NCBI GenBank assembly: GCA_016870915.1
Contig: VFZY01000002.1
Location: forward strand, 1-64,000
DNA from: Acidobacteriota bacterium
GTDB taxonomy: Bacteria > Acidobacteriota > Terriglobia > Bryobacterales > Bryobacteraceae
Direction of reading: 5' to 3'
Length of the DNA stretch: 64,000 bases
Shown: positions 1 through 64,000 of the stretch, one piece after another
How positions within the stretch are numbered: position 1 is the first letter of the stretch
Layout: each line of letters starts with the position of its first letter
Program-made: the position numbers and the translations under genes
Notes under the pieces: model-generated
Seen by the model: the letters and a program-made list of their open reading frames with translations, nothing else
Databases searched by the model: none
Told to the model about the DNA's origin: nothing

Positions 1-162
1 GCAAAACCGTGGGAGCCGGAGGGAGCCCGTTCTTGTTGCGAGTCTGAGAATTCACGCTGATTCCTATTCTCGCCCTGCTCAGTAATTAAGGCCAGGGGAG
101 TTGTCTCAGCTATGTTGGCACGGAGGGCAGCATCTCTCTTGCGATATCCACCTGGCACCACC

Positions 163-411
163 TTAGTCTTCATGCTTGAAGTCGGTGATGCGAACGCCCA
201 TGATGTCTTCGATGATGACGATCTCACCGTAGCCGATCACTCGGCCGCCCACCATGATGTCCACGTTCTCGCCCGCCGACCGGTTCATTCTGAACACGTT
301 GCCCGTGTCCAGTTCGAGGATCTGCCGGATGGACAGAGTCTTCCTGTCCAACTCGACGTCCACGTCAATGGGGACCTCGGCGAACGGGCCGATCTCTTCA
401 AGGCAGGTCAT
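163..411 (-). CDS. fliN: Flagellar motor switch protein FliN (short, SpoA core only)
   Basis: FliN forms the lower part of the flagellar C-ring and helps switch rotation and dock export cargo. The 82-residue product is almost entirely one SpoA/surface-presentation domain: an acidic N-terminus (TCLEEIGPFAEVPIDVDVEL), then the typical GNVFRMNR and VGGRVIGYGEIV segments and a VRITD end. Family members are usually 100-150 residues, so the N-terminal extension is missing. I chose the ATG at 411. A TTG at 420 in the same frame would add three residues, but a likely sigma-28 promoter would start transcription only about 10 bases before it. The gene lies downstream of flgE on the same strand. Function is secure; the exact start is not. 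Confidence 0.88.
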   Translation of the reverse strand: MTCLEEIGPFAEVPIDVDVELDRKTLSIRQILELDTGNVFRMNRSAGENVDIMVGGRVIGYGEIVIIEDIMGVRITDFKHED

Positions 412-435
412 GGCGGACAACGTTTCTCAGTCAAG

Positions 436-463
436 CAATCGGCGCACGATCCGCCGGACTTTA
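436..463 (-). promoter_or_regulatory. Candidate sigma-28 (FliA-type) promoter for fliN
   Basis: On the minus strand TAAA (463-460) is followed after 16 bases by GCCGATTG (443-436). The flagellar sigma-28 consensus is TAAAGTTT, 11 bases, GCCGATAA, which corresponds to TAAA with 15 bases. The -10 matches six of eight bases, and the -35 begins TAAAGT. The predicted start near 429 leaves a leader of about 18 bases before the fliN ATG. It sits in the 76-base gap between flgE and fliN, so fliN may be transcribed separately as well as by readthrough. This rests on sequence match only. Confidence 0.5.
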
Positions 464-496
464 GTGGAACACCTTAGAAAGGCTTATCCTGCCGCT

Positions 497-1741
497 CTAC
501 CTCTTGAGGTTGATCGTCTCCTGGCTGATCTCATCCACGGTCGTCACCACGCGGGTGTTCGCCTGATAGCCGCGCTGAAACACGATCAGGTTGGTGAACT
601 CACGCGCAATGTCCACGGTCGACGATTCAATGGCGCCCCCCAGAATCGTCCCGCGGCCGCCCGAGTTCGGCACGCCGATCGCGGGCAACGCGCTCCGCGC
701 GCTCAACTGATAGTTGTTGTCGCCCACCGCCACCATCGATTCCGGGTTGCGAATCGATGCCATCGCCAACTGCCCCACCATCGTCTGCGAACCGTTGGTG
801 TACTGCGCCAGGATCGCTCCGCCATCGCCCAAACCCACCCGGATCAACTGCGCCGCGGGGGAGCCGTTCTGTGAGTTGGCCGACACCGCCGAGGGTTGCG
901 AATACTGCGTCAGGCGCGGGGTCGTCCGGTTGAACAGGTTCCAGGTCACCGTCTGTGACGCCGCTCCGTTGTTGTAACCCGAGATCGTGATCGCCGGCAT
1001 GGGGTCCGTGAGCGTGGGCGCGGTCATCCGGCCACTGGAGTCGAAGGAAATCGAGCCCGTCACTGGAGCCACCGGCGAGCTTACATCCGAGTTCGGAATC
1101 GAAATCGAGTAGTCCCACTGGTTCGCCGTCGAAGACTTCGTGAAGTTCACGCTCACCACGTGCGATTGCCCCAGCGAGTCGAAGATTTCAATCGATGTCG
1201 AGAACTGGTCCGGGGGCGGCCCCGCGGTCGCCGCCGCGTTCAGGTTCAGGTCAACGCTCAGATCCGTTGTCGCCACCGGCGGCCGCAGCGAACCCACCGG
1301 CACCACCACATCGGAAACCGGCAGGTTGGTGTTCACAACCCCTCCCTGCTCCGACCATCCGAGAACCCTGTGTCCCTTGGCCGTCAACAGATTGCCGGCC
1401 TTGTCCACAACCAACTGCCCACCGCGGGTGTACAGCGTCGCGCCAGCCGGGCTTTTCACCACCAGAAAGCCGTCTCCCTGGATCGCCGCGTCCAGCGTTC
1501 CGTTTGACGCGTGAATGGCGCCCTGCGTGAACTGGCGCAGTGTCACCGGCCGGGCCACACCGAAACCCACCTGGGTTTCGCCCAGCGCCGTACCCACCGA
1601 CTGCGTCACCAGATCCGCGAACGAAATCGCGCTCGCCTTGAAGCCCGGCGTGTTCAGGTTCGCCAGATTGTTGCCCACCACATCGACGGCGGTGGAATGC
1701 GCCCCAAGGGCTGAAAGTGCGGTTGAAAACGAAGTAAACAT
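497..1741 (-). CDS. flgE: Flagellar hook protein FlgE
   Basis: FlgE polymerises into the curved hook that joins rod and filament outside the cell. The 414-residue protein begins with the conserved rod/hook N-terminal heptad region and the motif NNLANLNTPGFKASAISFADL (residues about 24-44). It has a variable D1/D2 middle and ends with the family C-terminal coiled region, EFTNLIVFQRGYQANTRVV and DEISQETINLKR. Its length is typical. It follows flgD after 30 bases on the same strand, the usual flgD-flgE order, in which the FlgD cap guides FlgE assembly. The ATG at 1741 gives the expected short hydrophobic N-terminus. Confidence 0.97.
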   Translation of the reverse strand: MFTSFSTALSALGAHSTAVDVVGNNLANLNTPGFKASAISFADLVTQSVGTALGETQVGFGVARPVTLRQFTQGAIHASNGTLDAAIQGDGFLVVKSPAGATLYTRGGQLVVDKAGNLLTAKGHRVLGWSEQGGVVNTNLPVSDVVVPVGSLRPPVATTDLSVDLNLNAAATAGPPPDQFSTSIEIFDSLGQSHVVSVNFTKSSTANQWDYSISIPNSDVSSPVAPVTGSISFDSSGRMTAPTLTDPMPAITISGYNNGAASQTVTWNLFNRTTPRLTQYSQPSAVSANSQNGSPAAQLIRVGLGDGGAILAQYTNGSQTMVGQLAMASIRNPESMVAVGDNNYQLSARSALPAIGVPNSGGRGTILGGAIESSTVDIAREFTNLIVFQRGYQANTRVVTTVDEISQETINLKR

Positions 1742-1771
1742 GAATGATTCTCCTGAAAAATAATGACTTTT

Positions 1772-2107
1772 CTACGCTCCCGGACGCGGCGCCGGCGCCG
1801 CCGGCTGCTGTCCGCCCAGGCTTTTCTCGATCGACGCGAGGCTTTTTCGCATCTCGAGCATCTGTTCAACGCCCGAAAACTGCGTCAATTGGCTCACAAA
1901 CTGGATCGGATCGGCCGGTGTGAGCGGATTCTGGTTCTGAATCTGAGCCACCAGGAGCTTGAGGAACATCTCCTTGCTCTGGGCGCCGTCGCCGCCCTCG
2001 GCCCGGGCCGCCAGCTCCGGCGGATTCACCTGCTCCCCCCGCGTTACTCGCTGGTGCTGACTGAGCCAATCGGGCGGCGCGGCGGCTGCCGAAATCGTGT
2101 TTGTCAT
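1772..2107 (-). CDS. flgD: Flagellar hook capping protein FlgD (minimal form)
   Basis: FlgD caps the growing hook and is released when the hook is complete. The 111-residue product carries the conserved N-terminal capping motif FLKLLVAQIQNQNPLTPADP followed by the QFVSQLTQFSGVEQM segment (residues about 48-82). It then ends in a short Ala/Pro tail. The C-terminal FlgD Ig-like/tudor domain of the longer enterobacterial form (about 230 residues) is absent. I chose the ATG at 2107 because an AGGGAG ribosome binding site lies just upstream; the open frame extends further but into fliK. It sits five bases from fliK and ahead of flgE. Confidence 0.92.
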   Translation of the reverse strand: MTNTISAAAAPPDWLSQHQRVTRGEQVNPPELAARAEGGDGAQSKEMFLKLLVAQIQNQNPLTPADPIQFVSQLTQFSGVEQMLEMRKSLASIEKSLGGQQPAAPAPRPGA

Positions 2108-2112
2108 GTTGG

Positions 2113-3018
2113 TTATCTCCCTGCCTGCGTCGTGAAGGACTTTTCCAGTTCCTCCACCCACTGCGGCCTTCGCCGCTTATCTTCCTGATACTGCTGCTGT
2201 TGGTTGCGGGCATCCTGAGCGTCTCCGCCCCGTCCGCGCCCCCGTTCGTCGGCGAACTCGGCGTCACCCCGGGCCGCCAGCGGCGCCAGGTCAATCCCGG
2301 AGCCCGCTTCCGGGGTCCAGGCCTCAGTCCGGTACCCCACGCTCTCCAACCTCTCCACCAGGTCGCCAATCGACCTCTGCATCTCCCCCGCCAAACCCTG
2401 ATCCGGGGTCCGGACCGCCACCTGCACACGGCCGTCCCGTTCCTGCAACACCAAGTCGACGGGCTTCATCGGCGCCGCTTCCACACCCTGCACAGGCTCC
2501 GGCGCCGCGACGCGAACCGTAATCTCCCGCGCCTGCGAAGCCTGGCCGGCCGGCCGCACCTCCGCCACCTGCAGCGGCGCCTCCACCCGGGCCGCTTCCA
2601 CCCGCACCGGTTCGGGAGCCGGGGCTGCCGGCGCGGCTACCGGAGCGGCCTCGCCCACCGGAGCCACCCGGACAGCTACCGATTCAGACACCACAGGATC
2701 GGACGTTTGGGTTGGTTCCGCGGCGCGGACCGGGACCTCTTCCGCCCGGTTCCGATCCCTCCGCTCCAGCACCTGTTCCGGCGCCCTAACTGCTTGAATC
2801 CGAGGAGTTTCGCCGCTTTCAGGTTCGTTCCTCGCAAAGTCCCGGCCCGCCGCCAGCCGCACCTCCGCCTTTCGATCCCCGGCCGGACGCTCGGGGCGCA
2901 CGGCGTGCTCAACCGGCACCACCGGGGCATCCGCCGGTTCACGCACTTCCAGACGAGCCGCAAAGGCCGTTTCCGCCCCTTCCACAGGCGGCGCCGGTTG
3001 CGCTTCAATCATCGGCAT
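2113..3018 (-). CDS. fliK: FliK-like hook-length control protein, C-terminal part
   Basis: FliK measures hook length and switches export specificity. This 301-residue product is Pro/Ala/Val-rich for about 190 residues, as in FliK linkers. It then has a FliK-type C-terminal domain: MKPVDLVLQERDGRVQVAV and GEMQRSIGDLVERLESVGYR (about residues 190-245). A charged, Gln-rich tail follows. The ATG at 3018 has only a weak ribosome binding site. The frame is continuous with the upstream open frame 3031-3528 except for one TAG at 3033-3031, four codons before this ATG. The two pieces are therefore probably one gene of about 470 codons interrupted by an amber codon. Position before flgD supports the call. 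Confidence 0.75.
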   Translation of the reverse strand: MPMIEAQPAPPVEGAETAFAARLEVREPADAPVVPVEHAVRPERPAGDRKAEVRLAAGRDFARNEPESGETPRIQAVRAPEQVLERRDRNRAEEVPVRAAEPTQTSDPVVSESVAVRVAPVGEAAPVAAPAAPAPEPVRVEAARVEAPLQVAEVRPAGQASQAREITVRVAAPEPVQGVEAAPMKPVDLVLQERDGRVQVAVRTPDQGLAGEMQRSIGDLVERLESVGYRTEAWTPEAGSGIDLAPLAARGDAEFADERGRGRGGDAQDARNQQQQYQEDKRRRPQWVEELEKSFTTQAGR

Positions 3019-3030
3019 TTCCGCTGCCTG

Positions 3031-3528
3031 CTAAAGGCGTTGGGGAGCTATCGGCCGCTCCGCTCCGGGTTCCGGCGCTGGTGCGGCCACCGGAACCGGC
3101 GCCACAGCCGTCCCGTACACCGCCTCGACCCTGGGAGGTTCCTGTTTAGCAGACTCAACCGCCTCCCTGCCATCCATCTCCCGGCTTTCTACCGGCTCCG
3201 TCTCACAGCAGGAAACCGCAATCTCCAGCTCCACCGGAAGCCGCGGAAGCGGTACCGGCTGCGGCACCACCACCGGCACGGGCACCGGAACCGGCAGCGC
3301 ATTCCACGACGCTTCGCGTTCCTGCTGGCCGCCCTGCTCACGCTCCGGCTCCAGTTCCGGCTTTGGTTCCGTTTCCCTCTGTGGCCAAGCCGACGCCTCT
3401 TCCCCGATGAGAGCCCCCAGCAGCGCCGCAAAGAGTGCGTCCGGCGAGGCTTGGCCGCCGGCAGGCGCAGCGCCAAACCCGGCGGCCGGCATCCCGGCTG
3501 GGAGGCCGGAATCGAGGAACGAGATCAT
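3031..3528 (-). CDS. FliK-like protein, N-terminal part (ends at in-frame TAG)
   Basis: The 165-residue product starts MISFLDSGLPAGMPAAGFG, has an Ala/Gly-rich head with a short helical stretch (DALFAALLGALIGEEAS), then a Glu-rich and Pro/Val-rich linker. Its low-complexity end (VAPVPVAAPAPEPG) matches the composition of the next open frame, which continues in the same frame after a single TAG. I read it as the N-terminal export and ruler region of FliK. The ATG at 3528 is preferred over a TTG at 3579. If the stop is real, translation of the C-terminal part depends on reinitiation, suppression or coupling. No domain outside FliK-like low complexity is recognisable, so the assignment rests on continuity and position. 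Confidence 0.55.
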   Translation of the reverse strand: MISFLDSGLPAGMPAAGFGAAPAGGQASPDALFAALLGALIGEEASAWPQRETEPKPELEPEREQGGQQEREASWNALPVPVPVPVVVPQPVPLPRLPVELEIAVSCCETEPVESREMDGREAVESAKQEPPRVEAVYGTAVAPVPVAAPAPEPGAERPIAPQRL

Positions 3529-3671
3529 GCGGACGGCGGGAGCAGTTCGGTGGCCAATTGAGGCAGCCACGATTTTCAATCACTTAGCGGGAGCGGGTGG
3601 GGACAAGAAGTCGCCGATCCGGCCCATGCGGCAGGAAAGTGCCGTCGAAGCGCACGGCGGCATATTAGTCC

Positions 3672-3697
3672 ATATCGGTGATTCTTCAGGAACTTGA
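3672..3697 (-). promoter_or_regulatory. Weak candidate sigma-28 promoter for fliK-flgD-flgE
   Basis: In the divergent region between fliK and flgF the minus strand reads TCAAGTTC, ten bases, ACCGATAT. This is six of eight at each box of the sigma-28 consensus, with spacing one base short of the usual 11. It points toward fliK. The match is weaker than the one before fliN and could be chance. Confidence 0.25.
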
Positions 3698-3741
3698 GCG
3701 CAGCCGCCCGTTCGGCCACAAAAATGCACGGTGGCCTCCCA

Positions 3742-4494
3742 ATGGATCAGTTCACCATTTCGGCCGCGAGCGGCCTGCGCGCCCGCATCGAGACTCTTGA
3801 GATGCTGGCCAACAACATCGCCAACGCCAATACGGCGGGCTTCAAACTGGACCGGGAGGGTTACGGCCTCTACCGGTCGGACGACGCTTGGGCTTCCCAT
3901 GTCGAGTCGCTCCCGGAGCCCGCCACACTGCCTGTGGTGGAGCGGCATTGGACCGATTTCGGAGCCGGAGCCATCCAGACCACCGGGGCACCGTTCGACT
4001 TCGCACTTTCCGGGCGCGGTTTCTTTGTGGTGGAGGGACCGGGCGGTCCGCTTTATACAAGAAACGGCAGCTTCAACCTGTCACGCGAGGGGGACCTGGT
4101 GACCCAGGATGGCTACCGTGTCCGGGTGCTGGACGCGCAGGGCCGGCCCGTCAAGCTTGACCGGTCGCGAAGCATTGATGTGGATCGGGACGGCGCGGTG
4201 AAGGTGGGAGGCCGGAGCGTGGGCCGCATCCAGATCGCCGACTTCGACGAACCAGCGGCGCTCTCCAAGAAAGCGGGAACCTATTTTCACATGCCGGACC
4301 CGGCCCGATTGCAGCCGCGGCCCGGAAAGGCCGAAGTCTATCAGGGGCGGCTGGAGAGCTCGAACGTTTCGGCGCCGGAGACCGCGGTGCGGCTGATCAA
4401 CGTGATGCGGCATTTTGAATCGCTGACGAAGGCGCTCCAGATTCACGGCGAGATGGGCCGCCGGGTGCTGGAAGAAGTGGCCCGTCCCAGTTAA
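3742..4494 (+). CDS. flgF: Flagellar proximal rod protein FlgF
   Basis: FlgF is a proximal rod subunit that spans the periplasm below FlgG. The 250-residue product starts MDQFTISAASGLRARIETLE, followed by NNIANANTAGFKLDREGYGL, the hallmark of rod/hook proteins. It has FDFALSGRGFFVVEGPGG and LYTRNGSF in the central domain and ends with the C-terminal coil VRLINVMRHFESLTKALQIH. Its length fits FlgF, and flgG lies next downstream. I prefer the ATG at 3742. Other in-frame starts are an ATG at 3724 and a TTG at 3694, but both add a non-conserved leader. Confidence 0.93.
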   Translation: MDQFTISAASGLRARIETLEMLANNIANANTAGFKLDREGYGLYRSDDAWASHVESLPEPATLPVVERHWTDFGAGAIQTTGAPFDFALSGRGFFVVEGPGGPLYTRNGSFNLSREGDLVTQDGYRVRVLDAQGRPVKLDRSRSIDVDRDGAVKVGGRSVGRIQIADFDEPAALSKKAGTYFHMPDPARLQPRPGKAEVYQGRLESSNVSAPETAVRLINVMRHFESLTKALQIHGEMGRRVLEEVARPS

Positions 4495-4519
4495 CAAGCA
4501 ACAGCCGGCAAGACCGACA

Positions 4520-4559
4520 CGGGGCGGCCTGGTTGCCTGAACCCCCTGAGGCTGCCCCG
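4520..4559 (+). other. Stem-loop between flgF and flgG
   Basis: CGGGGCGGCC (4520-4529) pairs with GGCTGCCCCG (4550-4559) over ten positions, including one G-U pair, around a 20-base loop. No T-run follows, so it is unlikely to be a strong intrinsic terminator. It occupies the only sizeable gap in the plus-strand flagellar operon and may act as an mRNA processing or stability element. Confidence 0.4.
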
Positions 4560-4606
4560 GCCTTTGCCAGCCAGAAAAAAACGAAAGAAACGATGGTTAT
4601 TCCTTC

Positions 4607-5398
4607 ATGATCCGAGCATTATTCAGCGGCGCCAGCGGCATGAGCGCCCAACAGACCAATGTCGACAACATCGCCCACAACCTGGCCAATGCCAACACGG
4701 TGGGTTTCAAGCAGCGCCGGGCGCAGTTCCAGGATCTGCTGTATCAGAGCCTGGTGCAGCCGGGCGTGGCGGCCGGGGCTCAGACTGTGGTGCCGAGCGG
4801 CCTTCAGATCGGCCTGGGGACGCGCACGTCCTCAAACGAGATCATTTTCGTGCAGGGCAGCCCGGTGCTCACCTCGAATGCGCTGGACCTGGCGATTCAA
4901 GGCCGCGGGTTCTTCCAGATCCGGCGCGCCTCGGGTGAAACCGCCTACACCCGCGCCGGGGCGTTCCACACGGACCGCGACGGCAACGTGGTCACCTCCG
5001 ACGGCGAGCCGCTCGAACCCACCATCACCATGCCGCCCGAGGCCCAGAACGTGCATATCGCGGCCGACGGCACGGTGAGTTACTCGCTGCCGGGCCAGCC
5101 GAACGCGCAACTGGCGGGGCAGATCCAGCTTGCCAATTTCACCAATCCGGCGGGCTTGAACAGCATCGGGCGCAACCTTTATGTGCCCACCGACGCTTCG
5201 GGTGAGGCGGTCATCGGCATTCCGGGCGGCCAGGAGGGTCTGGGCAGCCTGCAGCAGGGCTACATCGAACAGTCGAATGTCAGCGTGGTGGAAGAGTTCA
5301 TCAATCTGATTGTCAGCCAGCGCGCCTATGAGGCCAATTCGAAGGTGGTTCGGGCGGCGGATGAGATGTATCAGCAGGTGAACAATGTTACCCGCTAG
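4607..5398 (+). CDS. flgG: Flagellar distal rod protein FlgG
   Basis: FlgG builds the distal rod, which passes through the P and L rings. The 263-residue product has the classic start MIRALFSGASGMSAQQTNVD, then NIAHNLANANTVGFKQRRAQFQ. It also has the central LDLAIQGRGFFQI and AYTRAGAFH segments, and the C-terminal QGYIEQSNVSVVEEFINLIV with QRAYEANSKVV. The length is standard (about 260). The ATG at 4607 follows an A/G-rich stretch. It overlaps flgA by 14 bases, showing tight operon packing. Confidence 0.97.
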   Translation: MIRALFSGASGMSAQQTNVDNIAHNLANANTVGFKQRRAQFQDLLYQSLVQPGVAAGAQTVVPSGLQIGLGTRTSSNEIIFVQGSPVLTSNALDLAIQGRGFFQIRRASGETAYTRAGAFHTDRDGNVVTSDGEPLEPTITMPPEAQNVHIAADGTVSYSLPGQPNAQLAGQIQLANFTNPAGLNSIGRNLYVPTDASGEAVIGIPGGQEGLGSLQQGYIEQSNVSVVEEFINLIVSQRAYEANSKVVRAADEMYQQVNNVTR

Positions 5399-6287
5399 CG
5401 TGCTCGCGGCGCTCCTGCTGGCTGAGTGCCTGCGCGCCCCCGGGGACCGGATACGGGCAGGCGACCTGGCGGGCGCGTTGCCGGAGTTCGCCTCCGTGCC
5501 GGCCGGGACGGTGCTTGGGTTGGCGCCGGCCGTGGGGGCGCGGCGGATCTACCAGCCCGTGGAGTTGGAAGCGCTTGGACGGCTGCATGGGGTGAACGTA
5601 TCCTCTCAAGCCGCCATCTGTGTCGAGCGCCCGTCCCGCGTGCTCACACCGGCGGATCTGGCGGCCGCGCTGCGGAGCGTTCTGGGGGAGACCAGCGCCG
5701 GGATCGAGATTCTGGATTTCAGCCGGTTTCCGGTGCCGCCGGGCGCGCTGCTGTTCCCGAAAGCCGGCGTGGTGGCGATGGTTGGCCGGCCGGGCCCGAA
5801 GGCCAGTCCGGTGCTGTGGCGCGGCCAGGTGGCGGATCCAAGCGGGGGCACGGTTTCCATCTGGGTGCGGGCGCGGATTTGGGAAATGCGGAGCGAACTC
5901 CGGCTCCGAAAGCCGGTGGGGCCCCTCCAGAAGCTGGAGCCAGACGACCTGGAAGTGGTTGAGGCCGAGCGCTTTCCCCTGGACGCGCGGGCTCTGGATG
6001 CGCCTGAGGCCGCTCTGGGCATGCGGTTGAAACGGCGGCTGGCGGCCGGCGCGGCGATCCATGCCACGGCGCTCGAAGCGGCCAAGGACGTGGAGCGCGG
6101 CGACACGGTGCAGGTGGACGTGGAAAGCGGCCGCGCGGTTCTGCGGCTATCGGCGCGGGCGGAAACGGCGGGCCGGACGGGTGAAACAGTGATGCTCAAG
6201 AACCCGGCCAACGGGCAACGATTTCAGGGGCGGGTGGCGGCGCCCGGCAAAGTTCTGATTCAGGCGGGGGCTCGTCATGGCAGCTAG
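5385..6287 (+). CDS. flgA: Flagellar P-ring assembly chaperone FlgA
   Basis: FlgA is a periplasmic chaperone for assembly of the FlgI P-ring. The 300-residue product has a short Sec-type signal (LPASVLAALLLAECLRA) and a variable N-terminal domain. Its C-terminal SAF/FlgA domain begins near residue 165 (RKPVGPLQKLEPDDLEVVEA). The closing segment ETVMLKNPANGQRFQGRV is typical of FlgA, where the final strand carries the NxxSGK-like turn. It overlaps flgG at its start and flgH by 11 bases at its end, and flgI is one gene further on. Confidence 0.87.
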   Translation: MLPASVLAALLLAECLRAPGDRIRAGDLAGALPEFASVPAGTVLGLAPAVGARRIYQPVELEALGRLHGVNVSSQAAICVERPSRVLTPADLAAALRSVLGETSAGIEILDFSRFPVPPGALLFPKAGVVAMVGRPGPKASPVLWRGQVADPSGGTVSIWVRARIWEMRSELRLRKPVGPLQKLEPDDLEVVEAERFPLDARALDAPEAALGMRLKRRLAAGAAIHATALEAAKDVERGDTVQVDVESGRAVLRLSARAETAGRTGETVMLKNPANGQRFQGRVAAPGKVLIQAGARHGS

Positions 6288-6960
6288 ATGTCTGTTTCTC
6301 ACTCTTCTGGCCACGGCGCTGGGAGCAGCGGGAAAAAAGGACCAGCCGAAACTCACACCGCTCGAAGAGTATGTTCAGGCGGCCCGGCAGGCGGGCGTGG
6401 ACAACGTGGCCCGCACGACGCCCGGATCCCTTTACACCCCGGGAGGCCGCTTTGCCGACATTGCGCGCGACCTGCGGGCGAACCAGCCCGGCGATCTGGT
6501 GACCATCGTCGTCTCAGACCGCGCCTCGGCGGTATCGCGGGGGGCGACATCGTCCAACCGAAAGACGGAGGCCTCAAGCGGCATCCGGGCCGCGTTTGGC
6601 GCCAGGAAGGCGCCGTTCCCGGACCTTCTAGGTCTGGGAAGCGAATCGAAGATCCAGGGTGACGGCGAAACCAGCCGTTCAAACACCCTGACCACGACGC
6701 TTTCCGCCCGGGTGGTGGAGACGCTGCCGAACGGCTATCTGCTGGTGGAGGGCGTGAAGGACATCACGGTGAACTCCGAGCGGCAGGTGGTGACAGTGCG
6801 CGGGGTGCTGCGCTGGAACGATCTTTCGCCGGGCAATCAGGTGCGCTCGGACCGGATCGCTCAGATGGAGGTCCGCGTGAACGGCAAGGGCGTGGTGGGT
6901 GACGCCGTGCGCCGGCCGTTCTTCCTGTACCGCCTGCTGATGGGGTTGCTGCCGCTATGA
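6277..6960 (+). CDS. flgH: Flagellar L-ring protein FlgH
   Basis: FlgH forms the outer-membrane L-ring bushing around the rod. The 227-residue product contains the family core: GSLYTPGGRFADIARDLRAN, GDLVTIVVSDRASAV, the linker before NTLTTTLSARVVETLPNGYL, and VRGVLRWNDLSPGNQVRSD. It ends at a hydrophobic C-terminus. The usual lipoprotein box is not visible. The signal-like start is MAARCLFLTLLATALGAAGK, with the only nearby cysteine at residue 5, before the hydrophobic core. It may therefore be unlipidated, or the start may be misplaced, but the reading frame upstream lies inside flgA. Overlaps flgA by 11 bases and flgI by four. Confidence 0.93.
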   Translation: MAARCLFLTLLATALGAAGKKDQPKLTPLEEYVQAARQAGVDNVARTTPGSLYTPGGRFADIARDLRANQPGDLVTIVVSDRASAVSRGATSSNRKTEASSGIRAAFGARKAPFPDLLGLGSESKIQGDGETSRSNTLTTTLSARVVETLPNGYLLVEGVKDITVNSERQVVTVRGVLRWNDLSPGNQVRSDRIAQMEVRVNGKGVVGDAVRRPFFLYRLLMGLLPL

Positions 6961-8057
6961 AGAAGATCACGGGACTGGCGCTGGCTGCCGCCGCCATGCT
7001 GCAGGCGGCTTCCTCGGCCACGCGGTTAAAAGAGGTAGTGAGCTACGAAGGCGTCCGCGACAACCAGTTGATCGGCTACGGCATCGTGGTGGGTCTGGCC
7101 GGCACGGGCGACAAGCGGCAATCCGTCTTTCCGGCGCAGTCTCTGGCCAACATGCTGGAACGCATGGGGGTTCAGATCAACCCCTCGCAGATTCTGGTGC
7201 GCAATACGGCCGCGGTGATGGTTACGGCCACGCTGCCCGCTTTCGCCCAGCCCGGCACGCGCATCGATGTGACCGTGGGCGCGATGGGCGACGCGGCCAA
7301 CCTGCAGGGCGGGCTGTTGATCACCACTCCGCTTTCGGCCGCCAACGGCCAGGTTTTCGCCGTGGCACAAGGCGCGGTTGTGACCGGCGGGTTCATTGCC
7401 GGACGCGGTGGCAATTCGCAGACGCTCAATCATCCCACCGTGGGCCGAATCCCGGGTGGAGCGATTGTCGAGCGCGCCCCGCCATCGGTCACGCCGGGCC
7501 GCGTGATGCGGCTTCAACTTCGGCAAGCCGACTTCACCACGGCGATGCGTGTGGCCGAGGCCATCAACCGCAAGTTCGCCGGCACGGGCGATCCGGTGGC
7601 CAAGGCCGAGAATCCAGCCCTGGTGGAGGTGACGGCGCCCGCCGGTTTCGCCGCCCGGCCGGTGGAGTTCCTGGCAGCCGTGGAAGCCCTGACCATCGAA
7701 GCGGACCGGCCCGCACGCATTGTGATCAACGAACGCACGGGCACCATTGTGATGGGGAAGGAAGTGAAGATCTCACCGGTGGCGATCATGCACGGGACGC
7801 TCTCGGTTGAGATTCAGACCACGTTCGACGTCTCGCAGCCGGCTCCGTTCAGCGACGGCAAGACGCAGGTGGTGCCCCAGGTGGGGGTGGGCGTGAAAGA
7901 GGAAAAGTCGCGCAATCTGGTGCTCAAGGAGGGTGCATCGGTGGAAGAACTGGTGCGCGCCCTGCAGTCCATTGGAACCACGCCCAGGGACGTGATCGCC
8001 ATTCTGCAAAATCTGAAGGCGGCCGGCGCCCTGGAAGCCGACCTGGAGGTGATCTGA
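6957..8057 (+). CDS. flgI: Flagellar P-ring protein FlgI
   Basis: FlgI makes the peptidoglycan-level P-ring. The 366-residue protein has a Sec signal (MKKITGLALAAAAMLQAASS). It continues with the family core: VSYEGVRDNQLIGYGIVVGL, GTGDKR, ANMLERMGVQINPSQI, and the basic/hydrophobic DVTVGAMGDAANLQGGLL region. The C-terminal GASVEELVRALQSIGTTPRD is near-invariant in FlgI. Its length matches the family. It begins with an ATGA overlap with flgH and shares one base with flgJ at its end, so it is translationally coupled on both sides. Confidence 0.97.
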   Translation: MKKITGLALAAAAMLQAASSATRLKEVVSYEGVRDNQLIGYGIVVGLAGTGDKRQSVFPAQSLANMLERMGVQINPSQILVRNTAAVMVTATLPAFAQPGTRIDVTVGAMGDAANLQGGLLITTPLSAANGQVFAVAQGAVVTGGFIAGRGGNSQTLNHPTVGRIPGGAIVERAPPSVTPGRVMRLQLRQADFTTAMRVAEAINRKFAGTGDPVAKAENPALVEVTAPAGFAARPVEFLAAVEALTIEADRPARIVINERTGTIVMGKEVKISPVAIMHGTLSVEIQTTFDVSQPAPFSDGKTQVVPQVGVGVKEEKSRNLVLKEGASVEELVRALQSIGTTPRDVIAILQNLKAAGALEADLEVI

Positions 8058-8374
8058 TGACTGTGGGTCTTCCGCTTACGGCCCCTTCTCTTCGGGGCGC
8101 GGAGGAAGCCGCGCCGCGCGACTCCCCGGAAAAGGTCCACGACGCCGCGGGCCAGTTCGAAGCCCTGATGGTGGAGCAGTTGCTGAAGATGATGCGCACG
8201 GAGGGCGAGGGCTGGCTGGGCGGCTCCGCGGACTCCTCCGGCGACATCCTCCAGGGCATGGCTGAGCAGGCGTTCGCCAAAGTGATCGGCGAGCGGGGCG
8301 GTTTCGGCCTGGCCACGATGATCGAAAAACAGATGTCCGAAAGACCGGCCACCGGCGCCACCGCCTTGAAATAG
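8057..8374 (+). CDS. flgJ: Rod-binding protein FlgJ (N-terminal domain only)
   Basis: FlgJ caps and nucleates the rod in the periplasm. The 105-residue product contains the rod-binding domain (AAGQFEALMVEQLLKMMRTE, then DILQGMAEQAFAKVIGERGG). It lacks the C-terminal glucosaminidase/muramidase domain of the enterobacterial protein. Rod passage through peptidoglycan must therefore use a separate hydrolase not seen here. The start overlaps the flgI stop (TGATG). It is the last gene of the plus-strand flagellar operon; the next gene is a secreted peptidase with its own signal peptide. Confidence 0.88.
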   Translation: MTVGLPLTAPSLRGAEEAAPRDSPEKVHDAAGQFEALMVEQLLKMMRTEGEGWLGGSADSSGDILQGMAEQAFAKVIGERGGFGLATMIEKQMSERPATGATALK

Positions 8375-8410
8375 CGCGGCGCGCCGTTGCACAGTGGAAT
8401 GGTACTCCCT

Positions 8411-9934
8411 ATGCATCGACTACCCGCTTGGGGCCGCGCCGCCCTGTTGTTAACCGCGTTCTCCGCGGCGATGGCCCAACGCTCCATCCCCACGGCTTCT
8501 TACGCCGACAAGGAACCGGTGGTGACCAGCCACCAGATCACGCTGGGCGGCAAGCCCCTGACGTACAAGGCCACCACCGGTCTCCTGCCGCTGCGCAATG
8601 AGCAGGGAGACGTGGAGGCGGGCGTGTTCTTTATCGCCTACACCGCGGAAACGGACCAGCCCGCCGCCAGGCGCCCGCTGATGTTCTCTTTCAACGGAGG
8701 CCCGGGCTCGGCCTCGGTCTGGCTGCATCTGGGCGTTCTGGGACCCAAGCGCATCCGCATGAACGACGACGGCTCCCTGCCGCCGCCACCCTATGTGATG
8801 GAGGATAACCAGAGCACGTGGCTGGACAAGGCCGACATCGTCTTCATTGACCCGGTTGGCACCGGCTACAGCCGCGCCACCAAGCCGGAGCTGGCCCGCA
8901 AGTACAACGGCTTCACCGGCGACATCGAATCGGTGGGCGAGATCATCCGCCTTTACCTCACGCGGTACAACCGCTGGCATTCTCCGCTGTTCCTGATTGG
9001 TGAAAGCTATGGCACCACGCGCGCGGCCGGTCTTGCGGGGCACCTGGCCGACCGGGGCATCGCCTTCAACGGCATTGTCCTGGTTTCGAGCATCCTGAAC
9101 TTCCAGACGGCGCGCTTCACCAAGGGCAATGACCTTCCTTACATGCTCTTTCTGCCCACTTACACAGCCACGGCGTGGTATCACAAGAAGCTGGCGCCGG
9201 ACCTGCAGAAGGATCTTCGCGGCACACTGGCGCAGGCCCGCGCCTGGGCTGAATCGGACTACTGGGTCGCGCTGGCCAAAGGCGACCGGCTCACCGGCGC
9301 CGAGAGCAGCGCGGTGGCTGAGAAGCTGGCACGGTTCACGGGTTTGAGCAAGGGCTTCGTTGAACGATCGGGCCTGCGCATTGAGATCATGCGGTTCATC
9401 AAAGAGCTTCTGCGCGAGAAAGGCGTCACCGTGGGACGTCTGGACAGCCGCCTGACGGCGTTTGAGAACACCAACGCCGCCGAGACGCCGCAGTTTGACC
9501 CGAGCAACTCCGCGATCCGGCCGCCCTACACGGCGGCCATGAGCCGCTATCTGCACGAGTCTCTGAACTACAGGACGGATCAGGTTTACTACATCCTGGG
9601 CGGGGGCATCGCGCCGTGGGATTATTCGGCGGCGCAGAACCAGTTCGCAGACACCTCCGATTCCCTGCGGCAGGCACTGGCCAAGAACCCGCACATGAAG
9701 GTTCTGGTCTGTTCCGGCTACTACGACCTGGCGACACCATTCTTCGCCACGGAGTACACGCTGGCGCACATGGGCCTGGACCCGCGCCTGCGCGGCCAGA
9801 TCCGGGTGGAAGAGTACGAGGCGGGGCACATGATGTACATTCACACGGCTTCGCTGGTGAAGATGAAGCGCGATGGCGCGGCCTTTATTGACCAGGCCGT
9901 TGACAAGACCCTGGACCGGGCGGTAACCCGGTAG
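8411..9934 (+). CDS. Secreted serine carboxypeptidase, peptidase family S10
   Basis: An S10 carboxypeptidase that removes C-terminal residues from peptides, probably in the periplasm or outside the cell. From the ATG at 8411 the protein has 507 residues and a clear Sec signal (LPAWGRAALLLTAFSAAMAQ). The substrate-binding segment FNGGPGSASVWLHLG is followed by the nucleophile motif GESYG (Ser about residue 199). The catalytic Asp is in SGYYDLATPF (about 439) and the His in EAGHMMYIH (about 473). The triad is complete. Upstream GTG/TTG starts add residues that spoil the signal peptide. The following DUF2490 gene overlaps by one base, implying co-expression. Confidence 0.92.
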   Translation: MHRLPAWGRAALLLTAFSAAMAQRSIPTASYADKEPVVTSHQITLGGKPLTYKATTGLLPLRNEQGDVEAGVFFIAYTAETDQPAARRPLMFSFNGGPGSASVWLHLGVLGPKRIRMNDDGSLPPPPYVMEDNQSTWLDKADIVFIDPVGTGYSRATKPELARKYNGFTGDIESVGEIIRLYLTRYNRWHSPLFLIGESYGTTRAAGLAGHLADRGIAFNGIVLVSSILNFQTARFTKGNDLPYMLFLPTYTATAWYHKKLAPDLQKDLRGTLAQARAWAESDYWVALAKGDRLTGAESSAVAEKLARFTGLSKGFVERSGLRIEIMRFIKELLREKGVTVGRLDSRLTAFENTNAAETPQFDPSNSAIRPPYTAAMSRYLHESLNYRTDQVYYILGGGIAPWDYSAAQNQFADTSDSLRQALAKNPHMKVLVCSGYYDLATPFFATEYTLAHMGLDPRLRGQIRVEEYEAGHMMYIHTASLVKMKRDGAAFIDQAVDKTLDRAVTR

Positions 9935-10674
9935 TGAACCTCCCAATCCGTCTCATCGCCGCGGCTTTGAGTGCCGCGATAACCGGGCATGCGCAAGGCA
10001 GGCTGAGTGATCCAAACTTCCACAGCTGGTGGGCCTATGCGGGCGACCATCGTGTGGCCGGCAACTGGGGTGTGCACCTGGAAGGTCAGGCTCGTCTGCA
10101 CGGGCCGGTGGAACGAACGCAGCAGTTGTTTGTCCGCCCTGCCGTGAACTACCATCTGCGAAGCAACATCTTCGTCACCGCCGGTTATGTCATCATCCGC
10201 AACGGATCTTATGGCGACTTTCCGGCGCCGGGCATCCTCTTCGAAAACCGAGTTTACCAGCAGGCCATTGTCCGCCACCGGATCCGGAATCTCAACGCGG
10301 AGCACCGCTGGCGCATGGAACAGCGTTGGATCGGCGCTCCCCGGGAGCGGCCGGGAACGGCGCGTTATCAGCAGCGATACCGGCAGCAGCTTCGCGTGAC
10401 CACGCCGCTCAACTTCGCCGCCAAGCCCTCGAATCCCTGGTATTGGGCGTTCTCTGACGAGATTCTGATCCACGTGGGTTCAAACTACGGATCGAGCCGG
10501 TTCGACCAGAACCGTGCCTACGCGGGCATCGGCTATGAGTTCGGGGTGAAAGGCAAGCTCGAATTCGGCTACCTGAACCAATACGTCTATCACCGCAGCG
10601 GCCGCAGCCTGGAGAACAGCCACACCCTGATGGTGTCGTGGCTTTCCGCAATGCCGTTCCAACGGAAAAAGTAG
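9934..10674 (+). CDS. DUF2490 family putative outer-membrane protein
   Basis: The 246-residue product has a signal peptide (LIAAALSAAITGHAQG) and alternating short beta strands rich in aromatic residues. It carries the DUF2490 pattern: WWAYAGDHRV near the start, QQLFVRPAVNYHLRSNIFVT, then HRWRMEQRWIG. It ends in a likely terminal beta strand. The family is thought to form small outer-membrane beta barrels; no function is established. It starts with GTG, overlapping the TAG of the carboxypeptidase gene by one base. It might serve export or uptake linked to that enzyme, but that is inference. Confidence 0.78.
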   Translation: MNLPIRLIAAALSAAITGHAQGRLSDPNFHSWWAYAGDHRVAGNWGVHLEGQARLHGPVERTQQLFVRPAVNYHLRSNIFVTAGYVIIRNGSYGDFPAPGILFENRVYQQAIVRHRIRNLNAEHRWRMEQRWIGAPRERPGTARYQQRYRQQLRVTTPLNFAAKPSNPWYWAFSDEILIHVGSNYGSSRFDQNRAYAGIGYEFGVKGKLEFGYLNQYVYHRSGRSLENSHTLMVSWLSAMPFQRKK

Positions 10675-10675
10675 C

Positions 10676-12100
10676 TCAGCCGGCCTCGCGCCCGAGAGCG
10701 CATTCCTGATGCACCGCCCGGACGGCCTTTTCGAGCCCGTCCCGGGCCACCACGATGGAGATGGTCAACTCACTGGACCCCTGCGCGATGGCGATGATGT
10801 TGACCTCCTCGCGGGAGATGGCGGTGAAGATGCGGCCCGCAAGACCCGGCGTGCCCCGCATGCCCTCGCCGACGATGGCGAGCAAGCCAACATTCGCATC
10901 CACGGCCACCGGTTCCAGATACCCGTGTGCCAGTTCCAGTGAGAACGTGGATTCCAGGGCCGTCAGGGCCCGGTTCAACTCATCCTTTCTCACCAGCAGA
11001 CAGAAGCTCTGGCGGTAGCTTGAGCTGGTGAAGGCCAGCACCTCGGCGTTGGCGCGAGCCAGGGCATCCAGGGCTTTCGCCATTACGTGGGCCCCGTTGA
11101 TCTCGGCACTCGCCGGCTCGATGGAGACAAGCGCGACGTTGTTCATCGACGTCACCGCGCGCGCCCCCGGATGATTGCCGGTGGAGGGCAGTATCCGTGT
11201 GCCGGGCGCTTCCAGGTGAAAGCTGTTCTTGCTCCACACCGGAATCTTCTTTTCCACCAGGGGCGCCAGCGTGCGCGGATGGAGCACCTTGGCGCCGTTG
11301 TAGGCCAGTTCCGCCGCCTCGCGATAGGTCACCTCGTCCAGCACCGCCGCATCGGGCACCAGGCGGGGGTCGGCGGACATGATGCCATCGACGTCGGTCC
11401 AGATGATCAACTCGGCGGCATCCAGCGCGGCGGCCAGGATGGATGCCGAAAAGTCGGAGCCTCCGCGGCCGAGGGTGGTGGGGCGTCCGTCGATGGTGGC
11501 GCCGTTGAATCCGGTGACGATGGGCATGACGCCCGCATCGAGAAGCGGCCGCAGCACCTGCGCGGCGCGGGCGCATGTGTGATCCATGAGCGGGGTGGCA
11601 TTGCCAAACACCGCGTCGGTCACAATGACACCGCTGGCGTTCACGGCCTGCGCGGGCGTGCCTTGCACAGTGAGATACTCGGCCATCAGCAGAGCGCTCA
11701 ACCGCTCGCCCACAGCCACGGCTTCATCCACGGAGCGGGGCGGCCGTTCGCCGAGCATCGCCACGCCGCCGGCGATCCGTTCGAAGTCCTGAATGATCTG
11801 GCGGAGCCCCGCGGTGACCTCTCCGTGCCGCGATTCCGGAAGGAGCGACCGGCAGGTTTCCACGTGGCGGGTCTCCAACAGACGCAGATTCGCCGCCACT
11901 TTTGCGTCGTCGCCCGATTCGGCGTGTTTCAGCGTATCGAGCAGCAGGTCTGTCACCTTCGACATGGCCGAGACCACGGCGGTGACAGGGCGTGAGCGCT
12001 GATGTTCGATGCAGATGGAGGCCGCCACCCGGATACGCTCCGGCGAGCCCATGCTGGTGCCGCCAAACTTCATCACCAGGCGATCAGAGAAATGACTCAA
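10676..12100 (-). CDS. lysC: Aspartate kinase (LysC-type, with C-terminal ACT domains)
   Basis: It phosphorylates L-aspartate, the first step toward Lys, Thr, Met and diaminopimelate. The 474-residue monofunctional protein has the N-terminal kinase motif KFGGTSMGSPERIR (about residues 11-24) and the substrate-site GRGGSDFSASILAAALDA near the middle. The nucleotide-site DVDGIMSADPRLVPDA follows. Two ACT domains lie after residue 310 (GTPGLAGRIFTAISREEVNI is in the second), implying feedback control. No homoserine dehydrogenase is fused. Its ATG overlaps the cmk stop by four bases, so the two are translationally coupled. The length is close to E. coli LysC. Confidence 0.95.
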   Translation of the reverse strand: MSHFSDRLVMKFGGTSMGSPERIRVAASICIEHQRSRPVTAVVSAMSKVTDLLLDTLKHAESGDDAKVAANLRLLETRHVETCRSLLPESRHGEVTAGLRQIIQDFERIAGGVAMLGERPPRSVDEAVAVGERLSALLMAEYLTVQGTPAQAVNASGVIVTDAVFGNATPLMDHTCARAAQVLRPLLDAGVMPIVTGFNGATIDGRPTTLGRGGSDFSASILAAALDAAELIIWTDVDGIMSADPRLVPDAAVLDEVTYREAAELAYNGAKVLHPRTLAPLVEKKIPVWSKNSFHLEAPGTRILPSTGNHPGARAVTSMNNVALVSIEPASAEINGAHVMAKALDALARANAEVLAFTSSSYRQSFCLLVRKDELNRALTALESTFSLELAHGYLEPVAVDANVGLLAIVGEGMRGTPGLAGRIFTAISREEVNIIAIAQGSSELTISIVVARDGLEKAVRAVHQECALGREAG

Positions 12101-12789
12101 CGATGAATGTCCTTTCCATTCGAAACACGTTCGCGGATGATGCGGAGAATGCTCTCTTCGGCCTGCGGAGCGTCCATGCCGCTGGTGTCGAGATAGACCG
12201 CGTCCGGGGCCTGGCGCAGCGGCGAATCGGGCCGGGTGGAGTCCCGGCGGTCCCGCTCGGCGATTTCGGCCTCGATCGCCGCGACGTCGGCCGCGCGGCC
12301 GCGTTCCGATTCATCGGTGGCGCGGCGCTGGGCGCGCACGCCCGGCGTGGCGTCCAGGTAGATCTTGATGTTGGCTTCGGGAAAAACGACGCTGCCGATG
12401 TCGCGGCCCTCCATCACCACGGAGGCGTGCCGCGCCAGTTCACGCTGTTTGGCCACCAGTGTCCGGCGCACGCCCGGTACGGCGGAGACGCGGGAGGCGG
12501 CATCGGAGACACCGGGTTCCCGGATGGCGGCAGTGACATCCTCGCCGTTGAGCAGCAGGCCGCCGGACGGCGTGAACTCCATGGCGGCGGCCGCGGCAAG
12601 CTGTTCCAGAGCCTGATGATTGTCCAGCGCGCAGCCCTGCCGCAAGGCCCACAACCCGATGGCGCGGTACATGGCTCCGGTATCGACGTAGACGATGCCC
12701 AAACGCCGTGCGACGGCCCGAGCGATGGTGCTCTTGCCAGCGCCGGCAGGCCCGTCAATGGCTACGATGATGCGTTTCGCCGGTTCCAT
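12097..12789 (-). CDS. cmk: Cytidylate kinase
   Basis: Converts CMP and dCMP to the diphosphates using ATP. The 230-residue protein has the P-loop IDGPAGAGKSTIARAVARRL (about residues 10-29). It then has the DTGAMYRAIGLWALRQG substrate segment, VMEGRDIGSVVFPEA and the lid region with RRATDESERG. Its length fits bacterial Cmk. It is first in a two-gene minus-strand unit with lysC, starting 29 bases from the divergent TPR gene, so the promoters must share a very short region. Confidence 0.95.
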   Translation of the reverse strand: MEPAKRIIVAIDGPAGAGKSTIARAVARRLGIVYVDTGAMYRAIGLWALRQGCALDNHQALEQLAAAAAMEFTPSGGLLLNGEDVTAAIREPGVSDAASRVSAVPGVRRTLVAKQRELARHASVVMEGRDIGSVVFPEANIKIYLDATPGVRAQRRATDESERGRAADVAAIEAEIAERDRRDSTRPDSPLRQAPDAVYLDTSGMDAPQAEESILRIIRERVSNGKDIHR

Positions 12790-12818
12790 CTTCCATTATC
12801 CCGTAAGATGGGAGTGTG

Positions 12819-13184
12819 ATGACTCGACTGATTGTTTCAAGCCTGGTGCTGGCAGTGACGCTGCTGGCCGCCAACCCTGCCATTGACGGCGCCAAGGCGA
12901 AGATCAAGGAAGGAAAGTACGAGGAGGCCGTGGCGGCGCTTGAAACGGCCCGCAAGGCGGCGCCCAAGGATACGGCCCTCACGAAGGCATTGGCGGAGGC
13001 GCACATGGCCCAGGCGGATTTCTTCATGTTCAATGAGAAGATGCCGCCGTTCCGCAAGTATCCGGCGGCGTTGCGCTCCTATCGCAAGGTGCTGGAACTG
13101 GACCCGGGCCACGCCAAGGCGAAGGAGAACGTGGGCACCATTGAATCGATCTACAAATCGATGGGGCGCCCGGTTCCACAGTAG
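12819..13184 (+). CDS. Small secreted TPR-like protein
   Basis: A 121-residue protein of unknown function. It has a Sec-type signal (TRLIVSSLVLAVTLLAANPA), then helix pairs resembling tetratricopeptide repeats. AKIKEGKYEEAVAALETARK forms one, and YPAALRSYRKVLELDPGHAK is a near-canonical TPR helix pair. The ATG at 12819 has GGGAG upstream. A GTG immediately before it would add one residue. It runs divergently from cmk and convergently with mtgA. It is probably periplasmic and may be a scaffolding protein; no partner is evident. Confidence 0.75.
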   Translation: MTRLIVSSLVLAVTLLAANPAIDGAKAKIKEGKYEEAVAALETARKAAPKDTALTKALAEAHMAQADFFMFNEKMPPFRKYPAALRSYRKVLELDPGHAKAKENVGTIESIYKSMGRPVPQ

Positions 13185-13199
13185 GACCCGAAGGGGCGG

Positions 13200-14006
13200 T
13201 CACCAGCCCATCAGGCGCATGCGTTCCTGAATGATGGCCGCGTAGCTGGTCATGCGCGCGGGCCGCCGCCGCAGAGGCGAGGGCAAACAGGCGGCCAATC
13301 TTGCGGCCTGATCGCGATCGAGCCGGACGGCGGAAACGCCGTAGTGGTGGCGCGCCGCCGCTTCGATGCCGAACACACCGGGGCCCCATTCGGCGACGTT
13401 CAGATAGAGCTCAAGGACGCGCCTTTTGCCCAGGACGAGATCCGCCATGGGGGCCAGCGTGAACTCGGCCAGCTTGCGCACGGGGTTGCCGTGCGTGGTG
13501 AAGTAGAGATTCTTCACAAGCTGCTGTGTGATGGTGGAAGCGCCGCGCGTGATGCGGCCTTTCTCCCCTGCATCCTCAATCACCTCTTCGATCTCCTCCC
13601 AATCAATGCCGTGATGCAGGTAGAAGCGGCCATCCTCGGCCGCGATCACGGCATGAGCCACATGCGCGGGCAGCCGTGACAGGGGCACGAACTCACTGCG
13701 CTTCTGGTAGGAGGCGCCACGCAGCCAGGCGGGCGAAAACCAGCTTTTGACACGCCGCTCCAGTTGCACGCCGGTGGTGAAGGGATCGATGAAGCGGAGC
13801 GCCACCAGCGTCAGTAACCAATACGTGTGGACCGCGGCGGCCAGACCCAGCACCCACCAGTGGGCGGTGCGCCAGCGGGGCCGGGGCAGGGGGCGGGTGC
13901 GGAGCAAGGCTCGAAGGCTGGTTCGGCGTGGCTGCGGGCCTGGACTTGCCGGGGGAGGCAGAGGCGGCTCAGCGGGTGTGTCTTGCGAGTGTTCGTCCAC
14001 GGCCAT
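13200..14006 (-). CDS. mtgA: Monofunctional peptidoglycan glycosyltransferase MtgA
   Basis: It polymerises lipid II into glycan strands at the inner membrane (glycosyltransferase family 51). The 268-residue protein has a Pro/Arg-rich cytoplasmic head, a membrane segment around residues 47-70 (WWVLGLAAAVHTYWLLTLVA), and the GT51 domain. The catalytic motif is AVIAAEDGRFYLHHGID. It also has TRGASTITQQLVKNLYF, RKLAEFTLAPMADLVLGKRR and ELYLNVAEWGPGVFGIEAAA. No transpeptidase domain follows. It lies 20 bases after the gene at 14027 on the same strand. Confidence 0.95.
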   Translation of the reverse strand: MAVDEHSQDTPAEPPLPPPASPGPQPRRTSLRALLRTRPLPRPRWRTAHWWVLGLAAAVHTYWLLTLVALRFIDPFTTGVQLERRVKSWFSPAWLRGASYQKRSEFVPLSRLPAHVAHAVIAAEDGRFYLHHGIDWEEIEEVIEDAGEKGRITRGASTITQQLVKNLYFTTHGNPVRKLAEFTLAPMADLVLGKRRVLELYLNVAEWGPGVFGIEAAARHHYGVSAVRLDRDQAARLAACLPSPLRRRPARMTSYAAIIQERMRLMGW

Positions 14007-14026
14007 GTTGCGGGCGCACCCCCTGT

Positions 14027-14560
14027 CTAGACTTGCCGGCGCCTGAGATGGGCCCAGGCGGCATAGCCCGCCAGGTAGGCGAGCACCAAAGGAAAGACCA
14101 GGATTCGCAGCGGAGTGAGAACGGCGCTCGCCCCGGTGAGCCCGGCGCGATACAGGGCAAAGTGCGCGATGATGCCAAAGTTCCCGCGGTCGGCCCAGAA
14201 GTAGTCGCCGTTCTCATTGAGGATGAGGAGTTTGGTGGGAACGCGGGCGGCAAGGAACCACTTCCAACGGGTCATGATGGGCTCGCCGGAGCAGAGGATG
14301 GCGATGGCGTCGTACCGGTTGCCGCGGAGTTCGGTGAGCAGCGCCCGGCGGGCTTCGGGAGTGACATAGTCCTGCACGCGGAACACGGCATTGTAGTGCG
14401 GCGCGGCGCCGGTGAAGCAGGTGACCAGATCGCAGGAGAGCACGCGGCCTTCGCGCTCAAGCCAATTGGCCAGGAAGCCGTTCACAAGGTGCCGCGATCC
14501 GCTTTCCACCACGAGAAGGCGGCGCAGGTCAGGCAACGCCCGCGACAGAAACCGGCGCAC
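14027..14560 (-). CDS. Uncharacterised protein with C-terminal membrane segment
   Basis: I do not recognise a named family. The 177-residue product has an alpha/beta-looking core (RRLLVVESGSRHLVNGFLAN, then LLTELRGNRYDAIAILCSG). A charged motif LLILNENGDYFWADRGNFG follows, then a hydrophobic C-terminal segment (LRILVFPLVLAYLAGYAAWA) that probably anchors it in the membrane. The core vaguely recalls glycosyltransferase-like proteins, but no catalytic motif is clear. It starts with GTG four bases after the cimA stop, so translation is likely coupled to the ilv operon. mtgA follows 20 bases on. Confidence 0.65.
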   Translation of the reverse strand: MRRFLSRALPDLRRLLVVESGSRHLVNGFLANWLEREGRVLSCDLVTCFTGAAPHYNAVFRVQDYVTPEARRALLTELRGNRYDAIAILCSGEPIMTRWKWFLAARVPTKLLILNENGDYFWADRGNFGIIAHFALYRAGLTGASAVLTPLRILVFPLVLAYLAGYAAWAHLRRRQV

Positions 14561-14564
14561 GGGC

Positions 14565-16187
<1,623 letters not shown>

Positions 16188-16222
16188 AAAGCCTCGGAAA
16201 TGGGGACGAGCCCGGAGCGCAC

Positions 16223-17242
16223 CTATTGCGCCGGTACGCCGGCCTCCTTCTTCTTCTTGAGGAAGGTCATCATGCCGCGCAGTTCACCGCCCACCTTTTC
16301 GATGAGCAGGTTCGAACCCTGATCGCGCATCTTGAGGAAGTTATGGCGGCCGGTCTTATTCTCGCCGATCCATTCGCGGGCAAACTGGCCGCTCTGGATC
16401 TCGCCGAGGATCTTCTTCATTTCGGCGCGGGTCTGATCATTGATGATGCGCGGGCCGCGGCTGTAGTCGCCGTATTCGGCGGTGTCGGAAACGGAGTAGC
16501 GCATGTAGCCGAGGCCGCCTTCATAGATGAGGTCGACGATCAGCTTCAGCTCGTGGAGACATTCGAAGTAAGCGATCTCCGGCGCGTAGCCCGCTTCAAC
16601 CAGCGTGTCGAACCCGGCGCGGATGAGCTCACTCACGCCGCCGCAGAGCACCACCTGCTCGCCAAAGAGGTCGCTTTCAGTCTCTTCGCGGAACGTGGTT
16701 TCGATGCAGCCGGCCTTGAGGCAGCCCAGGGCGAGGGCATAGGCCAGGGCATTGGCGAGCGCGTTGCCGGTGGCATCCTGGTGCACGGAGACAAGACCGG
16801 GCACGCCGACGCCTTCCGTGAACAGTTCCCGCACGCGATGGCCCGGCGCCTTGGGCGCCACCATGGAGACGTCAACACCCGCCGGCGCGACGATGGCGCC
16901 GAAGTGGATGTTGAATCCATGGGCGAACATCAGGGTATCGCCGGCCTCGAGATTCGGGGCGATATCGCTGTTGTAGAGATCCGCCTGGATGTGGTCCGAG
17001 ACCAGGATCATGATCACCTGCGCCGCCCTGGCGGCTTCGGCGGTGGTCATGACACGCAGGCTGGCGGCTTCCGCCTTGGCCCAGCTTTTCGAGCCGGGGT
17101 ACAGGCCCACAACCACGTCCACGCCCGAATCGCGCAGGTTGAGCGCGTGGGCATGGCCCTGGCTGCCATAGCCGATGATGGCGACCGTCTTTCCTTTAAG
17201 GCGAGTGATGTCGCCGTCTTTTTCGTAGTAGCGATTGGGCAT
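16223..17242 (-). CDS. ilvC: Ketol-acid reductoisomerase (class I)
   Basis: It converts acetolactate and acetohydroxybutyrate to dihydroxy acids using NADPH and Mg2+, the second common step to Val, Leu and Ile. The 339-residue class I protein has the Rossmann motif [16 protein letters not shown] (about residues 20-35). It also has the [11 protein letters not shown] segment, and the knotted C-terminal domain with [17 protein letters not shown] and [17 protein letters not shown]. Its length is standard. It starts six bases after the ilvN stop and is followed by cimA. Confidence 0.97.
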
Positions 17243-17248
17243 CCTGGT

Positions 17249-17806
17249 TTAAGACTCCACGTTGACAGTAGTTGGTTCGGCGCCGCGGGGGACCGGCGGC
17301 GAAAGACGCAGCTTCTTGGGATCGAGCGACACCGCCACGGCGCCCGAGCGGGTCACCTCGATATCGCCGTAGCTGCGCATCACATCGATGAACTCATCGA
17401 GCTTTTCAGTGTCGCCGGTGACTTCGAGCGCGAAGCCTTCGACCGACGAATCGACGACGCGCGCGCCGAAGATCTCGGCTTCCTTGAGGATGGCGGTGCG
17501 CGGCCCGTTGTTGCCTTCCTCAGCCGCGGCGCGGACGCGGAGCAGCAGAAGCTCACGCGTGACGGACGGCGATTCGGAAAGGTCGGAGGCCTGGAGCACG
17601 TTGATCAGTTTGTTCATCTGCTTGATCACCTGGGCGCGGAGCCGCGGCTCCACATCGACCACGATGGTCATGCGGGAGAGCGTGGGGTCGAGCGTCTTCG
17701 CCACGGTGAGGCTTTCGATGTTGTAGCCTCGGGCGGTGAGCAGGCCCGTCGCACGCATCAGCGCGCCGGTCTTGTTCTCAAGCAGTACGGAGATAGTTTG
17801 AAGCAT
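17249..17806 (-). CDS. ilvN: Acetolactate synthase small (regulatory) subunit
   Basis: It binds valine and modulates the IlvB catalytic subunit. The 185-residue protein opens with an ACT domain (ISVLLENKTGALMRATGLLT, then ARGYNIESLTVAKT). A second, ACT-like C-terminal region follows, with FGARVVDSSVEGFALEVTGD. The length is that of the IlvH/IlvN long form. The gene begins 15 bases after ilvB and ends six bases before ilvC. Confidence 0.95.
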   Translation of the reverse strand: MLQTISVLLENKTGALMRATGLLTARGYNIESLTVAKTLDPTLSRMTIVVDVEPRLRAQVIKQMNKLINVLQASDLSESPSVTRELLLLRVRAAAEEGNNGPRTAILKEAEIFGARVVDSSVEGFALEVTGDTEKLDEFIDVMRSYGDIEVTRSGAVAVSLDPKKLRLSPPVPRGAEPTTVNVES

Positions 17807-17821
17807 GGAATTCCCTGACCG

Positions 17822-19564
17822 TTACGGCACCGCCACCGGCTGCGGCTGCGCCAGCACCATTTCGTTGATCGCGCCGCCGGCGGGCACCATTGGATAGACA
17901 TTCTCCGTGGGCGACACGCGGATGTTCAGCAGATAGGGGCCGTTTTCCGCGAACGCCTCTTCCAGCGCCGGCCGGAGTTCATGCACGTGTTCAATGGTGC
18001 GTCCCTTGAACCCGTAGGCGCCGGCCAGTTTCTCGGCATCCGGGAAACTATCGAGCGTCACTGAGCAGAGGCGGTTGTTGTAGAACAGTTCCTGCCACTG
18101 CCGCACCATGCCCAGGTATCCATTGTTCAGCACGATGATCTTGATGGGCAGGCCGTGGCTGGCGATGGTGGCCAGTTCCGGCACCGACATCTGGAAGCCG
18201 CCGTCGCCGACGATGGACACGACGGTTTTTTCGGGGCAGGCAAACTGGGCACCGATCGCCGCCGGCAGGCCGAAGCCCATGGAGCCCAGACCGCCCGAGT
18301 TGATCCACAGGCGCGGATGATTGAACCGGATGAACTGCGCCGACCACATCTGGTGCTGGCCGACGTCGGAGGTGACAATGGCTTCCCCGCGCGTCAAGCG
18401 GTCGATTTCAGCGACGGCATGCTGGGGCTTGATCTCAGTGGAGGAGGTGGCCGGCGTCAGCGGATGCTCTTCCTTCCAGGCGCGAATCTGGCTCCACCAG
18501 GCGCGCCGGGAGGCCGAATTGCGCGCCGCCATGGAAGGCTCAAGCTCACGCAGGACAGGATTCAGTTTCTGCAGCACGCGGCGCACGTCGCCGACGATGG
18601 GCAGGTCGGCATTGCGGATCTTGCCGATTTCCGCCGGGTCGATATCCACGTGGATGACCTTGGCATGGGGCGCGAACGCGGCCAGGCGGCCGGTGACACG
18701 GTCATCGAACCGCACGCCCAGCGCGATCAGCAGGTCGGCATTGTACATGCCCATGTTGGCCGCATAGCTGCCATGCATGCCCGGCATGCTCACGAAGTTG
18801 GGGTGGTTGGAGGGCATGGCGCCCAGCCCCATCAGCGTGTTGACGCAGGGGGCATCCAGAATCTCAACCAGCTCCCGCAGTTCCTGATGCGCCCCGGCGT
18901 GGATGATGCCGCCGCCGGCATAGACGTACGGCCGCTGCGCTTCCCACATCATCTGCGCCGCGCGCCGGATCTGGCCCGTGTGGCCGTCGGCATGCACCTT
19001 GTAGCCCGGCAGATGAATGGAGGTGACGGGGGTGTAATGCACCTGCCCCTGGAAGACATCCTTGGTGACGTCCACCAGCACCGGGCCAGGACGCCCGGTG
19101 GAAGCGATGTAGAACGCCTCATGAATCACTTCCGGCAGTTCATGGATGTTCTTCACCAGGTAATTGTGCTTGGTGCAGGACCGCGTGATGCCGAACGTGT
19201 CCGCTTCCTGGAACGCGTCGCTGCCGATGAGCTTGGTGGGCACCTGGCCGGTGAGGGCCACCAGCGGAATGGAATCCATCATCGCGTCCACCAGGCCGGT
19301 GACCAGGTTGGTGGCCCCGGGACCCGATGTGGCGCACGCCACGCCCACCTTGCCCGTGGCCCGGGCATAGCCCTGCGCCGCGAAACAGGCATTCTCCTCA
19401 TGCCGCACGAGGACGTGGCGGATGGGGTTGTCGTACATGGCGTCGTAGAGCGGCAGAGTGACCCCGCCGGGATAGCCGAAGATGCACTCCACGCCTTCCC
19501 GCACAAGGCACTCGAGCAGCATCTTCGCTCCGCTCATGAGCGTTCCAGTGGCTTGATGTGACAC
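17822..19564 (-). CDS. ilvB: Acetolactate synthase large (catalytic) subunit
   Basis: A thiamine-diphosphate enzyme making acetolactate from pyruvate, or acetohydroxybutyrate with 2-oxobutyrate. The 580-residue protein has the N-terminal Pyr domain (EGVECIFGYPGGVTLPLYDA, with the catalytic Glu in VRHEENACFAAQGYARATGK). A central FAD-site domain follows, then the PP domain with the TPP motif GDGGFQMSVPELATIASHGL through LNNGYLGMVRQWQ. The start is GTG at 19564, with AGGAG six bases upstream. It is the first structural gene behind the attenuator at 19608-19735. Confidence 0.97.
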   Translation of the reverse strand: MSHQATGTLMSGAKMLLECLVREGVECIFGYPGGVTLPLYDAMYDNPIRHVLVRHEENACFAAQGYARATGKVGVACATSGPGATNLVTGLVDAMMDSIPLVALTGQVPTKLIGSDAFQEADTFGITRSCTKHNYLVKNIHELPEVIHEAFYIASTGRPGPVLVDVTKDVFQGQVHYTPVTSIHLPGYKVHADGHTGQIRRAAQMMWEAQRPYVYAGGGIIHAGAHQELRELVEILDAPCVNTLMGLGAMPSNHPNFVSMPGMHGSYAANMGMYNADLLIALGVRFDDRVTGRLAAFAPHAKVIHVDIDPAEIGKIRNADLPIVGDVRRVLQKLNPVLRELEPSMAARNSASRRAWWSQIRAWKEEHPLTPATSSTEIKPQHAVAEIDRLTRGEAIVTSDVGQHQMWSAQFIRFNHPRLWINSGGLGSMGFGLPAAIGAQFACPEKTVVSIVGDGGFQMSVPELATIASHGLPIKIIVLNNGYLGMVRQWQELFYNNRLCSVTLDSFPDAEKLAGAYGFKGRTIEHVHELRPALEEAFAENGPYLLNIRVSPTENVYPMVPAGGAINEMVLAQPQPVAVP

Positions 19565-19607
19565 GCGATTCTCCTACTCTTGAATAATTGCAGGCCGGTA
19601 GAAAACG

Positions 19608-19648
19608 AAAAGGCCATCAGCCGGTTGTTCACCCCGCTGATGGCCTTT
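19608..19648 (-). terminator. ilv attenuator: intrinsic terminator in the ilvB leader
   Basis: On the minus strand AAAGGCCATCAGC (19648-19636) pairs perfectly with GCTGATGGCCTTT (19621-19609) around a 14-base loop. It is followed by TTTTCGTTTT. It lies between the Val/Ile-rich leader frame and ilvB, ending about 44 bases before the ilvB GTG. Its position fits an attenuator rather than a terminator for an upstream gene, because no other minus-strand gene precedes it after the xerC stop. Confidence 0.88.
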
Positions 19649-19672
19649 CGGAAACCGTTTACAGGCCGATCA
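19638..19672 (-). promoter_or_regulatory. Predicted antiterminator hairpin of the ilv leader
   Basis: TGATCGGCCT (19672-19663), which includes the leader stop codon, closely copies the 3' arm of the terminator. It can pair with AGGCCATCA (19646-19638) in the terminator 5' arm, with one bulged C and a 16-base loop. The two structures are mutually exclusive. A ribosome stalled on the leader Val/Ile codons would leave this strand free; a ribosome reaching the stop codon would cover it. Confidence 0.72.
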
Positions 19673-19735
19673 TGCGGGGCCGCGTACCGCTACCCCTACG
19701 ATGACCGGAATGCTAATGATGACTGTATTGGACAC
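19670..19735 (-). CDS. ilv leader peptide (Val/Ile-rich, attenuator)
   Basis: A 21-residue frame from GTG to TGA contains the run VIISIPVIVGVAV. Nine of the 20 residues after the start are Val or Ile, and none is Leu. It ends RGPA before the stop, and the stop codon is part of the antiterminator strand. Codons were read directly from the reverse complement of 19670-19735. No strong ribosome binding site precedes the GTG. An in-frame TTG at 19774 would give 34 residues and would lie about nine bases from the predicted transcript start. The layout mirrors enterobacterial ilvL: promoter, hydrophobic leader peptide, terminator and ilv genes. Control would be by charged Val- and Ile-tRNA; this is inferred. 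Confidence 0.75.
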   Translation of the reverse strand: MSNTVIISIPVIVGVAVRGPA

Positions 19736-19789
19736 TGGTCGCGCGAGCCGCTGGTTACGTTCGCAGATGGACAAGTGCCCCACGAATTA

Positions 19790-19818
19790 AGGATACCCTA
19801 CAAGTCCGGCAAATGCAA
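19790..19818 (-). promoter_or_regulatory. Sigma-70-type promoter for the ilv leader and operon
   Basis: Minus strand TTGCAT (19818-19813), 17 bases, TATCCT (19795-19790), with an expected start near 19783. The -35 matches four of six bases and the -10 four of six at ideal spacing. It stands 50-60 bases before the leader GTG and just after the xerC stop at 19882. Confidence 0.6.
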
Positions 19819-19881
19819 GGGCGGTTGCTGATAAGAAAGATTAATTTTCCCATTTGTCCTCACGCCAGCGTCACGCCTGCT

Positions 19882-20790
19882 TCAGGCCTTGGGATGCGCT
19901 TTATCATAGACCGCCATCAGATCCACCAGCGAGACCTGGGTATACCGCTGCGTGGTCCCCAGCGAGGCATGGCCGAGGAGTTCCTGGATTGCCCGCAGGT
20001 CGGCGCCGGCGCTCAGCAGGTGGGTGGCGAAGGCGTGGCGCAGGGTGTGGGGGTGGATGGAGGAGTCGCCGGCGATCATGGTGGCGTAGAGCTTGACGAT
20101 GCTCCGGACGGCCGAATCGGTGATGCGGGCGCCGCGCCGGCCCAGAAAGAGCGCGGTTTCCCGGGCGGCCGGCTGGCGCTCGGCAAGGTAGCGTTCGATG
20201 GCCGCCGCGGCGCGAAGGGTCACCGGGATTTCGCGCTCTTTCTTGCCTTTGCCGCGGACGCGCAGCCAGCGGTCCTTGAGATCCAGGTCCTCCACGTTGA
20301 TTCCGGCCAGTTCGCTCACACGCACGCCGCAGCCATAGAGCACCTCGAACAGGGCCATGTCGCGCACGGGCTGGGTGCGGGGGATCTCCGCCGTGGCCAC
20401 GCCATCCAGCAACCCGTTCACCTGCTCCTCCGTGGGAACCTTGGGCAGCCGCTGCGGCGCCTTGGGCCGGCGCACCATGCGGGCCGGGTTCTTATCCACG
20501 ACACCGGTGCGGCGCAGGAAGTGGAAGAACGACCGGATGGCTGCCAGTTTCCTCTGCACGGATACGGGGTCGAGGCCCCGCGTGTAGAGATCGCCCAGCC
20601 ATTCGCGGATCATCAGATGGTCGAACGCCGCCACGGTGGGCGGGGTCTCGCCCGGCGGGGTGAAATAGACGCTGAACTGTTCCAGATCGATGCCGTAGTT
20701 TCGCAGGGTGTGCGGAGAGCAGTTCCGCAGCCGCAGGTCATCGAGAAACGCGGTTATGTGCCGGTTCAATTCAGCGGGCGGCGTATGCAT
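19882..20790 (-). CDS. xerC: Tyrosine recombinase XerC
   Basis: A site-specific recombinase that resolves chromosome dimers at dif with XerD. The 302-residue protein has the SAM-like N-terminal DNA-binding domain (LNRHITAFLDDLRLRNCSPH) and the catalytic domain. The active-site Arg is in LYGCGVRVSELAGIN and the Lys in RVRGKGKKEREIPVT. HTLRHAFATHLL, LLGHASLGTT and the nucleophile Tyr in QRYTQVS complete the set. The ATG at 20790 gives a normal start; the open frame extends further but only into trmFO. It overlaps trmFO by 20 bases. The trmFO-xerC adjacency also occurs in Firmicutes, favouring XerC over XerD. Confidence 0.92.
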   Translation of the reverse strand: MHTPPAELNRHITAFLDDLRLRNCSPHTLRNYGIDLEQFSVYFTPPGETPPTVAAFDHLMIREWLGDLYTRGLDPVSVQRKLAAIRSFFHFLRRTGVVDKNPARMVRRPKAPQRLPKVPTEEQVNGLLDGVATAEIPRTQPVRDMALFEVLYGCGVRVSELAGINVEDLDLKDRWLRVRGKGKKEREIPVTLRAAAAIERYLAERQPAARETALFLGRRGARITDSAVRSIVKLYATMIAGDSSIHPHTLRHAFATHLLSAGADLRAIQELLGHASLGTTQRYTQVSLVDLMAVYDKAHPKA

Positions 20791-22108
20791 CCAGGGCCTC
20801 CAAAGCCCGCCGGCACACTTCGGCGTGGCGGGCATGTTTGTCGCGGCGGAACCGGGCGAGCGCGGCGTCATCCAGTTTCGGCAGCAGGTCGAAGGTGATG
20901 TTCGCCGGTTGGTAGTTCTCAGGGCTGGCGTGGGTGGCGTAGTGGCAAAGGGACCCGAGCGCGGTGGCGCGGGGGAGCGGACGGGGCGCTTCTCCGCGAG
21001 CCATGGAGACGGCGAACCAGCCGGCCAGAAGGCCGGTGGCGATGGATTCGACATACCCTTCAACGCCCGCGATCTGGCCGGCGAACAGCACCTGGGGACG
21101 GCTGCGCAATTGCAGCGTTTCGCTGAGCAGGGCGGGGGCGTTGATGTAGGTGTTGCGATGGATCTGGCCGAAGCGCAGAAACTCGGCGTTCTGCAGGCCG
21201 GGGATGAGGCGGAGCACGCGCTGCTGCTCGCCGAACCGCATGTGGTTCTGGAATCCCACCAGATTGTAGCTGTCGGCGCGGGCGTTTTCCTGCCGGAGCT
21301 GCACCACGGCGTACGGCCGGCGCCCGGTGCGCGGGTCGGTTAATCCCATGGGTTTCATGGGACCGAACCGCAGGGTGTCGCGCCCGCGCCGCGCGATCTC
21401 CTCAATGGGCAGGCAGGCTTCGAAGAAGGGCGTGGAGGGCTGATCGGCCGCGATGTGCACCGGTACGCTTTGCGCCGCCAGAAGCTCATCGAGAAACCGC
21501 TCGTACTCCGGCTTGTCCATCGGACAGTTCAGATAGTCGCCGGTGCCGTCGATCGATTTGCCGTAGCGCGACGCTTCAAAGGCAATGGACCGGTCAATGG
21601 AGAGGGCATCGACGATGGGGCTGATGGAATCGTAGAAGTAGAGCCGTTCGCTTCCAGTGAGGGCGGCGATATCGGCGGCGAGCGCCCCGCTGGTGAGCGG
21701 TCCGGTAGCCACGATCACGATGCCTTCGCGCGGCACGGTTTCCACCTCTTCCCGCACGATGCGGATTCCGGGCAGTTCCTGCATCATGGCGGTGGCGCCG
21801 CGGGCGAACGCCTCGCGATCGACGGTGAGCGCCTGCCCGCCCGGCACACGCACGCGCGCGGCGATATCGAGCAGGCCGGAGCCCAGCCGCCGCAGCTCTT
21901 CCTTCAAGAGCCAGGGCGCGGTGTTGAGCGATTCGCTCTTGAGGGAATTGGAACAGACCAGTTCCGCGAGACGATCCGTCTTGTGCGCTTCGGTTGCCCG
22001 CGCGGGGCGCATTTCGTGGAGGGTGGCTTCCAGGCCGGCGCGTGCGATCTGGCAGGCAGCCTCACAGCCCGCGAGGCCGCCGCCGAGGATGGTGATGGGC
22101 GCGGGCAA
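20771..22108 (-). CDS. trmFO: Methylenetetrahydrofolate-tRNA-(uracil-54-C5)-methyltransferase TrmFO
   Basis: A flavoprotein that makes 5-methyluridine at position 54 of tRNA using methylene-tetrahydrofolate. The 445-residue product begins with the FAD-binding ITILGGGLAGCEAACQIARA. It has the family segments LAELVCSNSLKSESLNTAPW, VDREAFARGATAMM, YFYDSISPIVDALSID and NCPMDKPEYERFLDELLAA. The second nucleotide-binding GQIAGVEGYVESIATGLLAG is near the C-terminus. The length matches the family. It starts two bases past the DUF4340 stop and overlaps xerC. Confidence 0.95.
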   Translation of the reverse strand: MPAPITILGGGLAGCEAACQIARAGLEATLHEMRPARATEAHKTDRLAELVCSNSLKSESLNTAPWLLKEELRRLGSGLLDIAARVRVPGGQALTVDREAFARGATAMMQELPGIRIVREEVETVPREGIVIVATGPLTSGALAADIAALTGSERLYFYDSISPIVDALSIDRSIAFEASRYGKSIDGTGDYLNCPMDKPEYERFLDELLAAQSVPVHIAADQPSTPFFEACLPIEEIARRGRDTLRFGPMKPMGLTDPRTGRRPYAVVQLRQENARADSYNLVGFQNHMRFGEQQRVLRLIPGLQNAEFLRFGQIHRNTYINAPALLSETLQLRSRPQVLFAGQIAGVEGYVESIATGLLAGWFAVSMARGEAPRPLPRATALGSLCHYATHASPENYQPANITFDLLPKLDDAALARFRRDKHARHAEVCRRALEALDAYAAR

Positions 22109-22109
22109 G

Positions 22110-23318
22110 CTATTTCACCAGGTCTGACCGGCGGAGGCGGAGCTTCGAGAAATCGGCTCCGCTGATCACGTAGTACCAGTCGGCGAACCGGTTTACCAGT
22201 TCCTTCGCCACGCGCTCGCCCTGCGCGGGGTCGTCGCCGTACTTCTGGGCGCGGCCGGCATCGAACGTGGCGGTTACCAGCAGGAACCGGTTTTCGCCCG
22301 CGCCCGCGGCGGGTTTGGCGTCGCCGCTGCCGGCGATTTCACCGAAGCGCAGCCCGTAACTGATCCCGTTGTCTGTCTCCACGTGCATTTCGCCCTCGTT
22401 CGCCAGCAGCATGCCGTTGGGGGCGATGAAGAAGCCGCGCTGGCGCAGAGACATGGCGGTCTCAAGCGTCAACTGCATCCGCCCGGAGCGCAGGTCTTCG
22501 GCGAGACTGGGCGGCTTGGGTTTCACGTCCACAATGCGGAGGCCGTCGAGCGTGGCTGCCATGGTCTTGACGGCATTCTCCTGGAAGGATTCGGCGCCGG
22601 CCATTTTCCACTGGCCGTTTTCCCGCGAAAGCTGGATCTGCTCCAGGTTTTCCAGGCGCCCCAACTGCTCATTGAGAGAGTAATTCCGGATGACGATGCG
22701 GCGGATGTTCGCCGATGCCACACGGACCAGCCCGGAGTTCACCCAATCGGCGAAGCGCGCCGAGGGATCGGCCGAGGTCTGAACGGAATAGACACGCTTG
22801 GCGCCGGGGACGCGGATGTAGCGGTAGCCCGGCTTGTTCTCCACCGGCTTGCCAAGGATGAAATCCGCCAGCACCTCCTTGCGGGCGTCGCGCAGGGTGA
22901 CGCGCTTGCCGCGGCCGGTCAGTTGGGCCACCTTGGCGTCCATGGGATCGATGACGCCGAAGCGGCCGTGATCCTGCAGCGAGTCCGAGGCGGCCAGATC
23001 CTTTTTCAGGTCGATGAGGGCTCCGGCGGATTTGTTGAGGCGGTCGCCGATATCGACGGGATAGTTGCTGTGCGAGGGCAGAACCCAGCGGCCTTTTTCG
23101 AACGCCACCTGGAAGGGGCGCGCGGTGGCGGTGGATTCGTCGTAGTCCACCACTTCGATGTAGCGCACGGCCTGCGGATCGCGGAAGGCGGGGTAGAAGA
23201 CTTCGCCCTGGTCGCTGAGGATGCCGGGCGTGGCGCGTTCCGGCTCAACCATGGCGGCGGTGATGGCGGCGGCGGCCGCGGCCGCGGCGTAGAGGGAGGT
23301 TCGCACGGCCTGGTTCAT
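22110..23318 (-). CDS. DUF4340 domain protein (GldG-associated)
   Basis: A 402-residue protein with one N-terminal membrane or signal segment (SLYAAAAAAAAITAAMVEPE), followed by a mostly beta extracytoplasmic region. It contains DUF4340 features: FEKGRWVLPSHSNYPVD, then RYIRVPGAKRVYSVQT and a repeat-like later half. Proteins of this kind are usually encoded next to GldG-type ABC auxiliary proteins, as here, where its ATG overlaps the stop of the GldF-GldG fusion. The molecular role is unknown; a periplasmic partner of that transporter is likely. Confidence 0.82.
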   Translation of the reverse strand: MNQAVRTSLYAAAAAAAAITAAMVEPERATPGILSDQGEVFYPAFRDPQAVRYIEVVDYDESTATARPFQVAFEKGRWVLPSHSNYPVDIGDRLNKSAGALIDLKKDLAASDSLQDHGRFGVIDPMDAKVAQLTGRGKRVTLRDARKEVLADFILGKPVENKPGYRYIRVPGAKRVYSVQTSADPSARFADWVNSGLVRVASANIRRIVIRNYSLNEQLGRLENLEQIQLSRENGQWKMAGAESFQENAVKTMAATLDGLRIVDVKPKPPSLAEDLRSGRMQLTLETAMSLRQRGFFIAPNGMLLANEGEMHVETDNGISYGLRFGEIAGSGDAKPAAGAGENRFLLVTATFDAGRAQKYGDDPAQGERVAKELVNRFADWYYVISGADFSKLRLRRSDLVK

Positions 23319-25924
23319 GGACGGTCCTCACTGGGCGCGACAAGGCGGTCTTCCGGAACGCCGATGCGTTCGCGCCGCAGCTTGCGGATGGAGATGAGCA
23401 CAAAGATCAGAAGCGCAGGCGCGGGCGGCAGGGCCACGGCCAGCAGTTTGATGGTGCTCTGGATGCCGCGGATGGAGTTCTCCATGTCGGCGCGGCTGGT
23501 TTCGATCTGGCGCTGCTTCTCATCCTCAATGGTGGTGCGCGTGACGGCCAGCCGGCGATTCTCCACCGACTGCACGTTCTGGATCATGATCTGCTTGGCC
23601 TGGTCATCGATGTCGCGCCGCTGCTCGATTTCGGCCACGGCACGGTCCAGCCGCGCCTGGGCCTCACGCAACCGCTGTTCGGCCAGCGCTTCGGCCTGCT
23701 GGGTGTCGCGCAACCGCTGCGCTTCAAAGTTGCGGGTGCGCGCCTCCACGGCTTCCAGCGTTCTGTACCGCGGCCGGCGCTTGCGCAGTTCGATGAATGA
23801 GGCGTCTCCCGCCAGTTGGTCCACGGCGTTCAGAAGGAACGTCACGTTGTCGAAGTTCAGATTCTCAATGCCGCGGCGGCGCAGTTCGAAAAACTGTTCG
23901 CCCATCATATCGACATCGGCCACCACGATGGCGTTGGCCGGGCCCGCGACGCGTGCCGCCAGCACATGTCTGTCGTTCCCAGGCACTCGCCGCAGGTCCT
24001 GATTGACGGCGATGCCGAACATCGACCGGCTGACCAGGTTTTCCCACGGTGTCAGGCCCGCCTCATCCACGGTCTCGATCAGCGGGTAGAACTTCGTCTT
24101 CGCATCGGACCGCGCTTTGATCGCGCCGCCATAGAGCAGCACCACCTCCTGCAGGCCAGCCGAGACGGGCTCTTTGGGATTGAATCCGCGCGTGATGAAA
24201 ACCACTTCCCGCGGCAGCGATTTCAGCTGGGGATGCGGGTTGTTGCCGGTCCACACGATGCGATTCGATTGGAATGCCAGGCCCAGTGTTTCAAGCAGGG
24301 CTCGCGTGCTGGCCCTGGGGGGACCTGGAGGCGTTTGGCCCGGCATCATGCCGGCCGCGGCGATCTCGTTGGGAGCAAGTTCCAGGTTGAACGCAGGCAT
24401 CGGGTCAAGGAAGAGCAGCACCGGTTTGCCGGACTGTACATAGGCATTGAGGCGGTCCACCTGCGGCTGCGGCAGCGTGTGGGGCAGGGCCGCGATCAGA
24501 ACATCGAGATCGGCGGGATAGTCGGCGTCCGGGGCCACCTGCGCCACCTCATACTGTTTACGCAGTTCGGCGATGATGGACCAGTCCTGCGTCTGCGCGC
24601 GGGCCTGGAAATCGAAACCGCCGAAGAGCTTGGCGCCGGTGGAAAGCACGCCCGCCTTGCGGCGCCTGGCTCTTGAGACGACACGGATGGACCGGGTGAG
24701 TTCGTACTCCACGGGCAGGCCGCGTTCGAAGAACGGAATCACGAACTCCTCACTGCCGCAGGTGAAGGCCAGGCCCAGAAAGATCTCGTTGATCGACTGG
24801 GCGCTCTCTTCGGTGACCGGCAGGCGCACCGGGCGAATGCCATACCGGTCCAGCGCTTCGCGGGCCTCCGCGGAGTACTTCACGGTCTCAATCACGCGGG
24901 CGTGAACGGCTTCGCCGCCGGCCGCATCGAACTCGCGGATGAGCGCCGCCAGATTATTGCGCGCCGCCAGGTACGCCTTCGGCACATCGGGCGAGACGTA
25001 GGCATAGATGAACACCGGGTTGCGCGCGTCCAGCCCGCGCAGCAGCGCCTGCGTGTCGCGCGAGAGCGAATGCACCTGCTCACTGGTGGCATCAATGCGC
25101 AGGCGCGATTGCGATGCGAGCAGTGCCGCGGACCCGGCGATGACTGCCAGCGCCAGCCCGCGCACGCCATAGTGGAAGCCCATGCGGGGCGCGCCCGGCC
25201 CCGTGCGCCACCGTCTGCGGCCCAGCAGGGCGGTATTCAGGTAGAGCGCCACCAGCGCCACGGCGGCGAAGTAACAGACGGCGCCCAAGGTGAAGATGCC
25301 GCTGGTGAGATCGCGAAACCGCTCGACCACGGAGAGCCGCAAAGCGAGCCGCTGGAGGGATCCGCTGAGGATGACACCCGCCTGATCCAGGAACACCAGC
25401 GCGGCGCAGAACAGTGCGCCCAGGATGAACGCCACGGTGAGATTGTCGGTGAGCAGCGAGGCAACCATGGCCACGGCCAGCAGCGCCGAGCCCACCAGCC
25501 AGTAGCCGAAATAGGTGGCCATCATCAAACCGGGGTCCGGGCTGCCAAGCCAGGCAAGCACCGCCAGATGGCTGAGTGAAAAGAACAGAGAGATGGTGTA
25601 GATCACCACCGCGGCCAGGTACTTGCCCAGGACGATCTCCAGGTCGCTTGCGGGCAGCGTGAGCAGCAGTTCTTCAGTGCCTTGCTTCTTCTCTTCGGCC
25701 CACAGGCTCATCGAGACGGCCGGCACAAAGAAGACAAGCAGCAGGGGAAAGAGCTGGTTCAGGGGATCGAGGTTCGCGAGATTGCCGGCAAAGAATCGTT
25801 CCTGCCAGAATGCGGCCATCGCGCTCAGGAAGACGAACAGGGAAATGAAGACGTAGCCCGCGGGGGTGGAAAAGTAGCCCGCCACTTCGCGCATCAGGAT
25901 GGCGCGGACGGTGCGGCTACGCAT
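23315..25924 (-). CDS. GldF-GldG fusion: ABC-2 permease with auxiliary domain
   Basis: An 869-residue fusion. Residues about 1-240 form an ABC-2 type permease (GldF-like) with six predicted membrane spans, starting RTVRAILMREVAGYFSTPAG. A further membrane segment near 265 leads into a GldG/ABC-auxiliary extracytoplasmic domain (DATSEQVHSLSRDTQALLRG, IAALPHTLPQPQVDRLNAYV, GKPVLLFLDPM). A coiled coil near 720-820 (AEALAEQRLREAQARLDRAV) and a last membrane helix (VALPPAPALLIFVLI) follow. In Bacteroidota gldF and gldG are separate genes of the gliding apparatus. Outside that phylum such units occur without known substrate. It overlaps the ATPase gene by eight bases and DUF4340 by four. Confidence 0.88.
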   Translation of the reverse strand: MRSRTVRAILMREVAGYFSTPAGYVFISLFVFLSAMAAFWQERFFAGNLANLDPLNQLFPLLLVFFVPAVSMSLWAEEKKQGTEELLLTLPASDLEIVLGKYLAAVVIYTISLFFSLSHLAVLAWLGSPDPGLMMATYFGYWLVGSALLAVAMVASLLTDNLTVAFILGALFCAALVFLDQAGVILSGSLQRLALRLSVVERFRDLTSGIFTLGAVCYFAAVALVALYLNTALLGRRRWRTGPGAPRMGFHYGVRGLALAVIAGSAALLASQSRLRIDATSEQVHSLSRDTQALLRGLDARNPVFIYAYVSPDVPKAYLAARNNLAALIREFDAAGGEAVHARVIETVKYSAEAREALDRYGIRPVRLPVTEESAQSINEIFLGLAFTCGSEEFVIPFFERGLPVEYELTRSIRVVSRARRRKAGVLSTGAKLFGGFDFQARAQTQDWSIIAELRKQYEVAQVAPDADYPADLDVLIAALPHTLPQPQVDRLNAYVQSGKPVLLFLDPMPAFNLELAPNEIAAAGMMPGQTPPGPPRASTRALLETLGLAFQSNRIVWTGNNPHPQLKSLPREVVFITRGFNPKEPVSAGLQEVVLLYGGAIKARSDAKTKFYPLIETVDEAGLTPWENLVSRSMFGIAVNQDLRRVPGNDRHVLAARVAGPANAIVVADVDMMGEQFFELRRRGIENLNFDNVTFLLNAVDQLAGDASFIELRKRRPRYRTLEAVEARTRNFEAQRLRDTQQAEALAEQRLREAQARLDRAVAEIEQRRDIDDQAKQIMIQNVQSVENRRLAVTRTTIEDEKQRQIETSRADMENSIRGIQSTIKLLAVALPPAPALLIFVLISIRKLRRERIGVPEDRLVAPSEDRP

Positions 25925-26663
25925 GCGCGGTCTCCTCGCGTGTCAGGGCTTGGAACGCTTCATCCAGCGAGGCATACCCGGCCCGCATCCCGGCCGGAGC
26001 GCCGTCAAAAACAATGCGGCCGCGGTGGATGAAGACCACACGGTCCGCCATGGCCTCCACTTCCTGCAGGATGTGGGTGGAAAGCAGAATGGTCTTGTCC
26101 CGGCCAAGTTCGCGGATGGTGCGCCGCATTTCAACGATCTGATTGGGGTCAAGGCCGGTGGTGGGCTCATCCAGGATCAGCACCTCGGGTTCGTGCAGCA
26201 GCACCTGCGCCATGCCGACGCGCTGCCGGAACCCCTTGGACAGCTTTCGGATGCTTTTCTCAATCACCGTCTGGAGCGCGCAGCGGGCCACCACCTCATC
26301 GATTCTTGCGCGCAGGCGGGTGCCGTCCAGACCCCGCGCCGTGCCGAAAAAACGCAGCAGGCCCAGCGGTGTCATGTCCGGGTAAAGCGGGCCGTTTTCA
26401 GGCAGGTAGCCCAGGTGGGCAAGGGCCGCCAGACGATCCGTGGCGACGTTGAAGCCGGCGATGCGCGCCTCACCGGCGGAGGGCGTGTTGTACCCGGTGA
26501 GCAGCTTCATGGTGGTGGACTTGCCGGCGCCGTTGGGGCCCAGGAATGCCGCCACCTGTCCTCGAGGAATGGCGAAGGTGACATCGCGAATGGCCGCGAA
26601 GTCGCGGTAGAACTTCGAAAGGCCAAGGGCCTCGATCATCGGGCGTGCGTCATTCTCCGTCAA
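25917..26663 (-). CDS. ABC transporter ATP-binding protein (GldA-like)
   Basis: The 248-residue ATPase has Walker A LGPNGAGKSTT (about residues 41-51), a Q-loop region after LPENGPLYPD, signature RKLSKGFRQRVGMAQVL and Walker B VLILDEPTTGLDP. The switch His is in LLSTHILQEVEA. It groups with drug/gliding ABC-2 ATPases. It is the first gene of the run with the GldF-GldG fusion, DUF4340 protein, trmFO and xerC, and drives the fused permease. The substrate is unknown. Confidence 0.92.
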   Translation of the reverse strand: MTENDARPMIEALGLSKFYRDFAAIRDVTFAIPRGQVAAFLGPNGAGKSTTMKLLTGYNTPSAGEARIAGFNVATDRLAALAHLGYLPENGPLYPDMTPLGLLRFFGTARGLDGTRLRARIDEVVARCALQTVIEKSIRKLSKGFRQRVGMAQVLLHEPEVLILDEPTTGLDPNQIVEMRRTIRELGRDKTILLSTHILQEVEAMADRVVFIHRGRIVFDGAPAGMRAGYASLDEAFQALTREETAHA

Positions 26664-26747
26664 GCCGCCACCCCATGAGTTGAAATCTCACCTGGCCCCC
26701 GCCGCTTGGAGGGCCGCCTGCTGCGCTGAACCCGCATGTCTGAAGGA

Positions 26748-27194
26748 TTAGTGCCTGGACTCGATTGTACCTGAACCGCTACCCAACCTCTTCGTTCGCC
26801 CGCCGCGGCAGCGCCCGCCTGCAGGCGATGGAGTACGCCTCAGCCGCGCGGCGGTTCGTATCGCCCACCAGCGCACGCCGGCCTTTTCGGCCACCGGCAC
26901 CGCAGCTTTGATGAAGTGGGTGTCGTAGGACCAGATGTCGTCCGCGGTATCGCCCCGCTCATGCATCTGCTTTTCGGTCTTTTTGTGGGAGTGGTCCAGG
27001 CTGAATTCGCGGGCCTGATAGCCGCGCGGCGATTCGATCATTCGCAGACAAGGTCGTCATCGGAGCTTTTCCGGGCATCGATCAGCGTGGCCAGCTTCAA
27101 GTTGCCCGGTTTGTGCTCATCCGGACCCCGGAACCGCCAGCGCCCCGGCAGCCGGTAACCGCGGGAGCTTGAGAAAATCGCGCCGTGTCGCCAT
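26748..27194 (-). pseudogene. Decayed Tat-exported mannonate-dehydratase/xylose-isomerase-like gene
   Basis: The minus strand starts with ATG at 27194 and a twin-arginine signal (MATRRDFLKL, then AAGALAVPGSG) that runs into TGA. Remnants of the mature protein then appear in shifted frames: GPDEHKPGNLKLATLIDARK near 27120-27060, and IESPRGYQAREFSLDHSHKK with HFIKAAVPVAEKAGVR at 27040-26870. The last segment resembles the conserved FLKAVIPVAEKAGVRLALHP region of mannonate dehydratases and related sugar-isomerase TIM barrels. The middle and the C-terminal half are missing, so this is a gene shrunk by internal deletions and frameshifts. The 294-base open frame here is a relic, not a working gene. 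Confidence 0.62.
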
Positions 27195-27206
27195 GGCGCT
27201 ATTGAG

Positions 27207-27554
27207 TCACTTCCGCCGAGTTCTCTTCCTGGCTCTGACATTCGCGTCGGAGCGAAGCTTCCAGGCTGTGCGGAGCGCGCCTTCCAGAATCTCTTCGGTG
27301 ACCGCGTCCAGAATCACGTGGGTCATCCCCATGCGGCCCCAGCCGCCGTGGATGGGCAGAAACATCCGGGGCAGGTCGCTCAGGTAGCCGCTCTGCACCT
27401 CGGGCGTGAACATCAGATTGCCGTAACCCTGCTTGACGCTGGCAAGTGTGGCGAAGATGCGCCCGCCCACACGGAAATCGACGGCGCCCATGTGCGATCC
27501 TTCTTCCGCGCCGGGGAAGCTGAGTGCGATGCGCCGGAAGTCGTCGGGTGTCAT
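27207..27554 (-). CDS. MmcQ/YjbR family protein
   Basis: A 115-residue protein of the MmcQ/YjbR fold, small cytosolic proteins proposed to bind DNA but without an assigned role. The start DDFRRIALSFPGAEEGSHMG is the family signature. VDFRVGGRIFATL and a C-terminal WKLRSDANVRARKRTRRK basic tail are also present. Its ATG overlaps the stop of the secreted protein gene (ATGA), so the two are co-translated. Its stop lies just 12 bases before the decayed Tat gene. Confidence 0.88.
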   Translation of the reverse strand: MTPDDFRRIALSFPGAEEGSHMGAVDFRVGGRIFATLASVKQGYGNLMFTPEVQSGYLSDLPRMFLPIHGGWGRMGMTHVILDAVTEEILEGALRTAWKLRSDANVRARKRTRRK

Positions 27555-28501
27555 TGCCTATAGTCTATCCGCACAGGGTCTATCCGCACAGGCACGCCGT
27601 TGGGGCCCACTGCCACCAGCACGCCTTCCACCAGGACCAAGGCGTGCACCGGTTGGCCCTGCCGGACGACGCGGGGCGCTCCGGAACCAAACAGGATGAG
27701 CCGCGACGCGGTGCCGTTGTTCTCACCCACCCAGACGCGGTTTCCGGCAACGGCCAGGCCGTGCGGGTAGTGGACCGGAAAGCCGCGCGTGAGCCGCTCC
27801 CCCATCCAAAGCTTGCGCGGGTCGCTCACCGGCTCGAAACGGGTGACCCGTGCATCCGGGCGATGGCTCTCAGCCCAGTACAGGTAGGGTGCGGACCATG
27901 CCAGCCGGGCCAGCGCGGAGTCCGGCTCCTCAAAGTAGAGATTCATCGCGAAGAGCCGCCACGGCAGACCGGGAGAGCCCGGGTTGCGCAGCCAGTAGTT
28001 GCCGGCGAAAAGGTCCGGCCGCTGGTCGCCGTCGATATCGGGCGCGGCGAGCAGGCCACCCTGGCGCGATGGCGTGTAGATGGAGTAGATCTCGCGGTAG
28101 ATCCAGGGGCCGTCCGGGGTGGCTGGCATCTGGTGGAACCGAAGCTGCGCATGGCGCTGCATCACCAGGACACCCCGCCGTCCATCCAGAGTGGTGATCA
28201 GGCAGTCATGCGTTTCCACGCCGGTATCGATGACCCGGGGCGTGGCAGTGAAGTTCGGCACCCAGAGCAGCCGCCCGCCGCTCACCCCGGCAAAGCCGTC
28301 ATGGGCCAGGCACCCTGCCTCACCGAACGGCTCCGGCCGCAGCCGCCGCTCCCCAAGGCCCGGCCAGGCAAACGCCCTCAAGCCCCGCCCGCTCCAGGTG
28401 ATCAGCCGCCGTCCGGCCGCGTCGTACGCCATCCCCGCCGGCTCCGCTTGGCCCCAAACCGCACCCGCCAACAGGACCAGCGAAAACAGCCTCCAAAACA
28501 T
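27551..28501 (-). CDS. Secreted propeller-like protein of unknown function
   Basis: A 316-residue protein with a Sec signal (WRLFSLVLLAGAVWGQAEPA) and repeating short beta motifs. A calcium-binding-like repeat APDIDGDQRPDLFAGNYWLR resembles VCBS/FG-GAP units. The motif LVLVEGVLVAVGPNGVPVRI near the end suggests another blade. It is probably an extracellular beta-propeller. The C-terminus contains an exact duplication PVRIDPVRID, encoded by a 15-base tandem repeat at 27563-27592. The stop overlaps the MmcQ/YjbR start. Confidence 0.7.
   Translation of the reverse strand: MFWRLFSLVLLAGAVWGQAEPAGMAYDAAGRRLITWSGRGLRAFAWPGLGERRLRPEPFGEAGCLAHDGFAGVSGGRLLWVPNFTATPRVIDTGVETHDCLITTLDGRRGVLVMQRHAQLRFHQMPATPDGPWIYREIYSIYTPSRQGGLLAAPDIDGDQRPDLFAGNYWLRNPGSPGLPWRLFAMNLYFEEPDSALARLAWSAPYLYWAESHRPDARVTRFEPVSDPRKLWMGERLTRGFPVHYPHGLAVAGNRVWVGENNGTASRLILFGSGAPRVVRQGQPVHALVLVEGVLVAVGPNGVPVRIDPVRIDYRQ
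27563..27592. repeat. 15-bp perfect tandem duplication at a gene 3' end
   Basis: GTCTATCCGCACAGG occurs twice in direct succession (27563-27577 and 27578-27592). It keeps frame and adds five residues (PVRID) to the C-terminus of the secreted protein. It looks like a recent slippage duplication and could vary between strains. Confidence 0.85.
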
Positions 28502-28612
28502 GCAGCATTTATTGTAGCCGCCGCGCTATTACCGGAGAGGCCCTCCGGGGCCGGTATGGGATACTGATGGGAATACGGGCACAATCCCGAACCGCTATCC
28601 CGCCCCGATCCG

Positions 28613-30139
28613 ATGCTCTTCGATACCGCAATCTACGCCATTTTTCTGATCCTGGCGGTTTTCATCTACTGGCGTCTCCCCTGGCGCAAGCAGAATGTCT
28701 TCCTCCTCGCCGCCAGCTACCTGTTCTACGGCTGGTGGGACTGGCGATTTCTTAGCCTGATCCTGATTTCGACCATCGTCGATTATCAATGTGCCCGCAT
28801 CATCGCGCGCAGTGGCGACGTGCTGAAGAGGCGGACGCTGCTGTCGATCTCCGTGGGCCTGAACCTGGCGTTTCTGGGCTTCTTCAAGTACTTCAACTTC
28901 TTCGCCGACTCACTGGCCACCGCCTTGGGCACCGTGGGGATCGATGTTTCGATCACCCTCTTGCGTATCGTTCTGCCGCCGGGCATCTCGTTTTACACAT
29001 TCCAGGAACTGGCATACATTGTGGATGTTTACCGCAAGAAGATGGAGCCGGCCGATTCCCTGGTGGATTACGCCCTTTTCATCACGCTTTTCCCGCACTT
29101 GATTGCGGGCCCCATCCAACGTCCATCGCACCTTCTGCCCCAGGTTCAGAAGCCGCGCGTGTACGACAGCCGGACTGTCTTCGATGGCCTGATGCTGATC
29201 ATGACCGGGCTGTTTCGCAAATGCGTGGTGGCGGACAACTGCGCGCTTCTGGCGAACGCCGCCTTCTCGGGCAAGCTGGGCGAACAGAGCGCGGCCACGC
29301 TCGCTATTGGGACCTACGCCTTTGCCTGGCAGATCTACGGCGATTTCAGCGGCTACAGCGACATTGCCCGGGGTTCCGCCCAGTTGATGGGCTTCCACTT
29401 CATGGTGAACTTCCGCCAGCCCTATCTTTCAACAAGCCTCAAGGAATTCTGGCGGCGATGGCACATCAGCCTGAGCACCTGGCTGCGGGATTACCTGTAC
29501 ATCGTCCTGGGCGGTAATCGAGAGACCGAGCCGCGAGTTCATCGGACCTTCATCCAGGATGTGATGCATGGTGGCCCATTTTTCGCGGTCCTCGTGCGCA
29601 TTCGCCCGGTCTACCGGAACCTGATGACCACCATGTTGCTGGGCGGGCTTTGGCACGGCGCGAACTGGACCTTCGTCGTCTGGGGTGGAATTCACGGTCT
29701 CGGTTTGGTTGCCGAGAGGATCCTTGGTGCGCCCAAGGCCGCCGGTCCCTCGGAGGCGAAGGTGCAACCCGGGGCGGATGCTGGATTGTTGTCGCTGGGG
29801 CCCTGGGCCCGCCGCATTGTGATCTTCCACCTGGTCTGCCTGGCCTGGATCTTCTTCCGCGCGGAATCGATGAGCCAGGCCTTCTCACTGCTCAGCGGGC
29901 TGGGCCACTGGTCCTGGCGGCCTGAGTATGCCGTTGCCTTCCAGTTCCTGGCGGCCTTTGCCATCCCGATGTTTGTCTATGACCTGCTCCTGGAGCGGCG
30001 GCAGGAGGAGTACCTTTTCGAAAAGTTCTCGCCGAACGGCTTTCCCGCCGTGCGGATCGCCTACGGAGTTGCCATGCTCGGTCTGGTGACCCTGTTCTCC
30101 GCCAATCAAGCTAATGCCTTCATCTACTTCCAGTTCTGA
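28613..30139 (+). CDS. MBOAT family membrane O-acyltransferase (AlgI-like)
   Basis: A multi-span acyltransferase that moves acyl groups, often acetyl, onto exported polysaccharide or other envelope targets. The 508-residue protein has about ten hydrophobic spans and the conserved AlgI/DltB features. PPGISFYTFQELAYIVDVYR and PHLIAGPIQRPSHLLPQV are followed by YGDFSGYSDIARGSAQLMGF and EFWRRWHISLSTWLRDYLYI. The active-site His motif is LLGGLWHGANWTFVVWG. It overlaps the following SGNH-like gene by 26 bases; AlgI-type enzymes are commonly paired with AlgX/AlgJ-like partners. Confidence 0.93.
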   Translation: MLFDTAIYAIFLILAVFIYWRLPWRKQNVFLLAASYLFYGWWDWRFLSLILISTIVDYQCARIIARSGDVLKRRTLLSISVGLNLAFLGFFKYFNFFADSLATALGTVGIDVSITLLRIVLPPGISFYTFQELAYIVDVYRKKMEPADSLVDYALFITLFPHLIAGPIQRPSHLLPQVQKPRVYDSRTVFDGLMLIMTGLFRKCVVADNCALLANAAFSGKLGEQSAATLAIGTYAFAWQIYGDFSGYSDIARGSAQLMGFHFMVNFRQPYLSTSLKEFWRRWHISLSTWLRDYLYIVLGGNRETEPRVHRTFIQDVMHGGPFFAVLVRIRPVYRNLMTTMLLGGLWHGANWTFVVWGGIHGLGLVAERILGAPKAAGPSEAKVQPGADAGLLSLGPWARRIVIFHLVCLAWIFFRAESMSQAFSLLSGLGHWSWRPEYAVAFQFLAAFAIPMFVYDLLLERRQEEYLFEKFSPNGFPAVRIAYGVAMLGLVTLFSANQANAFIYFQF

Positions 30140-31121
30140 TCACCCCGGTCCTGGTCACATAAGCCCTGACCGGGGGCGGTTCAACCGGGCCATCGCCGCG
30201 GCACTGGCCGCCATTCTGGCGCTGGCCATCGGCGCGGAAGCGTTTTCGCGCGTCGCCTCAACCCGGCTGAGCCGCATCATGACCCGCATTGAAAGCGAGT
30301 ATCGCGGGGTGATCCAGTGGCCCCGGCAAGGCGATGCCCGGCGCGTCATCGTGCTGGGCAATTCGCTGTTGATGATCGACGTGGACTACCCGGACTTCGA
30401 GCGCCGGCTGGGGCCGGGGTGGACCACGCGCCGCTTCGTCGTCGAGCAGACCACGTACCTCGACTGGCTCTACGCCCTGCGCCGCATACGCGATGCCGGC
30501 GCCCGCGCCGATGCGTTTGTGCTGATGCTGTCCCCGCGCCAGTTCATCATCACGCAGTCCCTGGGCAGCTATTCGGCTTTCCGGATGTACCAGGCAAAGG
30601 ACGTGCTGGCTGCCTCGCGGGATCTGGACCTGCACCCTACCCAGACGGCCGACATGCTGGTATCCCACTACAGCGCCTTCTTCGGCTTGCGCCGGGAACT
30701 GCGCAAGGTGCTTCTGGGACGGCTGATGCCATCGCTTCCCGCTCTCACCGGCCTGATCTCGCAGAACACGCCTCCCCTGCTCACCGAGGAGGAGGTGTAT
30801 GAGGGTGCGCGGCCGCGGCTGGAGCGGCTGAAACAGGAAGCCGCCGCCGTGGGGGCCGGTTTCGTGTTCATCGTCGCCCCCACGCAGGGGAACGAAGACC
30901 AGTCCCCGGCCATGGTGCGCGCCGGCCGCGACGCCGGCGTACCGGTGGTGGTGGCGCCCATCACGCGCCAGCTTGGGCCCGCCGACTATCAGCCGGACGG
31001 CTTCCATCTGCTGCCGCGCGGCGCCGCCCGCTACACGGAGTCCCTGACACCCGTCCTCGCCGAAGCGCTCCACGGCTCTCTCGCCGCCGCCCGGCAACCG
31101 GTTAGACTGAAGCGTGACTGA
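30114..31121 (+). CDS. Membrane-anchored SGNH/AlgJ-like partner protein
   Basis: A 335-residue protein with one N-terminal membrane anchor (AIAAALAAILALAIGAEAFS, about residues 25-44). Its extracytoplasmic domain carries SGNH-type blocks: RRVIVLGNSLLMIDVDYPDF, with Gly-Asn-Ser in block I, and DYQPDGFHLLPRGA, with Asp-x-x-His in block V. The overall similarity is weak and no AlgJ name is safe. The 26-base overlap with the MBOAT gene makes a two-component acylation system likely: MBOAT passes the acyl group across the membrane and the SGNH protein transfers it. Substrate unknown. Confidence 0.68.
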   Translation: MPSSTSSSDHPGPGHISPDRGRFNRAIAAALAAILALAIGAEAFSRVASTRLSRIMTRIESEYRGVIQWPRQGDARRVIVLGNSLLMIDVDYPDFERRLGPGWTTRRFVVEQTTYLDWLYALRRIRDAGARADAFVLMLSPRQFIITQSLGSYSAFRMYQAKDVLAASRDLDLHPTQTADMLVSHYSAFFGLRRELRKVLLGRLMPSLPALTGLISQNTPPLLTEEEVYEGARPRLERLKQEAAAVGAGFVFIVAPTQGNEDQSPAMVRAGRDAGVPVVVAPITRQLGPADYQPDGFHLLPRGAARYTESLTPVLAEALHGSLAAARQPVRLKRD

Positions 31122-31842
31122 ACTCACCCGGCTGCTGGGGCATGGTGACGAATCCGCGCGGCTGGATGTGGCGGCGCTTGAGATCGCCGGGATTGAGTAC
31201 CCCGATCTGGACCACGGCCGTTTCCTTGAGCAATTGGACACCTGGGCCGGCGAGATTGGCCGTCAGGTTGGGCTGGAGGCACCCGGCGACCGGTTCCTTG
31301 ATGTCCTCACCGGCTACCTCACAGTGACCCTCGGCTTCACCGGGAACCAGCGCAGTTACTACGACGTGCAGAACAGTTGCCTGAACCGGGTGATCGAACG
31401 GCGGACCGGGCTGCCCATCACCCTGTCGCTCCTCTACATCGAGATTGGCCGGCGGCTGGGCCGGGACATTCATGGCATCGGCTTGCCCGGCCATTTTCTG
31501 GCCGGATACCGCGACTCGCAGATGTCCGCCTACATTGACCCGTTCCACGGCGGCGAACTGCTGGACCGCCGGGGCGCCATACGGCTGATCTCGGCCCTTC
31601 GCGGCGAGACCTGGATGCCCGGCGCCAACGATTTCGAGCCCGCGTCCAAACGTCAGATCGCACTGCGCATGCTGAACAACCTTCGCGGAGCCTACCTTCG
31701 CAAGCAGCAGTGGAGCAAGGTGATCCAGGTGCTCGACGTCATGATGATCGCGCCCCAGGCCGGGCCCGATCGCCAGGCGCTGGAAGGCGAACTGGCGAAG
31801 GCACGGCAAGCCTGGGCCCGCCTGCGCGCGAGTCTCAACTAG
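31114..31842 (+). CDS. SirB1 family protein (transglutaminase-like with TPR tail)
   Basis: A 242-residue cytosolic protein of the SirB1/transglutaminase-like family. The conserved core is QNSCLNRVIERRTGLPITLS (with the cysteine), LLYIEIGRRLGRDIHGIGLP, and GHFLAGY with the His. A helical TPR-like tail follows (LRMLNNLRGAYLRKQQWSKV, VLDVMMIAPQ). Biochemical role unknown. It starts with GTG inside the last codons of the SGNH gene, so it may be co-expressed, though its function need not be linked. It converges on the TonB receptor, leaving seven bases. Confidence 0.9.
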   Translation: MTELTRLLGHGDESARLDVAALEIAGIEYPDLDHGRFLEQLDTWAGEIGRQVGLEAPGDRFLDVLTGYLTVTLGFTGNQRSYYDVQNSCLNRVIERRTGLPITLSLLYIEIGRRLGRDIHGIGLPGHFLAGYRDSQMSAYIDPFHGGELLDRRGAIRLISALRGETWMPGANDFEPASKRQIALRMLNNLRGAYLRKQQWSKVIQVLDVMMIAPQAGPDRQALEGELAKARQAWARLRASLN

Positions 31843-31849
31843 CCGCGGC

Positions 31850-34800
31850 CTAGAAGTTCAATTTTGCTGCCACCATCGTCTGGCGCGATGTGGAGATCAC
31901 CGAATCCCGGATGCGGCCGAATGTGGCCGAGGTGATGGTTGCCGTGGGGAAGCCAAACGACGGGCTGTTCGTGAAGTTGACGAAGTCGGCCCGGATTTCC
32001 AGGTTCATGCGCTCGGAAATCCGGGTCTTCTTGGCGATGCTGAAGTCCAGGTTCACAAACCGGTCGCCGCGGAAGAAGTTGCGGCCGGTGTTGCCAAGTT
32101 CGCCGATGCCCGGGGCGGAAAACCGGCCGCGTTCGGCGGGATTGAAGTACCAGATCAACCCGTCCTCTTCCCGCACCGCGCCATCGGACCGGGAACAGCC
32201 GGTGCAGTTGGCGAAGGAGCCCACAAAGCTGTTGAACGTGGAAGAACCGGCAAAGACGCTGAAGGGCCGTCCGGACGTGGCCCGGAACAGGCCGCTCAGA
32301 TTCCAGCCGCCGATGATGCGATCCACCACACCGTTCACGCCCCCGCCGATCAGCTTGCCGCGCCCGAACGGGAGTTCCTGCACACCGATCATCTGCAACT
32401 GGTGGCGCCGGTCGAAATCGGAGATGCCGTAGTTGAGGCGCCGGTTGTTGATGTCAAACGGCGTGTTCGCGGCCGTCTGCGTGGAGCCGCCCCCGGCCAG
32501 GGTGAACGTAGGGTCATAGGACCGGGTGTCGAGCGACTTCGACCACGTGTAGAACGCCTGAATGTTGGCGCCCCCCTTGAACCGGCGGTCGATTGACAAC
32601 TGCAGCGAATGGTAGGTGGAGAAATCGTTCGAATCGATGACGTTCAAGCCGCCCGAGTATTGCGGGTACGGGAAGAAGAAATAGGGGCCAAGGCCGCTGG
32701 CGTTCGAAAGGCTGGTGCCGCCTTGATTGCGCTGCGCCAGTTGAGACGCCAGACCGGCGACGTTGTTCAGGTTGAGATCGCCGGTGAACTGCCGCCGCAG
32801 GAAGGCCGCGCCCGACTCCGTGGCCAGACGGCGAGAGTCGGCTCGGGTGAGATTGTTCAGCAGCACACTCTCTCCGCCCGCCTTCGCGGTGCGGAACGCT
32901 TCCAGGAAGCCGTTGGAGCGGATCTCCGCCTGATTGACGTTGTAGCCGCCGAAGAGATTGTGCGCGCGCCGGCCCAGGTAGTTCACCTCAACCACCGTGC
33001 GCGGCGCAATCTCGCGTTGAACACCCAGGGACCACATGTTGGTCTGGGGCGTTTCAAGGTTGGGGTCCACCACGGTGTTGCTCGCCAGGCTGAACGGCAC
33101 GGGCTGCGCCAGTTCCTGCGGCGTGCGCACCGGGGCCAGCGAAGGCAGGCCGTTGAGACGTCCGCCACCCGAACCGTAGGCCGAGTTCACCTCTCCCAGC
33201 ACGCTGCCCGGCATCGACGGGAAGAGGAAGGAGCTCAGCAGGAAGGTGGGTATGCGGTCATAGGCAAGCCGGTAGTTGGCCCGCACAGCCGATTTGCCGC
33301 TCCCCGTGGGGTCCCAGGCAATGCCGAGCGATGGGCCCAGGTTGTTGTAGTCGTTCCGGTAGAGCTTGCCCTCGCTCCAGCGCAAGGTGTTCGAGGGGGC
33401 CGCCCCGGCCGCCACCACGGTTCCAGGGGTAAGAATGGGCTGGCTGCCCGCCGAGAACGGCGCCTTGCGTGCTTCCAGGCGCAGACCCAGATCCACGGTC
33501 AGGCGCTTGGAAACCTTCCAGGTGTCCTGGAAGTAGAAGTCGTACTCGTAGAACCGGGAGTCAAAGTCGAACGTGCCTGTCCGGAACTTGTTCCCGTCGG
33601 CGACAAAGCCTTGCGCAATGGTGCCTACACGGCCCAGCAGCAGGTTGATCATCGATTCCAGGGCGGGCCGGTCCACATTCTGATTGATCGCCGCAGGCAA
33701 CCCGAACGCCGCCGGGCTCACCGTGTTGATAGTCCTGTCGAAGTTCACCACCAGGGCCGCGTTCTGTCCGCCGATGGAGCCACGGGTATCCAGATGCTGC
33801 ACATACCGGACGTTCACGCCTCCCTTGAACGCGTGCTTGCCCGCGAAGTAGGAAAGGTTGTCCACAAACTGCAGCGTCTTCAACTGGCGCGCATTCCCAT
33901 AGGTGGTGGCAGTGGGCACGGTGATCCCCAGCGGGGCCACCAGTGTGGGAGTGCGCAGATCCCGCACCGGATTCGGGAAGTCAAAGAAGAACTCACTCCA
34001 ACCCGCCACCAGTTCGTTCGTGATCGCCGGACGCGGATTGCTACGCCAGTTGAATGCGTAGTTCCTCGGGCTGCGCTTGGTGTCGGTGAGACAGGGTGCG
34101 CCGGGAACGCGGGGCAGGCCGCCATTGACGCCATCGCACAGCGTGTTTTGGTAGCCCCAATAGAGCCGGGCAAACACGGTGTTATTGCCATTGATGATGT
34201 AGTCGATCTTCCCCGTGAGATCGCGCTGTTCCTCGGTCTCGGTGGGGCGGAAGACGTAGCCGGCGTAGTTCAGGCCGTCGCCCACCTCGAACCGGTTGGG
34301 CAGAGGTGTCTGGCCGATGAACGTGCGCACCGCGCCGTCCAGGCCGCGGCGGTCGGGGTCCTGCTGCACCACGTTATAGGACTGCACCGGGACCAGCGGC
34401 GCTCCGGTGGTGCTCACCGCGGCCCCAGCCACACCCGCCGGCCGGTTCTGGGCCGCCGGGTTGAACCGGAACACACCGTTCCGCGCTTCCTGGGTGAGGA
34501 CCGTCGCGGTCTGGGAGATGCTGCGCGCCGCCCGCAACTCCTGCCAATTCGCGAAATAGAAGAGCTTGTTCCGTTTGATGGGTCCGCCCAGGCTGCCGCC
34601 GTAGATGTTCTGGATGAAGTTCTGCTTGCCGATGCGGTTCAGATTGTCTTCCCACTGGTTGGCGTTAAACCGGGGCGTACGGTAGAACCAGAACAGGTTG
34701 CCATGAATATCGTTGCCGCCACTCTTGGTGACCATGGCCACCTGCGCGCCGCTATTGCGGCCGAACTCCGCCGAGGCGTTCGAGGTGACGATGCGCATCT

Positions 34801-35458
34801 CAGCCACCGAATCGGGATTCACCCGGATGGGGTTGTTGCCCACACCGCCGCCCGCGCTCACCTCGTTCATATCGATGCCGTCCAGCGTGAAGTTCCACGC
34901 CCGGTCGCGGGCCCCGTTCATGTGGCCGCCGCCGCCGGTGTTGCCGCCGGAGTTCATGCCGGGCACGTAGTTGAGGATGCTGGTGGGGTCGCGGCGGCGC
35001 GTGGCGACTATGGGCATCTCCTTCATCATCCGCTCACTGATCACCGGGCCCACGTTGCCGGACTGGCTGAGTTGAACCTGTTCAGCCACCGCCTCCACCT
35101 GGATCTGGTCCGTCACGCTGCCCACTTCCAGCACCACGTTGACCGTGGCGGGCGCACCCACCGAGACCTGATTGCCTTTGGTGACGAACTTCTTGAATCC
35201 GGCGCTCTCAACGGCCACGGTGTAGGTTCCGGCCTGCACGGCTTCCACCTGCCAGGCGCCCGCGGCGCCGGTTTCGGTCTGGAAGACCGCGCCGGTCTGT
35301 TCGCTGGTCAGAGTGACCCTGGCGCCGCCGATTACGGCGCCGCTGGGGTCAGCCACGGTGCCCACCACTCGCGACGTGGTCCCTTGGGAGAACGCCGTTG
35401 AAGCGGCAGAAAAGACCAGCAAAGAGAAGAAAAGAAAAGCGCGAAGCCCCTTACCCAT
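31850..35458 (-). CDS. Oar-like TonB-dependent receptor with carboxypeptidase-regulatory domain
   Basis: A 1202-residue outer-membrane protein. A Sec signal (LRAFLFFSLLVFSAASTAFS) is followed by a carboxypeptidase-regulatory-like beta-sandwich (VVGTVADPSGAVIGGARVTL, AGTYTVAVESAGFKKFV) and a plug-like region. The plug region includes RDRAWNFTLDGIDMNEVSAG and VAEMRIVTSNASAEFGRNSG. A long beta-barrel ends with IRADFVNFTNSPSFGFP and a terminal strand RQTMVAAKLNF. This is the Oar/TonB receptor type abundant in Acidobacteriota, with substrates mostly unknown. I use the ATG at 35458, not a TTG at 35467. It lies 58 bases after the DUF3500 gene. The start codon sits inside a terminator-like hairpin. 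Confidence 0.92.
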   Translation of the reverse strand: MGKGLRAFLFFSLLVFSAASTAFSQGTTSRVVGTVADPSGAVIGGARVTLTSEQTGAVFQTETGAAGAWQVEAVQAGTYTVAVESAGFKKFVTKGNQVSVGAPATVNVVLEVGSVTDQIQVEAVAEQVQLSQSGNVGPVISERMMKEMPIVATRRRDPTSILNYVPGMNSGGNTGGGGHMNGARDRAWNFTLDGIDMNEVSAGGGVGNNPIRVNPDSVAEMRIVTSNASAEFGRNSGAQVAMVTKSGGNDIHGNLFWFYRTPRFNANQWEDNLNRIGKQNFIQNIYGGSLGGPIKRNKLFYFANWQELRAARSISQTATVLTQEARNGVFRFNPAAQNRPAGVAGAAVSTTGAPLVPVQSYNVVQQDPDRRGLDGAVRTFIGQTPLPNRFEVGDGLNYAGYVFRPTETEEQRDLTGKIDYIINGNNTVFARLYWGYQNTLCDGVNGGLPRVPGAPCLTDTKRSPRNYAFNWRSNPRPAITNELVAGWSEFFFDFPNPVRDLRTPTLVAPLGITVPTATTYGNARQLKTLQFVDNLSYFAGKHAFKGGVNVRYVQHLDTRGSIGGQNAALVVNFDRTINTVSPAAFGLPAAINQNVDRPALESMINLLLGRVGTIAQGFVADGNKFRTGTFDFDSRFYEYDFYFQDTWKVSKRLTVDLGLRLEARKAPFSAGSQPILTPGTVVAAGAAPSNTLRWSEGKLYRNDYNNLGPSLGIAWDPTGSGKSAVRANYRLAYDRIPTFLLSSFLFPSMPGSVLGEVNSAYGSGGGRLNGLPSLAPVRTPQELAQPVPFSLASNTVVDPNLETPQTNMWSLGVQREIAPRTVVEVNYLGRRAHNLFGGYNVNQAEIRSNGFLEAFRTAKAGGESVLLNNLTRADSRRLATESGAAFLRRQFTGDLNLNNVAGLASQLAQRNQGGTSLSNASGLGPYFFFPYPQYSGGLNVIDSNDFSTYHSLQLSIDRRFKGGANIQAFYTWSKSLDTRSYDPTFTLAGGGSTQTAANTPFDINNRRLNYGISDFDRRHQLQMIGVQELPFGRGKLIGGGVNGVVDRIIGGWNLSGLFRATSGRPFSVFAGSSTFNSFVGSFANCTGCSRSDGAVREEDGLIWYFNPAERGRFSAPGIGELGNTGRNFFRGDRFVNLDFSIAKKTRISERMNLEIRADFVNFTNSPSFGFPTATITSATFGRIRDSVISTSRQTMVAAKLNF

Positions 35459-35494
35459 GAATACCAATGTGCCAGGGGCTCGAGGCTTCGCGCT
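35438..35494 (-). promoter_or_regulatory. Terminator-like hairpin enclosing the TonB receptor start codon
   Basis: AGCGCGAAGCC (mRNA 5' arm, 35494-35484) pairs perfectly with GGCTTCGCGCT (35448-35438). The 35-base loop contains the ATG (35458-35456). The 3' arm is followed by TTTTCTTTTCTTCTCTTT, which codes for the hydrophobic signal segment. It could hide the start from ribosomes, end transcripts coming from the DUF3500 gene, or both. The long loop lowers confidence. Confidence 0.45.
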
Positions 35495-35516
35495 ATTCCA
35501 GGTCTCGGAAGAGGAC

Positions 35517-36572
35517 CTACTTACCGTGGCTTGCCTTGTAGTGCGCCGCCAGCAGATCGTCGCCGAAATCGCCCTTCAACTCACGCCACACCGAATGGAC
35601 GTGATTGGCGCCGTTCTGCGTGTTGTCGTACTCCACCAGGAACGTCGGGCCCTGCACCCGGTAGTAGTGCGGCTCGCCCCTCTTGGTACCGCCCGCCCAC
35701 GCGAAGTTGATGTTCGTGCCCGCCTTCCTGATCTGGTCGATACGCCCGGCCGCAATCTGATCCGTCACGTTGTAGCCGTACTCTTCCAACAGGCTGTTCA
35801 GCAGCCCACGCTGCTTCGCGTTCAGCTTGGCCGCCGAAATGCCAGGCGGCTGATCCTTCAGTTCCGCCGTCCGGTTGGCCGCCGTCAGAATGTCGTTCGG
35901 AGCCTTGGGATCCACAATCGCCACCTTCGCCTGCTCAGGTGTCAGACTCTGCACCAGTTCACGGCCCAAATCCTCCTCCACGCCCAGCACCCGCAGACCC
36001 TTGCGGGGCCCTTCACGCACCTCGGCCGGATTCGTGCCGTAGAACGTCGGCGTGCCCGCCACCTTGCCGTTCACCACCAGGAAATGCAGGCTCAAATGAT
36101 GCCCTTCCACGCGGTAGCCCCACACCCCGGTCGCCGAAGGCTCGCCGAACACGCTGAAGAAATACTTCTCCGGATTGCGGCGGCCCACTGTGTCCTTCTC
36201 TATCTGCCGCAGGATATCTTCCAGGCTCATCACCGTCACAGCCTTCAAGTACCCGCGCTGCGAAAGTCCCGCGGCCAGAAGAGCCTGCGCCAGATGCTTC
36301 TGGTGCGGCGTCAGATCCATCAGCGGCGCGCCGCGCCGGGGCCGGCCATACGCCTTCGGGATGTTGTCGGACGGAATGAAGTGCCAGAAGTGGCGCTCAT
36401 CTTCGTTGTCCAACTTGAACTTCGCCTTGCCCGCCTGCTCTTCATTGAGCGAGGCGAGAAAAGCGTTGGCCGCATCCGCCATGGTGGACGGAGAACTGGT
36501 ACGGCTGTAGGCGCCGGCAAGCAGCAGGATGGCCGCCGAGGCGAGGAAGATTCGGAAGAGGTTCTTGCGCAT
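35517..36572 (-). CDS. DUF3500 domain secreted protein
   Basis: A 351-residue protein with an N-terminal signal or anchor (NLFRIFLASAAILLLAGAYS). The DUF3500 signature FAWAGGTKRGEPHYYRVQGP is followed by TFLVEYDNTQNGANHVHSVW and FGDDLLAAHY near the C-terminus. The family is found in many Acidobacteriota and Planctomycetes and its activity is not known. An AAGGAG site precedes the ATG. It is upstream of the TonB receptor on the same strand, which may mean a shared substrate or simply co-transcription. Confidence 0.88.
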   Translation of the reverse strand: MRKNLFRIFLASAAILLLAGAYSRTSSPSTMADAANAFLASLNEEQAGKAKFKLDNEDERHFWHFIPSDNIPKAYGRPRRGAPLMDLTPHQKHLAQALLAAGLSQRGYLKAVTVMSLEDILRQIEKDTVGRRNPEKYFFSVFGEPSATGVWGYRVEGHHLSLHFLVVNGKVAGTPTFYGTNPAEVREGPRKGLRVLGVEEDLGRELVQSLTPEQAKVAIVDPKAPNDILTAANRTAELKDQPPGISAAKLNAKQRGLLNSLLEEYGYNVTDQIAAGRIDQIRKAGTNINFAWAGGTKRGEPHYYRVQGPTFLVEYDNTQNGANHVHSVWRELKGDFGDDLLAAHYKASHGK

Positions 36573-36659
36573 GGAGTACTCCTTCAGAGTGAAGGTCTAT
36601 TCTATCTCAGCCGGATGCCTCCGCCAACTGAAAAAGTGAGCAAAGGCTCCCTAAAACGG

Positions 36660-36688
36660 AAAAAGGACCGGGGAGTGATCCCCGGTCC
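36660..36688 (-). terminator. Intrinsic terminator after the PEP-CTERM gene
   Basis: GGACCGGGGA and TCCCCGGTCC (36665-36674 and 36679-36688) form a perfect ten-base stem with a four-base loop. On the minus strand it is followed by TTTTT (36664-36660). It lies 24 bases past the PEP-CTERM gene stop and separates it from the DUF3500 gene. Confidence 0.88.
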
Positions 36689-36711
36689 CAAATGTGTCGG
36701 ATCCTCGTAGA

Positions 36712-37386
36712 TTAGCCGCGCTTGCGCTTCAGCAGGCCGAGACCCACCAGACCCGCGCCGAAGAGGGCCATGGTGGCCGGCTCCGGAACGCCCGTCTGGG
36801 AGAAGTGCTGAGTCACAATCGAGATGCTGACCACGGCGTTCGGGTTCGTCGAACCCATCGTGCTGACCAGGATGTCCTTGAGGATGGTCAGCTTCTTGAC
36901 GGGCGCAAAAACGATATGGTCTACCGGCTGCCCAGGCAGCCAAGCCTGGAGAGCGTAGCCCAGACCCGGCGCAACGATCACCGTCTCACCAACGTTCGCC
37001 GAGCCGCCGAAGTTGACTCCGGCGATCGCCAATTCAGCATCGTGGATGCTCAGCGGGCTGCCGGCGACAACCGTCACATCAAACATGATGGAGCTATCGA
37101 TGAACTTGTTGGGACCAATCACCGTCCAGCCACCCGATGTGAAAGCGATACCGGGATTCAGCGGGTCGCCCGGAATGGGAGCCACCGCAACCTGAGCCGC
37201 TGTGGGCGCCACGGCATTCACAGCCGTTGGTGCATACATGAAGTTTGAGAACACCTTGTCCTCGATGGTGCAGCCACCCTTGCCGAGGTTGATGTAATCC
37301 TGGAATGTCCCCTGAACGCAGACTGGGGTTGCCTGCAAGACCGAGCTAGAGACGCAGAGCGCCAGCGTAAACAGTACTTTTTTCAT
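36712..37386 (-). CDS. PEP-CTERM sorting-signal protein
   Basis: A 224-residue secreted protein. It has a Sec signal (MKKVLFTLALCVSSSVLQAT), a beta-rich body with four cysteines if that of the signal is counted, and a C-terminal PEP-CTERM tail. The tail has the VPEPAT motif, then a hydrophobic stretch ending in GLLKRKRG. Such tails are processed by exosortase and the proteins go to the surface or to extracellular polysaccharide. No exosortase gene is in the window. The ATG at 37386 has a GGAGG site. A hairpin lies directly upstream of that site. The body has no recognised domain. Confidence 0.9.
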   Translation of the reverse strand: MKKVLFTLALCVSSSVLQATPVCVQGTFQDYINLGKGGCTIEDKVFSNFMYAPTAVNAVAPTAAQVAVAPIPGDPLNPGIAFTSGGWTVIGPNKFIDSSIMFDVTVVAGSPLSIHDAELAIAGVNFGGSANVGETVIVAPGLGYALQAWLPGQPVDHIVFAPVKKLTILKDILVSTMGSTNPNAVVSISIVTQHFSQTGVPEPATMALFGAGLVGLGLLKRKRG

Positions 37387-37396
37387 TATTTCCTCC

Positions 37397-37420
37397 GCCC
37401 CTTCGTTGGGGCTTTTTTTT
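37397..37420. promoter_or_regulatory. Hairpin beside the ribosome binding site of the PEP-CTERM gene; also a plus-strand terminator
   Basis: GCCCC (37397-37401) and GGGGC (37408-37412) form a five-base stem with a TTCGTT loop. On the plus strand eight T's follow (37413-37420), a classic terminator form, although no plus-strand gene leads into it. On the minus strand the same bases sit just before GGAGG and the ATG, so the stem may affect translation of the PEP-CTERM gene. Confidence 0.6.
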
Positions 37421-37512
37421 CCGATTTCCACGCGCGGACTCCGACACCCACGCAGCGAGCCGATTTCGCTCTCTCGCTTCATCAAGAATAGCCAGATCGT
37501 CTCACGAACGCA

Positions 37513-37528
37513 AGCAAGAAGTGTCTCA
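37513..37528 (-). promoter_or_regulatory. Possible sigma-54 promoter for the PEP-CTERM gene
   Basis: Minus-strand TGAGACACTTCTTGCT resembles the sigma-54 pattern TGGCAC, five bases, TTGCT. The -12 element is perfect and the GC spacing is correct. The -24 element has GA in place of the nearly invariant GG, which weakens it. PEP-CTERM genes in several bacteria are sigma-54 dependent, hence the note. Confidence 0.25.
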
Positions 37529-37599
37529 AATGTGAGCTTCTACCGCTGGCTACTGTGGAAAAAGTACTGATACTGGTACCATAGCCCTTACCGTACGCC

Positions 37600-38202
37600 A
37601 TGATCAAAGCCTTGCTTTTCGACCTCGGCGGGGTCATTGTACCCCTGGATTTTCAACAGCTTAAACGAAACTTCGCCACACTCTCCGGCCGCTCCATCCC
37701 GGAGCTCGAGGTGCGCCTGGCGGCAACCGATCTGCCGGTCCGCTACGAGCGCGGCGACCTCGACTCGGCCTCATTCCACGCTGAATTGTCAAGAACGATC
37801 GGACTGGATCTCGATTTTCCGGCCTTTGACCGCCTCTGGAACAGCCTCTTCCCCCCGGGAACGCTCCTCCCCGAGTCCCTGTTCCAGACGTTGAAGCAAA
37901 CCCACCGGCTGATCCTGCTGTCGAATACAAACGAACTGCACTTCCGCCATCTCAGGGCAACCCTGCCGCATCTCAGCCACTTCCATGGCTTCGTTTTGTC
38001 GTATGAAGTGCGCGTGATGAAGCCGGACCCCGGCATTTTCGCCCGGGCGATTGAGGCAGCGGGGTGCGCCCCGGAGGAGTGCTTCTATATAGATGATGTG
38101 GAGAAGTATGTGGAGGGGGCCCGGACGGCGGGGATTGATGCCGTCCGGTTTGAGTCGGCTGAGCAAGTGGAACGGGAACTGCGAAAACGGGGTGTGCTTT
38201 AA
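37600..38202 (+). CDS. HAD-superfamily hydrolase (subfamily IA)
   Basis: A 200-residue phosphatase-like protein. Motif I is LLFDLGGVIVPLDF (Asp about residue 8), motif II the Ser in LILLSNTNELHF, motif III the Lys in YEVRVMKPDPGIF, and motif IV the Asp pair in CFYIDDVEKYVEGA. This is the set found in the YihX/epoxide-hydrolase-like group of small sugar-phosphate phosphatases. In motif I the second Asp is replaced by Gly (DLGGV), which is common in this group. It runs divergently from the PEP-CTERM gene with a 213-base gap. Substrate unknown. Confidence 0.9.
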   Translation: MIKALLFDLGGVIVPLDFQQLKRNFATLSGRSIPELEVRLAATDLPVRYERGDLDSASFHAELSRTIGLDLDFPAFDRLWNSLFPPGTLLPESLFQTLKQTHRLILLSNTNELHFRHLRATLPHLSHFHGFVLSYEVRVMKPDPGIFARAIEAAGCAPEECFYIDDVEKYVEGARTAGIDAVRFESAEQVERELRKRGVL

Positions 38203-38463
38203 TTAACGGGGAGTGCTCTGGCGGTGGTGACGGCGGGCGCGGGCGGCCCGCCCCTCATGCCGCTGCCGCTCATGCCGCAACTGGTGATTCCGCTGCCGGG
38301 TGACACGGCTCTCACGTTCCGTTTCGCGCTTCAATTGAAGCCGGGCGCGGCGCTGCTCGCGGGCCAGCATCCGGGCTTCGTCCCGGGTGAGGCCGGACTC
38401 CTGGCTCAGGGCGGGGGCCACGGCCAGGGCCGCGCCGATCAAAAAGGTCTTCAGAAAAGTCAT
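38203..38463 (-). CDS. Small secreted Arg-rich protein
   Basis: An 86-residue frame with a good Sec signal (MTFLKTFLIGAALAVAPALS). The mature part is highly basic, rich in Arg, Gln, Glu and His (TRDEARMLAREQRRARLQLK), and predicted helical. No family is recognised. I use the ATG at 38463. It diverges from the neighbouring receptor gene with almost no gap, so one of the two starts is probably misplaced. The signal peptide makes a real gene likely, but the low-complexity tail leaves doubt. Confidence 0.5.
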   Translation of the reverse strand: MTFLKTFLIGAALAVAPALSQESGLTRDEARMLAREQRRARLQLKRETERESRVTRQRNHQLRHERQRHEGRAARARRHHRQSTPR

Positions 38464-38465
38464 GG

Positions 38466-41138
38466 TTGGGGAGATCCTCTGCTTTCTACAAACACCTGGC
38501 AACGGAGGAGTTTCGCCGAATTGCCACCGCGGCCGCCCGTGATAATCTGGCCTTGTTGACTCCGCTTCTGCTCTGGGTGTTCTGCCAGACGCCTGCTCCG
38601 CCACCGCCCAAACCCGAATCCGCCGCCGAGGCCAAGCCCGAAGCGAGCCGCCGGGTGGAGTTGAACCTCTTGAGAAAGGAGGACTCCCAGGCAGGTGAGA
38701 GCCGCCGGAACGAGAACGTTCAGTTCAACCTGGTGGACAACAATGCCCTTAAGGAGCTGAACATCCGCCTGGGCACCTCCGCCACCATCACGCCCGAGTT
38801 TCAGCCAGACCGCAACTACTTCGGCTCCGAGTACGGCAACGCTCCGCCGCCGGGCATTCACCTGGCGCCGGCCGCCGGAAGGGGCTTTCACGGCGGGGCT
38901 TATTTTTCGCACCTGAACACGGCGTTCAGCGCACGATCCTTCTTTCAGGCCGGCGCGGTGAAGCCGGCGCATGAGAACGACTATGGCTTCCAGGCCGGGT
39001 TCGCACCCTGGGCCAGGGCGCGGCTCCAGTTGGACGGATCGCAGCAGCGAATACGGGGTTTCGTCAACGGCAACGTGCTGGTTCCCCGGCCCGACGAGCG
39101 GACCCCGTTAGCGCAGGACCCCGCCGTTCGAGCTCTGGTAGCCCGGTTCCTGGCCGCCTACCCCACCGAGCTGCCCAACCGCACCGACGTGAACCCGCGC
39201 GCGCTCAACACGAACTCCCCGCAGACGATCAACAACCACACCGGCGGCCTGCGTCTGGACCAGACCCTCGCGCAGCGCGACCGTCTGACCGCGCTCTACT
39301 CCTTCACCACCCAGCACGTGGAGGCCTTCCAGTTGGTGAAGGGACAGAACCCAAACACCGACACGCGGTCCCACCGGGCGCGGCTCACCTGGGCGCGTTC
39401 CTGGAGCGCGCGAACGGTGACCGAGCTTTCGGCGGGCCTGGATCGCGTGGGGTCCCTGCTGCTGCCTGAGCGGAATGCCGTGGGCCCCATGGTGTCTGTG
39501 GCGGGCCTGGAAACTCTGGGCCCGCAGGGGTCCATTCCCATCGACCGGGCGCAGAATGTCTTCCGCTATGCGGGCGCGGCACGCCTGAAGCGGGCTTCGC
39601 ACGAATGGTTCACCGGGTTCGGCGTGCTGCGCCGCCAGATGAACGGCATCGAAACCGACGCGCACCGCGGCTTCTTCTCATTCGCCAACGACTTCGGGCG
39701 CGACTCGATCACCAACTTCCGCATGGGGCTGCCCACGCAGCACATCGTCTCCGTGGGCGACGTGCATCGAGGCTACCGCAACTGGGACCTTCAGTTCTTC
39801 GCCGGCGACAAGTGGCAGGCATCCCGAAACCTTACGGTGACCTTCGGACTGCGCTACCAGCCGGTGACGACACCCGCCGAAGTCAATCAGCGGAACATCA
39901 TTCCCTATCAGTGCGACTGCAACAATCTGGCGCCGCAGTTGGGGCTGGCCTACCGCCTGCCAGGCGCGTGGGGCGTGCTGCGCGCCAACTACGGTCTGCA
40001 CTTTGGCGAGATCTTCCCGGTGACGTTCTCCCAGGTCCGCTTCAGCCCGCCCGGCAGCGTGAAGCTGGTGATCCTGGCCCCCAACCTGATCAACCCGCTG
40101 ACCGCGCTGGGGCAGACCGGCACGGCGCAATCGGTGCGTGGAAACCTGTACCTGCTATCACCGGATCTGGTGACGCCGTACTCCCATCAATACAGCCTGA
40201 GCTGGGAAACCGCGATTGCCCGGGACTGGCGCGTGCAGCTTGGCTACGTGGGCAGCCGCCAGGACAAGCTTCTGCTGATGATTTACCGGAACCGCGCCCA
40301 TCCTGTGCCGAACATCGCCCAGACCACGGCCACGATCAACGAACGGCGGCCGAACCCGTCGCTGGCTGAAATTCGCGAAGTGGTGAACGGGTCGCGTGGC
40401 TACTACGACGCAGGGCGTGTGGCCCTTGTGGTTCCCCGGTGGCGCGGGCTGTCGCTCGACATTGCTTACTGGTTCAGCAAGGCGATTGACCTGGGCTCGG
40501 CGTACACCAACACCGGCGCGGACGCCGATTCCCGCATCTCGCGCAGCCAGTGGGAGTATGAACAGCACAACGACATGAAGGGGCTGAGCCCATTCGATCA
40601 GCCGCACGCCTTCCTGGCCCGGGCCGCCTACACCACGCCGAAAGCGGCGGGCTCGCGCGGGCGGTGGGTCAGCTCCTGGCAGTTCTCCGTCGTGACCCTG
40701 CAGAAATCCGGCACGCCGTTCAATGTGCAGGCCGGCTCCGACGGCCCGGGCTTCGGGAACGTCGATGGGAACGGAGGCGACCGGCCCAACCTGGTTGACC
40801 CTTCCATCCTGGGCCGCACGATCGGAAACCCGGACACCTCGCGGGCGCGCCTGCCACGCGACGCGTTCAGCTACATGAGGCCCACCGATCCGCGCGGCAA
40901 TCTGGGGCGCCATGTGTTCCGCAAGGGTCCGCTGAACAACGTGAACGCGTCGCTGGCGCGATCCTTCAGCCTGGGCGGCGACCGGCAGTTGACGGTGCGG
41001 GCCGAATCGATCAACTTCCTCAACACACCGCAGTTCGCCGAACCGGGACCGGACCTGGCCAATCCGAACTTCGCGCAGATCACCAACACCTTGAACGACG
41101 GCCGGACGTTCCGCTTCTCGATGCGCTTCGGCTGGTAG
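38466..41138 (+). CDS. TonB-receptor-like outer-membrane barrel lacking the N-terminal domains
   Basis: An 890-residue frame with Oar-like barrel features. Examples are YSFTTQHVEAFQLVKGQNPN, the extracellular-loop motif LQFFAGDKWQASRNLTVTFG, LRYQPVTTPAE and SWQFSVVTLQKSGTPFNVQ. The C-terminus is QLTVRAESINFLNTPQFAEP and a last strand TFRFSMRFGW. Unlike the other two receptors, it has no carboxypeptidase-regulatory domain and no clear plug. A short Pro-rich stretch (CQTPAPPPPKPES) follows a hydrophobic segment near residue 32. The first codon is TTG and overlaps the upstream leader region. Better starts may be the TTGs at 38553 or 38556, just before that segment, so the N-terminus is uncertain. 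Confidence 0.82.
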   Translation: MGRSSAFYKHLATEEFRRIATAAARDNLALLTPLLLWVFCQTPAPPPPKPESAAEAKPEASRRVELNLLRKEDSQAGESRRNENVQFNLVDNNALKELNIRLGTSATITPEFQPDRNYFGSEYGNAPPPGIHLAPAAGRGFHGGAYFSHLNTAFSARSFFQAGAVKPAHENDYGFQAGFAPWARARLQLDGSQQRIRGFVNGNVLVPRPDERTPLAQDPAVRALVARFLAAYPTELPNRTDVNPRALNTNSPQTINNHTGGLRLDQTLAQRDRLTALYSFTTQHVEAFQLVKGQNPNTDTRSHRARLTWARSWSARTVTELSAGLDRVGSLLLPERNAVGPMVSVAGLETLGPQGSIPIDRAQNVFRYAGAARLKRASHEWFTGFGVLRRQMNGIETDAHRGFFSFANDFGRDSITNFRMGLPTQHIVSVGDVHRGYRNWDLQFFAGDKWQASRNLTVTFGLRYQPVTTPAEVNQRNIIPYQCDCNNLAPQLGLAYRLPGAWGVLRANYGLHFGEIFPVTFSQVRFSPPGSVKLVILAPNLINPLTALGQTGTAQSVRGNLYLLSPDLVTPYSHQYSLSWETAIARDWRVQLGYVGSRQDKLLLMIYRNRAHPVPNIAQTTATINERRPNPSLAEIREVVNGSRGYYDAGRVALVVPRWRGLSLDIAYWFSKAIDLGSAYTNTGADADSRISRSQWEYEQHNDMKGLSPFDQPHAFLARAAYTTPKAAGSRGRWVSSWQFSVVTLQKSGTPFNVQAGSDGPGFGNVDGNGGDRPNLVDPSILGRTIGNPDTSRARLPRDAFSYMRPTDPRGNLGRHVFRKGPLNNVNASLARSFSLGGDRQLTVRAESINFLNTPQFAEPGPDLANPNFAQITNTLNDGRTFRFSMRFGW

Positions 41139-41153
41139 GGCGCCAACAGCGGA

Positions 41154-41209
41154 CCTGACGCAGCGGAGCGTATGCGATCCTGACGTGGCAGAGCGTGTGC
41201 GATCCTGAC
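41154..41209. repeat. 25-bp tandem repeat upstream of the aromatic-acid transporter
   Basis: Two near-identical 25-base units start CCTGAC (41154-41178 and 41179-41203) and share the end RTGCGAT. A third partial CCTGAC lies at 41204-41209. The array ends four bases before the ATG at 41213. Its phase is close to 2.4 helical turns. It may be an operator for the neighbouring aromatic catabolism genes, or a neutral duplication that includes an alternative GTG start at 41195. Confidence 0.7.
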
Positions 41210-41212
41210 TTG

Positions 41213-42532
41213 ATGGATGTGGGCCATCGTCTCGACCACGGCCCGTGGTCGCGCACGCAGAAGTTCGTGCTGGCGCTGATGGCGCTCACCATTCTGTTCG
41301 ACGGCTTCGATCTTCTGGTCCTTTCGTTCGCCATCCCCGCACTGATGAAGGACTGGGACGTGCCGCGCTCCGGCTTCGCCGGCGTTCTGGCCCTGGGCCT
41401 GGTGGCCATGTCCCTGGGAACGGCCATCGCGGGCCACCTGGGCGACCGTCTGGGCCGCAAGCGTGCGCTGGTGTTGAGCGTTGCGGTGTTTGGCTCGGCG
41501 ACGCTGGCCACTGCGTTCGCAACCGGCCTGGCGAGTCTTGGTGTGCTGCGCGCCATCGCCGGCGCGGGCCTTGGCGGGGCCGTTCCGAATGCGGCCGCCA
41601 TGAGCGCCGAGTTCACTCCGCTGATCCGGCGGCCTCTGGCGGTGAGCCTTACGGCGGTGTGCATGGCCTTGGGCGGGGCCGTGGCGGGATTCTGCGCGGC
41701 GCGCGTGCTGCCGGTGTTCGGCTGGCCGTATCTGTTCGCCCTGGGCGGTGTCGCGGCGCTGCTGCTGGCTCTGTGCCTGGGCGCGGCGCTCCCGGAATCG
41801 GCGCGTTTCCTGGTCCGGCGGCGTCATCGATGGCCTGAACTGCGCCGCCTGTTGGCGCGAATGGGCGCCCCGGCGGAAGACGCGGTTGAGTTCACTGACC
41901 AGGCGGAAACCGCTCGCGAAACCCACTCAGGATGGCGCGCGCTGTTGGCCGGCGGCATGGCGCGGAACACCGTGGCGCTATGGACAAGCTTCACATCGTG
42001 CATGTTGGCGGTCTACCTGGCGCTCAACTGGCTGCCGTCGTTTCTGGCGGCGCGCGGCTGGACTCTGGCCCAGGCCAGCAATGGTGCTGCGCTCTACAAC
42101 TTTGGCGGGGTGGCGGGGGCCTTGGTGTGCGCCGCGCTGGTTCCTCGCTTCGGGTCGCGCGCGGCGTTGATGGCGGTTTGCGCGGGCGGCATCGGATCGG
42201 CAATCTGGCTGCTGAACGGGCCGGTGAGTGCGGCGATGCTTGCGGCGCATGGCCTCTTCGTCAACGCGGCCATGAGCAACCTGTACGCGCTGGCGGCCCA
42301 CGTTTATCCCACCGCCGCGCGGGCCTCGGGCGTGGCGGCAGCCATCGCGCTGGGCCGGTTGGGCGCCGTGGCCAGCGCCTACTGGGGCGCCGATCTGGTG
42401 CAACGCGGACCGGAAGCGTACTTCGGCGCCATTGCCGCGGCGCTCCTGGTGACGTTCACCGGGCTGGTCTTCACCACGCGCCACATCCCGGCGCGCAGGG
42501 CTCAGAATTCATCGAACGGCAGCCCGGTGTAG
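41213..42532 (+). CDS. MFS transporter, aromatic acid:H+ symporter type
   Basis: A 439-residue 12-span major facilitator, related to PcaK/BenK importers of hydroxybenzoate-type acids. The cytosolic loop between spans 2 and 3 has the GHLGDRLGRKRALVL signature. The first span carries the family aspartate motif LFDGFDLLVLSFAIPAL. The second half repeats a GSRAALMAVC-like loop. It lies beside pobA and pcaHG, which process the expected substrate, 4-hydroxybenzoate. A GTG at 41195 gives a longer start within the 25-base repeat. It converges on pobA with a 31-base overlap of 3' ends. Confidence 0.9.
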   Translation: MDVGHRLDHGPWSRTQKFVLALMALTILFDGFDLLVLSFAIPALMKDWDVPRSGFAGVLALGLVAMSLGTAIAGHLGDRLGRKRALVLSVAVFGSATLATAFATGLASLGVLRAIAGAGLGGAVPNAAAMSAEFTPLIRRPLAVSLTAVCMALGGAVAGFCAARVLPVFGWPYLFALGGVAALLLALCLGAALPESARFLVRRRHRWPELRRLLARMGAPAEDAVEFTDQAETARETHSGWRALLAGGMARNTVALWTSFTSCMLAVYLALNWLPSFLAARGWTLAQASNGAALYNFGGVAGALVCAALVPRFGSRAALMAVCAGGIGSAIWLLNGPVSAAMLAAHGLFVNAAMSNLYALAAHVYPTAARASGVAAAIALGRLGAVASAYWGADLVQRGPEAYFGAIAAALLVTFTGLVFTTRHIPARRAQNSSNGSPV

Positions 42533-43683
42533 TTCTGTGCCAGCAGCGTTGCCGCCGCCCGCGAGTTCACCACCTGATCGAGCTCCGCAAGCTGCCGGCG
42601 GCCATCGAAGGCGTCCCCGCCGCCCTGGTGCAGCAGGGACGTCATCCACCAGGAAAACTGCTGCACGCGCCAGACGCGGCGCAGCGCCCGCGCGGAATAG
42701 CGGTCCAGTTGATCCTGGCCGCCGGTGCGATACGCGTCGGCGAACGCCTGAGAGAGCAGCCAGACATCGGCCGCCGCCAGGTTCAGCCCCTTGGCTCCGG
42801 TGGGCGGCACGATATGGGCCGCATCGCCGGCCAGGAACAGGCGGTGATAGCGCATCGGCTCAGCCACGAAACTGCGCATCGCCGTGACGCCCTTCTGGGT
42901 GATGGAGCCTTCTTCCAGCCGGAAGCCGTCGCGGGTGGCGAACCGTGCCTGCAACTCCTCCCAGATGCGCGCATCCGGCCACTGCTCCAGGTCCTCATCC
43001 GGCGCGCATTGAAGATAGAGACGGCTCACCACGGGCGACCTCATGCTGAGCAGCGCGAAGCCGCGCTTGTGGTGCGTGTAGATCAGTTCATGGGAAGCCG
43101 GCCTGGCATTGGCCAGAATGCCGAGCCAGCCAAACGGATACACCTTCTCATGGATGGTGAGCGCGTCGGGCGGAATGCTGGTCCGCGAAATGCCGTGAAA
43201 CCCGTCGCAGCCCGCGATGTAATCACAGGCGATCTCGCAGGGTGCGCCCGCGTTCGTGAAGTGAATCCGCGGTTCGTCTTCCAGGCCGGTGATCCGCGTG
43301 TTCCCGGCGTCGAAAAACAGCGGCGCGCCGGCGGCGGCACGGGCGGCGATCAGATCCCTGATCACCTCATGCTGCGCGTAGACCGTCACGGCGCGGCCGG
43401 CCAGTTCCTGGAAATCGATGCGATGTCCCTGGCCAAGGAAGCGAAGCTCGATGCCGTGGTGGCGCAAGCCCTCGCGCAGCATACGGTCCCCGGCGCCCAC
43501 CCGTTGCAGCAGGTCCGCGGTGCCCTGCTCCAGCACGCCGGCGCGAATCCGGGTTTCCACGTGCTGGCGGCTCTGGCGCTCCACCACCACTGTGTCGATA
43601 CCCTGGCGGTGCAGCAACTGCCCCAGCAGGAGCCCGGCCGGTCCGGCCCCCAGAATTCCCACTTGAGTTCGAATGACTTTCAT
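42502..43683 (-). CDS. pobA: 4-hydroxybenzoate 3-monooxygenase
   Basis: A flavoprotein that hydroxylates 4-hydroxybenzoate to protocatechuate using NADPH and O2. The 393-residue length matches Pseudomonas PobA. It has the FAD motif VGILGAGPAGLLLGQLLH, the conserved GD segment ACDYIAGCDGFHGISR, and the second FAD motif FLAGDAAHIVPPTGAKGLNL. The substrate-binding SRLYLQCAPDED resembles PobA. Its product feeds pcaHG next to it. The gene points away from pcaH, giving a 74-base divergent region that probably holds both promoters. Confidence 0.95.
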   Translation of the reverse strand: MKVIRTQVGILGAGPAGLLLGQLLHRQGIDTVVVERQSRQHVETRIRAGVLEQGTADLLQRVGAGDRMLREGLRHHGIELRFLGQGHRIDFQELAGRAVTVYAQHEVIRDLIAARAAAGAPLFFDAGNTRITGLEDEPRIHFTNAGAPCEIACDYIAGCDGFHGISRTSIPPDALTIHEKVYPFGWLGILANARPASHELIYTHHKRGFALLSMRSPVVSRLYLQCAPDEDLEQWPDARIWEELQARFATRDGFRLEEGSITQKGVTAMRSFVAEPMRYHRLFLAGDAAHIVPPTGAKGLNLAAADVWLLSQAFADAYRTGGQDQLDRYSARALRRVWRVQQFSWWMTSLLHQGGGDAFDGRRQLAELDQVVNSRAAATLLAQNYTGLPFDEF

Positions 43684-43757
43684 GCCGGCGACGCGCCTAC
43701 AGGCTACGATACCAGCGAGTCATGCGGCTCGCCTGAAAGGTAGAGTGAAGAGTGAGC

Positions 43758-44462
43758 ATGATCATCTACCCGCCCGTGCCCCCGGGCTCTCAGCCGCCGT
43801 ATCTGCACACACCCTATGGGTCGACGCACCACCGCGCGCCCCGGCAGCCTTTGATCACACTGCCGCACACGCTGAGTGAACGGACCGGCCCCGTCTATGG
43901 CCACAACCCGATTGGCGAAACGGACAACGATCTGACCAGGCACTTTCCCGAAGCTCCGCAAGGCGAGCGCATCATCGTCGCCGGCCGCGTGCTGGATGAG
44001 GATGGACGCGGCGTACCCGGCGCGCTGGTGGAGTTGTGGCAGGCCAACGCCGCCGGCCGCTACCGCCACGCGCGCGACAATCACCCGGCGCCCCTTGACC
44101 CCAACTTCCTGGGCGCGGGCCGCGCGGTGACGGATGACGAAGGCGGCTATCGCTTCACCACCATCAAGCCGGGTGCGTACCCGTGGCGGAATCATCCGAA
44201 TGCCTGGCGGCCCGCGCACCTGCACTTCTCGCTCTTCGGACCTGCGCTGGTGACGCGGCTGGTGACCCAGATGTACTTCCCGAACGACCCCCTGATTCCC
44301 CTCGATCCGGTGCTGGGCGGCATCCCCGATGCCGCTGCGCGGGAGCGTCTGGTCTCATCGTTCGATCTCGCGATCACGCAGCCGGAGTGGGCCTTGGGCT
44401 ATCGCTTCGACATCGTTCTGCGCGGCCGCCGCGCCACCCCCTTCGAGGAGCCCCGGCCGTGA
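43758..44462 (+). CDS. pcaH: Protocatechuate 3,4-dioxygenase beta subunit
   Basis: The iron-bearing subunit that cleaves the protocatechuate ring between C3 and C4. The 234-residue protein has RVLDEDGRGVPGALVELWQA, the Fe(III) ligand Tyr in GAYPWRNH and the two His ligands in WRPAHLHFSLFG. A second Tyr is in VTQMYFPNDPL. Both Tyr/His pairs are present. The ATG at 43758 is used; a GTG two codons earlier is possible. The end overlaps the pcaG GTG by four bases. Confidence 0.96.
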   Translation: MIIYPPVPPGSQPPYLHTPYGSTHHRAPRQPLITLPHTLSERTGPVYGHNPIGETDNDLTRHFPEAPQGERIIVAGRVLDEDGRGVPGALVELWQANAAGRYRHARDNHPAPLDPNFLGAGRAVTDDEGGYRFTTIKPGAYPWRNHPNAWRPAHLHFSLFGPALVTRLVTQMYFPNDPLIPLDPVLGGIPDAAARERLVSSFDLAITQPEWALGYRFDIVLRGRRATPFEEPRP

Positions 44463-45022
44463 CCCCAAGTGGCTCTCAGACCGTAGGCCCATTCTTTAAC
44501 TTCGGCCTCACGGCGAACGCGGCTTTGGGCACGCTGGCGGGTCCGGGCGCACGGGGCAAACGAATCCGGTTGCGCTTCCGGGTCTTCGACGGCACGGGTG
44601 CTCCTTCGCCCGGTGACGCGATGATCGAACTTTGGCAGGCCGACGCCGAAGGACGATACCCGCACGCGGAGGATCCTCAGGGCGCTCAGGCGGACCCGCA
44701 CTTCCAGGGGTTCGGGCGCCTGGAAACCAGCCCCGAGGGCGTTTGTGAATTCGAGACCGTGAAGCCCGGCCGCGTGCCCGGCCCCGGCGGGACTTCGCAG
44801 GCGCCGCATGTGAACGTGATCGTCTTCGCGCGGGGACTGCTACGGCACCTGCACACGCGCCTCTACTTCGCGGGCGATGCGGCCAATGAGCACGACCCCG
44901 TACTCAACCTTGTCCCCGCCGCGCGCCGCGCGACTCTGCTGGCCGCGCCTGGTGAAGACAACGTCTGGCAATTCGACATACGGCTGCAGGGCGGCCATGA
45001 AACCGTCTTCTTCGATCTATGA
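44459..45022 (+). CDS. pcaG: Protocatechuate 3,4-dioxygenase alpha subunit
   Basis: The non-metal subunit that shapes the active site with PcaH. The 187-residue protein starts TPSGSQTVGPFFNFGLT, the PcaG signature. IELWQADAEGRYPHAEDPQG and PHVNVIVFARGLLRHLHTRL follow, with the ending VWQFDIRLQGGHETVFFDL. The frame extends upstream inside pcaH, but the GTG at 44459 overlapping the pcaH TGA is the natural start. The stop overlaps rsmG by four bases. Product beta-carboxymuconate needs pcaB/pcaC-type genes not seen here. Confidence 0.95.
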   Translation: MTPSGSQTVGPFFNFGLTANAALGTLAGPGARGKRIRLRFRVFDGTGAPSPGDAMIELWQADAEGRYPHAEDPQGAQADPHFQGFGRLETSPEGVCEFETVKPGRVPGPGGTSQAPHVNVIVFARGLLRHLHTRLYFAGDAANEHDPVLNLVPAARRATLLAAPGEDNVWQFDIRLQGGHETVFFDL

Positions 45023-45726
45023 GCAGGCATCCCGTGGGCGATCCTAAGCCCGTGGCCAACTTCCTGGCGGAACTCGACGCGCTGCTGCCCCGCGATCTTC
45101 CCCATCGCGATGCCTGCGCGGCCGGATGCGCCCGCCATCTGGAGCTGATTCACGAAGCGAATCAGCAGTTCAATCTCACCCGCATTGTGGATGCGCGCGA
45201 TGCCGCCATCAAGCATGTGCTGGATTCCGTGCTGCCGTGGCGGCACTTCGCCAACGCCGGCCATGTGGTGGACGCCGGAAGCGGCGCGGGCTTTCCCGGC
45301 GTTCCGCTGGCGCTGGTGCTGCCGGATACGCGGTTTACGCTGATCGAGTCCACACGAAAGAAGGCAGCGTTCATCGAAGCCGCCGCCGACGCACTCGGCC
45401 TGGCGAACGTCGAAGTCATTCCGGAGCGCGCCGAGGACTGGCTGAAGCACCACCGGGCACCCGTGATCACCGCGCGCGCCGTTGCGCCGCTGCTTCGCGC
45501 CATCCCGCTCTTCGCGCCGGCTCTGCGCGGCGGTGCGCGGCTGCTGCTTTACAAGGGGCGCGATGCGGAAACCGAGATCGCCGAGGCCGCCACCGTGGCC
45601 GGACGCGCCCGTTGCACGGCGCGGATTGTCGAACGCTACGAACTGCCCGATGACGCCGGAACACGCGCCATGGTGGAGGTCACCGCGGCCGGGCCAGAAA
45701 GTACACCGGCACGCCCGCGGCGATGA
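45019..45726 (+). CDS. rsmG: 16S rRNA (guanine-527-N7)-methyltransferase RsmG
   Basis: Methylates G527 of 16S rRNA with SAM. The 235-residue protein has the NQQFNLTRIVDARDAAIKHV helix, LDSVLPWRHF, the SAM motif VVDAGSGAGFPGVPLALVL and TLIESTRKKAAFIEAAADAL. A later ITARAVAPL segment is also typical. It is normally found near the origin with gidA/parA. Here it directly follows pcaG (ATGA overlap), an unusual pairing of a housekeeping gene with a catabolic operon. It converges on the APC permease with a 47-base overlap. Confidence 0.95.
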   Translation: MSRHPVGDPKPVANFLAELDALLPRDLPHRDACAAGCARHLELIHEANQQFNLTRIVDARDAAIKHVLDSVLPWRHFANAGHVVDAGSGAGFPGVPLALVLPDTRFTLIESTRKKAAFIEAAADALGLANVEVIPERAEDWLKHHRAPVITARAVAPLLRAIPLFAPALRGGARLLLYKGRDAETEIAEAATVAGRARCTARIVERYELPDDAGTRAMVEVTAAGPESTPARPRR

Positions 45727-46969
45727 TCGCCAGCGCCGCCGCCCCGGCGGTGGGCCGCTCCATCACCGTGTTCACGGCGAACCACGCCGCGGTGAGACAA
45801 AACAGGGCCGGCGTCACCGGATAACCCCACATCCGGTAAGGCCGCGGCGCATCCGGCCGCGTGCGCCGCAGACGGATCAAGCCCGCCACGGTTACGCCGT
45901 ACACAATCCACTGGGCCAGCATCGCGTAGTCGATGAGGAACTCGTAGGCGCCGGACACCGTGAGCACGCCGGCCCACACGCCCTGCCCCGCCAGCGCCCA
46001 GTGCGGCGTGCGGAACCGCGGATGGATTTCGCCGAAGCGCCGGAAGAACAGCCCATCGCGCGCCTGCGCGAAATAGACACGCGAGGGCGCGAGAATCTCG
46101 CCATTGAGCGCGCCCACAATGGAGGCCAGCACCGTCAGCGTCACCAGCGCGGCGCCCGCCGGGCCCAGCGCCAGTTCCGCCACGCGTGCGCCCACGCGCT
46201 CCGTCTGGACGATCTCCGTCAGCGGCAGCACGGCGAGATACGCCAGATTCGCCGCGACATACAACGCCGTTGAGAGCGCCACGCCGGCCACCAGCGCGCG
46301 CAGCAGGTTCTTCTCCGGCTGCCGGATCTCGCCCGCGACGAAGCTGGCATAGGACCAGCCGTCATACGCCAACAGACACGAGATCAGCGCGACGCCGAAC
46401 GAACTGGCATCCGTTGACGGCGCTCCCCAGGCGTTGCCGGCCGGCGCCCCCAGGCGCGCCGCCGCGCCGATGATCAGCGCCAGCCCAAGCAGCTTCGCCC
46501 CCGTGAACACGTTCTGCACCAGTGCCCCATGCCGCACACCCCGATAGTTCGCCCAGCACAGCAGGGCCACCAGGCCCAGCGACACAGCGCGTCCGGCAAC
46601 CGGGTTGAGTTCGACGAACTGCCCGAGATAGATGGTGAAGCTGGTGGCCATGAAGGCGATGGCTCCCGGCTGCACGATGAGAATGGAGATCCATCCAGAC
46701 AGAAACGCCGCCAGGGGACCGAACGCCTCGCGCAGGTAGACATAGTGCCCGCCGGTGTGCGGCATCATCGTGCCCAGTTCGGCATAGGCCAGTGCGCCCA
46801 GAAACGACAGCGCTCCGGCGAACACCCAGACCGCGAGAATCCCGCTGGGGGAAGGCACGCTCCGCGCAATGATGCCGGGCACGGCGAAGATTCCGGCGCC
46901 GATCATGATGCCGGCGATGATGGATACCGCGTCCCAGAATCCGAGCTGCCGGCTCAGCCCATCGTTCAT
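45680..46969 (-). CDS. APC-family amino acid permease
   Basis: A 429-residue cation-linked amino acid transporter with about 12 spans. The N-terminal unwound-helix motif is IAGIMIGAGIFAVPG (about residues 17-31). LAYAELGTMMPHTGGHYVYL and the central CLLAYDGWSYASFVAGEIRQ are typical of the LAT/APC subgroup. Its ATG overlaps the amidohydrolase stop by four bases. It may import amino acids released by that enzyme, which is inference. Substrate not determinable from sequence. Confidence 0.9.
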   Translation of the reverse strand: MNDGLSRQLGFWDAVSIIAGIMIGAGIFAVPGIIARSVPSPSGILAVWVFAGALSFLGALAYAELGTMMPHTGGHYVYLREAFGPLAAFLSGWISILIVQPGAIAFMATSFTIYLGQFVELNPVAGRAVSLGLVALLCWANYRGVRHGALVQNVFTGAKLLGLALIIGAAARLGAPAGNAWGAPSTDASSFGVALISCLLAYDGWSYASFVAGEIRQPEKNLLRALVAGVALSTALYVAANLAYLAVLPLTEIVQTERVGARVAELALGPAGAALVTLTVLASIVGALNGEILAPSRVYFAQARDGLFFRRFGEIHPRFRTPHWALAGQGVWAGVLTVSGAYEFLIDYAMLAQWIVYGVTVAGLIRLRRTRPDAPRPYRMWGYPVTPALFCLTAAWFAVNTVMERPTAGAAALAIIAAGVPVYFLARPR

Positions 46970-48387
46970 TCCCCGGTCTCGCGGTACCGAAGCGGCGGTT
47001 TCTGGCCGGCCGGTATGCGCGACTTATACTGGTGCCCGGCGCGGCGCTTATCGAAATCGGCCCGCGCGGCGCGCAGGGAAGCGGGATCGTACAGCAGGTC
47101 CATGGCGCTCAAGGCCAGTGTTTTCGCGGCGACAATCATGCCCTTCCGCCCAATGCTTGACCCGGCGCAAGCCACGTTCTGCCAGCTATGCCCCGGCGAC
47201 CCGGGCACGAACGTCGCCGCGCTGAACGCGCCCGTGGGCACAGCCCAGCTTACGTCCGCCGAATCGGTGGAGCCGCCCAATCCCACACGCCCTGTCTGGA
47301 GGGTCTCCTGGCTGCCCAACGGCGGTGGATCCGTCAGGCTGGCGCGGAGTTTTTCCGCCCACGCGGTCTCTTCCGGCGTGTACTTCACGCCGCCCACCTG
47401 CTTCAGGTTCTTCTCGATTACGGAGTTCAGAGGGCCGTTGGGCAGCACGTTGTAGACCGCGTTCACCAGTTCCATTTCCATGCGGGTTTCGGTGGCCAGT
47501 GCGCCCGCCTGCGCGCATTTCACCAGGCGGTCCCACACACCGTCCAGCACCAGCATGTTGCTGTGCCGGGCGTAGAAATAGCCTTCCGCGAAATCGGGCA
47601 CAACGTTCGGCGCGCCGCCTCCGCGCGTGACGATGTAGTGGATGCGCGTCTCCTGCGGGATGTGCTCACGCAGCAGTTCCACGGCATGGTTCATCAGCAT
47701 CAGCGCGTCCAGCGCGGACCGGCCCTGTTCCGGCGAAGCGGCGGCGTGCGAGGACCTGCCATGAAAACGGAACTTGGCGGAGATGTTCGCCAGACTGGTT
47801 CCGGCGCGAACCTGATTTGACGAGGCCGGGTGCCAGTCGAGCACGGCGTCCACATCGTTGAACGCCCCGGCGCGAATCATGTAGATCTTCCCGCCGCCGC
47901 CCTCTTCGGCCGGCGTGCCATAAAATCGCACCGTGCCCTGAATGCCAAGCTTCATCATCTGTTCCTTCACCGTGATGGCCGCCAGCGCCGACGCCACGCC
48001 GAACAGATTGTGGCCGCAGCCATGGCCAGCGGCCCCGGCGGCCCGCACTTTCTTCACCGGCTCATCTTCCTGGGAAAGGCCGGGCAGGGCATCGAACTCG
48101 CCCAGAATGCCGATCACGGGCTTGCCGCTGCCCCAGGTGGCGGTGAACGCCGTGGGCGCCCCGCCAACGTTCTCCACAATGCGGAAGCCGGCGGCCTTTA
48201 GCTCGTCGCGCAGCAGGCCTGAACTGCGAGTCTCCTGGTAACCCACCTCCGCCCACTCCCAGATCTGGCGGGACATTTGCCCGAACTTGGCTGCCTGCGA
48301 ATCGATCCGGTCGAGGATCGCGGGTTTGACCGCATCGGGCGCCTGGGCCAGCAGCGTGGTGGCGGCCAGGAGGAGAAGGGGTCGCAT
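46966..48387 (-). CDS. Secreted M20-family amidohydrolase (AbgB-like)
   Basis: A 473-residue zinc peptidase-like amidohydrolase with a Sec signal (RPLLLLAATTLLAQAPDAVK). Motifs of the M20D/aminobenzoyl-glutamate-utilisation AbgB group are present: GILGEFDALPGLSQ, AGHGCGHNLFGVASALAAIT (metal-binding His), GTPAEEGGGGKIYMIR (catalytic Glu) and DVSWAVPTGAFSAATFVPGS. Such enzymes cleave N-acyl amino acids or aminoacyl conjugates. Exported location plus the coupled permease suggests scavenging of amidated amino acids. It is the first gene of the two-gene unit. Confidence 0.9.
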   Translation of the reverse strand: MRPLLLLAATTLLAQAPDAVKPAILDRIDSQAAKFGQMSRQIWEWAEVGYQETRSSGLLRDELKAAGFRIVENVGGAPTAFTATWGSGKPVIGILGEFDALPGLSQEDEPVKKVRAAGAAGHGCGHNLFGVASALAAITVKEQMMKLGIQGTVRFYGTPAEEGGGGKIYMIRAGAFNDVDAVLDWHPASSNQVRAGTSLANISAKFRFHGRSSHAAASPEQGRSALDALMLMNHAVELLREHIPQETRIHYIVTRGGGAPNVVPDFAEGYFYARHSNMLVLDGVWDRLVKCAQAGALATETRMEMELVNAVYNVLPNGPLNSVIEKNLKQVGGVKYTPEETAWAEKLRASLTDPPPLGSQETLQTGRVGLGGSTDSADVSWAVPTGAFSAATFVPGSPGHSWQNVACAGSSIGRKGMIVAAKTLALSAMDLLYDPASLRAARADFDKRRAGHQYKSRIPAGQKPPLRYRETGE

Positions 48388-48567
48388 AGTCTCTCGATTA
48401 TAGGGAATCGGACACGCCGGGCTATCGTCGTTGTATGAGCGCCCTGTCTACACAACCCGCGCAATCAAAGCTCCAGCGGTCCGAACCCGGCGTGAGATGA
48501 AGCGTCTGGCGAGCCAGCAGAAGGTTCGCCCGAGCGTGATTCTGAGCGAAGCCCTCCAGGAAGACGG

Positions 48568-48608
48568 AACGGCCGGCCGGGATCTCTCCCGGCCGGCCGT
48601 TGCTTTTC
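48568..48608 (+). terminator. Long perfect hairpin with T-tract in a gene-free gap
   Basis: AACGGCCGGCCGGGA (48568-48582) pairs perfectly with TCCCGGCCGGCCGTT (48587-48601) around TCTC, a 15-base stem. On the plus strand TTGCTTTTC follows. On the minus strand, downstream of the TonB receptor stop, no T-run follows, so its strong direction is plus. No solid plus-strand gene precedes it. It may still stop both strands or end a small RNA in the 236-base gap 48388-48623. Confidence 0.65.
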
Positions 48609-48623
48609 AGGCTGTGCGTGCTG

Positions 48624-51600
48624 CTAAAACAACAGCTTCAACTGGAAGCGCACCATGCGTCCGCCGGCATCGAGAAGCTGAGGATTCGCGAACTGCCCGG
48701 ACGGCGCGGAAGCCACGTTGTTCAGAATGGTCCCTGTGGCCGGCGCAAACGCGCTGGCGCCCAGAAAGCCGTACTGAGGCTTGTTGAACAGGTTGAACAT
48801 CTCCGTGCGGAACTCAAACCGGTACCGCTCATTCACGTTCACGGTCTTCATGAAGTTCACGTTCCAGACGTTCAGCGGGTTGTTTCGTTCCGTGTTGCGG
48901 CCCAGGTTGCCGGTGGGGCAGCCCCGCGGGTTCGCGGTGACGTTGCAGGCCGGAAGCGACAGGAACCGGGCCTGCGACGGGTCGATTGGGGTGTTGCGGT
49001 CATCCGGGTTCACATAGCCGGTGGGGCTTGCGGCGTTCCAGACGGCCCGCACGCCCTTGCGCCCGTTCGGGTTGAAGTTCGGCCGGTCCGTGGCTCCGCC
49101 GAAGCCGTCGGCGTCGATGCCGTTCACCACCGAGTACGGGATTCCCGTTTCGTAGGTGTAGATGGCGGCCACCTGCCATCCGCCGATGACGCGCCCGGCG
49201 AATCCCTGCTGGCTCTTCATCCAGGGCAGATCATAGACCGTGGTGAGAACCGCGCGGTGATCGCGATGGAAGAACGAAACCGAGCGTTCCCGCGCCTGCC
49301 CGCCAAAGAACGCGGGCACGGCCGGCAGGCTGCTGAGCGGCGCGACCGTGGTGGCGAAGATTTCGCTGCCATTGTCGATGGCCTTGGACCAGGTGTGCGA
49401 AAACATGGCCATGAACCCGCGCTGGAACCGGCGATGCACCATGGTCTGAAGTCCGTGATAGTTGGAACTGCCGCCGTTGGTGCGGACCGTGCGGTCCCCT
49501 TGCAGGGTGTCGAGGCGCCCCGAGTTCGGCGCGGTGGACGGAGCGTTCGACGGCCGGATGCGGAACGCGGGCGGCACCAGCGGGTTCGCGTCCTCATTGA
49601 TGAAGAGGCGCGTGCCTTTCGTGCCGACGTAAGAGACATCCAGCACGGTTCCGGCGGGCAGCTCACGTTGAATGCCGAGCGACCACTTCTGGTAGTAAGG
49701 GTTCACCAGATTCGACAGCATCAGCGTCTGAGCGTCCAGCGGCGAGAGTGCCCGCGGCGCCACCGGCAGCCGGCCCGAAAGACCGGCCAGACCGCGCGGG
49801 TTGGCGGTATCGACGACGGACACCGTGTCCGTGGCCACCAGGTTCGGCGAGGAGGCCTGAGCGTTCGAGGCAATGTTGTTGAAGAACGAGTCATACCCCA
49901 TCTGGTACCCCATGCGAAGCACGCCTTTCTTTTCCCCAAACAGGAGCCGGAACGGTCCGGCCGGCTTGGACGGCGACCAGGCCAGGCCCACGCTGGGCGA
50001 GAAGTTGTTGCGGTCCGCGGTGACGCGGTTGGGCTGCGAATAGGGTCCGGCCAGGGTCACCGGATCCACGTTGAAGAGGCCGGTGTAGGCCGGAGTGCGG
50101 ATCGAGTTCATGGGGAGCCCGAAGTATTCGTAGCGTACGCCCAGGGTGAGGGTGAGCGAATCGCTGGCGCGCCACCGGTCCTGCACGAAGTAGGCGTGTC
50201 GGTTGAGATTCGGATAGTAGGCGGGGTTGCCGAAGTCCTTGCGCGCGGCGCCGGCGGAGCCGCCGAAGTCGTCGATGAAGTTCCCCCAGCTGGAGAATCC
50301 GGTGGAGGCTTCATAGGTCAACGTGCCGCGCACGGCGAACGGGGCGAACTGGCGGGACCGCTGCTGCAGCAGGTCAATGCCGCCGCGGAAGGTGTGGCGT
50401 CCGCGCACGACGGTCACCGTGTCCTGCACTACGTAGTTGTTGGCGATGCGGCCCTGCGGAATGCTGGACAGCATGCCCACGCGCGCCGAGCCGTTGCGGA
50501 TCAGGATGTCCGGCGCCGTGAGAGCCAGCGGATTGTCCGCGCCCGGGAAATCGAGCGTGATCCGGTTGTAGGGAATCCGCAGTTCGTTCGTCACCGTGGG
50601 GGAGAAGACGTAGGTGTGCCCGAACAGCGCGTTGATGAAACGATCCTTCTCGGGGGTATCAAAGCCCGCGAACCGGACGCTTCCACCCACAGGCTTATTC
50701 TGCCCGTCGTAGGCCAGCCGCCCGTAGGCGATGCTTCGGTCGCTGAAGCGGTGGTCCACCTTGATGATCGGCTGCCGCGTGCTGATGCGCTGCGCATAGG
50801 AGCGGGTGAAGGTGCCGATTTCCAGATCGGGCCGGCCCAGGCCCAGAGCCACGGTGCCGAACTGGCCGGTGGCCGCGGCGTCGCCGATCAGGTTGAAGTA
50901 AAGGTCGACGTTCTTGTTGGCGCCCTGGGGAAACAAGCGGCGCAAGGTCTCCCGGCCGCGCGTCGAAAGCGTCTGGTTGGCCTGAGTGGATGTGGATTGC
51001 TGCCGGTTTTCCAGATAGGAGGCGAAGAAGAACGTCTGGTTCTTCAGGATGGGGCCGCCAAGGGTGCCTGAAAACCACTGGTCCGTGCCTGCCGGGGGGC
51101 GTCCGCGCTGCCGAATCGCGGGGCTTAGCGCCTGGGTGTTGGTGATTGCGTTGAAACGGGTGGATTCAACCAGGTAATTGGCGGTCCCGTGGAATTCGTT
51201 GGTGCCGGACCGTGTGATGGTGTTCACAACGGCGCCGCCCGCGCGGCCGAACTCGGCGTCGAAGTTCGTCGTCTGCACGGAAACCTCCGCCACGGCGTCG
51301 GGATTGGTCACCTGAAACGCCTGGCCGGCAATGGAGATGTCGTTGTTCTCCGTGCCGTCGAGCAGGAAGTTGTTGGATCGGCCGCGGCTGCCGTTCACTG
51401 AAAAGCTCCCAATGCCGCCCGGGGCGCCGCGCGTGGTGGAGACACCCGGCAGAAGAAGCGCAAGCTGGTTCGGATTGCGCGTAGCCACGGGAAGCTGCGA
51501 TGCCTGCATCGCCGTAATCGACCCGCCGCGCACCGGAGCCTCCACCTGAAGCGCCGCCGCTTCCGCGGTCACTTCAATGGTGGCGGTCTGGTCGCCCACT

Positions 51601-51935
51601 TCCAGGCGGACATCGTAGGTCAACACCTGGGCCGCTGAAACGGAAAACTGGGTTTGAAATACCTTGAATCCGCCCATGCTTACGGCCAGACGGTACTGCC
51701 CCGGGTCCACCGCATCGAACCGGTAGATACCGGCGGGGTTTGATTCGGTGGTTCGAACCGTGTTCTGTTCCACGCTGCGGAGTTCCACTTTGGCGGCCGC
51801 AATGGGAGCGGCGGAAGGATCGGACACAAGGCCCGAGATGGTGCCACGGCTGGTTTGCGCCGAAAGTGGCAGGTGAAGAAGTGCCAGGCCCAGAATGCTT
51901 GTAGCGAGCCGGCGAGAGTGCGAGACGTGTTGCAT
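48624..51935 (-). CDS. Oar-like TonB-dependent receptor with carboxypeptidase-regulatory domain
   Basis: A 1103-residue outer-membrane protein, a distant paralogue of the receptor at 31850. It has a signal (ATSILGLALLHLPLSAQ), a regulatory beta-sandwich (TISGLVSDPSAAPIAAAKVE, PGQYRLAVSMGGFKVFQ) and a plug-like part (NNFLLDGTENNDISIAGQAF, NFDAEFGRAGGAVVNTITRS). A barrel ends with RFEFRTEMFNLFNKPQYGFL and the strand RMVRFQLKLLF. I use the ATG at 51935, which has GGAGGG nine bases upstream. A TTG at 51944 would touch that site. It stands alone, with a short hairpin in its leader. Confidence 0.93.
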   Translation of the reverse strand: MQHVSHSRRLATSILGLALLHLPLSAQTSRGTISGLVSDPSAAPIAAAKVELRSVEQNTVRTTESNPAGIYRFDAVDPGQYRLAVSMGGFKVFQTQFSVSAAQVLTYDVRLEVGDQTATIEVTAEAAALQVEAPVRGGSITAMQASQLPVATRNPNQLALLLPGVSTTRGAPGGIGSFSVNGSRGRSNNFLLDGTENNDISIAGQAFQVTNPDAVAEVSVQTTNFDAEFGRAGGAVVNTITRSGTNEFHGTANYLVESTRFNAITNTQALSPAIRQRGRPPAGTDQWFSGTLGGPILKNQTFFFASYLENRQQSTSTQANQTLSTRGRETLRRLFPQGANKNVDLYFNLIGDAAATGQFGTVALGLGRPDLEIGTFTRSYAQRISTRQPIIKVDHRFSDRSIAYGRLAYDGQNKPVGGSVRFAGFDTPEKDRFINALFGHTYVFSPTVTNELRIPYNRITLDFPGADNPLALTAPDILIRNGSARVGMLSSIPQGRIANNYVVQDTVTVVRGRHTFRGGIDLLQQRSRQFAPFAVRGTLTYEASTGFSSWGNFIDDFGGSAGAARKDFGNPAYYPNLNRHAYFVQDRWRASDSLTLTLGVRYEYFGLPMNSIRTPAYTGLFNVDPVTLAGPYSQPNRVTADRNNFSPSVGLAWSPSKPAGPFRLLFGEKKGVLRMGYQMGYDSFFNNIASNAQASSPNLVATDTVSVVDTANPRGLAGLSGRLPVAPRALSPLDAQTLMLSNLVNPYYQKWSLGIQRELPAGTVLDVSYVGTKGTRLFINEDANPLVPPAFRIRPSNAPSTAPNSGRLDTLQGDRTVRTNGGSSNYHGLQTMVHRRFQRGFMAMFSHTWSKAIDNGSEIFATTVAPLSSLPAVPAFFGGQARERSVSFFHRDHRAVLTTVYDLPWMKSQQGFAGRVIGGWQVAAIYTYETGIPYSVVNGIDADGFGGATDRPNFNPNGRKGVRAVWNAASPTGYVNPDDRNTPIDPSQARFLSLPACNVTANPRGCPTGNLGRNTERNNPLNVWNVNFMKTVNVNERYRFEFRTEMFNLFNKPQYGFLGASAFAPATGTILNNVASAPSGQFANPQLLDAGGRMVRFQLKLLF

Positions 51936-52227
51936 TGAATGCAACCCTCCAGTCGAAGTTTAGAGCCGCCTGAACGGCCCGCCCGTCTGCTGGTAACAGA
52001 CGGACTCCCCAACTAGCTGGCGCATTTGTTTCAATGCCCCGGTTTCCGCCGCCAAATTCCCCATTGGGTGGCGAAAAACGCTTCCTCCATAGTAGCGGCG
52101 TGGTGAGACGTTCGCAAGGGGTGGCGGAACGGTTCTTCCGGGCCGCTGGACGGCAAGGCTGTGGCGGGACGGTCCGGACGACGTGCCGGACGGCGGCGCA
52201 TTTGGAGTGGCGCACAGCCCCGGCCTG
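51936..52227. other. Gap between a receptor gene and rplU
   Basis: About 290 bases without a gene I can support. It holds the leader of the receptor on the minus strand, including a seven-base-stem hairpin CCGTCTG/CAGACGG (51983-51989 and 51997-52003). Several GC-rich, Pro-codon-like shadows occur here, none with a convincing start or composition. The receptor promoter must lie here, but no clear -35/-10 pair stands out. Confidence 0.5.
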
Positions 52228-52236
52228 TGGTAGTCT
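52228..52236 (+). promoter_or_regulatory. Candidate extended -10 promoter for rplU
   Basis: TGGTAGTCT fits an extended -10 (TG, one base, TAnnnT) about 110 bases before the rplU ATG. No good -35 is at the ideal distance, which extended -10 promoters tolerate. The predicted start near 52243 places both leader hairpins within the transcript. Confidence 0.4.
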
Positions 52237-52242
52237 AGTGGT

Positions 52243-52343
52243 TGGGGCGGACGTTTGTCCGCACAGCGGTGCACCGTGCCTGGACCTTGGGTTCGTTTCG
52301 CACGGCGCCTTCAAGTCCGGTAAACTCTTAAGGAATCAAGCAC
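52243..52343 (+). promoter_or_regulatory. Structured rplU 5' leader (possible ribosomal-protein leader)
   Basis: The leader holds two hairpins. GCGGAC/GTCCGC (52247-52252, 52257-52262) has a GTTT loop. GGTGCACCGTGC with GCACGGCGCC (52268-52279, 52300-52309) pairs with one bulge and G-U pairs. L21 leaders that bind the protein are known in other phyla; I cannot confirm a match to a known family. Confidence 0.4.
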
Positions 52344-52652
52344 ATGTACGCAGTTGTCGAAAATGGCGGCAAGCAGTACCGCGTCTCCCCCGGCGATAGC
52401 GTCCGGGTAGAAACCATCCCCGGCGATCCGGGCACCGAAGTGGATCTGGGCCGCGTCCTTGCCATTTCGGGCGAAAACGGCTTGGCCGCGGGTGCCGCTG
52501 TGGCTGGCGCCAAAGTGACGGGAGTCATCGAATCCCAGGGCCGTGGCGATAAGGTGATTGTTTTCAAGTTCAAGCGCAAGAAGCAGTATAAGCGCACCAT
52601 CGGCCACCGGCAGAATTATACCCAGGTGAAAGTGGGCGAGATTCAGGCCTAA
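52344..52652 (+). CDS. rplU: 50S ribosomal protein L21
   Basis: A large-subunit protein binding 23S rRNA. The 102-residue product starts MYAVVENGGKQYRVSPGDSV and contains VDLGRVLAISGENGLAAGAA. It ends with KFKRKKQYKRTIGHRQNYTQ and VKVGEIQA, the family signature. The length is standard. It is followed 28 bases on by rpmA and then by obgE, the usual bacterial order. Confidence 0.98.
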   Translation: MYAVVENGGKQYRVSPGDSVRVETIPGDPGTEVDLGRVLAISGENGLAAGAAVAGAKVTGVIESQGRGDKVIVFKFKRKKQYKRTIGHRQNYTQVKVGEIQA

Positions 52653-52680
52653 CGGCCCCGAGTCCCTCTGAGGTTACGTC

Positions 52681-52941
52681 ATGGCACATAAAAAAGGTCT
52701 TGGTAGTTCCAAAAACGGCCGCGATTCGAATGCCCAGCGATTGGGCGTGAAGGCGTTCGGCGGCCAGGTTGTCACCGGCGGCTCCATCATCGTCCGTCAG
52801 CGCGGCACCAGAATCAAACCCGGCGAAAATGTCGGCATCGGCAAGGATGACACCTTGTTTGCCCGGGTCGCCGGACGCATTGAATTCCGCGATCGGGGCC
52901 GTCAGGGCCGCTTCGTTAGTATTGTTCGCGCGGAAGCCTGA
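52681..52941 (+). CDS. rpmA: 50S ribosomal protein L27
   Basis: A large-subunit protein whose N-terminus reaches the peptidyl transferase centre. The 86-residue product starts [20 protein letters not shown], the family pattern, with [20 protein letters not shown] and [20 protein letters not shown]. It needs no N-terminal processing extension of the Firmicute type. An intrinsic terminator follows at 52970. Confidence 0.98.
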
Positions 52942-52969
52942 TCGTTTCAATTCTCCTTTCTGTCTGTTT

Positions 52970-53010
52970 TGGCCGCGGGTTCTGGATAAGGCTCGCGGCC
53001 ATTTCTTTTA
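52970..53010 (+). terminator. Intrinsic terminator after rpmA
   Basis: TGGCCGCG (52970-52977) pairs with CGCGGCCA (52994-53001) around a 16-base loop, followed by TTTCTTTTATT. It lies between rpmA and obgE, so it should reduce obgE expression from the ribosomal-protein promoter. Confidence 0.75.
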
Positions 53011-53036
53011 TTGCCAGTTAAGCCTTTAAGAATCAT

Positions 53037-54062
53037 ATGTTTATCGACGAAGTTCGGATCCGCGTGAAGGCCGGCGACGGGGGCAACGGCTGCATGGCTT
53101 TCCGGCGCGAGAAGTTCGTCCCCCGCGGCGGACCCAGCGGCGGCGACGGAGGCCGCGGCGGCGACATTGTCCTGGCCGCCAGCCAGCACCACAATACCCT
53201 GCTCCATTTCCGCTTCAACCCTGAGCACAAAGCCGCCCGGGGGGCTCACGGTGAGGGCAGCAACCGCCGGGGCCGCGACGGCAAGGGCCTCACCCTGCCG
53301 GTCCCGGTGGGCACCGTCGTCTATGACGAAGAGACGGGCGAGCAGCTTTTCGACTTCACCGGCAAGGATCAGACGTTCACCGTGGCGCGCGGCGGGCGCG
53401 GCGGGCGCGGCAACGCCCGGTTCGCCAGTTCCACCCATCAGGCGCCTACCGAGCACGAGCCCGGATTCCCGGGCCAGGAGTTGCACCTGCGCCTGGAACT
53501 GAAGCTCTTGGCCGACATCGGTCTGCTGGGCTTTCCGAACGCCGGCAAATCGACACTGATCTCGGTGCTGTCGGCGGCACGGCCCAAGATCGCCGATTAC
53601 CCGTTCACCACGCTTGAGCCGAACCTGGGCGTGGTCCAGCTTCCGGGTGACGACTACCGCACGGTGGTGATGGCCGACATCCCCGGCATCATTGAAGGCG
53701 CGCACGAGGGCCACGGGCTGGGCATCCAGTTCCTGCGGCACGTGGAGCGCACCCGGCTGCTGCTGCATCTGGTGGACGTCTCCGAGTTTTCGGGCCGCGA
53801 CCCTGTGCAGGATTTCGAAATCATCCTGGCGGAGCTTGCCAGCTTCAGCGCAGAACTCGCCGAGCGGCCCATGCTGGTGGTGGCCACCAAGCTCGACACG
53901 GCGCCCGATCCGGAGCGTCTGGCCGGTTTGAAAGAGGCCGCCGCCGCCCGGGGCTATGAGACCGTGGAGATCTCGGCGGTCACCGGAGCCGGCCTGACGG
54001 AGCTGAAAAAGGCGATCGCCAGCCGGTTGTTCCCCGATGAGGGCTCGCCGGAAAGAGAATAA
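53037..54062 (+). CDS. obgE: GTPase ObgE/CgtA
   Basis: An essential GTPase in ribosome assembly and stress control. The 341-residue protein has the glycine-rich Obg fold ([40 protein letters not shown]). G1 is [17 protein letters not shown], and the switch is [13 protein letters not shown]3 is [20 protein letters not shown], and G4 is VATKLD. The C-terminal OCT domain of longer homologues is absent, as in many Gram-negatives. It follows rplU-rpmA. Confidence 0.97.
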
Positions 54063-54095
54063 TAGCTACTCGCTATCGCAAGACGATACAAGCTT

Positions 54096-54540
54096 ATGAA
54101 GATCCGCCTTGCTTTGGTCTCTCTGTTTGTGTGTCTGCCCATGGCCGCTCAGTTCCCGGCGTCAAGGTTTCGTTGAAGAACACCCTCACCGGTGTCTCGA
54201 GCGGCCAGGAGACTAATACCTCCGGCTTCTACCGCTTCAGCTCGCTCGCACCGGGCGATTAGGAACCGCAGGTGGAAGCGAGCGGGTTCCGCGTCTCGAC
54301 AATCAGCGTCGTGCTGACCACCGGGCAGACGCGCGATCTGAACGTCTCGCTTGAGGTGCAGCGCGCGGTTGAGTCGGTGAGTGTGACGGCGGAGGCGCCC
54401 ACGTTGGGCACGGTGGGCAACAGCCCGCGCAATGCGTTCCGGCAGCAGGGCGTGCTGGCGATTGCTTTGGCCGCATTCTGGGCCAGAACGGAAACGCCGG
54501 ACCACGCACGGTGCAGATCGGCGCCCGCATCGCGTTCTGA
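54096..54540 (+). pseudogene. Collapsed Oar-like TonB receptor pseudogene
   Basis: The region starts with a signal-like MKIRLALVSLFVCLPMAAQ. After a frameshift it encodes the carboxypeptidase-regulatory domain VSLKNTLTGVSSGQETNTSG, then FYRFSSLAPGD. There a TAG (54257-54259) stands where Tyr is expected. EPQVEASGFRVSTISVVLTT and the SVSVTAEAPTLGT linker follow. It then jumps to GNSPRNAFRQQG, typical of the receptor C-terminal quarter. It ends in another frame with ILGQNGNAGPRTVQIGARIA and a TGA, the terminal barrel strand. The whole barrel is gone, so about 440 bases keep both ends of a gene of three kilobases or more. The frames are broken at least twice. Confidence 0.8.
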
Positions 54541-54687
54541 GTCCCGGCGGCCCGCGGCTCCAGTGGTGACGGTCACGCGCGGCATGGAGCGAGCAGAACC
54601 GCCTGCGGCTGGTGTACACTGCGGGTAGGGAGGTGTATCTTCTCGATCAGCCCGGCTTCCGCCCAGCGCGGAAGGAAGTCCGCCGAG

Positions 54688-55476
54688 GTGTTCGGGAAGG
54701 TCTGCGCCCCTTTCCTCAACCTGCTCTTCCCGGAGGACTGCCGCGTCTGCGGCCTGCCCCTTAAGACATTTTCCAGGATTCCTGTGTGCCACGGCTGTCT
54801 GGAAACGCCCCGGCCGCTGGAGAGCGAATTCGCCTGCGCCACCTGCGGCGTGCCCTTCGCAAACCGCTTTCCGCTGGATGAACACGGCCAATGCGGTTTG
54901 TGCCGGCTGGGTCTGGCGGGGTTCGACTCGGCGTACTGCTTCGGCTCCTATGAAGGAGCCCTGCGCGAGTTGATCCACCTGTTCAAGTATCAGGGTATTC
55001 GCACGCTGCGGCGTCCGCTTGGGGCGTTCCTCAGCCAGGCGCTGCCGCGGGAACGGCGCTACGAGGTGATTGTTCCGGTTCCCATGCACTGGCGCAAGCG
55101 TTGGAATCGCGGCTTCAATCAGGCTCTGCTGCTGGCTCGCGATCTGAGCCGCAGGACCGCGATTCCGGTGGCGGCCGCTCTGCGGCGCACACGCGCCGGC
55201 GAGGCCCAGGCCGGGCTGACAAATGCCCAGCGCCGGGCCAGCGTCCGCGGCGTCTTCAGCGTAACGGACCGGCAGGCCATCGACGGACGCAGCGTGCTGC
55301 TGGTGGACGACGTATTGACCACCGGCGCCACGGCGGCGGCCTGCGCGCGGGCGTTGAAACGCGGCGGCGCGCGTCATGTGACGATCTTGACTTTGGCTCG
55401 TGTGGACCGCAGGCTGACCGGCCTGGGCGGCGGCGCGCCGACCCCACCCAATACCCTGGTTCGAGGAGCAGCCTAA
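54688..55476 (+). CDS. comF: ComF-family phosphoribosyltransferase-like protein
   Basis: A 262-residue ComF protein, linked in other bacteria to DNA uptake or to reuse of internalised DNA. An N-terminal zinc-ribbon-like double set of cysteines (CRVC, CHGC, CATC, CGLC between residues about 17 and 74) precedes a PRT-fold domain. That domain has PVPMHWRKRWNRGFNQALLL and the PRPP loop VLLVDDVLTTGATAAACA (about residues 203-220). GTG at 54688. It opens a chain of five same-strand genes with tiny gaps. Confidence 0.9.
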   Translation: MFGKVCAPFLNLLFPEDCRVCGLPLKTFSRIPVCHGCLETPRPLESEFACATCGVPFANRFPLDEHGQCGLCRLGLAGFDSAYCFGSYEGALRELIHLFKYQGIRTLRRPLGAFLSQALPRERRYEVIVPVPMHWRKRWNRGFNQALLLARDLSRRTAIPVAAALRRTRAGEAQAGLTNAQRRASVRGVFSVTDRQAIDGRSVLLVDDVLTTGATAAACARALKRGGARHVTILTLARVDRRLTGLGGGAPTPPNTLVRGAA

Positions 55477-55479
55477 ACG

Positions 55480-56007
55480 ATGCACGCCGGACACCTACAC
55501 AAACCTGTTCTGGTACTGAACGCCAGCTATGAGCCCATCAACGTTTGCGCGGCGCGGCGCGCGGTGGTGCTGGTTCTGAAGGGCGTGGCGAAAACCGAGG
55601 AACACGCGCCGCATCTGGCGGTACACACCGCGCGTCACGCGGTTCCGGTGCCGTCGGTCATCCGGCTGCTCGAATACCGGCGCATCCCGCTGCAATCACG
55701 CTCGCTTTCCCGCAAGAACATTCTGATGCGCGACCGCTACACGTGCCAATACTGCCAGCGAACGCTCTCCAGCGGCGATCTCACACTCGACCACGTGGTG
55801 CCGCGCTCGCGCCACGGCGAAACAAGCTGGGAGAACCTGGTGGCCTGCTGCAATCCGTGCAATAACAGGAAGGGAAATCGCACACCGGAGGAGGCGGGCA
55901 TGAAGCTCCTGCGGCAGCCCCGGCCGTTCAGCCTGCACACCAGCCGCCACCTGATGCGGGTGCTCGGGAAGAGCGACGACCAATGGCGGAAGTACCTGTT
56001 CTTCTAG
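55480..56007 (+). CDS. HNH endonuclease
   Basis: A 175-residue HNH protein. The N-terminal [20 protein letters not shown] region is typical of the stand-alone bacterial HNH family (HNH-5 type). The nuclease core has zinc-binding Cys pairs ([13 protein letters not shown] and [14 protein letters not shown]) and the catalytic [20 protein letters not shown]. It lies three bases after comF and overlaps tag by 25 bases. The role could be DNA repair or turnover with its neighbours, which is inference. Confidence 0.92.
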
Positions 56008-56567
56008 ACGGACGCACGCGCTGCCGCTGGTGCGCGGGCCATGCGATCTACGAACGCTACCACGATGAGGAGTGGGGCCTTCCCGTGCGCGATGACCGGC
56101 TGCTCTTCGAGATGCTGAACCTGGAAGGCGCGCAGGCCGGATTGAGCTGGCTCACCATTCTCCGCAAGCGGGAGGCGTACCGTAAGGCGTTCGACGGCTT
56201 CGACCCCGCCACCATCGCGGGCTATGGCGAGGACAAGGTGGCCGCCCTGCTCGCCGACCCCGGCATTGTTCGCAACCGGCTCAAGGTGCGGGCGGTGATC
56301 ACCAACGCGCAGGCCTGCCTGCGGGTGGTTGCCGAAGAGGGAGCTTTCCATCCCTACCTGTGGAGCTTCACCGGCGGCCGCACCATCGTGAATCACTGGA
56401 CCAGCCTGTCGCAGGTGCCGGCACGGACGGTGGAAAGCGATGCGATGAGCCGGTCCCTGGCCAAGCGCGGTTTCAAGTTCGTGGGCAGCACCATCTGCTA
56501 CGCCTTCATGCAGGCGGTGGGGATGGTGGACGACCACACCGCGGATTGCTGGCGGCGCCAGGCATGA
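55983..56567 (+). CDS. tag: DNA-3-methyladenine glycosylase I
   Basis: Excises 3-methyladenine from alkylated DNA in base excision repair. The 194-residue protein has the zinc/base site [20 protein letters not shown], with the family DEEWG motif (about residues 28-32). [20 protein letters not shown] and the helix-hairpin [20 protein letters not shown] follow. A closing His/Cys zinc ligand pair is present (DDHTADC). It starts within the HNH gene and its stop overlaps the next start (ATGA). Confidence 0.95.
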
Positions 56568-57580
56568 AGCCGCTGCCGCGCTACGATATCGCGCAGTCCT
56601 ACGATTGGAATTACGCCCATGCGCCGGATCCCGTGGCGATGGATGTGCCCGCGATACCCGGCGCCTGGGATTTCTGCGGGCTCCCTGTGGCATCGCCGCT
56701 GGGCATGCCCGCCGGACCTCTATTGAACGGCCGCTGGATCCTCTACTACGCCTCTCTGGGGTTCGACGTCCTGACGTACAAGACCGTCCGTTCCTCGCAC
56801 CGTGACTGCTATCCGGTGCCGAACCTGCTCCCGGTGCGCGGCGGCACGCGCGTGACAGCGGCCGGTGATCCGACAGACTCCTGGGCGATCTCCTTCGGCA
56901 TGCCCTCAAAGGACCCCGCAATCTGGCGAGCCGATATCGAGCAAACACGCCGCGCGCTGGGTCCCAGGCAGGTGCTGTGCGTGAGCGTGGTGGCGTCACC
57001 GGAAGACGGCTGGGGCCTGGATGAAATCGCCGCGGACTTCGCGCGGTGCGCCCATTGGGCCGCCGATGCCGGGGCGCAGGTGGTGGAAGCAAACCTCTCA
57101 TGCCCGAACGTGTGCACCGGCGAAGCGGACCTGTACCTTTCCGCCAACGCCGCGCGTGCCGTGGCCCAAGCCTGCCGCGCCGCAGTACCGGCTCTTCCGT
57201 TGGCGCTCAAGATTGGGGCGTTCGACAACCTGGACCAGATGCGTGAAACGGCGCGTGCGGTAGCGGAATACACCACCGCCCTCAGCACGATGAACAGCGT
57301 GACCGCGCCGGTGTTCGACGCCGGCGGCGAGCCCCTGTTCGGCGGGTTGCGGCGCGGCATTGGCGGAGCCTGGACCACCAGCCGCTGCCTGGATGAACTG
57401 CGCCTGCTGGCCGAGGTGATTCGCGAGGAGCGGCTGCCCCTGCGGCTGATCGGTGTGGGCGGCGTCGCAACGGCGGACCACGTGCGCGCCCGTCTTGCCG
57501 CCGGGGCGCATCAGGTGCAGATTGCGACGGCGGCCATGCTGGACCCTGAGTGCGCGCTTCGAATCAGGAGGAACTGGTGA
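56564..57580 (+). CDS. Dihydroorotate-dehydrogenase-like FMN oxidoreductase
   Basis: A 338-residue TIM-barrel flavoprotein of the dihydroorotate dehydrogenase superfamily. LPVASPLGMPAGPLLNGRWI opens the barrel. The FMN/active-site segment EANLSCPNVC has the Asn-Leu-Ser-Cys-Pro-Asn form of class 1 enzymes. The phosphate site is IGVGGVATADHVRARLAAGA. The N-terminal insertions and TYKTVRSSHRDC are unlike typical PyrD, so a diverged dehydrogenase is also possible. Coupled by ATGA to tag and by GTGA to the next gene. Confidence 0.75.
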   Translation: MKPLPRYDIAQSYDWNYAHAPDPVAMDVPAIPGAWDFCGLPVASPLGMPAGPLLNGRWILYYASLGFDVLTYKTVRSSHRDCYPVPNLLPVRGGTRVTAAGDPTDSWAISFGMPSKDPAIWRADIEQTRRALGPRQVLCVSVVASPEDGWGLDEIAADFARCAHWAADAGAQVVEANLSCPNVCTGEADLYLSANAARAVAQACRAAVPALPLALKIGAFDNLDQMRETARAVAEYTTALSTMNSVTAPVFDAGGEPLFGGLRRGIGGAWTTSRCLDELRLLAEVIREERLPLRLIGVGGVATADHVRARLAAGAHQVQIATAAMLDPECALRIRRNW

Positions 57581-58611
57581 AACCGGTACTGGCATTCGCC
57601 CTTGTTTGCACGGTGTCCGCCCAGATTCGCTTTAGCATCGAAGAGCCCGCCGGCATCGAGCGTGTGAACGAACCTGTGTTGGTGAAGGCCGCCGGGCGGG
57701 AGCAGGTGATGTACGTCAACCTGAAGCCCCGCGAACGGCGCATCGTGGCGTGGATGGCTCCGAAGACGGGGCCAGCTCTCACCGAGACCAGCCGGGCGGG
57801 CGCACGCATCGACACGGGCATCTTCCTCGCCGACCTCACCGCACGCACCGTCAACGGGAAGCAGGAAGACTCGGGCGTGCTGCGCGCGCTCACCTTCAAG
57901 CAGGCCGGCGTCACCTTGCTGCGCTCCGAGAACCGGATGCACTGGGCGCCCAGCTTTCAGCGCGCGGGAGCCCGGGGATACACCAGTTGGGCCATGTGGG
58001 ACCCGGTGCAGACCGTGGAGCGCGCCGCGATGCCCGGCTGGGTCCGGTACGCCAAGTCCGGCTATCACGCGCTCTATCCCGAAATCCATCTCGACACCGA
58101 GTACCGTTTCTTCTCGCACGTGCCCTACTTCCTCTTCCGGTCCCGCGTGACCATCGAACGGGCGATGGAGATGTTCTGGCTGCGCAACCAGGAAATGACC
58201 ATGGACAGCTTCTTCACGCACTGCGCCTGGCCCGAAGCCGATGGCACGCCGCGCATCGCCACGTTCGAGGAGCGCAAGCCCTTGCTGGAGGAGAGCCCCA
58301 TTCCCGCCGACACGCCGTGGATCGCGTTTCTCCATCCCGCCAAGGGCTATGGCTTTGGCGCAGTGATTCTGGGTTACGAAGCCGCCAAAACCGCGAACGC
58401 AATGACCAGCATCAACGATGGCGCGAACGATGGCAAGTACTGGGACCGGCGCATCATCAACCAGATCAACGTCCCGATGAACGGCGGCGAGGTGTTCACC
58501 GAAGAGACCGCCTATGTGCTCTTCCGGGCGAACGCCCAGGAGCCGCTGGCGGAATTTCTGGCCTGGGAAAAGAAGCTGCGAAATCCGGTGCGCGCTTCGC
58601 CCGTCCGGTGA
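57577..58611 (+). CDS. Secreted protein of unknown function
   Basis: A 344-residue protein with a Sec signal (KPVLAFALVCTVSAQIRFSI). The body looks like a beta-sandwich or glycoside-type fold. DTEYRFFSHVPYFLFRSRVT, EMFWLRNQEMTMDSFFTHCA and WIAFLHPAKGYGFGAVILGY are the most conserved-looking parts. I do not recognise the family. GTG at 57577 is preferred because AGGAGG lies just upstream and the codon overlaps the preceding TGA. It is the last gene of the comF chain; the next genes are on the other strand. Confidence 0.7.
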   Translation: MKPVLAFALVCTVSAQIRFSIEEPAGIERVNEPVLVKAAGREQVMYVNLKPRERRIVAWMAPKTGPALTETSRAGARIDTGIFLADLTARTVNGKQEDSGVLRALTFKQAGVTLLRSENRMHWAPSFQRAGARGYTSWAMWDPVQTVERAAMPGWVRYAKSGYHALYPEIHLDTEYRFFSHVPYFLFRSRVTIERAMEMFWLRNQEMTMDSFFTHCAWPEADGTPRIATFEERKPLLEESPIPADTPWIAFLHPAKGYGFGAVILGYEAAKTANAMTSINDGANDGKYWDRRIINQINVPMNGGEVFTEETAYVLFRANAQEPLAEFLAWEKKLRNPVRASPVR

Positions 58612-58633
58612 AGCTTCGCCCGTGCGGTGACCG

Positions 58634-59572
58634 TCAGCGGCCCGCGCCCATGCCGCCCTGCAGACCGCGCAACCCAAGCACCAGCCCCGGGCCGATGGCG
58701 ATGACGAACAGCACCGGCAGAATGAAGAACACCACCGGGAACAGCATCTTGATACCGGCCTTGGCAATGGCCGCCTCCGCCTTCAGACGGCGGCGCGTGC
58801 GCAGCGCTTCCGCATAGACCTTCAGGGCCTGGGACAAGCTGGTGCCGAACCGCTCGCTCTGAATGATCATCGCCGAAAGCGACTTGATATCCTCAATGCC
58901 CGTGCGCCGCACCAGTTGGTTGAACGCCTTGGACCGCTCCTGGCCGGCCTTCACCTGCATCACCACCGTGTACAGTTCGCCTGCCAGGTGAGGATAGATA
59001 AACTGCATCTCCTCGGACACGCGCAGCATGGCCTGATCGAGCGACAGGCCCGTGCCCAGCACGATGCCCAGCAGGTCCACCGTGTCCGGCAGCGCCTCCT
59101 GCAGCTTGGTGCGATAGCGCTTCACCAGACGATGCAGAACCTGCTGCGGCAACAGGTATCCCAGCAGCAGCGCGGAGGCCATGCCGCCGAACTTCTGCGA
59201 GAGATCATTGCCCCGCTGCAGATAAGCCATTCCGGCGATGAGCAACAGGAAGAACGTGATCTGAAAAATGACGTACGACGCAAGCGCCTGCTTGTTGCGG
59301 ATGCCGGCCTGATTCAGTTCCTTCTCCGTCTCACGAAGCCAGTCTTCACCGCCCACCGTGCTCACCAGATACAGCACCGTGTTCAGGAATCCGCCCGCGG
59401 CGCGGCGCCGCCCGGAACGGTTGGCCCCGGAGCCCGACGCCGCCTGCAGTTGTTCTAGACGGTCCCCCAGCGGATCTTCTTCCACCCGCAGAAGCATGTA
59501 CACGGAGGCGATCATCGCGGCCAGCGAAGCCAGACCGATGAACGCCGCGGTGAAGATCAGTAAAGGGTGCAT
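58634..59572 (-). CDS. tadC: Tad-type pilus inner-membrane platform protein TadC
   Basis: Type II secretion F-domain membrane protein that with TadB forms the platform for Tad pilus assembly. The 312-residue protein has membrane helices near the N-terminus and near residues 125-160. The cytoplasmic T2SSF domain is LLGIVLGTGLSLDQAMLRVS and AFNQLVRRTGIEDIKSLSAM. A final pair of helices is FPVVFFILPVLFVIAIGPGL. It is the last of the cluster as transcribed, one base after tadB. Confidence 0.9.
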   Translation of the reverse strand: MHPLLIFTAAFIGLASLAAMIASVYMLLRVEEDPLGDRLEQLQAASGSGANRSGRRRAAGGFLNTVLYLVSTVGGEDWLRETEKELNQAGIRNKQALASYVIFQITFFLLLIAGMAYLQRGNDLSQKFGGMASALLLGYLLPQQVLHRLVKRYRTKLQEALPDTVDLLGIVLGTGLSLDQAMLRVSEEMQFIYPHLAGELYTVVMQVKAGQERSKAFNQLVRRTGIEDIKSLSAMIIQSERFGTSLSQALKVYAEALRTRRRLKAEAAIAKAGIKMLFPVVFFILPVLFVIAIGPGLVLGLRGLQGGMGAGR

Positions 59573-59573
59573 A

Positions 59574-60557
59574 TCAGAATTTCGGTTTCGAGAGCTGCCG
59601 GATGATCAGGATGCCAAGCGATTCGGAGATGATGGCGTAGGTCAGCATGTTGTTCCCCAGGGGGTCGTTCAGCAGGAACTGCGTGTACTCGGGCTTGAGG
59701 AACGAAACCACCAGGCCGACGATGATGGGAAACGCGCACAGAAGGCCGGCCGAGAGACGCTGTTGCGCGGTGCCGGCTTTCAGCTTCTCCGCCAGATTCA
59801 GGCGTTCGCGGATCAGCAGCGCGAGATTCTCCAGCATCTCCACCATGTTCGCGCCGGTCTGGCGCTGCAGAATAAGTCCGGTGATGAAGAACTTCAGATC
59901 GAGCAGCGGAATCCGCTTCCCCAGATTGTGCAGCGCCTGTTCGGTGGGCGACCCAAGCGCCAGTTCCTCCACCACCTTCTTGAACTCCATCTTCACCGGC
60001 TCAAGCGATTCCTGCGCAATCGTGTCCAGACCGGCGTGAATGTTGTGGCCGGCCTTCATCGAACGGTTGAACAGATCGATGGCATCCGGCAGCTGATGCT
60101 CAAACCGCGCCAGCCGCGCCGATCGCCGGAACCCCACGTAGGCGATGGGAATGTAGCCGATGGCAACGCTCAGAGCCAGCCGCAGCAGCAGCAAACCGGA
60201 GACGCCCAGGCCGAACAACAGGAAGATCCCCGCGAACAGCCCGATGCAAAGCGCCAGGACATTGGTCGCGCGATGCGGCAGGTTCGCCTGATCGATGTGA
60301 TCCTGCAGGCGGCCGAGTATGCCCGCGCCCGAAAACAGGTCCGTCAGAAACCCGAACGCCGACGCCTCTTCGCGGCGAAGAAGGTCCGTTGCTCCACGCT
60401 TGCGCGCGCCGCCGGCCCGTGATCGCAACTCGCGCAGCCGGCCCGTGAGCGACTGCGCCAGTTCCCGCTGCGGGACCGACCAGATGTAGTAACCCGCCGC
60501 CATGCCGCAGCCGGCAAAAACGAGAAACGCGACCGTGAATGTGACAATGGCAAGCAT
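59574..60557 (-). CDS. tadB: Tad-type pilus inner-membrane platform protein TadB
   Basis: A 327-residue T2SSF-domain protein, partner of TadC. An N-terminal membrane segment (VTFTVAFLVFAGCGMAAGYY) is followed by LPDAIDLFNRSMKAGHNIHA, then LGKRIPLLDLKFFITGLILQ and RQTGANMVEMLENLALLIRE, the T2SSF signature. Membrane helices near the end are FPIIVGLVVSF and MLTYAIISESLGILII. It starts three bases after the CpaF stop. Confidence 0.92.
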   Translation of the reverse strand: MLAIVTFTVAFLVFAGCGMAAGYYIWSVPQRELAQSLTGRLRELRSRAGGARKRGATDLLRREEASAFGFLTDLFSGAGILGRLQDHIDQANLPHRATNVLALCIGLFAGIFLLFGLGVSGLLLLRLALSVAIGYIPIAYVGFRRSARLARFEHQLPDAIDLFNRSMKAGHNIHAGLDTIAQESLEPVKMEFKKVVEELALGSPTEQALHNLGKRIPLLDLKFFITGLILQRQTGANMVEMLENLALLIRERLNLAEKLKAGTAQQRLSAGLLCAFPIIVGLVVSFLKPEYTQFLLNDPLGNNMLTYAIISESLGILIIRQLSKPKF

Positions 60558-60560
60558 GGT

Positions 60561-61901
60561 TTAGCGGTCCGTCACTTCCTGAACTTCCTCGAACAAGCCG
60601 CCGCTCAACTTCACGCCATAGGCACGCAGCCGGTCCCTGTAAAAGGACTGCTTGCCGGCCCCACGAAACGCGCCCAGCATCTTGCCACGCGGGCTCATGC
60701 CCGTTCTCTCGAACCGGAAGACTTCCTGGATGTCCACCATGTCGCCATCCACGCCCCTCACCTCGGCGATACTCACCACCTTGCGCGAGCCATCCGTCAG
60801 ACGCACCGTCTGCACCACCACGTTGATGGCCGAGGCGAGCATCTGCCGGATCACCTTGTCGGGAATGTGCTGGCTGGCCATCATCACCATGGTCTCCAGG
60901 CGCGAGAATGCGTCGATGGGCGTGTTGGCGTGGGTGGTTGTCATGGACCCATCGTGGCCCGTATTCATCGCCTGCATCATGTCCAGCGCTTCCGGGCCGC
61001 GGCATTCGCCCACGATGATCCGGTCCGGCCGCATACGCAGGGCGTTGATCACAAGGTCCCGCTGCGTGATCTGGCCCGCGCCTTCAATGTTCATGGGACG
61101 CGTTTCCAGGCGCACAATGTGCACCTGCTGAAGCTGAAGTTCCGCCGTATCCTCAATGGTGACCACGCGCTCATCCTCGGGAATGTAGCGCGAGAGCGTA
61201 TTGAGCATCGTCGTCTTGCCGGAGCCCGATCCACCCGAGATCACCATGTTCAGCCGCGCCTTGACGCAGCCGCTCAGGTACTCCACCATGCCCCGCGTCA
61301 TCGTCTCATTGCGCAGCAGGTCGTCCACTTCCAGCAACTTCTTGCCGAACCGGCGGATGCTGATGGAGGGGCCCACCAGCGAAAGCGGAGGAATCACCGC
61401 GCAGACGCGCGAACCGTCCGCCAGACGGGCGTCCACGATGGGCGATGAATCGTCGATGCGGCGGCCGATGTTCGACACGATGCGGTCGATGATCATGCGC
61501 AGATGAGCGTTGTCGCGAAACCGCACGTTGGTTTCCACCAGATGGCCCGCGCGCTCCACGTAGACGTTATCGGGACCGTTCACCAGAATGTCGCTCACCG
61601 TGGTGTCGTTCATCAGAATCTCAAGAGGCCCCAGACCGAACACCTCATCCAGCACCTCGTCGATCAGCCGTTCCCGTTCCGTCACCGTCATCGGCGTGCC
61701 GTTCTCGGCAATCAGCCGCTCAATGGTGAGCCCCAGTTGGTCCCGCGCCGTGTCCTTGTTCAGGAAGCGCAACTGCTCCGGCGTCATCGAATTCAGCAGC
61801 CGGTTATGGATCTGCGTGCGGATGGCGAACCACCGCTCGGCGCCTGAGCCGAAGCGGGGGGCCGGGCCGCGATTACCGGGCGATACCTGCCGGCTGGACA
61901 T
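60561..61901 (-). CDS. cpaF: Secretion ATPase CpaF/TadA
   Basis: Hexameric ATPase that powers Tad pilus assembly. The 446-residue protein has an N-terminal helical domain with [20 protein letters not shown]. The core has Walker [19 protein letters not shown] (about residues 221-238), an Asp box ([16 protein letters not shown]) and Walker [21 protein letters not shown]. The His box is [15 protein letters not shown]-like ([10 protein letters not shown]). Its length is standard. It is placed between the CpaE-like gene (three bases) and tadB. Confidence 0.96.
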
Positions 61902-61904
61902 TCG

Positions 61905-63071
61905 CTAGACCTCCACCATCGCGTTCCGGGCGCCGGTGGCTTTGTCGACGAAGGCGCGGAACACGCCGTCGATGGCGCCGGCCCCCTGCCGGTCCTCGAC
62001 GAAGGGCCGGTTGGTGCGGCTGGAACGCCGGATGGCGCCCGCGCGCGGAATCCCGTAGAAGACGGGCTGATTGAGCGTGGCCCGCACATGCTCCGGAGGC
62101 ACCGCGCCCGGCTGCGGCGTTTTCTGATACTCGTTGATCAGCACGTGGATCTGATCCTGCGAAAATCCCAGGTGCATCAGGTGCGAAAGGAAGCGCTGGG
62201 CATTGCGCAGCGCCCCGAAATCCTGATTCAGCACCAGGAAGACGCCGGACGAACTCTCCAGGCCCGCCATCACCACTTCCTTATTGATGTGGCGGCCGGC
62301 ATCGATCACCACCGCGTCGTACTTTTCCACCAGGAAGGTCACCAGGTCGCGCATCAGCGGTTCGGTGAAGTAGCCGTGGCGGCCCAGTTCCGGCGGCCCG
62401 ATGAAGTGGAAGCCCAACGCATCGCGCGCGGCCAGCCCCTCGAACACCTCCAGCGACATGTTCTCCATCTGCTCGCCCGCTTCCACCAGCGTGTGGCCTG
62501 GCGCGGCGTTGAGATAGCGGGCCACGCCGTTGGCGGCCCAATCCAGATCCACCAGCACGGTCCTTCGGCCCTGCTGCGCCAGCACCCCCGCGAAGTTCAC
62601 CGCCAGCGTCGTCGTGCCCACGCCGCCCTTCGACCCCAGGAACGTATAGACCTTACCCAACTGCGACTTGCCGCTTGAAGAACGGCGCGGCGCGCGTTCC
62701 AGGCGGCCCATCACGTCGCGAAAGTCGAAGCGTTTCACGGGCTGCATCAGAAAATCCTGCGCACCCGCGCGGAGGGCCGCCAGGACGGTTTCGCGCCCGG
62801 CATCGAAGCTGGAGGCGACCACGTAGAGGTCCGGCGCGGCGTCGCGCACACGGTCCAGCGCGGAAAGAGCGCCCGCCGGGTTGCCCGCCAGATCGATCAC
62901 CAGAGCCGCGTCCGGATACCGGTCCAGCCCCTGAAGAACGCGAATGTAGAGGTTCTCCGCCACATCGGGATACTCGGCGATCACGCGAGACCCGGGAATG
63001 TTCACCAGGTTCTCTCGAACCACTTCGCGGAAGTGGGCGTCCGTGGAGGCCACCAGAAGTTGTACCGGCAT
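61905..63071 (-). CDS. CpaE/TadZ-like pilus assembly ATPase (first copy)
   Basis: A 388-residue protein with a receiver-like N-terminal domain (VQLLVASTDAHFREVVRENL, AGAQDFLMQPVKRFDFRDVM) and a MinD/ParA-type ATPase. In Tad systems CpaE/TadZ positions the pilus machine at the pole. The P-loop is LGSKGGVGTTTLAVNFAG (about residues 146-163). The signature Lys is present, but the P-loop Lys of the usual GKT is Thr. Walker B-like LVDLDWAANGVARYL and a later VVIDAGRHINKEVVM are intact. It ends three bases before cpaF. Confidence 0.9.
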   Translation of the reverse strand: MPVQLLVASTDAHFREVVRENLVNIPGSRVIAEYPDVAENLYIRVLQGLDRYPDAALVIDLAGNPAGALSALDRVRDAAPDLYVVASSFDAGRETVLAALRAGAQDFLMQPVKRFDFRDVMGRLERAPRRSSSGKSQLGKVYTFLGSKGGVGTTTLAVNFAGVLAQQGRRTVLVDLDWAANGVARYLNAAPGHTLVEAGEQMENMSLEVFEGLAARDALGFHFIGPPELGRHGYFTEPLMRDLVTFLVEKYDAVVIDAGRHINKEVVMAGLESSSGVFLVLNQDFGALRNAQRFLSHLMHLGFSQDQIHVLINEYQKTPQPGAVPPEHVRATLNQPVFYGIPRAGAIRRSSRTNRPFVEDRQGAGAIDGVFRAFVDKATGARNAMVEV

Positions 63072-63083
63072 CGTCTTGCTTGG

Positions 63084-64000
63084 CTACGCGGACTTGGCCA
63101 GCGGCGCCTTCCCTCCCGTTATCTTGTCCACGAACCCCTTGAACGCGCGGCCCAGTTCGCCCGACGTCTGCTTGTCTTCAATGAACGGGCGGCCGCGGTT
63201 GATTCCAGCCTGCACCACCGGCGAGGAAGGCAGACCGTAGAACACCGAAAGCCGCCGCTGAATCTCGTCATAGTTCACCACGCCTTCCACGGGCTGGCGC
63301 GAGTACTCGTTCACCACCACCTGCAGGCGTCCGGTGTCCACCCCGGCGCCCGCCAGATAGGCCAGGTGCCGCTCGGCGCCGGCGATCGATTCCCGGATGC
63401 GCTGATTCACCACCAGGAACGTGTTCGTCGAGCTTTCAATGGCGCCCAGCACCACGTCCTCGTCGGGGCGGCCGCCGCCGTCGATCACCACAGCCTCGTA
63501 ATGCTCCACCAGGAAGGTCAGCAGATCGCGCAGCATGTGTTCGGTGAAAAAGCCGGCCTGCTCCAGGGAATCGGGCGGGCTGGCGATGTAGAACCCCGCG
63601 CGGTCCCGCGTGACGAAACCTTCAAACAGTGAAAGATCCAGGCGGCCGACGTTCTCGCCAATTTCAAGCAGTGAATGCTGGGACGCGGCGTTCAACTGCA
63701 TCACCACATCGTTGGCCGCCCAATCCAGATCCACCATCACCACCTGCTTCTTGCGCAGGGCCAGCAGCGCCGCTGTATTCACGGCCAGCGCCGTGGTCCC
63801 CACGCCGCCCTTGGCGCCCAGGAACGTATAGACTTTGCCCAGACGGCTGCCGCCGGTGATCGCCCGGCGCGGCGCCCGTTCCAGGCGTTCCATCACCTGC
63901 TGGAATTCCAATGTGTCGAACGGCTGCGTGAGAAAGTCGTTGGCGCCGGCCCGCACGGCAAGCAGGATGTGTTCGCCGTCCACCTCGTAGTTGGAGGCGA
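63084..64000 (-). CDS. CpaE/TadZ-like pilus assembly ATPase (second copy, partial at window edge)
   Basis: The visible 305 residues of a second CpaE-like protein. The frame runs off the right edge, so the N-terminal receiver-like domain is only partly seen (RAGANDFLTQPFDTLEFQQV). The ATPase part has LGAKGGVGTTALAVNTAALL, MVDLDWAANDVVMQLNAAS and AVVIDGGGRPDEDVVLGAIE. It closely parallels the first copy and lacks the same P-loop Lys. The gene lies 12 bases upstream of the first copy. The GTG at 63983 is an internal Val, not the start. Confidence 0.88.
   Translation of the reverse strand, partial: ASNYEVDGEHILLAVRAGANDFLTQPFDTLEFQQVMERLERAPRRAITGGSRLGKVYTFLGAKGGVGTTALAVNTAALLALRKKQVVMVDLDWAANDVVMQLNAASQHSLLEIGENVGRLDLSLFEGFVTRDRAGFYIASPPDSLEQAGFFTEHMLRDLLTFLVEHYEAVVIDGGGRPDEDVVLGAIESSTNTFLVVNQRIRESIAGAERHLAYLAGAGVDTGRLQVVVNEYSRQPVEGVVNYDEIQRRLSVFYGLPSSPVVQAGINRGRPFIEDKQTSGELGRAFKGFVDKITGGKAPLAKSA

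Follow-up and report, generated by a model that had tools for sequence, protein, structure and literature searches.

FliK serves the flagellar hook as a secreted ruler and as the switch of export. In Salmonella, it consists of an N-terminal domain (residues 1-207), a linker (208-267) and a C-terminal domain (268-405), and the protein deprived of residues 2-99 gives hooks with an average length of 194.5 nm, which is much too long (PMC6972891). Null mutants of Salmonella fliK produce polyhooks, and their export fails to change over to filament substrates (PMC13344023). In the passages of the literature considered, no natural in-frame stop is described in fliK of the group to which the present genome belongs (PMC4774407, PMC13344023, PMC8904134, PMC6972891), and such a case may exist in print. 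The fliK gene analysed here is divided by an in-frame amber codon and is found in a 6.6-Mb draft genome of an uncultured bacterium, in 367 contigs, estimated to be 96.9% complete.

The window, i.e., the whole stretch of 64,000 nucleotides that was analysed, carries this fliK on its minus strand (Table 1). Translation of 2113-3528 confirms, as the first-pass annotation had proposed, that the open frames 3031-3528 and 2113-3018 are in the same frame and are parted only by the TAG at 3033-3031 and four sense codons. The earliest possible start of the 5' frame past the previous stop is TTG 3579, while the ATG that opens it is at 3528, from which 165 open codons precede the TAG. Past the TAG, the residues QAAE lead to the methionine encoded by ATG 3018, and the frame stays open for 305 codons, i.e., for 301 residues from this ATG until the terminal TAA. 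The context of the TAG contains no homopolymer and the change is of the substitution type, and the G+C contents at the three codon positions are alike on its two sides (0.81/0.55/0.72 before and 0.82/0.53/0.75 after). Opposite to fliK, positions 2101-3561 of the plus strand form an uninterrupted open frame of 486 amino acids; this frame was rejected as the true gene, since it is the minus strand that the FliK profile recognizes, and it is probably a by-product mirroring the G+C-rich codons of fliK.

Table 1. Position, strand and supporting evidence of the features in and around the interrupted fliK (window coordinates).
Feature	Position	Strand	Evidence
flgE, hook protein	497..1741	-	Pfam FlgE_D2, Flg_bbr_C and others
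flgD, probable start ATG 2107	1772..2107	-	Pfam FlgD E 1.1e-19 (frame 1772-2161); strong Shine-Dalgarno match, duplex energy -8.0
3' part of fliK, 301 aa with ATG 3018 as start, TAA 2115-2113	2113..3018	-	translation
FliK C-terminal domain (export-switch domain)	2131..2550	-	profile A1 E 1.7e-33, 117.7 bits
Middle FliK motif GAETAFAARLEVRE	2938..2979	-	score 16.0; reached by 1/3000 shuffles; not in the N part
In-frame TAG interrupting fliK	3031..3033	-	translation
5' part of fliK, 165 codons from ATG 3528	3034..3528	-	start fixed by the conserved upstream arrangement
N-terminal FliK motif DALFAALLGALIG	3403..3441	-	score 19.4; reached by 1/3000 shuffles; not in the C part
Sigma54-type -24/-12 site TGG-N9-TGC, 13 nt upstream of the fliK start codon	3542..3556	-	conserved arrangement
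flgF-type rod gene, divergent from fliK	3739..4494	+	Pfam Flg_bb_rod, LlgE_F_G_D1, Flg_bbr_C

The unity of the two frames had initially been argued from this geometry together with the Pro/Val/Ala-rich composition that both sides share. The geometry stands as described, but both it and the shared composition are weak arguments when taken alone. Among the ten other same-strand neighbour pairs of the window separated by a gap of 0-33 nt, seven share a frame, and two of them (8374/8387 and 63071/63084), which are separate genes according to Pfam, present the exact 12-nt gap. The same-frame, 12-nt geometry by itself is not above chance and, therefore, homology must decide. What is beyond chance is the homology of both fliK parts to one single gene in relatives.

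Conserved parts of FliK are indeed present on both sides of the TAG. The C-terminal domain was recognized with profile A1, made from 38 FliK C-termini with the window's own row among them, and its score falls inside the range of intact relatives. The Pfam Flg_hook profile (PF02120) reached the C part only below its threshold (E 0.032, 14.5 bits, the cut-off being 29.8 bits); no Pfam match was obtained for the N part. The first-pass annotation had likewise placed the domain in the second frame only. In a single-sequence search, FliK-like frames were retrieved in 16 other genomes. The C part used as a protein query of genome contigs gave no match. The N-terminal and middle motifs were learned from 53 relatives, leaving the window out, and were compared with shuffles of the part in which each motif lies; the middle motif (GAETAFAARLEVRE) starts 17 residues past the TAG. 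The first motif search picked up the translated sigma54-like site described below, and the N part then did no better than 206 of 2,000 shuffles. The replacement search was anchored at the conserved start codon and, since the first one had learned that translated site, the claim of a motif in the N part rests on the second design. From these matches, the TAG is seen to lie in the linker between the N-terminal and middle motifs of an otherwise complete fliK. Given the coding-type composition on both sides and a C-terminal domain scoring like those of intact relatives, there is no sign of decay.

The start of the gene is indicated by its upstream region. A TGG-N9-[ACT]GC arrangement, at 12-14 nt from an in-frame start codon, was found in 54 of 62 loci, the window counted, and in about 2-3% of the shuffled sequences (26/1240 with mononucleotide and 37/1240 with dinucleotide shuffling). 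The consensus upstream of fliK in the loci L020-L093 and in the window (3556-3528, minus strand) is TTGGC-N8-TGCAT-like, and the start codon is GTG in 49 loci with the sigma54-type arrangement. This conserved arrangement designates ATG 3528 as the start of fliK in the window; the codon is not preceded by a Shine-Dalgarno match, and rpoN is present in the genome. If transcription begins 12 nt past the G of the -12 element, the mRNA would begin only some 3 nt ahead of the start codon, making fliK a near-leaderless sigma54 gene. This sigma54-like site, conserved in relatives just before the fliK start, may be the more useful outcome of the analysis.

The comparison with homologous loci that the first-pass annotation had suggested speaks for one gene. 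Using FlgE as a query, 80 loci were collected, of which 61 with flgF and flgD entered the fliK counts; the other 19 were left aside, as no flgF or no flgD of suitable orientation and distance was located on the retrieved stretch. The window's genus is not represented among the comparison genomes and the linker is too divergent to be aligned at the TAG, and within this set one frame containing the FliK C-terminal domain was found in 60 of the 61 relatives (59 with profile A1 and one in a second round). The exception (L082) has Ns inside fliK, and the frame picked there, devoid of the C-terminal domain, was counted as a failure. For 52 of the 61, this frame has its start at the conserved upstream arrangement as well, and in all 36 relatives in which both motifs are strong, the N-terminal motif precedes the middle motif in one frame. 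An in-frame stop dividing fliK was found in none of the 61, L082 having Ns instead, and neither was a two-part fliK with a second start and conserved initiation. The continuous frame for the N-terminal region and the C-terminal domain is thus what the window lacks and the 60 relatives possess. Since the landmarks are divided across the TAG (the sigma54-like site, the start codon and the N-terminal motif precede it, the middle motif and the C-terminal domain follow), and since the relatives have one frame, we interpret the locus as a single interrupted fliK, in line with one of the options initially listed, that of one gene with a nonsense change.

On a wider scale, the C-terminal domain profile matched 193 of 237 genomes. 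Among the matches listed, frames shorter than 305 amino acids adjoin contig ends, as checked for G259, G121 and G018; for G103 and G256, this was deduced from their position alone. The fliK of L020 occupies 4032-5687. Some particular cases were observed in these loci. In L207 (genome G148), fliK appears frameshifted, with the N-terminal region and the C-terminal domain in different frames. In L067, L068, L070, L071, L074, L080 and L089, an extra frame of about 200-490 amino acids lies between fliK and flgD and overlaps the end of fliK. A record titled as a 'Bordetella parapertussis' MAG (L053) contains a Bryobacterales-type flagellar locus whose FlgE is 65% identical to that of the window, and its title looks like a mislabel.

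The genomic context of the interrupted gene is that of a flagellar locus. In the window, fliK is directly followed by flgD and flgE, an order kept in the relatives, and beyond the divergent flgF-type gene are found flgG, flgA, flgH, flgI and a FlgJ-type gene. The frames of FlhB, flagellin, FliD, FlgE, FlgF, FlgG, FlgA, FlgH, FlgI and the FlgJ-type protein have no internal stops and, as these tested frames are open, the flagellar system as a whole has not decayed. A search of the genome did not retrieve a second fliK, the next match having an E-value of only 0.68, and the idea of a compensating copy was rejected on this basis.

We give an even chance to a real and recent nonsense change, by which an accidental amber codon in the linker interrupts the single fliK; that the codon is both real and recent is what we infer. 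The intact flagellar set and the undecayed C-terminal domain are just as compatible with an error or with a two-part gene that still functions, and all the genomes compared are from outside the window's genus. The TAG could be a consensus base error or a minority variant in a probably metagenome-derived draft, the organism's own fliK being intact, a reading to which we assign a considerable probability, albeit below one half. The fragmentation of the genome into 367 contigs and its resemblance to the MAG records of its relatives (the closest being Bryobacterales/Acidobacteria MAGs) are consistent with it, as are the rest of fliK, its operon and the flagellar genes tested, all of intact appearance, and the other broken fliK of the family drafts, frameshifted in G148 and containing Ns in L082. 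Nevertheless, consensus errors are uncommon for a substitution-type change away from homopolymers, and the Pfam scans of window genes brought no other split gene to notice. In practice, a sequence error, which the first-pass annotation had named only as a refuting outcome, is an equal rival to a nonsense change, although the real change is slightly likelier.

The readings that give the TAG a function fare less well. A functional division, in which translation from the conserved start would produce the N part and re-initiation at ATG 3018 the C part, as a two-piece ruler and switch, is improbable in our view. ATG 3018 lies 12 nt past the TAG, the middle motif and C-terminal domain are undamaged in the C part, and Salmonella FliK lacking residues 2-99 still ends some hooks (PMC6972891), so that a C-terminal fragment might retain part of its activity. 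The duplex energy upstream of ATG 3018 (-3.3) is also near the median of the 48 window starts (-3.65), but 37% of the 288 internal ATGs of window genes (median -2.5) match or beat it; a start there is possible, yet the site is not distinctive. Moreover, the same 12-nt, same-frame spacing recurs at the two other junctions mentioned above, and the arrangement is present in none of the 61 relatives with flgF and flgD, so that the earlier option of two independently initiated parts finds neither a precedent in relatives nor a distinctive start signal. The stronger proposal of a naturally divided FliK, with the ruler half and the switch half separated through termination and re-initiation and hook length still under control, is compatible with the undamaged C-terminal domain and the intact other flagellar genes, and we consider it even a little less probable. 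The slightest chance goes to programmed readthrough of the amber codon, also initially listed, which would supply a regulated amount of full-length FliK. A CA-purine sequence after UAG is associated with leaky termination, and here a CAG directly follows the TAG, with the frame open for 305 codons beyond. However, a suppressor tRNA with a CTA anticodon was not found among the 46 tRNA loci of the draft genome, a set that is incomplete; stimulatory RNA structure was not found either, the 100 nt around the TAG folding like their shuffles (z 0.12, with 106 of 200 shuffles folding as well); and no relative has a stop at the same place. TAG is an ordinary terminator in the window, ending 24 of 60 selected open frames, and its reassignment as a sense codon was rejected on the same count. 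In the tRNA set of this genome (G000), tRNA-Gln with anticodon TTG was not found among the 46 loci and, therefore, the draft probably misses some tRNA genes.

Under the preferred reading of an accidental nonsense change, the amber codon would fall in the disordered linker, and translation from the conserved start would yield a fragment of 165 residues that lacks the switch domain. The loss of the C-terminal domain from the N part should act like a FliK null, so that neither hook-length control nor late-substrate switching would be expected to persist, a phenotype predicted from the fragment; the polyhooks foreseen in the first-pass annotation follow from what is known of FliK in Salmonella. 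The exception would be a little C-terminal product, arising from leaky termination or from a chance restart at ATG 3018. The TAG most likely marks an ordinary broken gene or an error at one base; an interrupted gene is an event of a known kind, and a new mechanism is not favoured. Taken by itself, one such gene in a draft genome matters little, except as a warning to annotate the two frames together as a single fliK. Were the stop, on the other hand, fixed in a species with normal hooks, nature would have provided a test of whether ruler and switch of FliK can function as separate proteins.

Compared with the known systems, this fliK resembles that of Salmonella, whose C-terminal domain belongs to PF02120, in its N-terminal region, long linker and C-terminal switch domain, and here the gene adjoins flgD and flgE. 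It differs in the TAG placed between the N-terminal and middle motifs and in its Pfam match, reached only below the cut-off. The locus also resembles those of G148 and L082, in which fliK is broken in a draft assembly while its neighbours remain, although the lesions differ, being a frameshift in G148 and Ns within the gene in L082 instead of the single in-frame stop of the window. Finally, unlike the Salmonella laboratory mutants with measured hooks, the present case is known from a draft genome sequence alone and, as in the null and deletion mutants with their polyhook or polyhook-filament phenotypes (PMC13344023, PMC6972891), a truncated FliK without its C-terminal domain would be expected to result in polyhooks and no filament.

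Follow-up and report, generated by a model that had tools for sequence, protein, structure and literature searches.

A predicted ribosome-mediated attenuator in front of ilvBNC-cimA in the Bryobacterales and its occurrence in other Acidobacteriota

In E. coli, the ilvGMEDA operon (leader ilvL) and the ilvBN operon are preceded by a leader peptide rich in branched-chain residues, by the alternative helices 1:2, 2:3 and 3:4 and by a terminator before the ilv genes. Both enterobacterial operons are listed as attenuated in PMC1183508. The ilvBNC operon of Corynebacterium, a high-GC host, has a terminator controlled by a uORF (ilvB-II motif, PMC10272879), for which a three-hairpin model was given (PMC11857589), and the uORF of C. 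glutamicum has been discussed as leaderless. For the ilvB-OMG and Leptospira ilvB motifs, RNAs associated with ilvB whose predicted uORFs are rich in branched-chain residues and also in Thr, attenuation was proposed (PMC10272879). Actinobacteria have candidate ilvB leaders in which a uORF with runs of Ile/Val/Leu precedes ilvB and overlaps the terminator; how they regulate was described as unclear (PMC1262725). In Streptomyces coelicolor, mutation of the regulatory codons in a comparable ilvB leader was without effect (cited in PMC1262725), which counts against the reading given below. For the Acidobacteriota no description of such an attenuator was found in the mainly open literature searched; the broad survey of Lopatovskaya et al. 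2010, cited in PMC4833913, might include candidates. A preliminary description of the present locus had called such leaders little described in high-GC organisms of this kind, which holds for the Acidobacteriota in that literature but not for the high-GC actinobacteria with their ilvB leaders (PMC1262725, PMC10272879).

The window, i.e. the whole 64 kb stretch of DNA analysed, has 65% GC and, by its nearest named relatives, belongs to a MAG of the Bryobacterales (Acidobacteriota). On its minus strand an element at 19818-19602 lies in the gap separating ilvB from xerC, which ends at 19882, and stands directly before ilvBNC-cimA. Judged from sequence, it is very probably a classical ribosome-mediated transcription attenuator for these genes. 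Sequence and comparison document the promoter, the conservation of the uORF, competing helices with compensatory change and the tracking of pathway genes. Promoter and leader ORF, regulatory codons, terminator, mutually exclusive antiterminator and 1:2 helix were all recognised here, and the features are as follows.

19813-19818, minus strand: promoter -35 element TTGCAT, read from the sequence and recurring in relatives.
19790-19795, minus strand: promoter -10 element TATCCT after a 17-base spacer, read from the sequence; relatives have TAnnnT, usually with a spacer of 17 (15-19).
19670-19783, minus strand: uORF for a leader peptide of 37 aa, MGHLSICERNQRLARPVSNTVIISIPVIVGVAVRGPA followed by the stop codon; GTG start at 19783-19781, 6 nt after the -10 element.
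19685-19723, minus strand: VIISIPVIVGVAV, the control codons; 9 of the 13 are Ile or Val, a density reached nowhere else in the window.
19699-19708, minus strand: segment 1, CCGGTCATCG, pairing with segment 2 (MFE of the whole leader; 1:2 swap test).
19663-19679, minus strand: segment 2, CCCCGC-A-TGAT-C-GGCCT, across the Pro-Ala-stop codons (MFE of nascent RNA; pair counts).
19632-19646, minus strand: segment 3, AGGCCATCAGCGGGG, common to antiterminator and terminator (folding, pair counts, swap test).
19609-19648, minus strand: predicted intrinsic terminator 3:4, 13 perfect pairs (19648-19636 / 19621-19609; folding and covariation).
19602-19611, minus strand: interrupted U-tract TTTTCGTTTT, its first Ts part of the stem (sequence).
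17822-19564, minus strand: ilvB, acetolactate synthase large subunit (TIGR00118, 798 bits; GTG start, AGGAG upstream).
17249-17806, minus strand: ilvN, acetolactate synthase small subunit (TIGR00119 / NF008864).
16223-17242, minus strand: ilvC, ketol-acid reductoisomerase (NF004017 / TIGR00465).
14565-16187, minus strand: cimA, citramalate synthase (TIGR00977 above cut-off), which closes the presumed operon.

Of the systems described so far, the leaders of the enterobacterial ilv operons and of Corynebacterium ilvBNC come closest. With the former the element shares the branched-chain-rich leader, the three helices and the terminator before ilv genes, and the ilvL logic proposed for it at the outset agrees with the presence of all classical features examined, stalling being predicted to give antitermination and arrival at the stop codon termination. 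It differs from them in phylum, in an enrichment of Ile and Val without Leu, in the predicted leaderless uORF and in cimA as the last gene, with no sequence similarity shown. The Corynebacterium attenuator likewise has its terminator governed by a uORF, stands before ilvBNC and comes from a high-GC host, but its uORF has about 15-17 codons against 37 here, and sequence and phylum are different. The ilvB-OMG and Leptospira uORFs resemble the present one in position and branched-chain content and are set apart by their Thr; the window element had no Rfam match. The actinobacterial candidates, similar in their codon runs and terminator, contrast with the separate, covarying antiterminator found here. 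Rfam searches gave no match at gathering in the window, only chance miRNA matches at E up to 10, and no match in the leaders of 14 related loci. In a related genome, positions 8-51 of locus L144 matched the Acido-Lenti-1 RNA (RF01687) with a score that just reached the gathering threshold. The mechanism itself is textbook ribosome-mediated attenuation; new are the taxon, the leaderless start and the codon choice.

The promoter TTGCAT-17-TATCCT named in the preliminary description was present and recurred in the same form in 47/50 relatives, mostly as exact TTGCAT. Since the GTG at 19783 lies so close behind the -10 element, the predicted transcription start coincides with the start of the uORF, which is thus probably leaderless. 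Of the relatives that carry the promoter, almost every one has an in-frame start codon 6-19 nt past the -10 element (25 nt in one case), and in most of them no Shine-Dalgarno sequence precedes it. The short frame with VIISIPVIVGVAV (19723-19685) and its stop codon TGA (19672-19670) were correctly recognised earlier; as a correction, its start is probably the GTG at 19783, and a shorter alternative uORF begins at the internal GTG 19735. As the conserved promoter sits upstream of the uORF, no transcription start downstream of 19735, which would have spoken against an attenuator, is indicated. Among the 100,654 six-frame stretches of 13 codons in the 64 kb, VIISIPVIVGVAV was the sole one with at least 9 Ile+Val, and this, with the rank of the terminator hairpin, speaks against a chance assembly.

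The antiterminator 2:3 joins CCCCGC (19679-19674), TGAT (19672-19669) and GGCCT (19667-19663) to AGGCC-ATCA-GCGGGG (19646-19632) in 15 pairs with two single-base bulges. The strand at 19672-19663 first taken for it, TGATCGGCCT, is present and includes the stop codon, but the actual helix is longer and begins at 19679. Helix 1:2 is formed by CCGGTCAT (19708-19701) with ATGATCGG (19673-19666), extended by GGGG:CCCC, and was weaker in many relatives in the swap test. The RNA folding that had been suggested as a check gave 1:2 and 3:4 in the MFE fold of the whole leader (z = -4.4) and 2:3 in the MFE fold of nascent RNA stopping before segment 4. The terminator hairpin is the second strongest on the minus strand of the window and its perfect 13-bp stem is as first described, but the T-tract is interrupted, so that the strength of the terminator is uncertain, a point against the attenuator reading. 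The strongest terminator-like hairpin of the window, at 48568-48601, scored high on both strands and is possibly a bidirectional terminator.

Conservation of the leader frame and of the competing pairings in close relatives, on which the preliminary description had made its reading depend, was found in 47 aligned relatives, with compensatory changes in both antiterminator and terminator. In these leaders 95.2% of the terminator cells were paired and 8/12 pairs had changed on both sides, pairing as high being reached in 0/500 shuffles. The outer antiterminator CCCCGC:GCGGGG was paired in 92.2% against 45-58% when slid, with both-side changes in 3/6 pairs. The inner half was assessed by the swap test instead of column counts because the spacing after the stop codon varies. 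Segments of the same leader gave a 2:3 energy of -24.8 kcal/mol against -22.8 kcal/mol when swapped and -15.8 kcal/mol with shuffled segment 2. Own segments beat swapped ones for 2:3, 3:4 and 1:2 (0/2000 permutations, uncorrected for shared ancestry); shuffles and permutations alike ignore the kinship of the leaders. Compensation also rewrote the peptide, to Pro-Gly with CCCCGG/CCGGGG (L055-L057), Pro-Tyr with CCCCTAC/GGAGGGG (L048) and Leu-Ala with CCTCGCC/GGCGAGG (L378); in these loci the peptide is apparently altered to preserve the helix.

The leaderless start, termination, ribosome stalling and the response to amino acids are parts of the attenuator model that we infer, and the leader would regulate ilvBNC-cimA as follows. 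Transcription would begin at about 19783, at the same place as the uORF, so that the ribosome would probably load at the 5′-end without a Shine-Dalgarno sequence. In shortage of Ile or Val it would stall in the Ile/Val codons and cover segment 1, leaving segment 2 free to pair with segment 3, by which the terminator would be blocked and ilvBNC-cimA transcribed. A ribosome reaching the stop codon would mask segment 2, and termination would follow; the speed of the translating ribosome would decide on transcription of the operon. This was modelled by barring from pairing the RNA up to the right edge of the ribosome (A-site codon + 9 nt). P(2:3) was 0.01 with the A-site at the stop codon, 0.40 at codon -2, 0.70 at -5, 1.0 from -7 to -11 and at least 0.95 out to -17, and the Ile/Val codons are located at -5 to -17 relative to the stop. 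The family mean traced the same curve as the window leader. In untranslated nascent RNA at equilibrium 2:3 was favoured (P 0.91, window genome), which counts against the reading; in the model, the untranslated outcome would depend on the persistence of 1:2, which forms first.

In family genomes sampled through IlvB, and thus independently of any leader match (the second batch judged partly by eye: L354, L365, L367, L378), the leader was upstream of ilvB in 57/60 (21/21 + 36/39). The exceptions G050, G068 and G083 (loci L342, L347, L361) had kept the TTGCAT promoter and lost the terminator, so that the attenuator appears to have been lost there naturally. When the leader DNA was used as a query, 47/150 family genomes gave matches, and ilvB adjoined the match in 29/29 loci retrieved from other genomes. 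Two further families of the order, represented by 8 genomes, showed the layout in all 8, with Pro-Gly in place of Pro-Ala before the stop. Three of these genomes (L059-L061, from family f3) have retained the uORF and the hairpins, but the T-run after the hairpin is poor and the output of the attenuator may differ. The predicted attenuator is thereby conserved throughout the order, and it recurs elsewhere in the phylum.

Outside the order, an Ile/Leu/Val uORF with a terminator was found in 12/78 ilvB upstream regions, some of them weak, against 1/78 on the reverse strand and 0/390 in shuffles; similar leaders would thus occur patchily elsewhere in the Acidobacteriota. Their stop codon was often within GGATGA(C)GGC facing GCCGTCATCC. 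Matches of model R1 in other classes precede ilvNB, ilvNC, pheA-like genes adjoining ilvB, and cimA. Two Val-rich leaders with a terminator, e.g. VVFGFVGVVVLVVRPTG, were located before a prephenate-dehydratase-like gene (L179 and L180, in G546 and G642), with ilvB next in L180. Strong R1 matches were found in G272 and G290, from other families of the class. The ilvB of G272 (L156) is about 81% identical to that of the window and its leader match (5e-18) is far above those of other genomes of its family. In G272 the operon may have been transferred together with its attenuator, or the sequence may be a contaminant, and transfer and contamination are likewise the alternatives for G290. Several weak phylum-level R1 matches (e.g. 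L181, L185-L187, L190, L191) proved to be terminators lacking a leader of this type ahead of ilv genes and were rejected. So was a second attenuator in the genome of the window itself, where the sole other match below E = 1, C13:27185 (E 0.003), is the terminator after an atpE-like gene.

In family genomes with cimA away from ilvB, a second element was found with model R1 in G008 and G127; cimA elements were also found with it in G050 and G100, and a pair of elements in G079 was read from the upstream sequence. Control codons of the cimA leaders, e.g. MLTFLSIGIIIGAGITSPA and MLLIIQGILLISVAITGPA, were Ile 22, Val 3 and Leu 12, against Ile 2 and Val 17 in the ilvB leaders of G008, G079 and G127. 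The contrast between ilvB and cimA codons inside one genome is clear, with just two genera contributing. G008 displayed a further element before a second ilvN-like gene (L200), and this leader and those before cimA in G008 and G079 (L199, L341) are Ile-rich where the ilvB leader of the same genome is Val-rich. A rule by which Ile is lost from ilvB leaders solely in genomes whose cimA lies outside the operon was rejected as not exclusive, since 10/76 other ilvB leaders are also Ile-poor; for one of these ten, from G067, cimA likewise seems to lie on a different contig. Fisher p-values on Ile loss and cimA displacement ignore phylogeny.

Control by Val and Ile without Leu, as first suggested from the codons, fits the family, in which control codons are Ile 28%, Val 26% and Leu 8.7%, compared to 5%, 7.6% and 10.6% in eight comparison genes of the window. 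Of the Val codons in the leaders 51% are GTA, vs 2% in genes, and ATT accounts for 59% of leader Ile codons vs 14%. Other four-fold codons of the control region end in A in just 12%, which means that a general preference at the third base does not explain the excess of GTA. The tRNA-Val genes found comprise one each with anticodons UAC, CAC and GAC, and the tRNA-Ile has GAU. Why certain synonymous codons make attenuation sensitive is explained in PMC1183508, and by analogy this theory may apply to GTA. A signal of synonymous substitution sought in the control codons was not found, variation being 0.56 at position 3, 0.56 at position 1 and 0.45 at position 2; as the third position is no more variable than the first, the coding signal lies in amino-acid class and frame and not in simple synonymy.

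The strong hairpin in the gap between xerC and ilvB might also be a plain intrinsic terminator for xerC or other upstream transcripts, the uORF being there by chance. This is scarcely credible, as the conserved promoter separates xerC from the hairpin, relatives likewise have the Ile/Val uORF in frame, the antiterminator covaries and the element moves with cimA. Hairpins used without reading of the uORF, in a T-box, a ppGpp or other riboswitch or a protein-bound leader, would account for the competition of terminator and antiterminator, common to all such classes, and ppGpp riboswitches do precede ilv genes in Firmicutes (PMC10272879). Such a switch is extremely improbable here, given that no Rfam family matched at gathering or relaxed threshold, that the conserved parts are the end of the uORF and the helices, and that the codons track the downstream gene, with Ile/Leu for cimA.

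Leader-peptide control might also take another route, the ribosome on the uORF acting through Rho-dependent termination or by coupling its translation to that of ilvB, and not by way of hairpin 3:4. In favour of this, the poor T-run in L059-L061 makes a terminator consisting only of the hairpin doubtful in those genomes. Against it stand the stem of 9 to 20 bp followed by T-rich sequence in the window and nearly all its family, and the covariation of both helices, and we consider it very unlikely.

The Acidobacteriota are an abundant soil phylum in which, in the literature found, attenuator functions are nearly unassigned. Tentatively, and as a proposal that falls somewhat short of probable, a single leaderless-uORF attenuator scaffold may act there as a sensor for branched-chain pathways, movable between genes and addressed through its codons; it would be placed before ilvB in the family and also before a separate cimA, with codons retuned to Ile/Leu for cimA and, within those genomes, to Val for ilvB. 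Sensing of Val would be focused on the otherwise rare GTA, the codon of tRNA-Val(UAC), something that selective-charging theory permits.
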